From the NCBI GenBank assembly GCA_002989075.1, contig PSQN01000016.1, positions 682,001 through 746,000 on the forward strand: a stretch of 64,000 bases of DNA. The letters run 5' to 3'. Under the pieces are notes generated by a model. The model made no database searches, was not told the DNA's origin, and worked only from the letters and a program-made list of their open reading frames with translations. This DNA comes from Arthonia radiata (taxonomy: Eukaryota > Ascomycota > Arthoniomycetes > Arthoniales > Arthoniaceae). A program made the translations under genes and the position numbers. Positions 1 to 64,000 of the stretch are shown here, piece by piece; within the stretch, counting starts at the first letter, position 1; each line of letters begins with the position of its first letter.

Positions 1-420
1 ATTTTAGTGTTAATATCTAATATTTTATCTGTAGCGGTTATTTTGCTAGTCAGCTTATTTATAGCGTTGCGGCTATTAGGTGCTAAAGTAGTAAATATAA
101 TTAATTTACTTTCTCTACTTTTGTAGCGAGTCTATTAAAGTATAACGTCGGTCGCTAGGAGAACTAAACTAAGGCTTACTTACCTTATATACTTATCGAC
201 CTTAATAAGAGGTATCTTGTATATTAAAGACTAAAAGATAGAAGAGGCGAAATAAATTATAGAGGGTAAGAGAGGCTTAACTAAAGTAAACAGAAGGTAA
301 AGTATATTATCTAAATATAGTTAAAAAACTTATATTTAGATATTAAGTTAATAAACTAAAGTCTATTCTAAGGTCGACTATTAGTCTAGCTATATAGTCT
401 AAAGTATATAGAGAAGTTCC
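1..420 (+). repeat. Direct repeat, copy A (cut by window edge)
   Basis: This segment matches 1537-1950 in the same orientation at an offset of about 1536 bp. Shared landmarks include the core TTTATAGCGTTGCGGCTATTA, followed by a matching segment containing AAACTAAGGCTTACTTA. Most differences look like C/T or G/A changes. The true left end lies outside the window. Confidence 0.85.
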
Positions 421-1536
421 TCTATATTCGTTAACCTAACAATACCTATATCGGGTTTATAGGGAATATAGGTCTTTATAGCTGTCTTGTTCGATAATAC
501 CTACAGCAGGTTTATAGGCTTAGTCGGGAATAATACTAATAGAGCTAAGATAACTGACGGTGGTTGATGCTTAGATGTACGCTAGGCCGTCTAGAACTAG
601 TATCTATAATAGTTTAGATTAGTAAGATATTCTAGTTAAAAGTCTTCTGTATATATAAGTAAGCCTATCTAATTTAGATATTGATTAAGTTGTTCTCTAG
701 CTGTAGTAACTAAAATAGTTATATTAAACTGTTGTTATAGAGAGTAGGGCTTCTAAGATTAATTATTGTATTCGCTTCGTTCCGTACTATTAAACTGTTG
801 TTTCTTAGAACGGTATTTCTTAACTTAATGCCCTAGTTTTCCGTAATACAAGTATAGCTTATTTTTTATTCTATATTCTCTTTCTTAGTTATTTAGTTTC
901 CCTCGAGGTTTTATAAAATTTAACTCTATTAGATCGCCTCAGTCTTGTCGTAAGTTTGCTCGATTCTTTGTTTTATAGAATCTGTTAGTAGAGTTACTCT
1001 TCTTTTTTATTTATCTTTTAAAGTTGCTGTCGTCGATATTCTTTGCTTGTTATATAAAGTTACTAAGATTATTAAACTTCTCTTTATAAATATAGATTAT
1101 TTTTTTAATATAATTCTTAAGTTCTTTATAAAAGGTCTTAATAAGAGGTTTCTTGTTCTATTCTGTTTAATTAGCATACTATATAAATTTAGCGGCATAC
1201 CTGCTTGCTAGTTTTATTTATTTTAGATTCTAAAGCTTTCTAATAGCGACGCGTCCGGCGTCGGTCTAACTAAAGATCTCTCAGAGTTTTCTCTAAAGAA
1301 AGATAAAGCTAGCAAAGAATTTATCGGTATTCTCGCGTCTACTCTTTATCAGGGTAAATAAGAAGTCGTTAAGATAGTACTTAACCTACTTATAAGTATT
1401 TTTATTTATATAAGAGGTAGCAAATAAAACTATAGTAGTGTTATTTAAAAACTAGTCTTTATAAGTTTTAAAGTATATAGCTAGGCGTATTAAAAATAAA
1501 GTAACTTTAAAACGTTTATTTAAGAAGCTTTTTATT

Positions 1537-1950
1537 ATTTTAGTATTAATATCTAATATTTTACTTATATTAGCTATTCTATTAGCTAACCTATTTATAG
1601 CGTTGCGGCTATTAGATACCAAAGTAGTAAATATAACCAATCTGCTTTTTCTACTTTTATAGCGAGTTTATTAAAGTATAACGCTAGTCGCTAGAAAGAC
1701 TAAACTAAGGCTTACTTATCTTATATACTTATCGACCTTAGTAAGGGGTATCTTATATACTAGAGACTAAAAGATAAAAGAGGCGAGATAGATTATAAAA
1801 GGTAAGAAAGACTTAACTAAAGTAGACAGAAGATAAAGTACGTTACTTAAATATAATTAAGAAACTTATATTTAGATATTAAGTTAATAGACTAAAGTTT
1901 ATTCTAAGATCGGCTATTAGTTTAGCTATATAGTTTAAGGTACAAAAGTA
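1537..1950 (+). repeat. Direct repeat, copy B
   Basis: Second copy of the segment at 1-420, same orientation, similar along its whole length by eye and ending near 1950. The pair could be two dispersed copies of one element or repeats within a larger fossil element. The roughly 1.1 kb between them holds no recognisable coding sequence. Confidence 0.85.
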
Positions 1951-3006
1951 TATTTCTCTGTGTTCAACGGTCTTAATAATCTCTTTATCGCGTAGTTAGA
2001 ATCCTATTGCGATATAGCAACGTTGCCGACGTCGCTATATTAGAGTCGTTGGATACACTATATAATGCTTTAATAAGGCTGGCTGCGATCAGCCTTGTAC
2101 TAGCCTAATATAGTAAGATTGTAACATTTAGTAGTCTTACTATAGATATAAAGTAAAGCTAAAGATATATTAAAAGTATAGTAATACTTATTAAAAACTT
2201 TTAAAAGAGAATTATAAGATAATTTCTTTAACTTATACTAAGAATATAAGATAATACTAGACTTATTATAAATACTATTAGTAGTCTATATCTTATTAAA
2301 GATACTATATTAATTAGTATATTTAGTAAAGAAATAAAAAATACTTATAAATTGTAGTATAGAATGTATTTAATGTAACAGAGGTTATTAATAATAGTAA
2401 ACAAAGATTCTATCTATATTAGAGTTTTAGTAAGATTATTAAATTAAGCTATTATAGACTAAAAGTATTTAAAATAGATCTATAACGTATTAGCAATACT
2501 AGTAATTTTATTATAAAATATATTATATATACTATACTTTTAACTCTTTTAGCTCTATATGCGTCTTTAAGCTAATTTACGCCTAAAAAAAGACTATAGT
2601 AGCTTTATAAAGATAATAAAAGTCTATATATATACTTTTTATATATTTTAAGCCTTTATATATATCTTAGAAAAGTTGTTCTTATATATAAAATATATAT
2701 AAATTAAATCTACGACTATTATATATAGACTTATATCTTATACTATTATTAAAGCTATTAAGAGAATCTTAATTAGCTTAAGTATTTTATTATTATTGTT
2801 ACTATAATAATAAATATTAGATAACTTTTTAAGATAGCTAAGCGATATAAGCGCTCTAGTAACGTATTTATTGCGCTACGTCTTTAGCTAGCTAGTAGAA
2901 AGGTATTATAAAAATACTAAGTATATTAACATAGTTTAATATATTAATAAAAAGAATAAGAGTAAGCTTTATAGAAAAAGCTCTATAAGAAAGAAAGTAA
3001 TTATAA

Positions 3007-3190
3007 TACTATAGCTATATTATAGCTGTCTTAAACTTACTTTAGAACTAAAGCGGCCTTAGATCTAGATCGGCCTAGAGACGTCTAGTATACAGAGGCG
3101 TTTATCTATATTCTTTTTTTATTTTTTAGTTATTTATCTATTATCTAGTAAATATATTATACTTTACTTTATTTACTACTAGCTCTATAG
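3007..3190 (+). repeat. Interspersed repeat, inverted relative to 62698-62883
   Basis: About 185 bp that closely match the reverse complement of 62698-62883. The core TTAGTTATTTATCTATTATC and the neighbouring GATCTAGATCG are shared. Similarity fades on both sides, so this is a fragment or one end of a dispersed element. Confidence 0.8.
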
Positions 3191-5438
3191 TAAGCTAATA
3201 TATATAGTAAGATAAATTCTCTATCTAGTATAAATTATTTTTTAACTATATATTTTTAAGTATAATTTATTAAGTATATTTAATACTACTATAAGTACTA
3301 TTAGATACTTACTATAGATACTATATAAAGAACTACTTAAGAGTAATTTTAGCTTACTAGCTTTTTAGTATAAGAAACTTAAATTAAATTAGTAGCTCTA
3401 TATACTAGCTCTATAGTATTTATAGCTAATTTTACTATAGTAGCTACTATAGCTAAAGAGAAGGTTACTAGAATAAGTATTATAACTATAAAGAAGGTTA
3501 ATACTAAAAAGAAGAAGAAGAAGAAGAATATTATAGTTAAACTACTTACTATTAAGAATGCTAACTATTATCTTTAGATATCTTTCTTATTATTATCTTT
3601 TATAGCTTAAATATATATTCTTTAAGTATTATATTATATTACTAGTTAATATATAAGTTTATACTAGTAATCTAGCTAGTCTTTATCTAGTACTTCTTCT
3701 TCTTCTTCTTTTAAACTATCTTCTTCTTCTTTTTAGCTAATAAGTCTAAATAACACTTATAATAGTTAATAGAGCTCTACTTACTAAGCTAGATAATAAT
3801 ACTATTTAGTAGCTTATTATTGACTATATTACTATAGTAGATAGTAAGCGTTTATATCTTTATCTGTAGCTTATTAAGTATAAAGTACTAATATATATTA
3901 TTAGAATAGTATTAATTTAGATAATTAATTCAGATTTTATTAGTATACTGATACTACTAAATTAATACTAACTCTATAACTATAGCTCTTTTTATATTTT
4001 TAGTACTTATTTATAGTCTCTTTTAACTAGTCTGTTTATATATAGAGACGTTAGTATAGTATTAGTATTAATCAAGCTTTATCTACTAAATCTAATAAGA
4101 TAATAGTAGTAGTAGAGTATTTACTCTTCTTAACTAAGCTAACCTTCTTCTTCTTAAACTAGCTAGATATCTTAATTCTTACCTTTAAAGTCTAAGTTAG
4201 ATACTCTTTTTACTTATTTAATATTATATTCTCTACTCTTATTTAGTAGTCTAGCTCTAAATTAAAAAGTAATAATTAAGTTTATAATAATCTAATATAG
4301 ATACTTTTAATAAAGACTTAATACTATACTAAAGATATATTAATTTAAAATATATTAAATTAGCTACTAAGTACTATTTCTACTACTATATTATTAAAGC
4401 TACTATACTTAAACTTATTAAGTTAATTTATTTAGTAAACCTTACTACTAGTTTTAAGCTTTAACTCTATACTATATAGAAAGTATAGCTCTTAGTAGGC
4501 TACCTACTAATAAGTCTTTTTCTTATTATTAGCTATATTAGAGTCTTAATTCTTAAAGTTCTTATACTATAGATTAGCGTTACTATACTATAGATACTAC
4601 TTATATTATAAATTTTTCTTTATATATATATATACTTATACTTTATATATAGCTTACTAGTAAAAGTAAAGCTAAAGTAGCCTTACTCTCTTAATAAGAG
4701 CTAACTACTATAAAAATCTATATATATAAATAAATAGCTAGTAACTTAATATATAGTAGTATCTCTTTTTAATATATAGTTATATAGTAGTACTTCTTCT
4801 TTTTATAAGTTTCTTCTTTTATAAGCTATATTTACTTTTATTTCTTCTTTTATTTATAAATATTCTTCTTAGCCTTCTTATAATTATAATAATAATATTT
4901 AGCTTCTACTACTTTATACTATTTAGCCCTTTAACTCTTTTTTAACTACTTTTCAACTTTATAAGCTTCTTTATATATATTTATACCTTCTTAGCTACTT
5001 TTATTCTCTATATATAGTACTATATATTAGTTATATAGACTTTCTTCTATTTTTAATTAGATATATTAAAAATTACTATACCAAAAAGCTACTCACTAAG
5101 AGCTTTAAATTTACTTAATTGGAATAAAAAACGTAATTTTAATAGTAACGGTAAGGTTAGCTTTTCTACCTGTCCGAATTTTAGTAGTAAGCAGGGCGAA
5201 AAGTGGGATAAGGTGAGCACGGGCCGTTGTAGCCGATTAACTTACACCCCAATTCCTCTAATGAAGTCACGCGTCACGAAAAGTTTCTAACCACACCGAA
5301 ATCATGCCCTGCCCGTACAATGCGTGAAGATAATCAATATTCACACGCTCTTTAACCGTCGTTAAGCGTGCTTTGCTATCGCCGTCTCGCCCTCCTCCAT
5401 CCTCACTCTCACAGCCGTTCAAAACCACCTCTTCTAAG

Positions 5439-6263
5439 ATGACCACAACCCCACCCCCCTCAATAGACACCCTCCTCCGCCTCCTCCCCTCGCCCACAGG
5501 TACACTCCCGCACTCCCCGCTCTCCGGTCCCCAATCCCTCCTGCAAACCCACCTCCTCGCGCACCCACACCTCGCCCGCGCCGCCGACAGCAACGGGTAC
5601 ACCCTCCTCCACGCCTGCGCCTCCTACGCCTGTCCCACACTCCCGGGGTCCTACGACCTCCTCCGCGCGCTGGTGCAGCAGTATGGTGTTGATGTGAACG
5701 TAAGAGATGAAGATGGGGATACACCCCTGTTTTATGCGGAGAGGGAGCAGACGGCCAGGATGCTTGTGGACATGGGCGCGGATGTGGGGGTGGTTAATGA
5801 GGAGGGTACGGGTGTAGAGGAGAACGCGAGGACGAATGCGAGTGAAGAGGAGGGGAGTGTGGCGGAGGGATGGGCGGGCGTGGCGCGATATCTGCAGAGT
5901 CTCCGGACGGGTACGCAGAACACTTCATCGGCCGCAGGGGTGGGTTCGCAAGCTAATGGGAGCACAATACCAACGCGTAGTGCAGCAACGGAGGAGTTGC
6001 ACCGCCCGCCGCCGCTACCTGAAGGCGTGTCTATCAACCTGGGAAATGTAAGAGGTGCAGACGAGATGGAGGATGGAGAGGCGCCGGACCCGGAGTTTAA
6101 GGCACGCATTGAGGCGTTGGCGGCACGGTCCGACTTTCAGGATGAGGAGGGGCAGAGGCAGTTGAGGAGGTTGGTGGAGGATGCGGTTGGGGTTGTTGGT
6201 GGGGATGGGGAGGGTGGTGATGGGGAGGGTGGTGGTGCGCGGAAAAGGGGGAGGGTTGGATGA
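5439..6263 (+). CDS. Ankyrin-repeat protein, Yar1-like
   Basis: One exon, 274 residues. The ATG at 5439 is the first in a frame that is open from further upstream. Residues about 40-115 carry ankyrin-type units: a helix pair with the TLLHACA signature, then a second unit containing VNVRDEDGDTPLFYA. A low-complexity Ser/Thr/Glu linker follows, then a C-terminal DPEFKARIEALAAR segment like that of small fungal ankyrin proteins related to yeast Yar1. Yar1 is a cytoplasmic and nuclear chaperone for ribosomal protein Rps3 in small-subunit assembly; that role is inferred here from architecture and size only. The coding strand is strongly C-rich in the first 200 bases and G-rich in the last 80. The gene is the first after the AT-rich block. 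Another small ankyrin protein is possible. Confidence 0.75.
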   Translation: MTTTPPPSIDTLLRLLPSPTGTLPHSPLSGPQSLLQTHLLAHPHLARAADSNGYTLLHACASYACPTLPGSYDLLRALVQQYGVDVNVRDEDGDTPLFYAEREQTARMLVDMGADVGVVNEEGTGVEENARTNASEEEGSVAEGWAGVARYLQSLRTGTQNTSSAAGVGSQANGSTIPTRSAATEELHRPPPLPEGVSINLGNVRGADEMEDGEAPDPEFKARIEALAARSDFQDEEGQRQLRRLVEDAVGVVGGDGEGGDGEGGGARKRGRVG

Positions 6264-6559
6264 TGCGAAAGAGGGAAAATCTGAAGTGAGATGTGACGGA
6301 TATATGCTGCTGGAAACGATGAAAACTATGAAGAGGCGAAGAGTGTGTGAAAACGAGGCAAGGTGGCGAGGTGTGGTCTTCACAAGAGCAGATGGGCGAG
6401 GTGAGGCGAGCTTGTGGCTTGTCACCTTGCATGTTAACTTGGTCCTCGACTCTCCGCCAGATCGATCCCATCGTTCTCATCACAGATTTCGCGTGACGAA
6501 ACAACGACTGTACGAATACGATTCAACAAACTTCGCAACGACGCTTTTGCATCTGTCAA

Positions 6560-9012
6560 ATGTCTCATCATCAGGATACTGATACTAGCGATCGAGAGTG
6601 TTCACGTGAACCTCTTTCCGACTTTATTGTGGGGCTTGACAACATCTACCGGTTACCGTACTCAAATCTGTGCTCCCACATATTGAATGTTCTGCTCGAC
6701 GAGGAGCCCTCGCGTTGGCAGTACTACCACCATGATTTGATCGAAGACCGTAACGCTGCTGCAGCGCAAGCGTTCACAGATTATTATCGCAATGGTAAGT
6801 TGAGTCTTGCGGGCTGACGGTGCGGTCTTGCAGCAACCTTTTCTGATGGGATGGTGTTGGCTGTTAACGCTATCATTCGAGAACTTTACTGATGCTCTGA
6901 TTTTTAGGTCCATAAAAAAACAGTCTCACCGGCAAAAACACCGGTCACACGTTTCCACCCGCAATCACCTGCGGGTCTGCTGAGCCCTGTGGATTTGAAG
7001 ATAAGCTCATTCTGTCTGTCATTATTCAGGAGTTACGCGGGTGGCCGTACTTGCGCGCTGATGTATCAACGCCATTGATGCTCACCCTCTGGGATCAGAA
7101 GCTGTTGACGAGGAGGCATCTCGGATCTTCGTGCCCTTGTGTAGAAGGGACGAATTTCGGGAGGTGAAGAGACCGGCGCACTATGAGTATATGCTTCAGC
7201 CTTATCGCTACAAGATTTGTGTGCAGCTGAAATTGAAGGATCCTCAATGGCACGTACGCGGTCCAATTGAGTTCGAGTTCGATGCTAGAATATCAATGGG
7301 CCTGGATGTTGACCAGCATCGACCAGCACCGTGGGCTGATGTTCAGGACTGGTAAGTCTGCAGCCTCTCCATCTCCCTTGTCATTTCTCTTGCACCGCTT
7401 GAGTCAGATACTCTCTCAGTTCTGGTGTGGCTTGTGCGAAGCTCCTGGAATGTCTCGAATCCTGACGTGGAGATATAGGTATTCGCGCCATCGAGAGACC
7501 AATATATTTGACTTGTGGAGCCGTGGGAAGGTCGTCAACTTACTGGTGCGGGATGTCTCGAAATTGAAATCGAAAGACTGGGAACCGCTTGATGACTTCC
7601 TGTACCGGGTTGCAACGCGAAGCCGCTTCTTTGAGATGCGCAGCGCTCGCTTGTTCCTCGGCTCTGCCAATAGTCGATACAACTGCATCACCAACGGCGC
7701 AGTCGCAGAGCTTGCTGTCAACGAGGAGATCAATAAGCGCATCAACGAACAGAGACTGGAGAACGTCGAACCGATGCCGGCTTTCTGGCGTCTGCCAATT
7801 GAGCTCCGCAGAAGCATTTGGGACTACCGCATCTCGCCCGTCGAGTATACTGACGAATTTGGCCTTGTATGGCCTTATCAGGGCACGGAAGCTCAGCCGA
7901 TAGTCCCAAAGGGTTTCAATTTACCAATAGCCCACCGCTCGCCTGAGCTCGACCTTCTTACCGTGAACAAGCACGTACACGAAGAGGCCAGTCACGCGTT
8001 CTACTCTACGCACGAATTCGGCTTCGACGACAACTGGAAAGTGCGACGATTCCTGCGGCAGGTCCACCCCAAGCATCTCGACTTGGTCAGCCGGGTGACG
8101 CTGTCGTTCTCAGCTTTGTGCTACTTCAAGGTCATACGCCAGCTGGCTCCCTAGCGTTCTCACTGCTGCTGCCCCCAGCACGGTACAATGCACAAATACG
8201 GCGTCATCGAGATGATGGCGGACCTCGTGCGACGGCTCTCGCCCTCCCCGGACTCTCCCGCTCAACAGCCACTCCAGTTGACTGTGCGCTTCCCGGCCTT
8301 TGAGAATCGCGATTACACGAGGGGCGGATGCTATCTGACGCTGTGCAGCCATATCGTCAAGGCCTTCAGCTCCGCTGTATCTGTCCATCGCGACGACATC
8401 AAGCTACGATTCAAGTGGACGGAAACCAAGAGCCATCCCTGCAGAGGCTTGAGCGTCCGCGGACAGATCGCCTACCTCAAGTATCTGGCCCGTGACGCAG
8501 CAAAGGGCGAAGTGACCTGGGCTGATGTCCACGGAGAGATCGGTGACGAGGAAAGCATGACGGTACCTATGCTGGACGCGCCGCGTTGCTGCCGTTGTAG
8601 TGTGGCCCCCGACAGCGACGATGAGAATGAGGATGCAGACCACGAGCATGCGCCTACCATTGATCTCGAGGGAAATCTTGAAGTCACGGACCGCGAGATG
8701 TGGTCGGCGATCGCTGAGGATCTAGGTGAAGACGCAGCAAATGCGATTCAGGAGAGTATTGAGAAGTACGTGCAGGAGCATGAGATCAAGCCGCAGTTCA
8801 AGGTTCGGGAGAGTGAGCCGGAGGATGACGATGTGAGTGATTATGGGAGCGAGAATGAGGATGAAGATGAGGATGAAGAGGATGACGACGACATCTACAA
8901 TAACAAACTGGTTGGACGTGAGAGCGGGCAGACGGCAAGTAAGAAGCTTGATGCCGTTCTGAACGGTAACCGTTCGAAATCGTTGAGGAAATCTGGGTAT
9001 GAGACGGAGTGA
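6560..9012 (+). pseudogene. Tandem-family member 1, probably decayed
   Basis: Homologous along its length to the genes at 14280 and 16346. Exon 1 (6560-6794) gives an N-terminus with the shared W...D..RN and RNG motifs. A GTAAGT..TAG intron fits 6795-6907. Similarity then continues (FPPAIT, then LRGWPYLRADV), but an in-frame TAA stands at 6913-6915 and the frame shifts near 7060. A second intron (7352-7478, CTGAC branch point) leads to the F-box-like LPIELRRSIWDY, WPYQ, and LLTVNKHVHEEASHAFYS motifs. A TAG at 8152-8154 is either another stop or lies in a 48-nt in-frame intron (8131-8178). The C-terminus is a unique acidic Asp/Glu tail ending at 9012. A different splice pattern could rescue part of it; I found none that keeps the homologous frames joined. 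Function unknown. Confidence 0.6.
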
Positions 9013-9240
9013 ACGCAACGCTGCATGATCTCTAGTTGGACTAGCAGTGCGAGATGGACAAGCTAGGAATACTAAACTCAGAATCAGAGTATCATAGCCA
9101 TAGATCTTCATTCCACTCGCTCCCCTTGGTGCATCTTTGGCGTTCCTCTTTTAGCAAAGCACCAAGGGTCCGTAACCCTAAGCTTTGAGTCGTAACCTCA
9201 TCGCCACCACTACCTCAGCCTTTGACCATCGTCGTACACA

Positions 9241-9955
9241 ATGTCCACCTTCGGCTCCCCCGGAGGCGCAGGTTCCTTCTCCAAACCGTCGCCGTACGTC
9301 ACCTTTCTTCCCTCCCTCATCCTCCTGTACACGCACTGACAGCATCACAGACCCGAGCGCGGCTCCTTCCCTCTCGACCATGAAGGTACGTCCACTCCTG
9401 TTACTCAACCAAAACCTAGACAGAGACGATAAAGGATCGGGGACACGAAGAGCGGGACACGAGTAATGGAGAGTGGAGCTTGGTGGACTGGGCTGATGGA
9501 AGAAACAGGCGAGTGCAAAATCTTCATGAAAGACTACCTCACCTGCATCAAAAAGTCCCGCGGCGTCAATCAGGAGGACTGCCGGTTGTTGAGTAAGGCG
9601 TATTTGCAGTGTCGGATGGAGAAGTGCGTTTCCTTTTCCTTAATTACTGTATACGTGGTAGAGACTGGTGGGGAGGGTGGATGGGTGAACGGGGTGGGGT
9701 GGGGTGGTGGAGAGACGGCAGAATGACGGCAGAATGACAGCGGTGGGAGACGGCCGAAGGGGCGCAGACGATGAGAAGATGGGCGGGAATAGAACAGTGG
9801 ACAGAGCTGACAAAAGCAACAGAAATCTCATGGCCCAAGACGAGATGAAAAACCTCGGGTACAGCTCCACGAGCGCGCCGGTCGCGGAGGCCGCGGCGGC
9901 GCAGGAGCAGTTGAAGCGGACGGCGGAGGTGACGAGGTCACAGAGCAGCACCTGA
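9241..9955 (+). CDS. COX19: Cytochrome c oxidase assembly protein COX19
   Basis: Four exons: 9241-9293, 9351-9385, 9509-9623 and 9823-9955, with introns of 57, 123 and 199 nt; all junctions are in frame and use GTACGT or GTGCGT donors. The 111-residue product begins MSTFGSPGG and has the COX19 hallmark PPERGSFPLDHEGEC. It carries the twin CX9C motif at Cys32/Cys42 and Cys54/Cys64, which forms a disulfide-bonded CHCH helical hairpin. COX19 is a soluble protein of the mitochondrial intermembrane space, imported by the Mia40 pathway, and acts in copper delivery and cytochrome c oxidase assembly. The short exons make it easy to miss. The identity is firm. Confidence 0.93.
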
Positions 9956-11051
9956 AATGGGATTACACACACGGTGCGCTAGGGAAGCTCTACGGATAAG
10001 AGAGTGTCTTTCGCGCTGTCAGAGGGGACAGCGTCCTTGACGACGTTGGCATTCGGCCCGACGATCAAAGCGGATATAGGCAAGACAGGTCTTTGGTGAA
10101 GATGGAGAGTTGCAGCCTACAACACCCGCGTCCACGGACTTGAAACATAACTCGGCTGCAGCACAGCTCGGCCACATACCAGCTCGGCTCCCAAACCCAA
10201 GGTCATCACTACCGGCGCCACACTCCCACAACATCCGTCACGGCCCGGGCCTTCCTTTGTCTGACGATAACGGCTAAACCGGAGGCCCAAGCTGTGGCGA
10301 GCAGTCCCTCGAAAAAGTACAGCCAGTCGTGCGGGTGTTCATGGATCACAACGGCTCGGCTGTTCGCACCCCAGCTGAGGTACACGACGGGTTTGTGCCT
10401 CACACAGGCGTTAAGAAGACGGGTGGTGGCCGGCGGTGCGGATGTAGGGCGCCTGCTCCAGTTCAATGGGTATGTTCGCTATCATGGGCGCGATTCTGCC
10501 TGAATTGGCAATGTGGTGGTTGTACAGGCGAGGCGGTTTCTGATGCGCTTCTGAGTTCGGGTTGACAGTCTTGTTGCTATGATGGCACCATTGGGGATTT
10601 GCTTAAGAAAGTAGTCATCCACGACTGCATGACGAGCTCAGAGACGAACAGTGAGAGCTCTATGGCTGGGGCCGCTTGAAAGGATGAGCCCACCGCGATG
10701 AATTTCCTCGTGGCACAAGCGAGCTGTATGAATCTTCCTGATATCCAGAACTATACACGTGCTATACAAAGTCGTCCAAATATGCCTCCTGGGTATGTAC
10801 AAACATGTCGATGATGCCTCCGTTAAGTGACCTCCACAATCCCTGATCTGTTCCATTGCTCTGTCGTGATGGTCTTCGTAGAGACCATACTCATCGCGCA
10901 GCCTCTCAGCACTGCACTTATCCTCGATGTGCTCCTCTGGATGCTCGCAGGTCGGCGCGTCGTAGTGAGATCCTCGACGTCTCATGTCAGCGGCTAGCCG
11001 TGCTGAGAGACCTGCTACCTCCTGTTCTCGGATTCCTCCTTCGTCCCCCTT
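9956..11051. other. Intergenic, no gene seen
   Basis: About 1.1 kb between the 3' ends of COX19 and the mannosyltransferase gene (convergent). Mixed composition; only short overlapping frames without family features. It should hold both transcript ends. No repeat noticed. Confidence 0.6.
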
Positions 11052-13070
11052 TCAATCCTCCTCATTCCCGTTGACCATCCAATAAAACCCGACTTCTTCC
11101 GCGATATCCTCAAAGCCCTCAAGCTCGCTGGTAGCGCCGTCTCCAACAACACCGACATCCACATCATCCATATCCGTGCAATGGGCCACGTGCCTCTGGG
11201 TCTCCCTCGCTTCACCCTCCAAATACGTACCTGCATCCCATTTGATCTGCACCTTTTCCACCTCTCGCCAGTCCGCGCTCTTCTCACTCTCCTTATACGC
11301 GCTGAACAGTCCTCGTCCATACTTCCGCGCGTGCATAATCTGCTGCAGCGTCAACGTCTTCACCAATCCGCCATGCAGGAACAAAATCGGACTATCCACC
11401 GCATCCGGATGATGCTGCCCAAAGCTGTGGCCGCAGTACAACCCCTCTCCCTGATTGCGCTCTCTCACCTCCCCACTCTCCCTCGCCAACGCCATCTCAC
11501 TCCCACTACTCACCCCCTTCCTCACCTCCGCAGCATCCGGCCACGCACTCTCATCCCGCGGTCTCTGCACCATCCCCACACTACTCAACCACCTCTTCGG
11601 CCTCCCATACTCCGTCCTCAGCGCCCTCCACGCAAACCGAAACGTATCCTTATCCCCCAGCAAAAACTCCTTATAGTACTCCTGGTCCGCCCAGAACTTC
11701 GCCAGCTGCAGGTGATACCAGAATTTCTCTTTGTTCACCAGCAGCTGCCCGGACTCTTGCTCGTACTCGTCCATCCTGCATTCCGTACTTGACAGCGCCC
11801 AGATCGGGTTCTCGGGACGCGTGCGCGCGATGTCCGGCCAGAAGACGGTGCCGAATTCCTTGTACGTGCGCGAGTGGAAGAGCACGCCGGGGTCGGAGAC
11901 CGGGAGGTTGTCGGAGTCGAGCAGGAGGGGTTCGGCGAAGCGCGAGTTCAGCAGCGCGGCGGTCTTGAGGTTGTAGTTTATAATCCCCTCAGCGTTGGTG
12001 CTGACAGGTTGATCCGGGTCCGCGAGGTCGGAGAAGGAGATATCTGGGAAGACGTTCGACAGGGCGGTTTTGTTGGTCCCAGACAACTCCTCGAGGCCGT
12101 GATGGTGGATCTCGACGGGGAGGGAGGTTTTGAGGTGTGCGAGCATGCGCAGGAGGACGAAGGTGCGTTTTAAGCTCCGTTCGTTTCCTGCGACGACGAC
12201 GATGCCGCGGCCTTCGAAGCGGTCCGCGACGGCGGAGTAGGGGATTGCGTCTGAGAGGATGAAGCGTTGCCAGTTTTCGCGGTGGTGGGCGATGTCGGAG
12301 CCGTTGCGCGGGTTGACGGCCCATTCGGCGTCGGCGCCGAATTGGAAGTTCACGGGGAGGGTGGAGGGCCAGGTGCAGGATTCGGCGGCGGAGGGGACGG
12401 TGAGGTTGGGGAGGGAGGGGAGGGCGGAGAAGTGTGGGAGGAAGGCGTCGGCGGAGGGGAGGAGGTGTGCGCTGCTGTGGAGGGATGGAGAGATGGTGGG
12501 GCTGGGGCGTGTGTGGGTCGTTGGCTTGCGAGTAGTGGTGTGAGGCGCGGCGTGGGTGGTTGGGGAGGCATCTGTGGATGGATGCGAGATAGCGTGAGTC
12601 GAGGTGTCGACGCCTGTAGTGTATTCGTAGCCGGCATGTGTTGCATATGAGGAGGTCGTCGATCCCGTTGCACTTCGCTCACTCTCAAGGCTTGAGATCT
12701 TGCTGAGTACCTCCTGGTCGACCTCTTGATCTGCTGTAGCGTGCGTCGCCGTTGGGTCTGCTGTATTTGTCCTGCTCGGTGCTTCCCCAAGAGCAACCGC
12801 TTCTTTCATCCCCACCTGCTTCACGCCCGTGGCAAGCACCTCTTCGTTGTTGGCGTCCTTCCATGCCTGCTGCTGAGGAGGCTCTGGGTGTGCTGGTCGG
12901 ACATAGGTCCCAGCGTCTTTCAGCTCCTGGACTGGATCTTTGAGATGCCGATGTCTTGAGGTGCGGCTCGAACCGCTCGTTTGGGCGAGGTTCAGGTACA
13001 AGAGGAAGAGGAAGACGACCGCTGCGAGGACGTAGCGGAGGATATGGCGGCTGCCGGTCAGGAGTGCCAT
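11052..13070 (-). CDS. Golgi alpha-mannosyltransferase, GT71 (MNN1/MNN2-type)
   Basis: One exon, 672 residues from the ATG at 13070. An ATG 17 codons upstream is also in frame, but the chosen start puts the membrane anchor at residues about 8-30 (HILRYVLAAVVFLFLLYLNL), as in type II Golgi enzymes. A Ser/Thr/Pro-rich stem to about residue 215 follows, then the catalytic domain: GIVVVAGN with the following nucleotide-binding region, NYNLKTAALL, and LLLDSDN near residue 387 providing the metal-binding DxD. Near the C-terminus are GHSFGQHHPD and PILFLHGGLVKT. Such enzymes add alpha-mannose from GDP-mannose to N- or O-glycans of wall mannoproteins. Whether linkage is alpha-1,2 (MNN2/MNN5) or alpha-1,3 (MNN1) cannot be told here. 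A TCGTC repeat lies about 140 bp upstream of the start. Confidence 0.88.
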   Translation of the reverse strand: MALLTGSRHILRYVLAAVVFLFLLYLNLAQTSGSSRTSRHRHLKDPVQELKDAGTYVRPAHPEPPQQQAWKDANNEEVLATGVKQVGMKEAVALGEAPSRTNTADPTATHATADQEVDQEVLSKISSLESERSATGSTTSSYATHAGYEYTTGVDTSTHAISHPSTDASPTTHAAPHTTTRKPTTHTRPSPTISPSLHSSAHLLPSADAFLPHFSALPSLPNLTVPSAAESCTWPSTLPVNFQFGADAEWAVNPRNGSDIAHHRENWQRFILSDAIPYSAVADRFEGRGIVVVAGNERSLKRTFVLLRMLAHLKTSLPVEIHHHGLEELSGTNKTALSNVFPDISFSDLADPDQPVSTNAEGIINYNLKTAALLNSRFAEPLLLDSDNLPVSDPGVLFHSRTYKEFGTVFWPDIARTRPENPIWALSSTECRMDEYEQESGQLLVNKEKFWYHLQLAKFWADQEYYKEFLLGDKDTFRFAWRALRTEYGRPKRWLSSVGMVQRPRDESAWPDAAEVRKGVSSGSEMALARESGEVRERNQGEGLYCGHSFGQHHPDAVDSPILFLHGGLVKTLTLQQIMHARKYGRGLFSAYKESEKSADWREVEKVQIKWDAGTYLEGEARETQRHVAHCTDMDDVDVGVVGDGATSELEGFEDIAEEVGFYWMVNGNEED

Positions 13071-13210
13071 TGCTTTCGACCCTACTGGATTACAAACAAA
13101 GGGAACGTCAAGAGACAACAATTGCTACCACACCAAGGACCAGAGGGTGCGCATCTTGAATGTGCTGACGGGGGAATTGGGACGCTTGGTAGTAGGGGCT
13201 GTCCGTGCTG

Positions 13211-13250
13211 TCGTCTCGTCTCGTCTCGTCTCGTCTCGTCTGGTCTTGTC
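13211..13250 (+). repeat. Pentanucleotide microsatellite (TCGTC)n
   Basis: Six perfect TCGTC units at 13211-13240, then imperfect units to about 13250. It lies in the upstream region of the mannosyltransferase gene, about 140-180 bp before its start codon. Confidence 0.95.
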
Positions 13251-14279
13251 TGGCCTCGGCTTGGCGTCGAAAGCGAGAACGAGATCTCGGGTCATCATTG
13301 GAGCGGCGGACGAGTGTTTCATGCTGGTATCATTGCGTCTTCGTTTCGTGTTATAAAATCTATGCTTCGCTCATGAGACGACGAAAATGACATGACAACC
13401 CCCAGAGTCAGCAATTGACAATGTCGGCCTTACGCCTCCACATGTCATCGTAGAGGTGAAAATGTCCATGCCTTCTCTCGAACTGACACAACCGAACAGT
13501 GTTGAAAGCAAGTATGCAAGTCCCCCGTCTCTCTTGCGCATTGGTCACTGCTATCGTTTCCATGAATAAGATTGGATAGCAGGATCGTAATCGGCAGCCT
13601 CATAGTCATTGGACTATGCTCGGGCGCACAAGCTCGGAAACGGCAAAGCAAACAACAAGATTTGCCAAAACAGAAAACAAACAAAGGGCGGGATGACCCC
13701 CCAACACGCTCTTTAGATCGGGTCTCCGTTTCTCTATTTCTATCTTCTTCGTGTATTGTATTCATCCACTCAGTTTTCTCATTGCTCTCTCCACGTGCGT
13801 TTCTTCTCACCTTCTGGTCTTCACAAGACTAAGAGATTGGCATTGTTGCATCTTTATCACACAAAATTCCGTACGTGTGCTTGCTTTTCCGCGAGCGTGC
13901 TCTGGCAACAAAAGCGAAAGATGGCCCTGGTCGGTCTGATACAGACGATTCCTGCCCTAGGCGGCTCACACGGATGGCAAGCGTCCGTTTGCTATCCAGA
14001 TGGAGCAGACGCGGCTTTTGCCACCGCGTGTACGCGACCTGCGCCTCCGCCTCGTTGATAGATCAAGTCGAAGACTAGTCCCTTTCAGTATATACATGTA
14101 GAGTCACCTCGAAGCGGATTCACCTCGAGGTAGATTCACCTCAAAGCATCTCCTCCACTACAAGGGCGTGTGTTTTGAGTCTTTAGCATCCATGTTCAAC
14201 AACCCTTCGCTGCGAACTGCCAAAGTTTGAGTCACAACCTCGATTGTTTAGAAAATCGCCCAAATAAAGGTCACTGAAC
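13251..14279. other. Divergent intergenic region
   Basis: Together with the microsatellite this is the shared upstream region of the mannosyltransferase gene (-) and the family member at 14280 (+). No gene was seen. The only structure noticed is the 16-bp triplicate at 14104-14151. Confidence 0.6.
14104..14151 (+). repeat. Three tandem 16-bp units upstream of 14280
   Basis: Three successive 16-bp units, each starting TCACCTC (TCACCTCGAAGCGGAT, TCACCTCGAGGTAGAT, TCACCTCAAAGCATCT), end about 130 bp before the start codon of the next gene. The spacing suits repeated binding sites for a regulator, but that is inference. Confidence 0.8.
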
Positions 14280-15890
14280 ATGGCTGATGATCCATGTCCT
14301 TCAACACACACGCACGACTACCTTCCAGAGCCCGAAACGTCGCAGTGGCAACTGGACCATAACCACGACATCTCCGATAAGAACTTGAGCCACGTTCACA
14401 GCTACACCAAGTCCTACCGGAGCGATTACATCCCGCTGGCCTTACCTGAAGATGAACAACCCGCACCAAGTCCAGCAGTGACATATTCTATAACCGACGA
14501 CGCCCCTTCAAATGCGAAAACAATTCTGCGAAAGTTTGTATACTTTCTACGCGATTTGTCTTACGTGCGAGCTCATGTCGTCTACGTACCACATGCGCAG
14601 ACCGAGGGGATAAAGTCATACGCATCGCTCCTGCGCAAAACCCCCCCGGCTGATGCCCATCTATTCGAGCTCACCATGTTGGACAAATTAAACGACCGAC
14701 CCTCAACAACCCGGCGCCTCTGTTTGAAGCTCCTACGTGACGAAGAGGACGGCGACTTTCTGGTCTGGCAAAACAACCTCATGGATCCTTCGTCAGAGTT
14801 TTCCGACGAGATAGAGGAGCGCGCAGGAAAGATGCTTATGAACACAGCATCCCTCTTTTGCAGAACCGAAAACATTGCATCGCCGAGCCAAGCTGAGACA
14901 GAGATCAATTACGAGATAGACCGGCGCATCGACAAGACCCGTTTCGACAGCATCCAAGTTCCCAGGGAGTGCTTCCTAAAGAGAGCCCCTCGAGAAGTCC
15001 GCAATACCATCTACTACTTTGCAATGCTTCCTGATATACACTACGACAACCAGCTAACAATATGGCCATATCGTCGCCAGCATCTGGGGGGTCAATACCG
15101 GACACTTGCCCATACGTCGCCGTCCTTGCCACTCTTGCAAGTCTCGCGCAGTATCTATCAGGAAGCGTCCGAGGTACTCTACCGCTCCTTCTCCTTCGGC
15201 TTCCCAATTCCACACAAAGCGCGGCGCTTCTTCCAGCAAGTGCCGCATGACTCATTGAGGCACATTCGCACAATCGACCTGGTATTCGAAGCAGACGTCA
15301 CACTCGCATTCCTGTGGGAAACTCTAGCATTTAGGTTCTCCTCAATCACAAAGGTCGTGCATAACGATCTTGATGGCTATCACTTCCATGAGCTGCTTGA
15401 GGACGTCGACAAAAAGCTACGGGACACGACAGTGACTATCAATTTCCGCTTCCCCTTTGCGCGTCGCATGCAAATGGCGCGATGGGATGGCTGCTGCCAC
15501 TTCATGCTCTGCAAGTGGATGATCAACGCAGCAATTGATGCTGTCGACAGTTTCAACTCTCGCATAGCTTTAGAGCGCTCCATCGACGACCCGCGAATCG
15601 AGTTGAAGTTCAAACGAGCCGACAATGCAGGCTTTCGGTGTGAAGACCGCAGCTTGAAGGAACAAGATCACGAACTAGTGGAATTCGCGCAGCGCTGCCG
15701 CGCTGGGCTTGTGGATTGGGAAGCACTGATTACCGCAGATGCACCTGACCCCTGGATGCGTGGCCCTGAACCCGAAGAACAATTGATAGAAATGGAGATT
15801 TCGAGACCACCAGAGTGTTGGTGCAGTAGTCATCCAACGACATATGAAGAAGATGAAGAAGCGGAGCTGACGGATTTGGGTGACGCTTAG
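14280..15890 (+). CDS. Tandem-family member 2, F-box-like protein of unknown function
   Basis: One intact exon, 536 residues, ATG at 14280. It is the best-preserved of three paralogues (with 6560-9012 and 16346-17890). Family landmarks: a YLRD/RAHV block near residue 100, FELTMLDKL near 135, an F-box-like segment RAPREVRNTIYYFA near 240, IWPY near 260, LLQVSRSIYQEASEVLYRSF near 285, ARRFFQQVP, CCHFMLCKW and DPRIELKFKR, and a Cys/acidic C-terminal tail with TYEEDEE. The LP.ELR..I.. plus LL..CR.I..EA...LY pattern is common in large fungal families of F-box-like or 2EXR-type proteins. No catalytic motif, signal peptide or membrane segment is seen. It may be a substrate adaptor in ubiquitination, but nothing here proves that. 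No introns, unlike copy 1. Confidence 0.8.
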   Translation: MADDPCPSTHTHDYLPEPETSQWQLDHNHDISDKNLSHVHSYTKSYRSDYIPLALPEDEQPAPSPAVTYSITDDAPSNAKTILRKFVYFLRDLSYVRAHVVYVPHAQTEGIKSYASLLRKTPPADAHLFELTMLDKLNDRPSTTRRLCLKLLRDEEDGDFLVWQNNLMDPSSEFSDEIEERAGKMLMNTASLFCRTENIASPSQAETEINYEIDRRIDKTRFDSIQVPRECFLKRAPREVRNTIYYFAMLPDIHYDNQLTIWPYRRQHLGGQYRTLAHTSPSLPLLQVSRSIYQEASEVLYRSFSFGFPIPHKARRFFQQVPHDSLRHIRTIDLVFEADVTLAFLWETLAFRFSSITKVVHNDLDGYHFHELLEDVDKKLRDTTVTINFRFPFARRMQMARWDGCCHFMLCKWMINAAIDAVDSFNSRIALERSIDDPRIELKFKRADNAGFRCEDRSLKEQDHELVEFAQRCRAGLVDWEALITADAPDPWMRGPEPEEQLIEMEISRPPECWCSSHPTTYEEDEEAELTDLGDA

Positions 15891-16345
15891 ATACGCACTC
15901 AGAGCAGGCGACTAATGATTGGCGACCACTGATTGATTGGCAATATGCAATAGAGAGCTATCAGTGGTCTCAAAGTGCGAGTGTGCACGCCGTCGGCGCT
16001 TATGAAGACATTTGTGCGGGTTTGCTTGAAGAGTATCACGAGGAATTTGTGCAGCAGCAACAGCAGCGCCACTTGTGTCTCTGTCGATCATCGTGGGAAT
16101 CTTCGTTGCGCGTTTGACTCGAGGCGCCTCATTGCTCCGGGTCCCAAGGTGAACGGAAATGCCGCCTCTACCTGTGCCCTCACCTGATCAAGCCGTTCTC
16201 ACAAGACGGCGAATGACACATCATCTTTACATCATTACAACCTCCGAATTCCTCTGCAAATAACAGTTGCCGATTTCCATCAACAACGCACATTTGTGAA
16301 AACCAAGGACCTGGACCGTCACAAGAGCTGTGACAAGTACGCATC

Positions 16346-17890
16346 ATGACGGACATGTTTGATTATTCTGAGCCACATGTGGAGCTGCCTGACCAGAGTG
16401 CAAATTCGTATTGGCAAGTACACGAAACAGACCCGATCGCCACACGCAATTGGAACCGCGCTCGAAGATATACCCATTTCTGCCGCAACGGCGACTTCAA
16501 CCTACCCTTCCTCAATCGCGAAGACGAACCACAGATCCCTCCTGCAATCACCTTTAGCGGCTTTGACCATGCTCAGAACGAACTGAGATGGTGTCTCTCA
16601 GATCTCGTTCACTATCTTCGAGGGATACCGTTCCTGCGCGCACAAGTCGTTTACAAACCCGATGTCGATATCTTCGGCCCCTTGCCGCCAGAGCTCGAGG
16701 CCCTGCCGAAACCTCTTGATGTAGGCTATGTCTTCGAGATTACACTTCTGGACAAGCTTGTGAGCCGTCCCTCATTTACGTATACACTTCTGCTCTCCAA
16801 AGAACGGGGCGTAGCGGATCTGCTACGTGGCTGGGGAGCATTGATTAGTTACTGGCACAGCGGCGAGTGGACCGACTTCATTATGCTCTTGGGTACGCTC
16901 ACTGAGAAGGCGGAGCGCATGAACATCGATACAGCATTGGCATTCTGTCCTGGTTGGTCGTCTACGCCGTGTCCTGACGAGAAAGTGGACAATTGGCGGT
17001 CGCCGCAGGCGATAGCAGCAGCCAGAGCTGAGACCGCCATTGACGGCGAGATCGAGCGAATGATCATTGCCGATCGTCTTGCTGAGATATCAATACCTCT
17101 AAGGTCGCTCCTAGATCTGCCGAACGAGCTGTTCGATCGTATATGCTACTTGGCCATGTCTCCTCGCGGTCAGTCCGACACAAGCGAAACAATCTGGCCG
17201 TACCAATATCGCTACTTCGATAGATGCGGACAACTTCTGGATCACATAGTGCCCGCTTTGCAACTGTTACGAACTTCGCACACAGTTCACGACGCTACAG
17301 CTAAAGTGCTCTATGGAGACTTCTCCTACGGCTTCAAGATGCCCGTCCACGCCAAGCGGTTCTTCCGTCAGATACCGCAACAGTCTCTAAGATTCATCCG
17401 TAAAATGGATCTCTGCCTCTACCCGGGTACTGCAATGCTCTTCCTCGTCCACACTCTCGGCTTCGACTACGGCAGCTCCTCTGGCCTCGACACCTACGGT
17501 CTCGACGAGGATCTCGTCTGGGGCATCCCAAATCCGGAACGCTACATTTTCCACCGCTTCCTCGAATACATGGACCAACGCTTGAGCGATGGACAGCTGA
17601 GTTTGACGTTTCGGTTGACATCAGCTTATTTCATAGATTTCTTATGTTCAGACTTCCACAAGTGTTGCCACTTCACTCTCTGCAAGTGGATTGTTAAAGC
17701 CGTCGTCGACGCCGTTGCAGACTTCAATGGTCGCCTACTGCTCGAGCATCCGGGAAGCAAGCCGCGGATCAAGCTCAATTTCAAGCGCGGTGACGGTGCC
17801 GGCTTTCACTGCCATGGGAGGGACCTCGAGAATCAGGATGCCTGGCTGCGGAAGTTCGCGAGGCTGTGTGAAGTCGAACTGGTGTCGTGA
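16346..17890 (+). CDS. Tandem-family member 3, C-terminally truncated
   Basis: One exon, 514 residues, ATG at 16346, 455 bp downstream of member 2. It shares the same blocks: PPAITF and YLRGIPFLRAQVVY, FEITLLDKL, LPNELFDRICYLA, IWPYQY, ARFFRQIP-type motif (AKRFFRQIPQQSLRFIRKMDL), CCHFTLCKWIV and PRIKLNFKRGDGAGF. The reading frame stops at a TGA (17888-17890) where member 2 continues for another 51 residues. Sequence similar to that missing tail is still present just downstream (see 17891-18071). The body is open, so it may still make a protein that lacks the tail. Function unknown, as for member 2. Confidence 0.78.
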   Translation: MTDMFDYSEPHVELPDQSANSYWQVHETDPIATRNWNRARRYTHFCRNGDFNLPFLNREDEPQIPPAITFSGFDHAQNELRWCLSDLVHYLRGIPFLRAQVVYKPDVDIFGPLPPELEALPKPLDVGYVFEITLLDKLVSRPSFTYTLLLSKERGVADLLRGWGALISYWHSGEWTDFIMLLGTLTEKAERMNIDTALAFCPGWSSTPCPDEKVDNWRSPQAIAAARAETAIDGEIERMIIADRLAEISIPLRSLLDLPNELFDRICYLAMSPRGQSDTSETIWPYQYRYFDRCGQLLDHIVPALQLLRTSHTVHDATAKVLYGDFSYGFKMPVHAKRFFRQIPQQSLRFIRKMDLCLYPGTAMLFLVHTLGFDYGSSSGLDTYGLDEDLVWGIPNPERYIFHRFLEYMDQRLSDGQLSLTFRLTSAYFIDFLCSDFHKCCHFTLCKWIVKAVVDAVADFNGRLLLEHPGSKPRIKLNFKRGDGAGFHCHGRDLENQDAWLRKFARLCEVELVS

Positions 17891-18071
17891 AAGATGCTTG
17901 GGGTGTCTCCGCTCGATCCGCGGAACTATGATTGGTGGGATCCAGCGGAAGTGCCGTTACAACGACGAATGTTTGCGCCACCGCAGTGTGGGTGTTATGT
18001 GTCCGTCGACTTACGAGCGAGACGAGGAGCTGAAACGACGTGGAGCATCGAGTGAGAGTCCACAAGAGTAA
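17891..18071 (+). pseudogene. Relict of the family tail after the stop of member 3
   Basis: Directly after the TGA at 17888-17890 the same frame reads on with PLDPRNYDWWD and APPQCGCY, matching the APDPW and RPPECWC region of member 2. Near 18000 the similarity moves to another frame, giving CPSTYERDEELKRRG against SHPTTYEEDEEAEL in member 2, and ends at TAA 18069-18071. So the ancestral tail appears cut off by one stop and one frameshift. Confidence 0.7.
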
Positions 18072-18470
18072 CAAGACAGCAGATACTTTGATCAGCAAAG
18101 TTGTTCTTACTTGATGTTTGGCTGCCTATGATCGGCGCAGCCACGAGGTCTAGAGACTGGACAGACACGATTTCATTGGCCGCTGACAGTGCCCTCCATG
18201 AAGCGGATCGGTCTGGATAGATTGGTAATGCACATTGACTACGATATCCGCAGGGAACAAAATTCTTCCGTACCCCTACAATCATTAGCAGAGGACGACT
18301 TTCTAACGTTTCCCCTTCGATTAACGAACTTCAACAACGAACGGGAATGACAGGAACACTGGTGTTAAAGGTCGCGAGGTCGCAGAGCAGAGCTCTTTAG
18401 GAGCGCGGCAAATTCAATAGACCTACTGCTCATAGATGCAGCATACACACCAGCTTCTCTCATTGTTAGC

Positions 18471-19077
18471 ATGGGTCTCAGTCGCACCAGATACATTAAC
18501 ACTTTCGCCACTACCTGTTTGGCCACTCTTTACGTTCTATGCTGCTTCATCCTGCCACTCGACATCCAGTATCAAATCAGCCATATCCGAACTAGACTGC
18601 CTCGAGCAGGCTTGAACACAACATCGTATCGTGTATCTGCCTCCGCACCGCTGTGATCGGATTCTTTGAGAGTACTAACAGTTGATCAGGTCACACGTCG
18701 GAGGAGAAACGGCTGACATGCCCAATGAACAGATTCGGACAATTTCTGATGCCGGCTTCAGCAATCCAGCCAGAGACATCAGCTTCAGACTTACCAAGCA
18801 ACAAACAACACCAGCACAGAAAAAGTCTAAGCACATCTCGAAAGACAAACGCAGCTCTGAAAATGCTCTCATCATTCTGCTTCGTAGTCATACACACATA
18901 CTTCATGCACGTCAATGCTTAGCAACCTTCAATGCTAAGCAGACTTCCTGCCTGCCTTTTTCGCGCCACCTTTGCCTCTCGGGCCCCCTCGGAAGCCCCT
19001 GTGAGTCCGACCCTACCGGCTCACCACACCCCGCACGGCCCCGTCCAACACCACACTGCCTAGTATCTAGATTATAG
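18471..19077 (+). CDS. Possible two-exon small membrane or secreted protein
   Basis: Exon 1 18471-18625 and exon 2 18690-19077 would encode 180 residues. The proposed 64-nt intron has a GTATCG donor and a perfect TACTAAC branch site 11 nt before a CAG acceptor, which is the main support. The N-terminus has one hydrophobic stretch at about residues 12-30 (FATTCLATLYVLCCFILPL), which could be a signal peptide or anchor; the rest is polar and basic. The second exon runs antisense into the last exon of TRL1, which weakens the call; the real 3' end may differ. No family recognised. It may instead be a non-coding transcript. Confidence 0.3.
18935..19012 (-). other. In-frame Gly/Arg/Lys tail beyond the TRL1 stop
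   Basis: Immediately after the proposed TRL1 stop (TAG, 19013-19015) the same frame stays open for 25 codons, reading through GFRGGPRGKGGAKKAGRKSA to a TAG at 18935-18937. RG/K-rich ends of this sort are common in RNA-binding proteins. It may be a tail lost by a stop, reached by readthrough, or joined by splicing I could not identify. Confidence 0.5.
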
Positions 19078-22045
19078 AGTCAGTACGCGCCATAACTTAT
19101 GGTCATTATGAGCCACATTGCCAAGACAGCAACGATTCATTCCCGTCTCACGGCAAGCAATCAAGGATGCAGTAGCATGAACTTACTCTCAGATCCTTTG
19201 CCTTCCTCGTTCCTTTCTCCCAATCCTCAAGCAGGTCATTGCTCTCCCGCGGCTTAATATGTTCGCCCGCGGTGCCCACCGTGATATGCGCCATGCTGTT
19301 CGTAGTCTTGAACCCGTTCTCGGCAGCCTCGGGCAACCTTGCAAGAATAGCCATCACGCGATCATCCCAGACGACGCGCTCGAGCTGCACCTTCGCACCG
19401 CCTAGATCAAGATCTTTGATGGGGTCTGTGATGGCGCTGGGATCGGAGGCGGCGGCTGTGTTGGCAGAGGTAGTGGTGCCGTCCTAGGCGTTCAGTCAGC
19501 ATCAGTTCCTCTGGCGGTGATGATGGATTTCCAACGGTCTGGGGATCTCCCTTTGAAATAGGACCGGTCTTTCCGCCTTTTCAAGTGATTGGAAGCATGT
19601 CACTCGGGGACCTAGAGACGCTCTTCAGCTTACCTGTTGCGCCAGAGCCTCTGCTTGTTTCCGAGTCCAGAGCGTGGACAAGCCGTTCCAGTAATCGCTG
19701 TGGGCACTGGAGGCTGCACGGTGAATGAGGGTCACGTGAAACGCTTGCTGGATGCGACGACTGTTTTTCAGCTGGTTGTAGGTCCTCTTCGTGTCTGCGT
19801 CAACGTTGCGGAAGACGGCATCGATGATGTGTGTAATTCGCTCAGCCGGAAGAGATATCTGGAAGTACTCTAGTCGGGTGGGCTTTTGCTTGCCGGCGCT
19901 GTTTTGGAATGCTTCTTGCTTCTTATCGAACTTTCGCTGCGCTTTGTGTTCCTGCTTGTTCTGTTTGCTGGAGGACAGATCATGCTTGAGGTCGGGCTTG
20001 TAGTCGGAAAGTGCCTGGATTCAGACATCAGTAAAGTGCATGAACAGCCAGCACGTCGATGAAGATGCATCTTAACCAAACAAAGATGGTGCATGAGATT
20101 GGCGCAGACTTACCCATTCCATAGCTGACTCCATTGCTTCTTCAGACGGCATCTCGAATAGCTTTGGAAACTCTTCGTGCAGCTTATGAACGACGTGGAA
20201 GAGATTATCGCGTGACTCGGCGGTCACGTCCAGGTCAATGACAAGATCAAATTGGTCGTCTGGCTCGCGCTGAGGGTCGCAAGGCTCGAAGCGCTTCATG
20301 AAGCCATCCATAATACCGATGATCTCATCTTGGCTCTTGCTGTCAGCATGAATGGTTTGGTGATTGTCGCCCCGTGAAAAGATGCGGTTTCGCATAGCTT
20401 TCCTGATATCGGAGTAGTTGCCTCGGTCGTGTACCCAGTGCAGAGCGACGAACTTTGCGTCATTCACTATGTTCTTGATGTCGGTGACAATCTGTTGACG
20501 CTCGCGACGCTGGTGATTGTTTCGGTCAGCGATGAGAGCAGGTGCTGTAGCCATGGCCGATGTGCAAGCCACGGCAAAGCGGTTGGCGCGGTTGCCTTTG
20601 CCAGTGATGTTATCGTTCTGGACATGGCCCCAGTTGAACAGTTTTGTAAGTGCTAGGGCGACAGTGGTCTTGCCGCAGCCAATAGTGGCGATCGGCACAA
20701 GAACCACATTTCGCTCCACTGCCTCGTCTGAAGTGCCGTCTTGTTCCTCGCTGCGAATGATGTCGGAACCTCTGAGCCCTACGATTGAACCTGTCAGCAT
20801 AATGCGAGAGCGAGAGCACACACCCTGGTAATGCTATCACTGAGAATGGTGTCTGCAGTTAACGCCAGCATGCTGCCGTGAAAGAACTTTGTAAAGAGCG
20901 CAAGATAGAAAGGACGTGGAGATTGTAGACTTACCTTTCTCTCGGAGGAAACCTTCTCGCATGGCAATGATCCCGTGATTCTGATTGAAGCGTTTGCCCA
21001 AACTTGGGTCCTTTGCGAGCTGTCGTCGAGCGTACAGCAAATACTGATCTGTGATCTGCTTGTGCTTCCTGTATTTGGGTGGTCTACCGGCGATGGCCGC
21101 TTTGGTGACCTCCCGCCACTGCCGATACATGAGGTATGGCTCCTCGAACTTGAACTTGAAAAACCAGTCATGCCACAGGCCCCCTTCTGAATCTCGTTTC
21201 TGGCAGCGAATGACAAAGCCTTCGGTATCTCGACCCTCGTAGTTGCCAGTCTCTGCAATTTTGTCCAGGAATGTTCGCACTTTTGAGAGATCATTCTCAA
21301 CGACGTACATGACTTTACGAAAGCCCCACTCATCAGCAAATTCATCGACCAAGTTCCCGGAGAATGTGGCGAACTCGGGAAGGTTGAGATTGATACCATG
21401 CAGATAAAGACCAGCCACGTCTGGCGTGTACTCGAGCACATGCTCCTCGAACGCATCGTCGCACAGCTCAGCAACGGCCGTGACGTTCATGGCGCGAAGT
21501 CGCTTCGCTAGGTCACCCCTCGTTCTGCCCCTAGCTGCGAGCTGCTTGTCAAGCCAGGCTTCTCCAGCAAGAGCATGATTGGCACTGTCATTGTCTCGCG
21601 GGCCAGTCGAGTGCTTGCTCGTGACCAACAGTGTGTTGTCATCTAGCCCGGCGATGAAGATGATGCAGCCGTTTTCTTTGACACTGAGCTCGTAAGGTCC
21701 TCGCGTATTCTTTTCGACGTTGCGCCACTCGGAGTCTCTGACTTCATCAACGTTGAAGAACTTATCGTAACCGCGTGCAGCGATCTCAGATTTGCCGTTG
21801 TTGATGTGGGTGAACAGACCACGTGCGTAGGTAGGCAGGAAAGACTTTTTGTAGTCCCAGTCGTTTAGTTGCCATGAATCTACAGTGCAACCAGAGCGAT
21901 CGGAGATGTTGTATGTCTTCTTCTTGTACCGGAAGCCCTTGGCTTTGGAGCTCTGGTTCATTCGTTTGATTACCTCGCCGACTTGGACGGCATCTTGAGC
22001 CTTGTACGGGGCATTGTTGCGGTCTCGAAGACCCCCAGTGGCCAT
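19013..22045 (-). CDS. TRL1: Fungal-type tRNA ligase TRL1 (ligase-kinase-CPDase)
   Basis: Five exons on the minus strand: 22045-20935, 20778-20114, 20014-19634, 19483-19187 and 19066-19013. Introns are 156, 99, 150 and 120 nt with GTAAGT or GTAAGC donors. The product is 835 residues, the usual length. The adenylyltransferase domain has the nucleophile motif VKENGC (Lys about 123), plus ARGYDKFFN and FKFKFEEPYLMYRQWREVTK. The polynucleotide kinase domain has the P-loop IGCGKTT (about residue 400). The cyclic phosphodiesterase domain has paired HxT motifs, HVTLIH (about 685) and HITVGT (about 785). TRL1 heals and seals tRNA exons after intron removal and splices HAC1-type mRNA in the unfolded-protein response. 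The ATG at 22045 has a good context (CAACATGG). An upstream in-frame ATG at 22174 would add 43 Arg/Ser-rich residues. The start is divergent from the CSC1 gene. Confidence 0.9.
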
Positions 22046-22652
22046 GTTGTGTAGGCTGCGCCTGAGCAATGCTGAGGATGGAGCAGGAAAATCTGGGAAA
22101 GTAGGGAAGGTTGTAGACTGGAGGTCTTGGTAGAAACGGCAGGTACGTTGCGCAGCCAGGCGCTTCGTAAACATATATTTCGGGACCTACCTCAGTCACG
22201 CATTGGAAGTTCCCACCGCCATTCTTATACGGTTGAGGCGATCCAGCGTCATTCATCTATTCCGAAAGCACAGCCCGCATTTCGTGATGGCTCATCTTGA
22301 GCATTCAAAAGACGGATACGGAGACGCCTGTTCGGGAAAGCTACAGCGCGGTTAGCCGGGCGCTAGCAGCTGCCAAGGCGGGCGGCCAGAAACGGCGATA
22401 CTGGGTCTTGGCACGTCCCTGGATCTTGGACCCGGCGTCCTTCGTTATTGGCTCTCGACCTATCACCACCCTGGTCACTTTCTCTTTCATTTCACAATCA
22501 AGATCCAGACATACCACCACCAACTTCTCCCTAAGGCTCGGCGGGCTACGGCCACACGCTCATTTCTTCCTGCTTCTTTGTCTCACGAGCAACACTCCTC
22601 AACGTGCGCCATCCTCTGGTGACGAGTGTCAGATGCATCCCCACCCCAAATC

Positions 22653-25600
22653 ATGAGTTCGGGAACCGTGAACGCGCACGACCAGATCAGCGCGGCAAAC
22701 ACCCAGACCATCGGAGCCTTCTTCTCCTCGCTATCCGTTGGTCTGATAGTCTTCGGCGTGCAGATTGCTGTCTTCAATGCGCTCAAGCTCTACTTTCCAA
22801 ATATCTATCGGCCCAGAACCTTCCTTGTCCCGGAAAAAGAACGAACGCCCGCGCCACCCGCAGGCTTATGGAGATGGATCATACCTATATTCAAAACCGA
22901 CGATGATGAGTTCATGTCGAAGTGTGGACTCGATGCCTTTTTCTTCCTTCGATACCTACGGCTCCTCCTCAAAGTGTTCTCGATACTCTCCATTGTAATT
23001 CTTCCGATCTTGATCCCAATCAATGCGACCGGCGGCAGGAATAAAGAAGATGGATCCAGCGTCAAAGGCCTCAACATTCTCTCGTGGGGCAACGTGGCTA
23101 GCGAGCATTACCACAGATACTGGGCGCATCTCATTGTCGCCATCTGTGTCATCATTTACATCTGCTACAACCTCTTTTGGGAGCTGCGCTATTTTATCAA
23201 AATGCGTCAGCGGTATATGACGTCGCCTGAACATCGTCTCAGAGCTTCTGCGAAAACGATTCTGGTAGCTGGCATACCTCCGCATTGGAATAGCCACAAG
23301 GCCCTCGACGAGCTGTTTGACGTCTATCCCGGCGGCATCAAGCACATCTGGATCAATCGCGACTATCAGGAGCTGAGTGATAAGGTGGACCTGCGTAATA
23401 CGTTGGCTAAGAAACTCGAGAGCGCCGAGACCAACCTGATCCTCAATGCAAGGCAGAAGCATCAAGAATCCCTCAAGAAGGAAGAGAAGGCTTCGGGCAA
23501 GAAGAAGACGAAGCATCAGATCAATGCGGACAATGCTGCAATAGACGGCACAGCCGAAAGTACAGCTCATAGTGGCGGTATTAGTGCCGGCAACCCTCAC
23601 CAGACTACTTCTCTGAAAGGCATGCTCCAGAAGTTTGCGGAGGAAGCGGAGAGGTCTCGAGAAAATTCACCGAGCCGCAAACATCGTTTGCCGCTGGGTG
23701 TGATTGGAGATGGGCTTGGTGGCCTGTACCGTGGTGTTGGCGAAGGCGTCGGAGGAATCTATCGCGGTGTTGGTGAGGGTGTCGGAGCCATGGCAACTGG
23801 CGTCGGCAGGATCGGTCAACTTGGGAGACGCCGTGGACGGCCTGGTGATGCGCAAGTGGATGGTGCCGTTCAAGAAATCGATGATCATGTTTCTCCATCT
23901 ACCAGTGAGCGCGAGGCGCAACAAGAGCAGGAGCGCGAGCTAGCTCCACCTCACCAAGCAAGTGGCCAGACGTCGTCGGAAAACATGAAAGCCGGCAGCG
24001 AGCTCGAGAAGAAACACTCCAAGTACCCTGTTGCTATCGACGCCGAGCTCGTGGACGCTGAGGAGACTGGCGCAAAGTGGAAAGAGTATCTGCAACCCGG
24101 CGATCGTAATACGATGCGTCTTCCCTTGTTTGGGTTGACATGGATGCCGTTCATGCCTTCATGGACTTTCATGGGGCAGAAGGTTGACGTGATCTACTAC
24201 TGCCGAAAGGAACTTGCACGACTGAATCTGGAGATCGAAGCGGATCAGGAGCGGCCGGATAGGTTCCCTCTCATGAACTCCGCATTCATCCAATTCAACC
24301 AGCAAGTCGCCGCCCATATGGCTGTCCAGTGCGTCACCCACCACGCTCCTGCGATGATGACACCTCGAATCATCGAAATTTCGCCCGACGACGTTCTGTG
24401 GGACAACCTGTCGTTGAAATGGTGGGAGCGAGATTTGCGCGGCTACGGCATCACGCTCTTGATCTGTGCTTTGATCATATTCTTCGTGATACCTTCAGGA
24501 TTCGTTGCTGGACTTTCCCAACTCTCAACGCTTGTACAAACACCCGGCTTCGACTGGATCGGCCGCATTCCTGGGTTTTGGCAAAGTGTCATCCAGGGTG
24601 TTGCACCAGCGGCGCTCACGGCTGTGCTGTTTGTCCTCGTGCCGATTGTCCTAAAGCTGCTTCACAACCTTGCAGGCGCTCACACCGGCAACTCTGTGGA
24701 GCTCTCAACACAGAAGTCGTACTTTGCATTTTTATTCATCAACTTGTTTCTGTTCGTCACCATCATTGGCGGCAGTACTACCATTGTCACGGACCTGACC
24801 AAAGATCTGCAGGATATTGGCAGTATCCCTCAGCTTCTGGCGCAGAACCTGCCCCAAGCGTCTAACTACTTCTTTTCGTACATGATTTTGCAAGCTCTGA
24901 GTATCAGCGCGGGAGCCTTGGCCCAGATTGGTCCGCTCATCGGTTGGTTCATACTCCGGCCTCTGATGGATACAACACCGCGACAACGTTGGCGACGACC
25001 TATCAATTTGCCATCTGTGCAGTGGGGGAAATTCTTTCCCGTGTACACCAACTTTGCCTGCATCGGAATTATCTACTCCGTCATTGCTCCATTAGTCATG
25101 GTCTTCAACATCGCCATCTATGGCTTGTTCTGGATCGCGTATCGCTACAACACCTTGTACGTCAACAAATTCAGATTCGACACTGGCGGCATGGTGTTTC
25201 CAACAGCCATCAAGCAACTTTTCACCGGTCTGTACGTGATGGAAATTTGTCTAATTGGCCTTTTCTTCTTGGTCAGGGGGCCGCCTGGTCACACCGGTAA
25301 CTACATTGTTTGCTTGCCTCAAGCCATCATCATGATCATTGCGGGAGTCGGCACAGTGTTTTACCAGTACCTACTCAATCGGTCCTTTGCCACGATCTAC
25401 GAGTATCTGCCCATCTCTCTGGAAGACGATGCGGTCCGGCGCGATGAGGCGTTCGCTAAATTACATGCTCATTCGTGGGGCGTTGATGAAGGCGCAGAGA
25501 TGGCCGAAGAGAAAGACATGGCAGCAGCGACCGGCGCTGAAGAAGATAGGAAGAGCACAACGTCGCAGCGTGGCAGGAAGTTGCCTGAACCTCGAGAAAT

Positions 25601-26234
25601 TGGGGAGGACATTGAACTGGACGAGATGGACTCGAATGGCCATGGATCTTCTGGCGAAGAGACTCTTCGAGGTGCTTCCTACGAGCGTGGAGAGGATCAG
25701 TCACGACGCGTGCAGCATGCTCATGGCAGGTCAGCGTCTGATGCATTCAAGCCACTGCACGACAAGTCCGCGGATACTTCACGCACTTCCAAGGGGCCAT
25801 CTAAACGTGCTCCAGTAAAGCAGACGGTCGATGCTCTGCTGCATCCTCCGGACAGTAAGAAGGCCCGGGAGAGACGAGACTTGGAAGCCGGCGACGCGAT
25901 TACTGGCGTGCCACTGACTCCCCTCGACCCTAATGCAGTCAGCAGCTCGGAGTTCTTTGGCGCCTTCTCTGATGAGATTCAGGATCTCGGACCTAAGGCG
26001 CGGGACCTGCTCGTCGAGCACGCATTCAAGCACCGAGCGTTAAGAGCACGGCGACCGGTTATCTGGGTGCCGCGGGACGAGCTGGGCGTGAGCGACGACG
26101 AGATCAAGCGGACGCACAAGCTCACGCAGTGGATCTGGATCTCTAATGAAGGTACAGGCATCAACTCGAAGGGCAGGGTTCTGTTTAAGCGGCCGCCGCC
26201 TGACTTCAGCGAGATCGACCTGATTGATGTATGA
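22653..26234 (+). CDS. CSC1/OSCA/TMEM63-family osmosensitive cation channel (PHM7-like)
   Basis: One exon, 1193 residues, from the first ATG at 22653. N-terminal membrane segments include SLSVGLIVFGVQIAVFNALK, followed by the family signature YRPRTFLVPEKERTP. Two more segments follow, then a large cytosolic loop (about residues 200-580) and the seven-helix RSN1_7TM core (about 585-900), including YFAFLFINLFLFVTIIGG and the proline-rich linker QWGKFFPVYTNFACIGIIYS. The loop contains a glycine repeat near residues 352-385, where G(L/I)YRGVGEGVG occurs twice. The C-terminus has the PHM7-extension motif RPVIWVPRDELGVSDDEI and WISNEGTGI. Family members are calcium-permeable, hyperosmolarity-gated cation channels of plasma or internal membranes. 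The divergent TRL1 start lies about 600 bp away. Confidence 0.93.
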   Translation: MSSGTVNAHDQISAANTQTIGAFFSSLSVGLIVFGVQIAVFNALKLYFPNIYRPRTFLVPEKERTPAPPAGLWRWIIPIFKTDDDEFMSKCGLDAFFFLRYLRLLLKVFSILSIVILPILIPINATGGRNKEDGSSVKGLNILSWGNVASEHYHRYWAHLIVAICVIIYICYNLFWELRYFIKMRQRYMTSPEHRLRASAKTILVAGIPPHWNSHKALDELFDVYPGGIKHIWINRDYQELSDKVDLRNTLAKKLESAETNLILNARQKHQESLKKEEKASGKKKTKHQINADNAAIDGTAESTAHSGGISAGNPHQTTSLKGMLQKFAEEAERSRENSPSRKHRLPLGVIGDGLGGLYRGVGEGVGGIYRGVGEGVGAMATGVGRIGQLGRRRGRPGDAQVDGAVQEIDDHVSPSTSEREAQQEQERELAPPHQASGQTSSENMKAGSELEKKHSKYPVAIDAELVDAEETGAKWKEYLQPGDRNTMRLPLFGLTWMPFMPSWTFMGQKVDVIYYCRKELARLNLEIEADQERPDRFPLMNSAFIQFNQQVAAHMAVQCVTHHAPAMMTPRIIEISPDDVLWDNLSLKWWERDLRGYGITLLICALIIFFVIPSGFVAGLSQLSTLVQTPGFDWIGRIPGFWQSVIQGVAPAALTAVLFVLVPIVLKLLHNLAGAHTGNSVELSTQKSYFAFLFINLFLFVTIIGGSTTIVTDLTKDLQDIGSIPQLLAQNLPQASNYFFSYMILQALSISAGALAQIGPLIGWFILRPLMDTTPRQRWRRPINLPSVQWGKFFPVYTNFACIGIIYSVIAPLVMVFNIAIYGLFWIAYRYNTLYVNKFRFDTGGMVFPTAIKQLFTGLYVMEICLIGLFFLVRGPPGHTGNYIVCLPQAIIMIIAGVGTVFYQYLLNRSFATIYEYLPISLEDDAVRRDEAFAKLHAHSWGVDEGAEMAEEKDMAAATGAEEDRKSTTSQRGRKLPEPREIGEDIELDEMDSNGHGSSGEETLRGASYERGEDQSRRVQHAHGRSASDAFKPLHDKSADTSRTSKGPSKRAPVKQTVDALLHPPDSKKARERRDLEAGDAITGVPLTPLDPNAVSSSEFFGAFSDEIQDLGPKARDLLVEHAFKHRALRARRPVIWVPRDELGVSDDEIKRTHKLTQWIWISNEGTGINSKGRVLFKRPPPDFSEIDLIDV

Positions 26235-26936
26235 ACGAAAAGAGCATGAGCACGAGTCGACGGTCGCATGAATGTGTAGTAATTGGGACGTGCATATTGG
26301 GATTCCGTGCAGCGTGAGACGAGGGACAGGCATAGCGAGGAGTTGGGTGGCTGTAGATCCCTTTGTCCGCCGTGTTGGACTACTCACATACATTCTCATC
26401 CTTGCAATATTCAGTAAACAGCCTCTTCCGTGACTCCGGCATGAACAGACATGGGCTGATTAATTGCTGAATGCGGTGGCCTGTCTTGAACGGGAAAGCC
26501 GGACCGCCGTGTGCCTGAAATCTGAGGCAAATATACATTTCCATGTCCGGCCGAGATTGCATACAACTCTTCCTCTTCTCTTTCCATTCGCTCTTGAGAA
26601 GTCACTGTGCTGCAAGAATCCATCGCACCGTGTTGAGTGCGCGTGCAAGATGCTCTCGCCATGAGACGGGCCCCACTCTTGGCGTGACAACCACGCTTGG
26701 GATGTTGAGGACGAGCGAAGCCCCGCAAGGACAGACCAAAAGGGCAGCTCGGAGTGTGGAGAGGATCTCGTTGCCGGCACCAACTGAACCTTCACCCTTG
26801 CAATGACCCGAGTAATCCTCACCTCACTGACGTAAAGTCTGGATCCATGTGAGTTAATATAAGATCTTGCCATGGACGTCTCCCTCGATGGGCGAACGTC
26901 CAGGCTACCTGCTGTTGATCTATTGTCGTTTCAATC
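26235..26936. promoter_or_regulatory. Upstream region of the beta-xylosidase gene
   Basis: About 700 bp between the CSC1-type gene and the xylosidase. No gene seen. A TATA-like AATATAAG lies at 26856-26863, about 75 bp before the ATG. I saw no GGCTAA-type XlnR site in the 300 bp before the start. Confidence 0.45.
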
Positions 26937-29282
26937 ATGGCATTCAAAGTGACCTCGTCTTTGCTGCTTCTGGCCGGCCTGACCATCGCAGATGAATTTC
27001 CAGACTGCGTCAATGGCCCTCTGGCTTCCAACCCAGTGTGCGACACATCTTTGCCCGTCATAGACCGCGCTCGCGGCCTCGTATCCGCGCTTACGGTGCC
27101 AGAGAAGATCAATTTGACGGGCAGCAACAGTCCAGGTGTCCCGCGACTGGGTCTGTACTCCTACACATGGTGGAACGAAGCCCTGCACGGCGTCGCGACG
27201 AATAATCCAGGTGTCCAATTTAGTGAGGAACCCGGGACGGACTACTCCAATGCCACGTCCTTTCCGATGCCTATCCTTATGGGTGCCGCGTTCGATGATC
27301 AACTAATCCACGACGTCGCTGATGCTGTCAGTACCGAGGCTCGTGTCTTCAACAATGGCAATCGCAGTGGTCTCGATTATTGGACTCCAAACATCAACCC
27401 GTTCAAAGATCCGCGATGGGGGCGAGGACAAGAGACTCCGGGCGAGGACACGTTCCATATCATGAGCTACATCAACAACCTGATCCCAGGCCTTCAAGGT
27501 GGTGCAGACCCCGCCATCAAGAAGGTCATTGCAACCTGCAAGCACTACGTCGGTTACGACCTTGAGACCTATCTTGGCATTGACAGGAATCACTTTGACG
27601 CTCAAATATCAGCGCAGGACGAAGCCGAGTACTATTTCCAGCCCTTCCAGGCTTGCGCACGTGATGCCAATGTGGGCTCCATCATGTGCTCATATAACGC
27701 AGTCAACGGTGTTCCTACTTGTGCGGACGAGTATATTCTACAGGACGTTCTTCGTGGACATTGGAACTGGACGACTGAGTATCAATATGTCACCAGTGAC
27801 TGTGACTCGGTCCAGAATGTTTATTCGCCACATAACTACGCCGACTCTCCAGCAGCCGCCGCAGCGGATGCAATGAACGCCGGTACCGATGTCAACTGCG
27901 GCGATTACTACCAGTTACATCTTCCAGACGCCTATGCGCAAGGTCTACTTAACGACACCGCTCTGGATCAAGCAGTGACTCGTCTCTACGCTGGTCTTGT
28001 TCGCGTGGGATACTTCGACCCACCGTCAGCGACACCTTACCGATCTCTTACCCTCGCCAACGTCTCCACACCAGAACACCAAGCTCTCGCTCTCAAAGCT
28101 GCTGAAGAAGGTATTGCTCTCCTCAAGAACGACGGTACTCTTCCGCTCAAGGGACTGCCTACATCCAACGACAGCGTCGCTCTTACTCTCGGCATCTTCG
28201 GCGGCTTCGGCTCCGCGTCAAAGCAGCTGCTAGGCAACTACTACGGCATCCCCCCGTTCACTCGCTCTCCCATTGACGCCGCCCTGCAGCTTCCGGGCGT
28301 TCGCGTTCTGAACAGCTCCGCACCCGGCGGCCAAGGTAATCCTACCACCGATGCCTGGCGTGGGGCTCTTCAACTCGCCAACCAATCCGACGTCATCATC
28401 ATCGCAGAAGGCATTGACGAAGACGTCGAAAGTGAGGGTAATGACCGCTACCGCATCGACTGGACCGGCGCTCAAATCGATCTCATCAATCAGTACGCCT
28501 CTCTCGGCAAGCCTACAATCCTCGTCCAGATGGGTGGTGGCCAGCTCGACGACTCGCCGATCCTCAGCAACCCTAACATCTCAGCAATCCTCTGGGCAGG
28601 CTACCCCGGCCAAGACGGCGGTACAGCCATCCTCAACGTGCTCACAGGAAAGACCGCGCCCGCCGGCCGTCTGCCGATCACACAGTACCCGCAGTCCTAC
28701 GTTCAGTCTGTCAATATGACCGATATGTCTCTCCGCCCCAACGAGACCACCGGCAATCTCGGCAGAACGTACCGCTGGTTCAACGATGCCGTGGTGCCCT
28801 TCGGCTTCGGCATGCACTACACCACGTTCGACGTGTCATCCGACGCTGATATCCTGGCTAACGGTACACGTGACATCGCCAGCTTGACGGAAGGCTGCAA
28901 CGAGATTTATCAAGACCGCTGCCCCGTCGCTTCCATCCCCGTTACTGTCCAAAACACCGGCAGTGTCGCTTCTGACTACTCCGCCCTCATGTTCGTGTCC
29001 GGCGACTTTGGGCCGCAGCCACAACCATACAAGACGCTCGTTGCGTATGGCAGGGCGTTCGGTATCGAGCCCGGTCAGAGCGAGACTGTGACGCTGAACT
29101 TGAATGTGGCGAGTCTGGCGCGCAGAGACGAGAATGGAAATAATGTGGTGTACCCGGGCAGCTACGAGATCGGTGTTGATGTGGGCATGGATAGCAGTGT
29201 CGCATTCCCCCTTGGTGGCTGGACGTTGACGGGTGATGAGGCGACGGTGGAGGAGTGGCCGCAGAGGCCTGCGAGGGGTTAG
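26937..29282 (+). CDS. Secreted GH3 exo-1,4-beta-xylosidase
   Basis: One exon, 781 residues. Signal peptide at residues 1-18 (MAFKVTSSLLLLAGLTIA). The mature part starts with xylosidase-type CVNGPLASNPVCD and has YTWWNEALHGVA, PNINPFKDPRWGRGQETPGED and CKHYVGYDLE in the GH3 N-terminal barrel. The catalytic nucleophile is Asp288 in VTSDCDSV. The C-terminal alpha/beta-sandwich domain includes LLGNYYGIPPF and the acid/base region around EGIDEDVESEGNDR. A fibronectin-III-like end (VQNTGSVASDYSALMFVSG) follows. It releases xylose from the non-reducing ends of xylo-oligosaccharides outside the cell, as xlnD/BXL1 enzymes do. Several N-glycosylation sequons are present. It is complete and its length is typical. 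Confidence 0.95.
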   Translation: MAFKVTSSLLLLAGLTIADEFPDCVNGPLASNPVCDTSLPVIDRARGLVSALTVPEKINLTGSNSPGVPRLGLYSYTWWNEALHGVATNNPGVQFSEEPGTDYSNATSFPMPILMGAAFDDQLIHDVADAVSTEARVFNNGNRSGLDYWTPNINPFKDPRWGRGQETPGEDTFHIMSYINNLIPGLQGGADPAIKKVIATCKHYVGYDLETYLGIDRNHFDAQISAQDEAEYYFQPFQACARDANVGSIMCSYNAVNGVPTCADEYILQDVLRGHWNWTTEYQYVTSDCDSVQNVYSPHNYADSPAAAAADAMNAGTDVNCGDYYQLHLPDAYAQGLLNDTALDQAVTRLYAGLVRVGYFDPPSATPYRSLTLANVSTPEHQALALKAAEEGIALLKNDGTLPLKGLPTSNDSVALTLGIFGGFGSASKQLLGNYYGIPPFTRSPIDAALQLPGVRVLNSSAPGGQGNPTTDAWRGALQLANQSDVIIIAEGIDEDVESEGNDRYRIDWTGAQIDLINQYASLGKPTILVQMGGGQLDDSPILSNPNISAILWAGYPGQDGGTAILNVLTGKTAPAGRLPITQYPQSYVQSVNMTDMSLRPNETTGNLGRTYRWFNDAVVPFGFGMHYTTFDVSSDADILANGTRDIASLTEGCNEIYQDRCPVASIPVTVQNTGSVASDYSALMFVSGDFGPQPQPYKTLVAYGRAFGIEPGQSETVTLNLNVASLARRDENGNNVVYPGSYEIGVDVGMDSSVAFPLGGWTLTGDEATVEEWPQRPARG

Positions 29283-29679
29283 ATGGAGTAATTAAAGGCA
29301 ATGGCTTAGATAGGTAGAGGAATGTTAGGCAAGTGAAGTAATGAAGCGGTTGCCACTGTATTCTAATGATTCATATCCCCATGTATCAATCGACCTGCCG
29401 ACTGAGAGGTTCCAGAAAGAGTGGGGTGAAGCGGGTTAATGCAGGTTCACTCAGGGACTAATGTGGGGTTTCACACGCGATCAACGTCACAGTCACAGTC
29501 ACTGCATCCACTACCCATAACTACGCGGAGAGTAGAGTGTTAGCTGGTTCCTCAACGGGTGCGGCATTCGCTACCCAGGAGAGAAAATCATAGTAGGGGC
29601 AAGAGTGCAAGACCATCATGACTATCCAAACGACTCAATTCTGCATCTGCGTCTGCGCTTCGGAAAGACTACTTATTAC
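29283..29679. other. 3' flank of xylosidase gene, start of gene desert
   Basis: About 400 bp without a gene. It probably contains the xylosidase transcript end. The unit homology of the tandem array cannot be followed with confidence this far left. Confidence 0.5.
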
Positions 29680-32600
29680 AGACGATGATGAACCTCAACT
29701 TTCTCCAGACGCGATGACAAGCACCACTTCGCCCACTATCAGCGCTGGCAAGAGCTGCAGATGTCCTTTCGGTCGCTCTCCATGGTTGCGTCTGAGCAGC
29801 CCCTGAGTAATCAGATCGACTCGGTCCCCTCTTGTCCCTCTTCCACCACTTTCCGCTGGTCGTGCAGCTGCTCGATAGTAAAGCCAACACAAGAAAGGTC
29901 CCACGTCGTTACACGGCCAGAAAGAGAGACACAAGTGAGGTCCTATCGCTCTCGGTCAATGGCGTGTGGGAAATGAGAATGTGATGTGATATGAGACGCG
30001 ACTGTGTTTTCAATACTGAACGGTCTTCCACACCACGACCGAACATAATTACAAACTCATCGAAGCGACGTAGGGGCCTCTTTAAGCATCACGTATCAGA
30101 GCGACACGTTAGGTATCCCTTACATCGACGCAGACAGAACGCTCAAAGTTCACATAGGGTTGTGGGCGATGATGGGCGTCACCGCTATTTTACGTTCAGC
30201 ACCACACTGACGGTTTTTAAGCCCATCTCCTTGTTATGCGACATGTTCCTTTCGACATGTTATATACGAAGCCTCGCCCCTAGTCTTTGTCCTCTGGCCA
30301 TACCTTGCCATATCACAGGCAGACGCTGGTAGACAAGTAACAGCAGTTTCATCACCTTACTATATTATATTAGCACTATCAACCGATCTCCGCGCTCTAC
30401 TCACGGTACGTGCAACGGTAGTAAGTTATCGTGTATGAGGTAATTATTCCGTCACTACCGAAGGGTCATCCCTACCACGACTGAACAGAACGCTCTGCAG
30501 ACAGCTGCATGGGGGCTCGCTCAAGGTTACTTATCTCAGCGGCTAGCTGGAAACCCGAGAACTCTACGCAAGCGACTGACACGCTTGAAGGATGTGGACG
30601 ATGATGAGCGTCACTGCTATTTCAGTCCAGCACCTTACGTTCTGTTTAATGTTCTGTCTCCTTACAGTGCGATATTCCTTAAGAACTTGGTGAGCGTAGT
30701 CTCCCCCCTGAGACTGTTCACTGGTCATCTCTTGCTATATTATAGGCAGATGCTCGCAGATAAGTAACAGCAGTACTACGACCTAACTATTAGCAGTAAC
30801 AACCGGTCTCCACGCTCTACTGACGGCGTGTGCGCGCTAGGATGAGGTACGGTGTATAACAGATTACTGTCTTACTGATGCACGTCTCTGCACACCACAA
30901 CCGAATAGCAATATCCTTGGAGTAACAGAACGTAAGGCGCTCGACCACACTCACGTGTCGAAAGGAATGGCTAGATCACTGAGCAAGACACAACCATCAA
31001 GGCTAGAAAAGAGTGTGGACGATGATCAACATCACCGCTGTATAAGGTTCACCACCACACCTTATGTTTGCAGTCATGTCTCCTCGTAGATTCTGCCACC
31101 TCATATACTTCATTCACGCAGTTTCGCCCCTCATCCCCAGACTCCTGCTCGAATCTTGCCGTATCCTAAGCAGGTGATCGTTCACAAGTAGTAGTAGCCG
31201 CATTGCCTTGATATTGGCGGCAAACCCCGTTCTTCGCCCTCTACTAACGGTGTGTAAAGCAATAGGCCAAAATGCGGTATATAAGGTATGTAGCATCTCT
31301 TCGCTAATCAGTCTAAAGCACAACTAGACAACAACGTTGGCAAAAGAAATGGAAAGTGAGGGGCTCGTTCAATTTTACGTGTCGTAGCTACTTGCTGACC
31401 TTGCACTGCGTAAGGTGCAGACGGCAGACGAAAATCTTCGACGGGGCTGTGGTGATGATAGGCGTCACCGCCATTTCACGTGCACCATCCATGCTTGCTG
31501 ATTCTGTTCATTCAATCATAAGTTCCTCGAATTTCGAAACTTCGGTAAGCATACCCCTGCCCCCAGTCCTTGAATCCGTCATCTTGCCGTATGCTGAGCA
31601 GATGCTTAGCAAAAAGTTACAGCAGTGCCGTTTCATTAATCATAGCAGTAAGAATCCTTCTTCGCTCCGCGATAACGGCGTGTGAGCAGTGCGAGTGCGG
31701 TACATATGAAAAGGATGTTGTCTCACTGCCGTACGTCACTGCACCACGACTAATGAAACCATCCCATGATGCCGCAATATGGACCCAGGGGCTCGTGCAA
31801 AGCCTAGTGTCGATTAGTCTCGTTTGATCTTCGCTGACAAAGATGCAGACAGGTCAATGCGCGCTTGAACAGCGGCTTGAGGACGATGGTAAACGTCAGC
31901 ACTGTGTCATCTCCACTGCCAGGTTTCCAATAAAGGTCTGTTTTCTTACAGTGCGACACCCAGAAAGCTTGTTGCGCACGGTCTCCGACCCCCTGGGCCA
32001 CTTCCATGGTCCAGTCTCGCTGTGTGGCGAGTAGATCATTGCGGGAAAAGGACCTCAACCAGACGCAGCAGTATTATTACCTTGATATTGGCAGAGGAAC
32101 CGTTCTCCACTGCTGAATGACGGCGTGTGCGCAATGTGAGTGTGGACTGTATGAGTTGTTTTTTATCTTACTGCTGCGGTATCTCTTACACCACGACTTA
32201 TAATAATAGCAAGACTCTGCAGACACGGCGATCGAGGGGGCTCCTTCGTACCCATGGGAAGAGACTCGCCAGACTGGCAGTGAGGAAGATGTATACAGCA
32301 GGCTGGAAATTGTTTGTGGACGAATATTAACGTCACCGTTATGGCATGTCTCTCTATAGATGCTGTTCAAGTTCTATCTCTTTGCAATGCGACATTCTGA
32401 GCAGCTGGTACGCACAGCCTCACCGCTCATTGGCTTTGCTTCTTAGACTCTGCTGCGTAGCAAGCAGATGCTAATAACTAAGCTGCTCTCGTTGTGGCTT
32501 TTTATAGCGTTATACAATTTACGGACAGGAGAGATATCTGTGCTCTCTATCGAAGGCGTGCATTCGCAATGGAAGTGGGGTCTCTTATATAAGGTGGTTG

Positions 32601-33000
32601 TTATCTCACCTCCAGACTCTTACTCACACCTCAACCAATCAAGAATGTGACTTGAGCTACAATAGAGCGCAGGGGCTCGTTCAGACCTGTGTCAGTACGC
32701 TTCATCCGAATCGCATCGAGCAAGAGAACGCGGACAAGTGTTGGGGTAGTTTGAAGACGATGACGAGCATTAGCGCTGTATGTCAGTCACTACATCTTCT
32801 GTTGATCCAAATCTCTCTTCGTCCAGAGAGACCCCTATTGTAGCGGATCTTCATGGTCTCGTACTCTGTCGCCTTCCCTTCACAGGTTCTTGCTGTAAAG
32901 CAAGCAGCAGCTACCGATAGGTACTCGCGCTAAGACACCTGTAGTGTTATGGTATATCATGAGACACGCGTCTGTCATGAGGTTTGCCACGGAATACTTA
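29680..33000 (+). repeat. Old tandem array, about seven to eight units of ~430 bp
   Basis: A block reading roughly GTGGACGATGATGAGCGTCA recurs at 30162, 30594, 31015, 31449, 31879, 32316 and 32753, giving spacings of 432, 421, 434, 430, 437 and 437 bp. Other blocks recur in the same order in each unit: a CAGATGCT..AAGTAACAGCAG block about 150-180 bp on, CTCTACTGACGGCGTGTG-like sequence about 230-240 bp on, a CCACGACTAATA-like block near 320 bp, and GGGGCTCGTTCA near 360-370 bp. A partial unit precedes 30162 from about 29680. Units have diverged heavily, with indels, but are not especially TpA-rich. No coding potential. Not recognised as any known repeat. Confidence 0.8.
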
Positions 33001-36000
33001 CTCCGAGAGGTCGTCAGTAGCAAGGCATCAACCAAGCTTGAGTAGGCATGGCCCATTTGCTCAACGTCTGTTAGATCGCGTCATACCATTTACTAGTGTC
33101 GGATGATAATTTAGTATATCTACACCGCCAACAGTGACCTGAAAGCCTGGTAAGACGCCTGAAAGTTGTAAACAATTAGCAGTGGATGAAAACAATATTA
33201 GGGGATCTATTCACGCAAAGCGCAAGCCTCAAGACTAGTATCATATTGTTGCGTCTGTAGTTAGAGTACCTTGTCAACGCAGTATGAGAAGATTGACTAT
33301 CATTACCGTAATTACGGCAGTTGTGCCTATCATATGGTTCGGAGGCTAGTGCACATTATAATGTTCCAAGACAATCCGCTGTGCGCTCGTAGCAAGCACG
33401 ATTACAGCGCACATGTTGATCCCCTGAATTGAATAACCTAAAGCAAATTTCCTTACAATCCTGTCAGTTTGCAAATTATCCGCCTACATGCTAGCTTAGA
33501 ACACCCTTTTATAGACGGGAAATGACGCCCAACTTACTACCGGCAATCTCGGTCATTGAGGCTTTTACTACATAACCATGTAATCTTGCAAGATATTCAA
33601 CCTGCTGATATATATATATCTAGAATTTCTGTATTATCTCATTGCAGGGGCATCTCTGAAGGGTGCTCAACACCTGTCGGCTTTGTTAATTATGAGACAG
33701 AATGAGCCTGCAGGCAGGAGTGTGACGACGTTCATTAGTAGCAACAAAACGTATTAAGAGTGCGCAGCGTGCAACTCCTTTCTTATCGCCTACGTACGCA
33801 ACGAAGCGAGACAATACAGCAGAAATGCTATTAATGCCCCCACACACGACTTGCATTTGATGGTACATACTCTTTCGAGCTGTTTGACGAGCTCTTCGTC
33901 TTCCCTTGGCCCTTTAATACCCTTAACGTTTGTATTGACTAGTAGCTGACTCATAAATTAACCTTAAAGTAGCAGCGTTCAAAGGTGCATCTTTATTGAG
34001 TTGTACCAGGGCACACAACTCTCACACATGCTCAAGCAAAACAGCTAATATATGATAGCCGAAACCCTCCAAGGGGTACAGTGGGTCGCCAGGATAGCGG
34101 CCTAAGTAATCTTTCGATTATATCTGATTGATCACCTGGCGTCGTGTGCAATGATCGCAGTTTTTATCAATGCTGGTGGGCGTTCTTACTGCGAGTAGCA
34201 TCATCAAGACTATCACCTGTGCAGGTAGGATGATGTATTGAAAACCAACGCCGTGCAAATGAATGTGTTGCATGACGTCCAAGCAGTTGCAGTGGAGCGT
34301 GTGCAATTGTTCGAGCCCCTCTTGCCCCAGTCTCTCATTTTTGTCTGTTCTCTTACTCCTGGTGGATATTATTGTCTGCATACTAGCCCAGCATATTCCT
34401 TAAATAGCGTCAAGAGAGGATATAATGAGAATATTATACGTGCGCCGCGACTCTCATGTTCTACCCTTTCAGACCACGAGAACGGTTAAAGAGATTGAGG
34501 CGTGAAACAATGCACACAAGAAGATTCTCGATAGGGGGATCAAACGGTCTCAACGAAGGTCAACAGACTGTCATTACCATTGTAAGCTTTGCATCAGCGG
34601 GGTGCGGGAGTAACCTCGTGCACCTAATACAATTTTTATGGTTATTAGCAGTAGCGGAACTGTTCGAGCAGCCTTCAGTTCCACAGCGCATCCATTGTAT
34701 CAGATTTATGCTGTGAAATTGTATGAAGCATTGAGCAAGAGCGAAGCCCCTTCGATGCCGCGATGCGTGTAGGTTTCTAATCGGGTCTTGTGCTCTTTTA
34801 CGCCGTTTATTAGAAAGGAGCCCTTAACACTTAACGTTGTACTTTCACTGTAGTACAATGAAGCTAGCATTGTCCGCGGCTTTGATAGAAAGAACTTGGA
34901 CGTAACTATAAAAGTGAGGCTTGCCAACCTTTAAAAAGCCTTCGTAGTGGAGATGAAGTATTCAGGCAAGCATACAGACTGTAAGCAGCAGCGTCGAAAA
35001 TTCAAGGGGAAAGCGAAGCCTGAAAGCTCGCTATCGGATCAAAGCAGTTGAACAGTACTAGGTCCAGGCTCAAGTAGGTTTGACGGTAAGCTGTTTTACT
35101 GCGGACTGTAAGTGAACAGCATCATTTCAAGCAAGATACCCTCTCGCAGACTCAACCATCCGGCCCGCCAGACCAGAGCTTTGGAGACAAGTGCAGCCTG
35201 CGACCCCTACGTAAGCCTCTGTGCCTCTGTTTCTGTAGGGAGTGCCTTTCTAAGTTCCTAGCCTACCCTCCTACCTCTCTGCACCGATTGCTCAAGATCT
35301 GTAGGCTTCATCAGCTATGGGACCAACAAGACCGGAGAGACAGAAAATGGTCTGCTGTAATTTCCTTTCATTGTGCAAGGAAATCATCTATAAGTTGAGT
35401 TTCCGCTGTCTGGATTCTGACTTGTACGAGCAAGCGTGGCTCCATGCAGTACGAGTCAAAATCGGGGACAGGGGGGCTTTCTGTCTTCAGTCAAAGTTCC
35501 TTCATGATGGTTCCCGATGAGCTCTTGGCCTCTTGTCAAGATAGTTTGTATGAGAACAATGACGAGATGATCATCAGTATCGTCGAAACCCATATATCGT
35601 GTTTCCTGGAAAGACCTTTGCGCCCTGCAATAAGCCTGCTGGACTGATGTATAGTTGCATTTATTTCTGGTATATGAGGACCCCTGTGCATAATGCTTCC
35701 TATGCAGAATCCGGGAGTCTCACTTTTGCTACTGAGGCTCAAAACCTCAAGCTTGCAATGATGACATGATTGTTCTGCTCTCAAAGAGATGAATATCAGC
35801 GCCAAGCGTTCCGAACGCATCTCATATCATGTGGGAGATGACTGGACTACCGTCTTCGATAATTGAGCAAATGCTACACATGGCCACCGCAACCATCAAA
35901 GAGCTTAGGGGCTGTGAAAGCTGCTCATAAATCTGCAGTCTTCGTGCAACAGGTTTGATGAATCTTCTCATTAAGAACCTGTGGCGATTGCGATAATGCC

Positions 36001-39000
36001 CGCCGTCTGAAATGAGCGGCATCATCACCGCCGATGTATGCGCAACAGACTTATGAAAGACTGTGCTCTGCGCACGCAACACAGAACAACTCGCACCAGG
36101 CAAATAATGATCAAATCACGTAGTCCCGGGCATTCTCATACTTCTCTTTTCGCTACCTTTGCTTATCAAAGTCGTCAACTATCTGTTCCCATGCTGCAGT
36201 TAGCACCCACATGAAAAACGAAAGCTGAAAGCCTTGGGCAGTTCGTTGCATGAACGGCCATCGAGATGCGATTGGCACTCGGTACTTGTTTCAGCTTTGG
36301 CCAACCTCCTTATTCAACGCAAGGGGCCACAAAAGGTATGCTCTCATATCTGTCACAGCACATAGGGGTCTTGTAGTTGTATGGTGCCAGCATCTCACCC
36401 AGGCTTTTGTTGATATTATGAGCACACATGAGCGCCTAATAGTAAGTACAGATGCCGGATGATGACCGTTAGTATCAGACTAAGGAATCACTGCGACATG
36501 CTATAGAGGGTCTTCTAGTAGCGTACGTGTTGAACCGCTGAAAGATTCTCAAGCCAGTTGTTTAAGCGCGACAGCCCTTGTTAGCAACGCGACAGTGAAC
36601 CTCTGATGTTGTCCAGTGCATGGTCGTGGCAGCTGCCAGATGTCAGATCTTTATGGCAGTACGCTATTCTAGGAAACTACGTGTTCATTCGATGAAAGAG
36701 AATGGTAGTAGGCTACCTAAAACCTTACTCATATGTATTATTTCAAACAATATGGCTGGCGGGCCACCGCCAAGCCTTTTCCTGCCATCTCTATTTTCAC
36801 TACACTATATCAACAACATTTCTACAGCTGCCTTGACATAGGGGCGTAAAAGCTAAAGCACATTTGCTGGGTAACGTCGTGACTGCGCGGTATGTCCTGC
36901 TTTATTAGCGATGGAGATGAACGCCTTTCATCGCGCATAAACAGCATCATCGCGCTTCGACACCCGACGCACCTATGCTAGGTTTGCTGAGCTGCTCGGA
37001 CGTAGCACTTTACGGCAGTAGACAGCAAAGACTATCATACTTCTTACCCCTATGATGTAATCGCATTCGTAGTCTTGGTCAAGACAAGCTTTACAATTTC
37101 TTTCGTCCGCACCAGTCTCTACTTGCGTACGCTCTGCGTCAATTCTAGCAGCGTCAGCCTAATTTGGCCGGTGGATGTGGTAATCGTTGCAAGCGCCTAT
37201 AAAATGCGCAATAAGTAGTAATCCGGTCGCCGCTGTGTCCCATTGTCGTCCAAAGGTCGATACCACTGCTCATGCATTACGAGTGCGAAGGGGTCTCATT
37301 AAACTACCCTACCTATCACGTCCTGCATATACTCAATCGACTGTGCGAGTTTCTAGTCTAATAGCAACGTTTCTGATCTGCGCCGTCAACCTGATCAGCA
37401 GCATCGCTGCAACCAAATCTACAAGCAAATATATACCATTGACGGGTCAATCTGCGGAGTTTTTGCCTCATGAGAAGCTTTCCTTAGTGGCAGAAGAGAC
37501 CCCTCACCCGCGGATCATATCAAGCCATGGGTAGCCTAGCTGTTGGCGTTACTTATTAGCCGTATATCTAAAATTGCAGAGCCTTGTGGAATATAGGCCG
37601 TGGAACGTCTTTACATTGCAGGACACTTCGGAGTCCTGCAAATGGGAAAGTATACGGCGGTAGGATGCTGTAAGTGTCAGTAAATCCAAGTTCAAGTATC
37701 TGTTGCTTACGATCGAAGGTGCGAAAAGCGGAGAAGTAAGCATTCCAGCCCAAGGGCTAGCACTGCCACTCGCGAGGTGCAAGTCCATGGTTGCAGCTCC
37801 CACGTGAGAGGCGGTGAGGTTCCGGTGAGGTCTGCACTCAGGTGATGGTTAGAACATTAACGTGATGACTATTAGCACCGCCCGAGTTTCTCACATGATA
37901 CGAAATGCCTTTGGATCGATCGTTGGGTAAGCCAGAGCGTGTGTTCATCACTCGATTGATACTGACCTTGGAGTCAAAGTGGACATGTGAGCAACACTGT
38001 CGCTATGCTTGATGCCTGACCACGACCCGCGCCGATCTTCCGATAGTACCTTGTCAGGACCACGCAGCCCTCCAACGGCTTTCGCGCCGACATGCTATAG
38101 GATCTTTAGAACTCAAGAGTTCTAGCTGAACATGCTCACCGCTTGCTTGAGCCATCGATGAAACCAGAGAAAGAGGGGTAAATATTGAGCAGGCTTGTAA
38201 GTCACATTTGCTTCTGTTGAATCCGGAAACACGGTAAGTACTGTTGACTGGAGAGTCAACCTTGATGACGAATCTTGTCGTTATATACTAAGATCTTGAG
38301 GACTCAACGAATCTACTCGCGTTTCCTGACTTGCAGTCGTTGCTGCAGCACTGAACGCTATCCCCTATGATGTGGTCAGAGAGCGAGTCAGTCGCTGAGC
38401 CGTAGAAAAGAACGCGGATGATGTTGCGTCAGGATGCAAAGCCGGTACCTCTGTTTGTGGGTGCCTATAAGGGCCGCAAGGCAAGTAAAGCTTCTGCCAG
38501 AAGAGCTTCTGCTAGTTGCACGACTTTGGGCCCATAGTGGCAAAACTGTTGGCGGTATCAGCGCAGCTATCTTCAATAAGCAGCAGGGGCGCTTGTAAGT
38601 AAAACTCGAGCGCCAAGCCTATCTTCTTCAGCTGGGATTTGCAACGATAGGCTTTCGAAAGCGCTGGCAGTGATATTCGTCACCCCCGCATTGGTCTGAG
38701 TATTTGATTGCAATGTTAATGTCGGGTCAGCGGGACTGTCATCGGCTGCTAGTGTCATCGGCTGCTATGGCATGGTGTTCACCTCGAAGTTGGGCTGCGC
38801 TGCACGAAGCTCGTCCCAACTGTTGTCGTTCCTTCAGAATCAAATTTTCTTTGGCTTTAAATAAGGTCTGATAGTTCCACAAGCGATGCGGTATCCGTTC
38901 ATAATACAAGAGCACGTGAACCAGACATTTTGATCATTCAAGAACCCATGAACCTGTAAGGCTTGACTCGCTTTTGTTCCTCCTTCAATAGCCCGGCGAT

Positions 39001-41122
39001 GGCAGTTAAGGGCGAGCATCGCGACATTGATACAATGAGGGGTTTGCAGTACCATTAAAACTCGTCCTTTTATCACTTGCTTGCAAAGGTGCTCAGGGGT
39101 GAACAGAGATTGCGAGCAAAGTGATGTGATGGCGCGATCATCATCAGCATCACATTAGACCGGGTGGCGTTGGGTTCCACTTCTCAAAGCAGCACGTTTG
39201 GAGAGTTCACAGGAATTCGTGCCGAACATTCAGCTTGCTGTTACCCCTGTAGATGTTCCATTGCCCATTCAGCTAGCTTTACTCGCGTCCGATGTTTCAA
39301 CAATTGTTCCTGGAGGTAAGACAGCTGTGTACCTTTATTAGCACGTCATCACCTAGCTCACGCTTCCCTTAATGAGAGAAATGCATACTTGGATTGGGCA
39401 GCTTATAGCTGTAGCCTAGTCAGCAACGTCGCCAGGCCAACGCACTCAGACTTTGACTGGCAGGGGCTGCGTTCAAGGTTCTCAAGGCCCCGCTGAGAAC
39501 CTAGTGGCAAGATCCAGTAATATTGCCTGCTCAGTCGCCAAGTCAGACGATAATGACGATGTTCTTCGAACAGCGTAGTGGGGACCATTGCTTCGATCAT
39601 GCGACCAGCCGATATTATGCCATGAGAGTCGCAAGACTTTCAGGAAGGCGCGCAATCTCTCACAACAGTGTCACGACCTTTCTCCCAACTGCAAAGCTAG
39701 CACATCTAATCCCCTCTTTTGCATCATTTGCATGTGTTGATCCTCTGCATCGTGTGCATTCAATCGCCCTCCATGCTTCTTCCGCGGCCGCGCTTGAAGG
39801 GCCTTTCATTTGAGTGCCACTGGCTGCTCGGGATTGATCGGAGCCCTGAACAGACGCAACCGGGGCCTTGCGGGGCCGGCCTCCTTGGGCGCAAAGCCGA
39901 TAGATCACATCTCATGTCTTCTATACCTTTCTCGAGAATGCCTCGCCCTTAACTTCATGCGACTTCTTTTCTCGTCTTGCTATGATGCTATGAAAGTTTT
40001 CAGGCGTTGACAGAGAAATGTGCGTACTGCAGTTGAGGTGACATATGTCAGATGCAGGCGTCGACCATTCCGTACTATCTTCCAGTGTCAGGGAACCCAA
40101 GATTATCATAAAGTCCACGAAGAAGATTGACACTCTGTCTACGATTATCTGCCCTTGGGCAATTTCGGCGCACATGTTTACTTCGTCCCTGGCACTCGAA
40201 GAAGCGCTGTCTTAAAACGGCAAACGGTGGTACGCAAACTCAACATCACCAACGGTGTTCAGAACGCGTGAGTAGGAACTTCAAATTTTGCCTCTTCCTC
40301 TCCATAGTAAGTCCATTGTCAATAGTGTCTGATCGTCTGGCAGATTACCAAGTTAACAAGACAGATGTACGGGACGCTTGAGGATCTTCAGTTTTGAAAC
40401 CCGCTTTATTGAAGTGTCTACGACCTCATAGCCTATCGTTTCTACTCGCAAAACGCGAAGCTGGTGGCCCATCTATTTGCAGAGCTGGCAAAAATGGCAA
40501 AGGGGACTGGCTGCCAGTTCCGTTCTCAGCCGGGTAGTGTTCGCTTAGGTTGTACGCCTTCGCTAGACAAAACACCACAAAATCCCAGAATAGCTTTGCT
40601 TGCCAAAGGTAGGTTGTCATTAGAGGGGTCAGTTGGACGACTTTGTTGAACGATGTTTCCTACAATGATGGTTCTAAAACCTGCAAGAGTAAAGGGTTAT
40701 TGGATGTGCCAAGCCCGAGTACATCGGATGAATCATTTGTGGCGTATGTCTGTGCGTGCAGTCGGGCTAAGCAGTGCTAATATATTTGAGCATCGTCACA
40801 ATTTCCAGCAAAATGCGTTGACTTCAGCATTTCAATCGTTCTTGTCTGATCTCATTGATCGAGGTGTTGGCGAGAGTGGCGCTTCGTCTGCATCATCAAG
40901 ATCATCGCCACCATTGTTGGTCGTCGCCTGAGCTCATGTTACGAAATCAGCTAGACCAAATCGGGATACCCGCACTTGGGTCGCATTCTCTCCAGCTGCC
41001 TTCCATCCTTCCAACTTCTTTTCATTTTCTCAGTCTGTTCAATCCACAAACAAGAACTTCATTGCTCGTAGACAAGTAGAGGCCAGATTGCCTATATCCT
41101 GCTAACGTCTGCAAAACACAGC
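33001..41122. other. Gene desert
   Basis: About 8.1 kb of mixed composition, less AT-rich than the window ends. I find only short unsupported frames on both strands, and no recognisable protein family, tRNA, or long repeat. A short stretch near 39780-39900 is GC-rich (GCGGCCGCGCTTGAAGGG) but reads as no known gene. It may hold non-coding transcripts or very decayed repeats; nothing can be supported from sequence alone. Confidence 0.55.
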
Positions 41123-42097
41123 ATGGAGTCAGATCCGCCTCCATACGATCAACTAAGCATCAAGAGCGGCGCCAAGCCCGACACCAAAGAGAGCGAGTCC
41201 TCGGATGTATCACCCTCCAGCCCCTCCACAAGTCGCGCGAAGGTAATCGACCCATGGCGACCAGAACAGGCGCGCGCATCAAATACTCGCGTCAAAGGCG
41301 GCATCGTCTGGTGCCCAAGCTGCGGCGTCGACCACAAATGTCTCACTGGCCTGCAGCGGCGCTTCAGCGCACTCAAGGGCGACCGCAGTTCCGAATTCGA
41401 TATTGGCGGTCCAAATTGCATTCCTAACCAACACGCCCTTGATCTGGGTCCGGTTGGGAAGATCCCATGGTGGCAATGCCACCTTGCCCGCTGCACGACG
41501 AAGAGTACTCTCTTCGACTTCCGGCTGACAGACGACAAGACGTGGCTGATGAGCGCGGAGACGCGGACTAAGGACGGTCGCCTGTTACTGAAAGTCGCAG
41601 GACGCACGACGATCAGTACGAGCGATCCCGAAGCCATCAACAAGCTCTCGTGGATACCGACATGCGCCCATCGAGACCCCAATGAGAAGTCGCAGTTCAG
41701 GAGAGGCACGGCCTTGCTCGAAATATTCCTTGATCCAGACCGCACCGCCAAGCTAGATCCCAAGGTGGGGTTCTGGTCGGATTTCACACGCTGCTCGACG
41801 TGTCTCACAGAGTATCGCATTGGCTTGATGAGCCAGACTTATAACTCCAAGGGGAAGGGCAAGAGCGAGCTGGGTAAGCAGACGTTCTGGGTTGCCTTTT
41901 GGGTGGACCTCGGAGCGTGTGAGTCCATTGACGAGCTGGCGTGGAAGGTTGTTGCGTCGCCTGAGCCGCTGGAGGCGCATGTGACGGAGCTGAAACGGAA
42001 GACGGCGGATTTGGAGATTATCACGGGCCGCTGGATTGAGAAAACTGGAGGACAGAAGCATCATGAGGTAAGGCATCATGGTTCGACAGAAACGTAA
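41123..42097 (+). CDS. Uncharacterised cysteine-containing protein
   Basis: One exon, 324 residues, ATG at 41123. I do not recognise the family. The N-terminus has a PPPYDQL motif, the PPxY form bound by WW domains of Nedd4/Rsp5-type ubiquitin ligases, then a Ser/Pro-rich disordered stretch to about residue 50. The rest looks folded and carries Cys pairs spaced like metal ligands: CPSCGVDHKC (about 64-73), CHLARC (about 119-124) and CSTC (about 225-228), with several Trp. No signal peptide or membrane segment. A possible GTAAGG donor at 42068, after GGQKHHE, could splice to a further exon and replace the last ten residues. It ends the gene desert; codon use looks like a real gene. Confidence 0.65.
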   Translation: MESDPPPYDQLSIKSGAKPDTKESESSDVSPSSPSTSRAKVIDPWRPEQARASNTRVKGGIVWCPSCGVDHKCLTGLQRRFSALKGDRSSEFDIGGPNCIPNQHALDLGPVGKIPWWQCHLARCTTKSTLFDFRLTDDKTWLMSAETRTKDGRLLLKVAGRTTISTSDPEAINKLSWIPTCAHRDPNEKSQFRRGTALLEIFLDPDRTAKLDPKVGFWSDFTRCSTCLTEYRIGLMSQTYNSKGKGKSELGKQTFWVAFWVDLGACESIDELAWKVVASPEPLEAHVTELKRKTADLEIITGRWIEKTGGQKHHEVRHHGSTET

Positions 42098-43045
42098 GAC
42101 GTCACACCGTGGTACATCTATGAGCCAGCGACTCCGACCGAGAAACAGCGTCGTCTCACCCTTCTTACGTCGCCCTTCTCTGTCGAGATCATCTTGTTTC
42201 GCCGTACGCTGCTCTGCGAGCCTTCTCCTCCTCTCGCAACAATACATCTTTACTACACATTCGCCACTTGCTCACGACAAGCTCGCTCCAGAGCGCCGAC
42301 CGAAGCTGCTTCTCGAGCGTCAACGCGTCTATGAACTACCAGAATCAATGGCATGAGAAGTGTATGGTTCAGGGGAGGATTGTGCAATGGACCCCAGCAG
42401 GTCCATCCTTTCCCGCTGGTAGACTTATGTGTGGTATCTCGGGCTTCGAGACATCCATCAAGAGCTATCGACCAGCCACGTTATCGTCGCTGAAACGACT
42501 AGATATCTCAAGGATGGGTGACAGCGAAGCGTATAGCGTTATGCCGTGAATACTTCAGCGCTGTCACATGAAACATACTGCAACACCGGTCTATGTATCA
42601 AGATCAACCACCACTGGATCCGAAAGAGGACATGCATCCATCGGGAACCACAGCAAGCGCAAGCACAGCGACGACGTGAAGGTCGAAGACATCGACGGTG
42701 GGTTGTCAGAAGCGCCTCAGCGCAATTCCGGCCTTTCGCAGGCGTGCTAGATGATGTACAGGTCGAATTATATATGTAATACATGAGTGGGGAGTAGTCC
42801 AGAAATGTGACGTCTTTATCGTCAATGCCCATCTTTTCCCTGAACGCCGCGCTGGAATTGTCAAGTGAGGGCTCGCTCTGCGGTGGTGAGCGAAGTGTTT
42901 GTGTATTGTGTGCTTTTTGAGGCAAAGCCGTCGTCCGAAATTATCGTTTGTAGCTTCGTTGTATTTCATGAGCGGACGGAGTGGCGCCTTGGTGTTGAGA
43001 GCGACATAAGAAAGGCGAAGCGCGGTCGAGTGGGCTAGTATCCGA
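42098..43045. other. Intergenic, no gene seen
   Basis: About 950 bp between the convergent ends of the unknown gene at 41123 and TIM44. Short frames only. It may include the 3' UTR or an extra 3' exon of the upstream gene. Confidence 0.5.
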
Positions 43046-44668
43046 TCAGTAGAAGTCTCGACTGCTCTTTTGGAGCTCGATCAACCGCCACCCTCTCGTC
43101 TCGGGGTTGTTGACTTCCTCCGGCAGTCGTGTCAGGCCGATCGCATAAGTCACCTGCTGGACCTTGTCCTCCATGCCCGCAGCAAGGTCTCCTGTCTTTG
43201 CATTGCGATAGACGTGCACTTCCTGTGTCCGAGCGCTGAGAATGAACACGGGGATCTCGTTGGGCTCAAGCATGCGCGCATTTAGCACGTCGACGTTTCG
43301 GATATCCAAAATTCTTCCATCGCTCTTCAGACCAGCCGTCGTATACTGCCGCATCAGCGCACTGTACACCTGAAACTGGGCCTCGCTCAACCACATCTTG
43401 AGCACCTCCACATCGCCCTTGACGTACGCGTCCAGCACCTCCGGCAACATATACTCGCGCATCTCCTGCAGAAAGGTCTCAAGCTGGAAACTCGGATCCA
43501 TCGATCTGAACGCCTTGATCACCGTCGCGGTCTCATTTTCCGCGAAGAACCCCGCAAAGCGATCTGTGATACTGCGCGCTGTGGAGATAAGTGGGTTCTC
43601 ACTCTCAGCGTATGTCGTCTTCATACTGTCGATCCGGCCAAAGAGAGGACTAGTCTCTCTGAACTTCCGCCAGCTCTCTTTCCACGCTGCGTCCTTGTGC
43701 AATGTCACATTCGTGCCTGCGTTCGGGTCTTCTTCTGCTGGCTCCATTTTTCGTGGTCGGCCTGTGCGCCTGACTTCGTCCATTTCCCGTCTTTCTCTTT
43801 TTGCGCGCCGTTCTTCTTTCTCACTCCAGCCGCCGTAGCGCGTGGATGACCCATCATCTATCACGTTCGCGACGCTCTTGTAGGCCTCGGTCTCGCGAAG
43901 TGGCCGTGTAGCTTTCTCCACAAGGCGGCCTGTCGCACTTGCGCCGATGCGGACCCCCTTGACTGGCAAAGTATCCCACGTCCACGCCGCGCTCTGGCCG
44001 ATCGCTTTGCCAGTCGTCCCCAGAACCTTACCGGTGGTCGAGGTGGCGGCGTCAGATGCTGCAGCGTAGCCTTTGCGGACTTTCTGCAGGTTCTCGTTCT
44101 GCGTGAAGTCCTGCACCTGGCCGGAGAGCGCTTTTGTGGACTCGTTCCACTCTTTGGAGGCCTTGAACTCAGTTGATAAGGTTTCGGTGAACACTTGCCA
44201 GGGTGATTTGTCGCCGTGTGGAGGTGGCGCGGCCTTCTCGTCTTCCTTCTTTCGCTGTTCCTGCTGTCCTTCCTTTTCATTTTTCTGCTCCTCCTTTGCG
44301 CTCTCTTCCTTCTGACTATCTTGTTGCTGCTCTTCTTGTGGGGCGCTAGATGATGATTGTCGTTCTTCTCGCGGCGGGTCTTTGATGTCCTCTTTTCTTG
44401 CTTCCTGCCATAACGGCGATGTGGAGTGGAAATGCCGGGTTGCGGCTAAAGATGTGGGCCTTAGGCTATAGGGGAGGAAGGCCGACGAGATATTATATTG
44501 TAAAGATTGTGGCGTTGTTTTCGATGTTCGCCTGGTCGTGTCATACTGGCCTGCTATCCTCCGATATGCTGGCGAACGCCCATACTGTGTTGGGGCAGAA
44601 GTAAAAGTCCGGAGTGCGCCACTGCTCCTCAGCGCAGAGCGATGCGCACCTCTTGTGAGGGCGCTCAT
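43046..44668 (-). CDS. TIM44: TIM44, mitochondrial import motor subunit
   Basis: One exon, 540 residues, ATG at 44668. The N-terminus is a long Arg/Ser/Thr-rich mitochondrial presequence with almost no acidic residues through about residue 85 (RHFHSTSPLW near the likely cleavage). A Glu/Lys/Gln-rich coiled segment follows (about 90-150), then the TIM44 central region (KSPWQVFTETLSTEFKASKEW) and the C-terminal Tim44 fold from about 340 to the end. That fold includes NPLISTARSITDRFAGFFAENE, split by motif into ENPLISTARSI and DRFAGFFAENE, and EVLDAYVKGDVEVLKMWLSEA. TIM44 tethers mtHsp70 to the TIM23 channel at the matrix face of the inner membrane. The length suits fungal TIM44. It is divergent from MRPS18, with 268 bp between start codons. 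Confidence 0.95.
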   Translation of the reverse strand: MSALTRGAHRSALRSSGALRTFTSAPTQYGRSPAYRRIAGQYDTTRRTSKTTPQSLQYNISSAFLPYSLRPTSLAATRHFHSTSPLWQEARKEDIKDPPREERQSSSSAPQEEQQQDSQKEESAKEEQKNEKEGQQEQRKKEDEKAAPPPHGDKSPWQVFTETLSTEFKASKEWNESTKALSGQVQDFTQNENLQKVRKGYAAASDAATSTTGKVLGTTGKAIGQSAAWTWDTLPVKGVRIGASATGRLVEKATRPLRETEAYKSVANVIDDGSSTRYGGWSEKEERRAKRERREMDEVRRTGRPRKMEPAEEDPNAGTNVTLHKDAAWKESWRKFRETSPLFGRIDSMKTTYAESENPLISTARSITDRFAGFFAENETATVIKAFRSMDPSFQLETFLQEMREYMLPEVLDAYVKGDVEVLKMWLSEAQFQVYSALMRQYTTAGLKSDGRILDIRNVDVLNARMLEPNEIPVFILSARTQEVHVYRNAKTGDLAAGMEDKVQQVTYAIGLTRLPEEVNNPETRGWRLIELQKSSRDFY

Positions 44669-44936
44669 GCTGTGATAAGAATGTCAATGGCGTATCACTG
44701 CCTGCTGCTAGATTATGAGGATGCCAAAAGCGCAGGCAGACGCGAAGGGTAGTGAAGATGTCGGCGGAACATTCTTCGATGGCAAGGTCCCATGATTTGG
44801 GGGAGATGAGGTAGCTAGCGGCATTTACCGAACTCTACCGAATCCGGTAGAACACGATGACCGCACAATGGTTCTGCGCAGGACTGCTCTCTAACATCTC
44901 CGACAAGGACCTGTATTGGTTTATTGGGACGCAGAG
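44669..44936. promoter_or_regulatory. Short bidirectional promoter of TIM44 and MRPS18
   Basis: Only 268 bp separate the two start codons, so both promoters and 5' UTRs overlap. In it lies a perfect 6-bp inverted repeat, CTACCG-AATC-CGGTAG (44835-44850), which contains CCG-N4-CGG. An extra ACCGAA occurs 11 bp before the one in the palindrome. Inverted or everted CGG/CCG half sites are the usual form of fungal Zn2Cys6 regulator sites; binding here is inference. Confidence 0.6.
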
Positions 44937-45710
44937 ATGGCGAACACTAGGCCTTTCAGACGCCTCTCGATATTTTCGTTCTGCTCATCATGCCGCTTCA
45001 CTTCGCTCAAACGCCCCATCGCCGCTCCTGTTCAAGCGTTCAGCACCACCTCCACCGCTCATGCCAACCTCGATCCCGAGAGAGATGCCAAGCTCAAGGA
45101 GCTGATGGGAGGGTCGAACCTGATGGGAGAATTTGACTCGTCAACACGTCCACAAACGCCCCGCCGTCCTCCGCCACCTCCACGCACGTCACAGTCCAAG
45201 TCATCACAAGCAGTCCCTGAGAGCGGCACGGAACGCCGCGGCGGAGACGTGACCAGCTTTCTCAACAGGCTTCAACAGGATCGGCCAGCTCTCTCCGGCG
45301 ACAGAGAAGGCTTTCATGCCGCGGAGAAAGCGACGCAAGATTCACACCATTTCCACGTCTACGCGACGAAACACAACACTCACATCACCCTTACTGATCC
45401 CCAACGAAGGCCGCTGCTATCGCTATCAGCCGGAAATTTGGGCTTTCGCAAAGCGAATAGAGGGACTTATGATGCTGCATATCAGCTTGCGGTCTACGTG
45501 ATGGGACGGATACGAGAGCAGGGCTTGATGCAGAAGATACAGTGCATGGAGGTTATTCTCAGAGGGTATGGAGTCGGCAGAGAAGCTGTGAGTAAGAGTC
45601 TGATGGGCGTTGAAGGTCAAGGGGTCAGGAGTACGATTATTCGGGTGAGCGATGCGACCAGATTGAAGTTTGGTGGGACACGATCGAGAAAGATAAGACG
45701 TCTGGGTTAA
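44937..45710 (+). CDS. MRPS18: Mitochondrial small-subunit ribosomal protein uS11m (MRPS18)
   Basis: One exon, 257 residues. The ATG at 44937 (MANTRPFRRL) is the first ATG in the frame. An Arg/Ser-rich presequence (about residues 1-42) is followed by a Pro-rich linker. The C-terminal 125 residues are an S11 domain: HVYATKHNTHITLTD, PLLSLSAGNLGFRKANRGTYDAAYQ, split into SLSAGNLGFRKANRG and TYDAAYQLA, then LRGYGVGREAVSK and the basic end RVSDATRLKFGGTRSRKIRRL. uS11 sits on the small-subunit platform, binding rRNA near the mRNA exit; this copy works in the mitochondrial matrix. The family identity is firm. The yeast counterpart is Mrps18. Confidence 0.9.
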   Translation: MANTRPFRRLSIFSFCSSCRFTSLKRPIAAPVQAFSTTSTAHANLDPERDAKLKELMGGSNLMGEFDSSTRPQTPRRPPPPPRTSQSKSSQAVPESGTERRGGDVTSFLNRLQQDRPALSGDREGFHAAEKATQDSHHFHVYATKHNTHITLTDPQRRPLLSLSAGNLGFRKANRGTYDAAYQLAVYVMGRIREQGLMQKIQCMEVILRGYGVGREAVSKSLMGVEGQGVRSTIIRVSDATRLKFGGTRSRKIRRLG

Positions 45711-46318
45711 GGAGGACTCCAATTGCTAGCCGATATCCCGGGAAAGGCGATCTTTCATCGCAAAAGACTCGCGACGATGGCTATCAGCGCGGTGTTGTAA
45801 ATGCAGAGCGCGCTACTTGGTGTATATGGGCGGAGGCGAACCGACAACGATTACGAGCGATGGTGGGCACAGATTGACGCCCGACACAAGTACTGCAGCG
45901 ACATTGTCAAACAGCGACTCAGAGGCAATCAAAAAGGGAAAGGCTGGGAGGTGCGGCGGTGCAAGCCCGGTTTTCAGTCTGCATCGGCGCTCACAAAACA
46001 CATCAAGCACAATATCCGCCGCAATCAGTCGTCGACCATGACCAGCACAGGCGCCGCCTGCGCACGCTTCCTCCTCGGCCTCTCCGCCACCACCACCGGG
46101 TCCCTCGCCAATTTTAGCAACATGCAGAACGTCCGTAACCGACAATCCTCATGCGGCGCCCGCAAATGATAGTAGCATTTTTGTTTCAACCTGGACCGCG
46201 CCAATATGCACTATCATCAATCGTCAGTCATGAGCCAATTTCCACTGTACATTTCCAGCCCCATAGACGTATCCATAGATGTACAACACCCTCACATACT
46301 CCCTACCAAACCCAAGGA
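45711..46318. other. Intergenic, no gene seen
   Basis: About 600 bp between the convergent ends of MRPS18 and the PPPDE gene. Only short frames; likely both 3' UTRs. Confidence 0.5.
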
Positions 46319-47300
46319 CTACGGCGCAGGCGCCCTCTCACTCACAGGCACAACCCGCCCCTCCGTATCCCTGATGTCCCGTTTCCTCGCGGTCCTCCCT
46401 CGTCCTCTTTCCCGTCCGCTCTCCCTCCTCTCCGCCAGCGGCCTTAACCCAAAACTCGCACCTCGTTCCCTACCGCCTTGGCCCCGCTCACCCTCTTCAC
46501 CCTCGCTCTCGTCACTCGTATACTGACTCCCCCCATCCCTTCTCTCCGCCTCCTCCTCACTACTACTCTCCCCCACCAAAACACTCTCATGCCCATTCCG
46601 ATGCCGCCCAAGCATATGCGCCTCCTCATCGCTCTCCTCCTCCTCTTCCAACGTCTCCTCCGCCCGCGGCGCAGCTACCATCTCCCTTGGCAGCAGACAC
46701 GGCAGCCTCACCCCCACCCTGGCCGCTCTATTCAACCACCCCGGCGCGTCCACGCCTGTCAATTGCTCACATAAATAGCCGGTAAAGTGGTTACAATTCT
46801 TCTCCAGCAGATTCCAGTCCGTGCCCAGGAAGCGGCGTGAGGTGTCTTTTATGACGCGGTCGATCTCGGGGGGCGTGAGGATGGTGAAGCCGTGGAAGAT
46901 CTCGAGGCGGTGCGTGCCGCCGGGGGGTGGGACGCCGGGGGTGCTGTGATAGACGCCGGTGAGGGAGGGTCGGTCGTGGCCGCCGTAGGCGTATTCGCGG
47001 TTTTGGATCACGACGCCGGAGTGGAGGAGGGAGAGGCCGGTTGCCCAGAGGAGGGTGGGGAGGTGGCCTGGCTGTTGGGGGGATTAGCGAGTGTATGGGG
47101 TGGCGCTGCGGGAGAGTATGTATGGTGGAAGGTCGGAGGATTCAGAGTGAAAGAGCGGCTGGTGCGTACGTCGAGGTGGTAGTGGTGCAGAGGGACGAAC
47201 ATACCGGTAACAAATCATAGCAATTGATCACGACCTTCGTCTTGTTCAAGCTCGTCGTGCGGCGGCGCGGCGGATCGGGCACTTTCTTCGTGGTGGACAT
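46319..47300 (-). CDS. PPPDE/DeSI-type deubiquitinating or deSUMOylating isopeptidase
   Basis: Two exons: 47300-47205 and 47071-46319, with a 133-nt intron (GTATGT donor); 282 residues. The start MSTTKKVPDPPRRR is in the small first exon. The PPPDE fold spans about residues 20-150: VVINCYDLLPPGHLPTLLW, split as VVINCYDLLP and PGHLPTLLW, SLLHSGVVIQNREYAYGGH with the catalytic His, GGTHRLEIFHG, and LLEKNCNHFTGYL with the catalytic Cys, then PGWLNRAARVG. The last 120 residues are Glu/Ser/Arg-rich and disordered. Family members are papain-like cysteine proteases that remove SUMO or ubiquitin, or act on palmitoylated proteins; substrate unknown here. His and Cys are both present, so it should be active. 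Confidence 0.9.
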
Positions 47301-47834
47301 GCTGGGATCGGTGTTTGAGATCGGATGGTCGGGGCTAGCGATCGGATGGCACGTGGGTTTAGTGGGGTGGCATGCTTGTCCTGACAGGTATTCGATAGGT
47401 TTGATGGTAGGTGTTGTAGGGATATTTTGTTGTGGTAGAACAGATCAAGGTTGCTCAGGTGCGGATGGTAGTCATGAGAGGGTCACTTGCGCGCAGCGGC
47501 CGCGAAAAGGCGACCGTAGATGACGGCCTGAGGTCTGGCCCGCCATCCTCTGCTCCTCTATCGATTGTGGGGCGCAGGCAGGGTTGGTGGATTCGCATCT
47601 CCAGAGAGTAGATGTCACGTGCTGACTCGATAGAGATGATCATTGCTATGAAGGTCGTTCGATAGGCTGCTAATTCTAGGAACACATCTCGAGATTGTAA
47701 TCGTATTCATACAATTCCAGATCGTTATACATTATATTGATTAATCGTTGTTGTTGCCGAATGCCGTGAGAATGCAATGATCCAACGCTATGCATCCAGT
47801 CTCAGCAGAAACCCCTCTGTCACTGTTCCGTCTT
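47301..47834. other. Intergenic, no gene seen
   Basis: About 530 bp between the start of the PPPDE gene and the 3' end of the MFS gene, both on the minus strand. No gene or repeat noticed. Confidence 0.5.
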
Positions 47835-49900
47835 TTATCTCTGGCTATCTTTCTTCAAGCTCTTGTTGCTCATGACGGCCTTCAAGCTCCTGCTGCTCTT
47901 CTCGTTCTTCAGGCTCTTGTTGCTCTTCTTACTTTTTATGCTTGCCGATGGACTTCCGTTCCTGGAATTGGGAAAGCTTTCTCTTGTGTTCACACGGTCC
48001 AGGTCAAACGGACTGGCATCGTAGTCCCTGCTCTTGCTTGGAGTGAGACTCTGACCAGTCTTGATCTTTTGGAAGCGACCAGACTGCCTCTTCTCCCAGT
48101 CATCGTCGTAGCTATAATCGTATGCCTCTTGCTCGCGCTCCTCTTCCTTCTCATAGTCACGATCCTTCTCCTCGGCGTCGTTTCCGCTGCTACTGCTCTC
48201 GGCATCTTCCTTCCCTTCTGGAGGCGTCTGGCCGCGCATCTTCTTGAGGAATGCATCGGCTTCAGCGGCGTACTTGCAGCGGGCACGGATCGAGGCGCCG
48301 TATTTGTAGAAGAGGAATGGGAATGGTACACAGGCAAGCGCCAGAAAAGCTGGAATCGAAGATGCCCAGTGAATTCTGCATAAATTGTCAGCTTGCTGAA
48401 GATGATCGAAAATGCTTTGGAGCTTACCCAAGGTTCTGATACATGTATGTGGTGAAGAGAGGAAAGATGGCACCAAAGAGTGATCTCAGTACACTGTTCG
48501 CTGCTAAGACCGAAGCTGCGAATATGACGTAGGAATCGATTAGGTAGTTCATAATCGACAAGAAAACCAGAACCATGCCGAAGCCAAATGGTGCCCCAGC
48601 GATGATCGAGGACGACCAATGAATGCTTGGATAGTTCGTCCAGGCGAACCAAAAGAGACCAATGGGTAAGAATATGCAACCCAGCAAACAGGGCGGTAGT
48701 CGCGCTTCTGGCGGTGCAAAGCCTCCAGGCGCTTTCTCTGCTGCTCGGATATAACGTTTATTGTCCCAAACTGCGTATGCGACCGCGAAGAGCATGCCCA
48801 CCATCACGCCCAGGAAGGCTAGCCCACCAATACCCTGGCTCCAGCCACGGGTCTCTTGGTAGACAATGGGGAACGCCGAGAATAGCATGTACAACGTGCC
48901 GTAAATGATGGCCATGTAGATGGATAGGAGCAAAACGATCGGCTCGCGGAAGAGTAAGATCCAAGGGCGGGACAGCGAAGTCCTGAAGGCGTGCCCGAGC
49001 GTGGTCTTGCCCTGATCCGCATCGACTTGACTTTTGTAGATCTTGCCAGTCTCTTTCGTTAACCGTGCGGCGCGCTGTCTGAGGAGGACGGGCGGATATG
49101 TCTCGGGTATGAAAAGTCCGCCAACGATCCAGACGATGCCAGAAAAGATGGCCATAACACCCTCAATCCAACGCCAGCCGACCGACTGGCCGACGAAGCC
49201 GCCCACAATAGGACCGAGCGTTGGGCCGAGGAAAGGCGCTGCTGCGAACAGCGACATGGCGACACCACGCTGATTAGCGGGAAACATGTCAGCTATTACG
49301 CCGCCCGCATTCGTGAGTGGCGAGCTCCCGAATGCGCCGGCGAAGAAACGAAGTATGATGAGCGTCCAACTATTCTTTGAGCCAGCAGCGCCGGCGTTGA
49401 AGGCTGTGAGGGCCATGTAGGTGCCGAAGAAGAGGTACTGTCTACCGTACAGCTCTGAAAAAGGTTGTCAGCCATTGTGGCGCCACCTGGACTTTGCGCA
49501 ACAGATACTCACCACTCAGCGGCGCCCATAGTAGAGGTCCGATCGCGAACCCCAGCACGAACAGTGACACTCCAAGAATTGCGACCTCCTGCGAGATCCC
49601 AAACTCCATAATGACCTCTGCAGTGCCACCACTGTAAGCGCTGGAGACGAACGAGACTGCCAGCGTCGCAACCGCCACGAGAAAGACCAGACTCCACTTC
49701 TTCCATTGCGAATAGAGCATGGGGTTTCGCGGGTCATGGTCGATCCAAGTCACAATGTATGGATCGTCCTCGGTGCCCGCGCCATTGTAATGCCAGTCCC
49801 GGATCTCTTGCGTGAGGATGCCTTGGTCGTATACTTGCTTGAGGTGTGGTATTGGCTTGGGCTTGCCCGACTCGATGTCGTGCGTGTGCTTTTCGTCCAT
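47835..49900 (-). CDS. MFS multidrug/polyamine-type transporter (DHA1-like)
   Basis: Three exons: 49900-49513, 49454-48428 and 48375-47835, introns 58 and 52 nt; 651 residues. The cytosolic N-terminus ends in [24 protein letters not shown], which in pieces ([11 protein letters not shown]) is typical of fungal DHA1 drug:H+ antiporters. Twelve membrane helices are expected. Motif-A-like ELYGRQY follows helix 2, and the antiporter motif-C-like region [15 protein letters not shown] is in helix 5, with [13 protein letters not shown] just before. The C-terminal ~170 residues form an unusually long cytosolic tail: acidic, then basic, with repeated [21 protein letters not shown] segments. Likely plasma-membrane efflux; substrate unknown. 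Splice sites were fixed by frame and family sequence. Confidence 0.88.
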
Positions 49901-50754
49901 GGCGGGTGCCGTGGATGGAAATTATACAGTGGCGAAGAGCTCGAACAGCGATGTTCAAATCAAAGGAATGTCATTGGAATGCGATTGAGCACTAGTTGAG
50001 GCTGGAGGTGCGATCAAAGCTCGCGCGGACAGCCACGGAGGAGGCGAAAGCAATGAAAATACTGTCGCTTGTTCTTAGATGTTGATACCATGGGAACATG
50101 GGTTCGACGCAGCAGAAGTGCATTTGTACGCATGTCAAAAGCCTTCTGCTCGGACGGTTGACGCATTTGCCCGATATGCCCGTCCAATCGCGTCGTCCTC
50201 GAAGCTTTTCGTCTGACCAGAATTGCCGCATCTGGACGTCGAAGATGGACTTCAGCCTTATCACTGTCCTCGGCTGCCGGCTTACCCGTCCGTGCCGTCT
50301 TGCGAATCCGAAGATCAATCCTCGACCGCGTTGCGCATTCTTTGGCTGCTTCAACACTATTATAGCTCCGTACTCCTGGACTTTCTTTTCTCCTGACCCT
50401 TGAAAAGCCTTCAATGGGCTCGTAGCAGAGACTCTCACCCGTCGCAATTATCGGTCCGGTCCCCTCGCCATGTTGCCTTCTTGAGCCATCTCAGTCCTCC
50501 TCGGCTTATGCCCGTTCCGATGCAGCAGTCTGGGCAATTGCGGTCATCTCAGTCACGGGAGCATTATCACGCTTGGATTGAGCTGTCGTGAAATCTGCCA
50601 TGACATCCCACAGTCATCAGTATGCGCTCGTCGCCTACGCGTGGTCCCAAACTTCCCACGACGGTACATTATCATGCTTGCAAACTTTTGGATCCTGAAT
50701 CACTCCATCCGCGTACCCTCGAAACCACAGTGGCTTTCAGCGACACTATGCGCA
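49901..50754. other. Intergenic, no gene seen
   Basis: About 850 bp between the MFS start and the end of the CIA30-domain gene (both minus strand). Short frames only. Confidence 0.5.
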
Positions 50755-51780
50755 TTAGCAACATAGCCTGCAGAACCAGCATGGCCAGCTGCTTGTCCTC
50801 GACTGTCGCCAATGCTTCTCATCAGTGACATCAGAGCTCTTATACTCAAGTAACTCCCTGTCCCTGTACGGATATGGGAAAGCATCAAGTTTGTCAAGTC
50901 CCTTTGTCAACGCCGCTAGTGATTTCTGTTCTTTCTTAGTCGGCTTCCAGTCCTGCCACAGCTCCGTCTTACCCTTGTACGCCGACACCGACTCAATCGC
51001 GAAAGAGAAATCGCCTTTCTGGGTGCCGAAAAAGCTGTGGGACTCGCACGGTCAGCCTGCGAAAAGGACATGCCAAAGCTGTCGTGTTCGCGCACCTTCT
51101 TATCATGAGACTCAAACGCCTAATGCTGGTCTTGTCTAGTGGCTTAGCGTCCCTCATCTCCCGACCGCGATAAGTGGGCTTGAACTCAGAGAAAGGCGCT
51201 CTGATTAGGAGTGACGATCCTGTGTTGAAAGGACAGTGGACGCCAAAATCCGACTCCCAAGACACACTCGCTTGCTCCCGACCGTTTTCGGATGTGGGTA
51301 AAAGAGTATCCTTTAGTATGAGAGTGTATGTGTTTGCTGCAGCGGATTTAATACGGTACAGTGCAAGCCGAAAGCGAATGACACTGACCATCAGCTCCGG
51401 CTACGGTGAGTTGAATGCCGTCATAACCAGACAGGTCGAACGAAAGTTCATCGTTTGCAGTTCTTTGCGATGCGAAGCCTGCTCCGCCCAATGTTTCGAT
51501 GTCCAAGTGACCGTAGAATTTGGCGATGGGATCTCTGGGCGAACAAGAAAAGTAGGACTGATTCAAGATTCAGCTGGTGATGCGCGAACGTTTGGAACCT
51601 AAGAGTGCCTACCTGGGAAGCGCCTCCACGAACACGATCGTCCGACGACGTCCAATCGTTTGCCGCCCAGCCGCTGACAGTCTGTCAATTATGCGATCTC
51701 GCGGAACCATGCAGCTGGGTCTGTACAACGTACCTTGAACCCCCGAACAGCAGCTTCGTGTCAGCTTTCAAGGTGTTCAT
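50755..51780 (-). CDS. CIA30-domain protein (NDUFAF1-like superfamily)
   Basis: Five exons: 51780-51734, 51673-51613, 51557-51389, 51336-51096 and 51034-50755; 265 residues. Introns are 60, 55, 52 and 61 nt. Assembled from motifs: MNTLKADTKLLFGGS, WAANDWTSSDDRVRGGASQSY, split as NDWTSSDDRV and RGGASQSY, then FYGHLDIETLGGAGFASQRT, FDLSGYDGIQLTV, YTLILKD, VSWESDF, FSEFKPTYRGRE and SFFGTQKGDFSFAIESVSAY. These are core CIA30 (PF08547-type) motifs. In animals and Neurospora CIA30 proteins assemble respiratory complex I; this one lacks an obvious mitochondrial presequence and resembles the shorter fungal cytosolic group, so its role is unsure. The C-terminus ends in Cys-rich CWFCRLCC, perhaps lipid-modified or a 3' splice error on my part. 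Confidence 0.85.
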
Positions 51781-52200
51781 CTTTACACCTGACAAGCAAA
51801 CGCAACAGGGCGGCCCAAACAGCAACACCCGATGTAATAGATTTCGGCAAGAATTCTTGCTAAGGCCAAGTGCTTGCTCTAAATAAATGTAATGAGCGCC
51901 GGGATCGACTGCAAGAAGACTTGATGGTACAATGCACTTCTTGACCAACCAAAATATTGCCCCGCTTTGGTAAGGCTTGCGTGACGTAACAGGCATCTCC
52001 AAGCGCGTTATGCAGATAACAGCACATATCCTCCACCCGTCCATCCAGCTCTCTATACAGCTTGACAGTCTTCGAATGTACTGCGATAAACTTAAAAGGC
52101 ATTGCGAGTCCCAACGCAGCTCTTGAGCAGCGACTCCAACCATCTAGGTGCTTGTATCGCGTCGACGCAGACCTCACCAGCGTTGCCTCATCATTATATC
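51781..52200. promoter_or_regulatory. Divergent promoter of CIA30-domain and agmatinase-family genes
   Basis: 420 bp between start codons on opposite strands. It must hold both promoters. No specific site stood out. Confidence 0.5.
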
Positions 52201-53802
52201 ATGCGGCTCTCGCGGCTACATGTCAATACGAGGCGTTTTATGCTGGTCACATTCCAATTAGCGGGACTCATCCATCTGGCCGTTCTGTACGCATGCGGCG
52301 TCGATGCAGTTGACAAGTCATCAGATGACTCAAATGGCCGAGCATCCGATTTGAAAGCAAAATGGAGTCACGATGTTGGCTGCCGGCTTTTACGCAATCC
52401 GAAGTGATGCTGACTGGCTGCTAGTGGAGCTTCTCGGGGATCAGCACCTTTGCTCATCTGCCACACGAGCGTTGTCTCGTCGAACCAGAGGTCAATTACG
52501 ACGTGGCTATTATTGGCGTACCTTTCGACACGTCCGTCAGCTATCGACCGGGTAAGTCTGTCTCCGCTTTCAATTTCAACTCTTGCTGCAAATGCTGCAG
52601 GTACATATCCCAACGATCTGGTCATGGTGGGAACTGCATATGTCTGGGGCAGCGGTCGGCCGGAGATCCTGGATTGTATGGGAGGCGTACTTCAAGCTGC
52701 TGAAATGATTGTACAGGAGCTCGCTTTGGGCCGAGGGCGATTCGAGCAGCCTCTGCTCGCCAAATAGCCATGCGAGGTTTCAATCCACGCGCTAACATCA
52801 ATCCGTATAGATCATGGGCGAAGATTATTGATTGCGGAGACATACCAGTAACGCCTTTTGATAATGCTCTGGCGCTACGCCAGATGAGTGAGGGCTATCT
52901 TGAACTTGCGTCTCGAACCCCCACGTACAACTGGGGTGACACAAGGAACTACCCGCGAATACTGATCTTGGGAGGGGACCACGCGATCGGGCTCGCAGAG
53001 CTGCGTGGCCTGGCTAACATTTACGAGCAGCCGATCACGGTCCTGCATTTCGATGCACATCTTGACACCTGGGATCCCAGAGCTTACGATAGCACATGGT
53101 TGGAACAGGATGTACCGATCGAAGAACAGCAAAGCGCCTTCACCCATGGAACCATGTATTGGCTTGCTTGGACGGAGGGTCTCATTGCCAATCGATCGGT
53201 ACATGCAGGTCTCCGCACCCGGCTGACTGGCATCGAAGATAACGAAAGCGACGACTCTCAGGGATGGGTCCGCATCGAATCCGATGCTATTGCTTGCGAT
53301 CATCTAGGTGAGTTTCCAATGTTCGTTCGGGGCTCAAATGTCAATCAGCGGCTGTACGCTTGCAGTACGGGCAAGGAGACTCGTTTAGTCGTCGTTGGAT
53401 AGGCTAGAAATGCCAGAGGCACTTTCATTGGCCAGCAAATCGCTGACGGATAAATCAGGTCCCATTGGAGTAGCCAAAAAGATTATGGACATCATTGGCA
53501 CTGAGAGGCCCGTCTACCTATCTGTCGATATAGACGTTATAGATCCCGGACTGGCGCCAGGCACGGGCACACCCGAGCCAGGCGGCTGGACTACACGTGA
53601 ACTGATCCAAGTCCTACGAGGTATCGAAAATCTCAACGTCGTTGGCGCAGACGTCGTCGAGGTAAGCCCTTCATACGATGGGACAGGGGAACAGACTGCG
53701 CTGGCAGGTGCCCAAGTCGCCTACGAGCTCCTGACAAGCATCGTGAAGCGGGGATTGAAGCGCGGTGAAAAGGGCGACGCGCCCATAAAGGATGAGTTGT
53801 GA
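52201..53802 (+). CDS. Agmatinase-family ureohydrolase with signal peptide and KDEL end
   Basis: Four exons: 52201-52374, 52425-52551, 52717-53307 and 53408-53802; 428 residues. Introns are 50, 165 and 100 nt; the first donor (GTTGGC) is weak, the others are GTAAGT and GTGAGT. The manganese-binding ureohydrolase motifs are complete: [18 protein letters not shown] and [10 protein letters not shown] with [31 protein letters not shown] and ARFGPRAIR mark the agmatinase/guanidinobutyrase branch (urea released from agmatine or a related guanidino compound). The N-terminus has [26 protein letters not shown], a likely signal peptide or anchor, and the protein ends PIKDEL, an ER-retrieval-type tetrapeptide. 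I infer an ER-lumenal enzyme. Substrate is uncertain. Divergent from the CIA30-domain gene. Confidence 0.88.
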
Positions 53803-54330
53803 ACCTTGTAAAGGCCGAGGTCGGTCCTCATCGTGTTCGCAACAATGCATGCGGCTCAGCCAACTTTATGCAAACGAGCGACAGCGTAAGACATTATTTG
53901 AAGCTGCCAAGTTTGCGAGCATGACAGCAGACTCGATAGATTGCTGTGTCAGAGCAATGCAAGCCACAGTGTGTAGACTTCGCGAGTCTGATCAGCGGCA
54001 CTCAAATTTGAGGAAAGCCTTCGAAGTAGTCGTGGCGCACTGGCGCATCGCCGCGTATGGAGCTTAAGCACGTGACGTTTTATGTCCCCTTGACCACATG
54101 CGTGCCTTAAGCCACAGCGCCACACCAAACGAAGGTGAACAGCTCGTTCAGGGGTAGGTTCAGGGGCCGAGGGAGGGGGCCAAAGCTCGAGCCTCGACAC
54201 GGATCATCCCGGTTCTGACGATCGTCCACCGTGGCCTCAGCTTCTAGCTGCTTGACTACTCGTATGCGATCTGGAAACTGCATTTTGGCCTGCACTGAGG
54301 TCTCTGGAGTAGCCACCAACCAGAAACAAG
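53803..54330. other. Intergenic, likely NAA15 promoter
   Basis: 528 bp between the agmatinase-family stop and the NAA15 start, same strand. No gene seen; expected to contain the NAA15 promoter. Confidence 0.5.
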
Positions 54331-56977
54331 ATGCCTCAACCACTGAACTCCAAAGAAGCTTCACTCTTCCGCCAAGTTGTCAAAAATTATGAGGGCAAGC
54401 AGCACAAGAAAGGTGAGCTTAAAACCAGTCCGACCCTTCGAGTATCTCTTGCACCACTTGTGTAGTTGCGCTAAAAGCACTTGCAGGCATCAAAGCTGCG
54501 GATCAGATCCTGCGCAAAGTGCCCGACCATGGCGACACCCAAGCCATGAAAGCCCTCATCAAGAACACCATGGGAGACAACGACGAAGCCTTCGCTCTCG
54601 CCAAAACCGCACTACGCAATGACATGAAGTCCCATGTCTGCTGGCATGTCTACGGTCTACTATGGCGGTCACAAAAGAACTATGAGGAGGCAATAAAGGC
54701 ATACACCCAAGCACTCAAGCGTGAGCCGGATAGCCCACAGATCTTACGGGACTTGAGCTTGCTACAGGTCCAAATGCGGGACTTCTCGGGCTACGTGGAG
54801 AGCAGAGGCACCATGCTACAGAACAAGACAACTTTAAGGCAGAATTGGACGGCACTGGCTGTTGCACATCACCTGAACGGCAATCTCGATGCCGCAGAAA
54901 AGGTCCTGTCCAGCTACGAGAGCACACTGCAGGGCGAGCCATCCATGCGGGACGTTGAGCACAATGAGGCAGTCATGTATCGTAACATGATCATTGCAGA
55001 ATCGGGCGACGCGGCGCGGGCCCTGGAACATCTTGACAGCATAGAGAAGAAGACTCTGGATCGGACGGCACTCATGGAGCGAAGAGCGCAATATTTGTTG
55101 GATTTGAAAAAATTTGATGAGGCAGAAACAGCATACAGGGCGCTTTTGGATCGCAACAATGAGTACAGAGCATATTACGACGGCCTCGAGCGGGCGTTGC
55201 AGGTCGACAACGGAGACAAGCAAAAGCGAAAGAAGATATACGCCGAGCTCGTGGAGAAAGACTCTGATGTTGATGCCGCTCGGAGGATACCGCTCGACTT
55301 TTTAGAAGGCACGCATAAGCTCGTCGAATAGGAGGCTCAAGCTGACCGAATACAGGCGACGACTTTCGAGGAGCAGCCGATACTTACCTGCGCCGCATGC
55401 TCCGCAAAGGCGTACCCTCTACCTTCAATAACGTCAAGTCCCTCTACTCCGACCCCGCTAAGAGAAAAGTCATCCAAGACCTCGTGGAATCCTACAAAGA
55501 CGAGAAGCTCCAAGTCAACGGCGTGAATGGCGACGCTCCTAAAGATGACCCCTCCGCCCGCTGGGAAAAGTCCATCCTGTACTTCCTCTCCCAGCATTAC
55601 AACTACTACCTCACGCGTGATCTCACGAAAGCCATGGCTTATACCGACCGTCTCATTGACCTTGCCCCGAAGACTTATGACTGGCACATGAACAAAGCGC
55701 GAATATACAAGCACCGCGGCCAACCCGTCGAGGCCGCAAAACAAATGAACATCGCGCGCGAGCTCGACCTCCGCGACCGCTGGATCAACTGCAAGTGTGC
55801 AAAGTACCAACTCCGAAACAACGAAAACGACGCCGCCCTCAAAACCATGAGCAAATTCACCCGCAATGAGGTCATGGGTGGCACCCTCGGCGACCTCATC
55901 GAAATGCAAGGCCTCTGGTACCTGACCGAAGACGGCGAGGCCTACATGCGGCAAGCGCGGTATGGCCTCGCCCTCAAGCGCTTTCAGACCATCTTCAACA
56001 TCTTCGAGACCTGGCAAGAAGACCAATTCGACTTCCACACCTTTTCACTTCGGAAAGCGCAGATAAGAGCCTACATAGACATGATCCGGTGGGAAGACCG
56101 GCTGCGCTCACACCCCTACTATACCCGCGCGGCCCTCGATGCGGTCAACGTTTACCTCACCCTCCATGAAAACCCCACGATCGCATCCTACTCCGACCTC
56201 CCCCTCGCGCTCGACGCATCGCAAACGCACGACCCCAAGACCATCAAGAAAGCCAAATCCGACGAAGACAGAGCCCTCAACGACCAGCGCGAAGCCGACA
56301 AGAAAGCCGCGGCGAAGAAGCAGAACCTAGGCCAAGACGGCGAGGTCAAGAAGACGGACGAAGACCCCAAGGGCTTGAAGCTGGCGAACACCAAGACGCC
56401 GCTGGAGGACGCGATGAAGTTCCTTGTGCCGCTCATCGAGTTCGGCGAGAGCGATCTGGAGGTACAAAAGGTCGCGTTCGAGGTGTTCATACGCCGGAGG
56501 AAGCCGTTCCTGGCGTTGAAGCATCTGCTGGCGGCGTTTGCCGTGGATGAGAGTGAGCCGAGTTTGCATGCACTGGCTGTGAGGTTTTGGATTGAAGTGG
56601 GGAAGACCGAGGAGGTGCCGAAGCAGGTTCTGGAGCTTGCGGAGAAGAATCTGCCTAAGGCTTATCAGTCTGGGAAGGATCTGAAGGGTGTGAATGAGAA
56701 GTTCTTGAAGGAGCACGCTGATCAGGTAAGGCATGTGTGCGCGTACGTGAGGGCGCAGAGGGCGCTCAAGCCTGATGCGGCTGTGGATGTGAAGGTTGTG
56801 ATCGACGCGGTCGCGAAGACGAAAGGGCTGAGTCTTCAACAGGCTGAGGAGGCGGTGAGCACGGTCAGGGCATGTGGCGCGAGCACTGATGAAGCATCCA
56901 AGGTTGCGGCGAAAGGCGCGGAGGTGCTTGGGTTCGGTAAGGAGTTGCTGGATCGAGCGGCGAGAGCTGTACGATGA
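54331..56977 (+). CDS. NAT1: NatA N-terminal acetyltransferase auxiliary subunit NAA15 (NAT1)
   Basis: Three exons: 54331-54412, 54487-55308 and 55356-56977; 841 residues, the usual length. The protein starts MPQPLNSKEASLFRQVVKNYE and is a chain of TPR helices: GDNDEAFALAKTALRNDMKSHVCWHVYG, in parts ALAKTALRNDM and SHVCWHVYGLL, YEEAIKAYTQALKREPD, PKTYDWHMNKARIYKHRG, and WINCKCAKYQLRN. A Lys/Asp/Glu-rich stretch at about 600-640 matches the family. NAA15 holds the catalytic subunit NAA10 and docks on the ribosome for co-translational N-terminal acetylation. The second intron (55309-55355, 47 nt) begins GC rather than GT but has a good CTGAC branch point and CAG end; without it the frame stops at 55331. 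Confidence 0.93.
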
Positions 56978-59900
56978 TGGTATAAAAGCATAGCTGACAT
57001 ATGTATGATCTGAATGCATTTGAAGTCTTAAGAAGACATTCCGCTGTGACAACTCTCTTCTTTGTGTGTGAAGGCTCCTCAAGGCTTGCATGTTACTGAT
57101 CTCAACCTCGTTGCGAGGGGATGTACATTCGCACTGGAAATTGACGAACAAGGCAAGCAAACACGATCGAGCTGACTTGCTGCGATGTTTTCAGCGTGAG
57201 ACCGAGTTGGTGAGGGTCATCATTGCACAGACCGCGCCCAGTTCATCGCAACCTTCAGCGCGTCGTTGCGCTCCTCGCTGCTGCATCTTCACTGAGCCCC
57301 TCACCTTCGAGAAATAGCCCTTGCTGACATGTGTTCATGTTGTTGAAGTCATGCCTTGCGCCTGGAACTGGCATTGAAAGTTTCGCTGTACTACGGCATG
57401 TTCCATCCGGTTTGGTGAGCAAGCCGCGTTTGACCTAGCCCTATATGTTGCATTCTCTCTGCCTCACTGCGCTAGGCATTGAAAAGGAGGTCGTCTCCTG
57501 TTGAAAGTCGGAGTAGAACAGTCGAGAAGCAAGAACATTGGACTGTTCAAGTCTGTCAGGGGATTGTCACTGATACTCGCGTTGCTAATTGTCCTGCCGC
57601 GTGTTCGATGAGGCTCTGTGGTTGCTATGGCAGAGCGCAACGCGGTCCAAATACTGCGCACCATCATCGAGGAACATTGCTATCTGTTCATCTTCGAAAT
57701 AATTTGTAGATGAACGTGGATGTGGCGAAGCCGAACAGAGCCGTAGTTTGCCCCTGGGGAGCCACATTGTGATCGGAAGTAGAAGCATGGCCTGCATGGA
57801 GAAGCTAGCTGATACAGGAACGAGCTTTCATGCGTTGTGATCAAACCACACGATCTTCCTCTCTGGTGTGATTGGGAAAAGCTGGAGCCGAACATGCTGC
57901 GGGAGTTCCTTCCATGGTCTTAAACACGCCGAGAGACAGTTCGTACGAGTGTCGAGTCACCTAGGGTCGATCAGCATCATCATGAACGCCTTCATATGCG
58001 ATATCTCAAGACAAAATGCAAGAGGAATGAAAAGCAAAGTGAGGTCATGCTACTTGTTATATGTGAGTGAGCTACACTCCCCTGCTCAAGATTATGCGCC
58101 TCGGTTGGTGGCAAGTTCACTCCCTGAGTGAAGCACATCTCAGCAGACAGACTGCGCTACAAGTAAATAGAATAGTGGCCTAGTAAGGGCTATCAGGACG
58201 TGGTCTAAGCGCATATGCAGGCATGTATCTATAAATGTCGTACGCTGAGCAGAAGCATCACTAAACAAGATAAGACTATCGCTGCGCAAAGGAATGGCAA
58301 GTGTAGGGGCTAATAGCTATAGAGTCTGCAACTTCTATCGCATGACTCCGGATGTCGACCTTCTTTGAAGCTCCATATGGGAGCCTGGGACTTTGCAACG
58401 ACGGCGAACATCAGCATCAAAAATTCTTGAGTGTACGAGCCATGCACAAATGCATGAACGGCGAGACATGTAGCGTCAGAATGATCTTTGATGGTTGCGT
58501 GCGCCCCTGGACCAGGATATCATTCTTCGACAGAAATGATAGCCGATGGCGATAGGTTACGAGCTTCTCAAGCGCCCCTTTTGAGCACGCAACACCCACT
58601 TGAGCATCAACATAGCGCTGCATAAGAAGAGCAGCGCAGAGATTTGAATTCAAGGGGTCACGGGATCTGATTTGAGCGGCAGTGCAGCAGCTCAGATTTT
58701 GCCTCTTTGTGAAGCACGAACGTGAAAGTTGCCGCAAGGCTCCATGAAGAAGCTCAAACGATGATGATCATTGGGTAGCTGCGCTTGAGCATGGCTGTTA
58801 CTTGTTCAAGCAAAACACGGTTTGTGGTCATAACAGTGAAGAGCCCACGACCTGAGTCCCCTTCGAGATCCGGACAGTTCCGTTTGGCTCAGCACCTGCT
58901 GATGCGTGGAGCTCTTGCTCTTCGCTGCGCTGATCTTATATAGCTGTTTATGCCGGTAGTCTCTGTAGCTCCGTGGTGCCTTACGTTGCTGGAGAATCAC
59001 AGCTCGGAAGCTAATTTTCTTGTCGTGAACGGTAGCTCGGTGAGACTGGCTACAATGGCTATTCGAAATTAGGGGTCATCGACAGCAAAAATCTCAAGGC
59101 ATCATGCCAAAGCCATGTCAATGGTGTTGGACAGTATGATATAGATCGGCTTCCGAGTTTGCCGGCGGTGATGAGCAGTATCGTCGTCGTAAGCCAGCTG
59201 CATGTAGTTCTTTCTTATGTGGGATGAGTGGAATCTTGCGAAAGAAGTGTTAGCTTACGGAGGGTTCTTGAGAGCGACCCCTGTTCTTGTCGTTCTTACG
59301 GGATCAATCAAATATGCACCGTGCCATTGAGAGCTGATATCACGAGGTCACTTCAGTCTTATATGCGTACGACGCCGGGCGTACTTGAGTCTACCTCTCG
59401 GAAACCTTGATGGAGGGAGTGGAGCTAACGATACCATGCCGTGCGCTATATCAACCGCGCACGATCGTCGCGAAAAGCTTGTATGAGTTACAGCTTCTTG
59501 GAAGGACCAGAACACTCGAAGCTCAGCTGCGAGGGGAGTGGATGTTTGCAAGGTCGACGAAGCAGAAACATGGGTAAGGGCAAGGGCCCTGTGGGGCGAC
59601 GATGCACATCATCTCCTCGAAGAAGAGGCATCTGGTCTTCAACTTGGTGCAAATTCCAGAGAGAACTGCAGAGGTATACTTCCGAGAGCCGGCGGGATTT
59701 GTAAACACCAGATGAGTCTGAAGAAGGTGCGCGCCTTTTGTGGAATCAGTAAAGTGTTATAGATGATCCTGAAGAGCAGTGCGAACGTCAGCCTCAAGCG
59801 GTTTTATGGCCTTGCCAGTGACACTTTGTAATGGAGAGCCTGCTGCTTGACAAGTCTGTCAGACTATACTTCGTGTCCGCATAGGCTATTAATGTCCTAG

Positions 59901-60309
59901 ACGTATATCGGCTTCACGCGAGGAGAGACTGTGATGACCCAAAGGAGACGTCAGGGGCTTTAGGGGACTCAACTACGTGGGCCGCTCAGGGGATAGCTCT
60001 TTCAATTCCGCGCCTGTCGCATCTGCTTGCGAAACGAAGGAAATCTACATTCTTTCTTCGCAGAAGGATGAAGGTGTTGGTCACCGCTGTGCCGTGCAAT
60101 ATGCCCACCAACGACCATCGTCGCAACTTCATGACAAGTCCATCGTCGTGATAAGAAAGGCGTGGAGACACCCGGGAGCTACTCATGTAGTCTTCAGGGT
60201 AGAAGCCAAGTATGAACCAACAGGATTTGTCACGGCAACGCAACGTGAGTCGAAGTATCGTATACAAAGCAGATGTCCGCATTCGCAGCTTCAGCTAGCG
60301 TCTCATGTT
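56978..60309. other. Gene-poor stretch
   Basis: About 3.3 kb with only short, unsupported frames on both strands. It includes the NAA15 and kinase transcript ends and a fragment at about 58230-58430 that resembles the tandem array unit at 30-33 kb. No tRNA or recognised gene. Confidence 0.5.
58230..58430 (+). repeat. Possible solo fragment of the ~430-bp repeat unit
   Basis: CGTACGCTGAGCAGAAGC near 58240 resembles CGTATGCTGAGCAGATGC of the unit at 31449. GCAAAGGAATGGCAAGTG and GGGGCT near 58288-58312 resemble GCAAAAGAAATGGAAAGTG and GGGGCT just before that unit. GACGGCGAACATCAGCATC near 58400 resembles the unit-start block. Order is as in the array, with a deletion between the first two. Confidence 0.4.
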
Positions 60310-61916
60310 CTATCGGACTCCCCATCTGTCGGAGATGGCCTTTGCAGAGAGTCGATTCTCCGGATCTAGCTTCAAGCAGCCTTCAATCAACGCCCAGATA
60401 CGGTCCTGCTCGCTAGACCTGATCCTTCCGTGGGCGAGCTCGTGAAACTGTATCTTCAAGGGGTCTGAGAGAAGCTCTGGGGGATCGTCTACGTCCCCAT
60501 CATAGTCTGGACCCTTCAGAAACTGCGCGACAATGTTCGAGGGGCATAGCCGTTCCCGTCTTTGCTTGTACTCGAGTGGGAGAGCGCCTAGCTTCTTTTC
60601 AAACTGATACATCATTCTGTTTATGTTCACGGCTTTGTTTTCCGATGGAAACATTCCAGCATAGAAAGGCTCCCGTCTATATAGAAAAAGCGTCAGTATT
60701 ACATAATAGCTTATAGGACGTTGGTCCGAAAGGAGTCCCTACCTCGTTACCAACTCGTAGATGGTGCAGCCAAATGACCAGATGTCAATCTTTTCCGTAA
60801 GAGGATAGCCAAGCAGAGCTTCAGGCGGTTGGTAGGTGGTCGGCAGATGTGGTTTTGAGGGTGTGTTTGAGCGTGGAAGAACGGTGGAGAAGCCTTCAAG
60901 TATGATCAACAAATTACAACTGCCAGTCTTTCGGCTTGACTTACATCCGCCTAGATCTCCTACCTTTACATCTATTGTCTCATTACGCCTAAAAACGTGG
61001 TTATGTAAAGGTTTAGAGCTCAGCAGAACTTCCGGGAACATATGAGGGATCCCTGCATGCAATGGTATAACGGGTTCAAAATCCACTCCCGCCTGACCTC
61101 GGTGCTGCTTGAGCTTATCGGGCTTGGTACTGGAGAGATCTAAAATTTCTTGAAAAATGTTATGGGGTCGTAGGTCGCCGTGTGCTGTTCGATGAGCATG
61201 AAGGATGCGGAGCGCATCTGCCACGCAGGCGATGACGCGCTGGACCTGGCGAGATCCGAAGTATTCGTCGTGTTTCAGCTCATGACACGACGCACCCATG
61301 GGCTCAAAGACCAGACATAGATGCTGCCCTCCGTGCAAGTAAGGGCTCGGCTCGGCAAACCATCTTAGCAATGTCACGAACTGTGGGTAGAAGCTGAATC
61401 GATTGTTGGCGCTGATCTCAGGGTTCCCTGGAGACGATGCGCTGGCTTCGAGAATCTTGATCGCAACATAAGATGTTTTACTATGTGCTGCTCAGCGAGA
61501 GACCTTGGAAAGCATGGCTGGACCAGTAAACGAGGTCGCCCCGCCGGGAAAAGTTGCGTGATCGTAGTGGCTTACGTGCTCATTCGATCCAACGCCAACC
61601 AGACAGTAGCATACGATCCATGCCCTAGCTTCTTCAAGATTTCATATCGCCCGTTGTCTAATTTCTGCTTAATTCCGACGGGAAGGTAGCCGCCAGGTCG
61701 GTAGCCCTCGCGATATTCTGCGTGAATAGTTCTGTCAGGCTCATGGTAGAGAGATTGGAAAGGATGCATTATCGCATTCAACGCCATCCGAGAATTATGA
61801 AGATTGAACAGATCAGAAGCAGTCTGCAGATTATGTTGGATACGCCCTGCGCGACGTAGAAAAGTAGTGTGCTGCGAAGAGGTACCTGTCAAGACATAAG
61901 CCATGGTCTCGAGCAT
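60310..61916 (-). CDS. SRPK-like serine/threonine protein kinase (fungal-specific group)
   Basis: Four exons: 61916-61576, 61480-60945, 60893-60743 and 60676-60310; introns 95, 51 and 66 nt; 464 residues. The ATG at 61916 is the first in frame; the next at 61904 is also possible. The kinase domain starts with YRPGGYLPVGIKQKLDNGRY, split as YRPGGYLPVG and LDNGRYEILKKLGHGSYATVW (glycine loop GHGSYATV). It has VAIKIL (catalytic Lys), HGDLRPHNI (the HRD block, with Gly for Arg but catalytic Asp kept), DLGG (DFG position), TTYQPPEALLG (APE region) and IDIWSFGCTIYEL. The form matches the expanded SRPK-like group of filamentous fungi, not the canonical splicing kinase. The 51-nt intron is a multiple of three and has no stop, so unspliced RNA would also be translatable. 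Likely active; target unknown. Confidence 0.87.
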
Positions 61917-62330
61917 CTCGGTTTTCAAAGCGCAAAAACGGCGAGACCATCTCCTGCAAAGCCACCTATGGTATCTGCGCCATCAACGCGAGCCAGATGA
62001 GAAAAAGAAACGCACACGCGCTAATCGGAAACGACCGCGATATATTTTTCCCTATGTGACAGTTAGACATCCAGGGACTTCTCCGAGGACTTACGAAGCC
62101 ACGCTTCTGGGGTTGATCCAGCAAATAATGACTGGAAGCAGGAACTCCTAGTGTCAAGGTGGTGAGGAGGATCTCGTGGCATTTCGTGCACGTTGCGTTA
62201 TAAGATCTGAGCCTGATGGTCCAGTAACCTTTCCTCCCGTCTAGTTGGGGCCAGACCTATTACAGCTTAGTAACAGTTCGTTCGAAACTAGCCTCCGTCA
62301 TGCAGGCCCGTGCGCGTCGACGAAATACTA
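61917..62330. other. Kinase upstream region up to the AT-rich block
   Basis: About 410 bp of normal composition between the kinase start and the abrupt shift to TpA-rich DNA near 62330. It should contain the kinase promoter. Confidence 0.5.
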
Positions 62331-64000
62331 TCTAATAAGGAAATACCTTAGGTATCCATTACCTAAAGGGGAATAATGTAGCGCTCTAAGGTCTAGATGG
62401 ACTAAGACTATTAGAGACCGTACTTATAGCTAGACTATTATATATAGAATTGCCTAGTCTAGATAGCTATACTAAGATATAGAATATCTAGTAGAGAATT
62501 ATCTAAATAGATATATACTAGAATTATATAATAGATATACTTATATTTTCTATCTTATTCTTATATACCTATCTTTCTACTATATTAGTTAGAATATAAT
62601 AAAAGCTATATATCTTATTAGAATATAAGCTTAGTAGCTTTAATATAGTAAAAAGTTATTACTATTAACTTTTGATTAGATTCTAACTATTAGTGATATA
62701 TAGGACTAGTAGTAAATAGAGTAAAGTATAATATATTTACTAGATAATAGATAAATAACTAAGAAATAAAAAAAGAATATAAATAGACGTCTCTATATAC
62801 TAAATACCTCTAGGTCGATCTAGATCTAGAACCGTCTTAGTTCTAGAGCAAGTCTAGAGCGGCTATAAGGTAGCTATAGTACTATATAACGTTATTATTA
62901 TTATTAACCTAAAGTTACTCTTTACTACTTAGAGAGTAATACTATTACTATTAATAGTAAGGCTAACTAGTAAGATATTAAGATCTAAATACCATTTTAA
63001 TATTACTAGTATACCTCTTTACCCTTAAAGTATAATTTTTAAAAAATTAAAACCTTTAAATTTATCTTATTAATATTATTTAAACTTATTTTTAGATAGT
63101 TAAAGCGATACTTAAGTATTAATTACATTAAAGGTCTTATAAACTAGACTAATAGATAGTAGAATTAAGTACTATTATAGATACTTATCTACTTTAAATT
63201 AAACTAAACTATATTTATATTTATCTTTATTGAATATAATTTTTACTATAAATACTAATAATTTAATCTCTTTTTACTACTCTAATAGAGCTTTTTAGTA
63301 GTATATAAGGGGTTTAAAAGACTTTTAAAGATACAATATTAAAGTTAATAATACTTTTAGCGCTATAGGTCTTAAGATCTTTATCTTATATAAGACTTTT
63401 AAACTAATATAAAAGAAAAAAAAGGAATATTATAAAGAGAAGACCTAATACTAGCTATAAAATTAACTAAATAGTAAAATAAAGTAGATGCTTTTATAGT
63501 ATCTATCTATAAATATAGCTATTACTATAGATATTTATCTTACTATCTAAGATATATAGAATTATATCTATAAGTAATATTAAATATTATTCTTATCTAG
63601 AATATTTAAGCTTATTAACTATCTCTTTAATATTACTTTTAATAACTTAAAAAGTCTAGAGGACTATATTTAAAACTCTATAATAGTATCTTATTTCTAT
63701 AGAGCCTAAGAATAGAGATAAAATTAATTATAGTAATATAAGACTTATACTTTATAGACCTAATTCTAGTTACTTATATTATTATTAACTAGATTTCTAC
63801 TAAATACTAGTATAAAAATATTCTAATAGTAAAGAATAAGAGATTAGGGCTATTTATAGCTAAGTCTTATAATAATCTTACTACTACTAATAATCTACTA
63901 GCTATCTTAGCTACTAAAAGTAGATTGAGTAGAAAGAATTTTAATAGATATTCTAGTTAATATAATTTATATCTTAATTTAATATATAAGAATTTAGAGT
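62330..64000. repeat. AT-rich, RIP-like repeat block (right, continues beyond window)
   Basis: At least 1.67 kb of TpA-rich DNA with stops in all frames and no gene, like the left block. It contains the inverted copy of the 3007-3190 segment at 62698-62883. The block runs off the window. I treat it as decayed transposon sequence of unknown family. Confidence 0.85.
62698..62883 (-). repeat. Interspersed repeat, inverted relative to 3007-3190
   Basis: The reverse complement closely matches 3007-3190 over about 185 bp, including the shared GATCTAGATCG and TTATCTATTATCTAGTAAAT blocks. It links the two AT-rich blocks to one repeat family. Confidence 0.8.

Follow-up and report, generated by a model that had tools for sequence, protein, structure and literature searches.

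A candidate ER-lumen agmatinase-family ureohydrolase of a filamentous fungus, with a predicted N-terminal signal and a C-terminal KDEL

The window analysed here is a stretch of 64,000 nucleotides from the ascomycete Arthonia radiata (assembly GCA_002989075.1, contig PSQN01000016.1, positions 682,001 to 746,000 of the forward strand). At 52201-53802 on the + strand it carries an agmatinase-type gene of four exons separated by three GT-AG introns of 50, 165 and 151 nt. Joining 52201-52374, 52425-52551, 52717-53307 and 53459-53802 yields an open frame of 411 aa that ends in DAPIKDEL, immediately followed by the stop. Its parts are as follows.

52201..52374, + strand: exon 1, with a predicted n-region (R2, R5, R11, R12), a hydrophobic core at about residues 13-31, a predicted cleavage site after residue 36 and the start of a linker
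52375..52424, + strand: intron 1, 50 nt, GT-AG
52425..52551, + strand: exon 2, with the end of the linker and the start of the ureohydrolase core (WSFSGIS...SYRPG)
52552..52716, + strand: intron 2, 165 nt, GT-AG, with an internal CAG/GTACAT that divides it into 49 and 116 nt
52717..53307, + strand: exon 3, with the GGDH and DAHLDTW metal motifs, a long loop A and the HGT catalytic-histidine motif
53046..53075, + strand: stretch encoding a ten-residue motif common to bacterial agmatinase-family proteins
53308..53458, + strand: intron 3, 151 nt; another acceptor, before 53408, leads to a 428-aa model
53459..53802, + strand: exon 4, with a conserved-core stretch of 15 residues and then the C-terminal tail
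53788..53799, + strand: KDEL codons AAG GAT GAG TTG, directly 5' of the TGA stop

No pathway cluster is evident among the immediate neighbours of this gene. An MFS-type transporter (PF07690; 48424-49921, - strand), which we take to resemble fungal drug or polyamine exporters, adjoins it on the opposite strand, and a gene for a NatA auxiliary subunit (NAA15-like; 54423-56977, + strand) lies just downstream. Elsewhere in the window are a Tim44 gene and a T4-type RNA ligase domain (PF09511, E 1.3e-92; 20840-22186, - strand), presumably as in fungal tRNA ligases. Together with the spliced gene structures, these neighbours suggest a filamentous ascomycete as the host. A gene-poor tract of about 11.7 kb at 29370-41070, with a single ORF of at least 120 aa inside and a GC content mostly of 43-53%, adjoins gene-rich DNA. 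Several AT-rich short tandem repeats occupy 2694-4825, which may be, at a guess, a repeat tract that has undergone repeat-induced point mutation. Scans of the window for tRNAs and Rfam families gave no matches.

The initial annotation had given the enzyme as a 428-residue product, which arises when exon 4 starts at 53408, with the intron-3 acceptor 51 nt earlier. Scored against a profile of bacterial relatives, built from the 104 long-enough sequences among the 119 matches listed, the 411-aa model reaches 275.8 bits, and models of 407, 425 and 428 aa reach 274.9, 266.2 and 265.5, respectively. We therefore prefer the 411-aa model, although the 407-aa version is nearly as good. The N and C termini are identical in all four intron-3 models, so the claim made here for signal and tail is unaffected; the length first proposed gives way, while both ends of that product stand. 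Introns 1 and 3 each have a CTGAC motif resembling a branch point 15-16 nt from their ends, and the branch-point-like pattern tested was not found in intron 2. One intron of 165 nt is the simpler reading of intron 2 (52552-52716), although its internal CAG/GTACAT would also allow a stwintron-like arrangement or two consecutive introns (49 and 116 nt) with no exon between them.

That the gene model errs at one end, by starting in a different exon or by splicing out the KDEL codons, is in our judgement highly unlikely. The model is a prediction from the DNA sequence, alternative acceptors of intron 3 also keep the frame open, and the four weaker GT sites at 53743-53799 (GTGAAG, GTGAAA, GTTGTG and GTGAAC) could in principle serve as weak donors. 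Against this, the reading frame offers no ATG between the preceding stop and the one at 52201, the KDEL shares an exon with the conserved VEVSP region and the core, and a search of 53691-53802 for a donor of the stronger consensus found none. A hidden last intron is unlikely.

The enzyme itself is readily placed in the ureohydrolase superfamily. Residues 84-389 match PF00491 (Arginase) with an E value of 7.8e-83 and a score of 278.6 bits, compared with a curated cut-off of 22, covering profile positions 2-279 of 280. The ureohydrolase metal motifs named in the initial annotation were located, intact, in the 411-aa protein: GGDH at 186, DAHLD at 213, HGT at 244 and VDIDVIDP at 320. These comprise the GGDH, DxHxD and DxD ligand motifs of a two-manganese centre together with the catalytic HG motif. 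Part of what these metal and catalytic motifs do is general background on ureohydrolases. The roles of others are described for the agmatinase of E. coli (PMC8125230). Among solved structures, the best matches are guanidinobutyrase, proclavaminate amidinohydrolase, guanidinopropionase and agmatinases. The protein falls short of the curated cut-offs of two agmatinase models, with 152.7 bits versus 174.3 for TIGR01230 and 222.3 versus 302 for NF002564 (PRK02190); as both are used to annotate proteins of bacteria and archaea, a score below their cut-offs does not rule out agmatinase activity.

Relatives of the core occur in bacteria. A DNA pattern for the motif HFDxHLDTWD (at 53046..53075) occurs once in the window and in none of 100 shuffles, and it recurs at 119 or more loci in prokaryote genome contigs. 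All 119 listed are bacterial by title, mostly from actinobacteria and SAR11, and every one of them encodes a relative of the query protein, with 34-45% identity to it over 160-349 residues. The same pattern is absent from viral contigs. A protein-seeded scan gave no pattern match in viral contigs and 26 in genome contigs, none of which was confirmed as a relative. None of the relatives listed from these scans of viral and prokaryote genome contigs is fungal. The match to the query starts at its residue 61 in 101 of the 119 bacterial matches listed. Of the 106 relatives in that set with a complete C terminus, none has an xDEL-type end. Together, these two observations indicate that the signal and the tail are additions to a shared enzyme core.

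At the C terminus, the final codons read AAG GAT GAG TTG TGA. KDEL had been noted as exactly the last four residues, and so it is in every splice model, its codons directly preceding the stop. Under assumed residue frequencies, chance alone would give about 1.5e-5 of proteins a KDEL end, and a set of 11,000 proteins about 0.24 ends of the KDEL or HDEL type. The initial annotation had urged caution over KDEL, given that S. cerevisiae uses HDEL. That concern is largely answered by a published survey of M. oryzae, A. nidulans and S. cerevisiae, in which KDEL or HDEL is described as needed by more than half of the predicted ER-resident proteins; an xDEL-type signature in the absence of a predicted transmembrane segment was counted there in 43, 36 and 28 proteins, respectively (PMC5430845). 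KDEL is thus an acceptable fungal signal.

The N terminus likewise has the character of a secretory signal, as first proposed from its hydrophobicity. The strongest 19-residue Kyte-Doolittle window, starting at residue 13, averages 1.88, with a helical moment of 0.09, and the best cleavage score, 5.52 by a version of the von Heijne 1986 matrix, falls at VDA/VD, after residue 36. In 2,000 shuffles of the first 60 residues, the cleavage score was reached by 171, the hydrophobicity by 15 and both jointly by 11. As a control we took the N termini of 88 bacterial homologues among the matches listed (31 of the 119 were left out because they have no Met in the chosen range), and none of the 88 reached either the cleavage score or a hydrophobicity of 1.6. 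Were the segment to remain uncleaved as a signal anchor, the C terminus would still face the lumen.

Animal agmatinase is mitochondrial, and the four arginines and absence of acidic residues across the first 34 residues would also suit a mitochondrial presequence, with the KDEL end then being accidental. We judge this very improbable. The segment is strongly hydrophobic from residue 13 and has a very low helical moment, which makes it secretory-like rather than amphipathic; over 18 residues, the moment is 0.30 for the window that begins at residue 1 and 0.34 for the one from residue 4. The rarity of a KDEL end by chance also speaks against an accident, as does the HDEL or KDEL tail reported on an agmatinase of Fusarium (PMC5347122).

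That Fusarium enzyme is a published precedent for the location proposed here, and it corrects the impression, recorded in the initial annotation, that ER signals on agmatinases had not been described. When the ER of F. graminearum was isolated by fluorescence sorting, 21 proteins were enriched with it, and HDEL or KDEL is reported on only four of them, namely two disulfide isomerases, BiP and the agmatinase FGSG_05446 (Boenisch et al. 2017, PMC5347122). The observation thus dates from 2017, when it appeared as a single line of a proteomics study whose main text contains none of the words agmatine, polyamine or putrescine (PMC5347122), and we found no later work on an ER-tagged agmatinase in the full text of the open-licence literature. 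Other reports touch on the same gene number. FGSG_05446 rose 29.4-fold in F. asiaticum given 2 mM agmatine, and putrescine stood at 39.8 nmol/g with agmatine versus 20.3 in the control (PMC3624000); it is also tabulated, with the value 4.7, among the arginine-metabolism genes of a transcriptome study on living and dead wheat (PMC4960244).

A second line of evidence comes from A. fumigatus. AFUA_5G13180, annotated 'agmatinase, putative', is a protein of 391 aa with a SignalP score of 0.68 that was recovered in formic acid extracts of conidia of a rodlet mutant and was absent from the parental strain (PMC7389560). It is listed alongside the disulfide isomerase TigA, a translocon-associated protein and Erv25, and the same lists also hold glucanases, chitinases and GPI proteins, the authors speaking of the cell wall (PMC7389560).

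Taken as a prediction, residence in the ER lumen is therefore well supported: by the signal and the KDEL seen here, by the Fusarium agmatinase with HDEL or KDEL in sorted ER (PMC5347122), with FGSG_05446 as the analogy on which the prediction draws, and by the A. fumigatus agmatinase that was extracted with proteins of the ER and secretory pathway, albeit with cell-wall proteins too (PMC7389560). The last of these cuts both ways, in that extraction together with wall proteins also fits secretion and, by analogy, counts against an ER reading. The enzyme could instead be mainly secreted or wall-bound, with KDEL retrieval only partial, and degrade host or environmental agmatine in the wall or the medium. 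The A. fumigatus agmatinase is among the signal-peptide proteins that its authors assign to the cell wall (PMC7389560), and Agt1 and Gbu1 of C. albicans are predicted to be secreted (PMC7439472). However, the lists from A. fumigatus are no proof of secretion, since they include the ER proteins TigA and the translocon-associated protein (PMC7389560); KDEL stands at the exact C terminus of the protein described here, and the Fusarium agmatinase with an HDEL or KDEL end is enriched in the ER (PMC5347122). On balance, we regard a mainly secreted or wall enzyme as unlikely, although less so than a mitochondrial one.

Which guanidino compound the enzyme would act on is a separate matter. Most likely, a lumenal enzyme would act on agmatine or a related guanidino compound. 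Between the DxHxD motif and HGT runs the equivalent of loop A of the E. coli agmatinase, in which mutants of loop A or loop B are reported to change the KM or kcat for agmatine (PMC8125230). This loop has 23 residues in the query versus 8 in 117 of the 119 bacterial matches listed (the other two could not be parsed), and the residue after HGT is M in the query versus P in 106 of the 119, with M in three. As a consequence, a substrate cannot be transferred from the bacterial relatives. The loop itself (53076-53144 of the window) exceeds that of the parsed bacterial relatives by 15 residues, and may mark both a fungal group and a substrate.

An ER-lumen enzyme that acts on a guanidino acid, such as 4-guanidinobutyrate, rather than on agmatine would share the location preferred here and differ in its substrate, and we hold it to be a serious, if less probable, possibility. 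The top solved-structure match is the guanidinobutyrase of P. aeruginosa (E 1.2e-42), and the scores against the agmatinase equivalog models fall below their cut-offs. An A. niger guanidinobutyrase is of similar size, at 422 aa (PMC10833137), and a human enzyme annotated as an agmatinase is reported to hydrolyse guanidino acids (PMC9772407). Pointing the other way is the induction of the Fusarium agmatinase gene by agmatine (PMC3624000). Two weak hints lean in the same direction. First, the query shares HGTM with a Burkholderia 'agmatinase', 4dz4. Second, among the four PDB enzymes compared, 4dz4 lies at the shortest tree distance from the query, 2.55 versus 2.70-2.77, in a tree of the query, four PDB segments and 39 thinned bacterial cores, drawn from the 104 long enough among the 119 listed. 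Both arguments lose force because 4dz4 is itself only a putative agmatinase (PMC8125230), and the scarcity of HGTM beside HGTP among the bacterial matches listed likewise makes the shared motif a weak guide.

Overall, the gene probably encodes an agmatinase-family ureohydrolase of a filamentous fungus that works in the ER lumen by virtue of its signal and its KDEL, hydrolysing agmatine, most likely, or a near relative. The N-terminal signal would take the enzyme into the ER and probably be cleaved after residue 36, and the core would then fold as a usual two-manganese hydrolase. Molecules that escape to the Golgi would be returned once an Erd2-type fungal receptor had bound the KDEL end. The reaction in the lumen would be hydrolysis of a guanidino group, most likely that of agmatine or else that of a close analogue such as 4-guanidinobutyrate, and its products would be urea and an amine or amino acid (putrescine or GABA). 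Agmatine that is taken up could thereby become usable as a source of nitrogen or putrescine.

It seems to us an even chance that a dedicated guanidino-compound hydrolase is conserved in the ER lumen of filamentous ascomycetes, so that part of agmatine and polyamine metabolism, yielding putrescine and urea, would run in the secretory pathway. Its role might be to process agmatine that enters from plants or microbes, or else to supply processes in the lumen with polyamines. The gene in the window adds a further independent sequence that has both a signal and KDEL. Should filamentous fungi generally prove to have a functional ER-lumen agmatinase, arginine and polyamine metabolism would have one of its steps in an unexpected compartment. 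The agmatine response of trichothecene-producing Fusarium would then involve an enzyme from the same ER fraction as the enzymes of the toxin pathway.

Finally, we compare the protein with systems already known. The bacterial HFDxHLDTWD proteins among the matches listed share its core, but differ in having no signal-like N terminus (88 tested) and no xDEL-type end (106 complete). N. crassa AGM-1 is likewise an agmatinase-like protein of a filamentous fungus, whose null mutants are reportedly unable to grow (cited in PMC7439472). In C. albicans, Agt1 and Gbu1 are fungal ureohydrolases for agmatine and 4-guanidinobutyrate, respectively, and are similar in having a predicted route into the secretory pathway; they differ in being yeast enzymes assigned through growth tests of mutants, with no ER tail mentioned in the pertinent passages of that report (PMC7439472). 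The A. niger 4-guanidinobutyrase is a fungal ureohydrolase of comparable size that is also longer than the P. aeruginosa enzyme, whereas its substrate is known and the relevant part of its description mentions no ER signal (PMC10833137). AFUA_5G13180 resembles the protein described here in length (391 versus 411 aa) and in its predicted signal peptide, but is known from conidial extracts of a mutant and is reported as absent in the parent (PMC7389560). FGSG_05446 is similar in being annotated as an agmatinase, ending in HDEL or KDEL and being enriched with sorted ER (PMC5347122). We assume that the gene in the window is its orthologue, and the evidence that signal and tail are kept among the fungal enzymes comes from published descriptions. 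The ER-tagged agmatinase is thus real but not new in kind: it is a known, little-studied type, to which the A. radiata gene adds another member.
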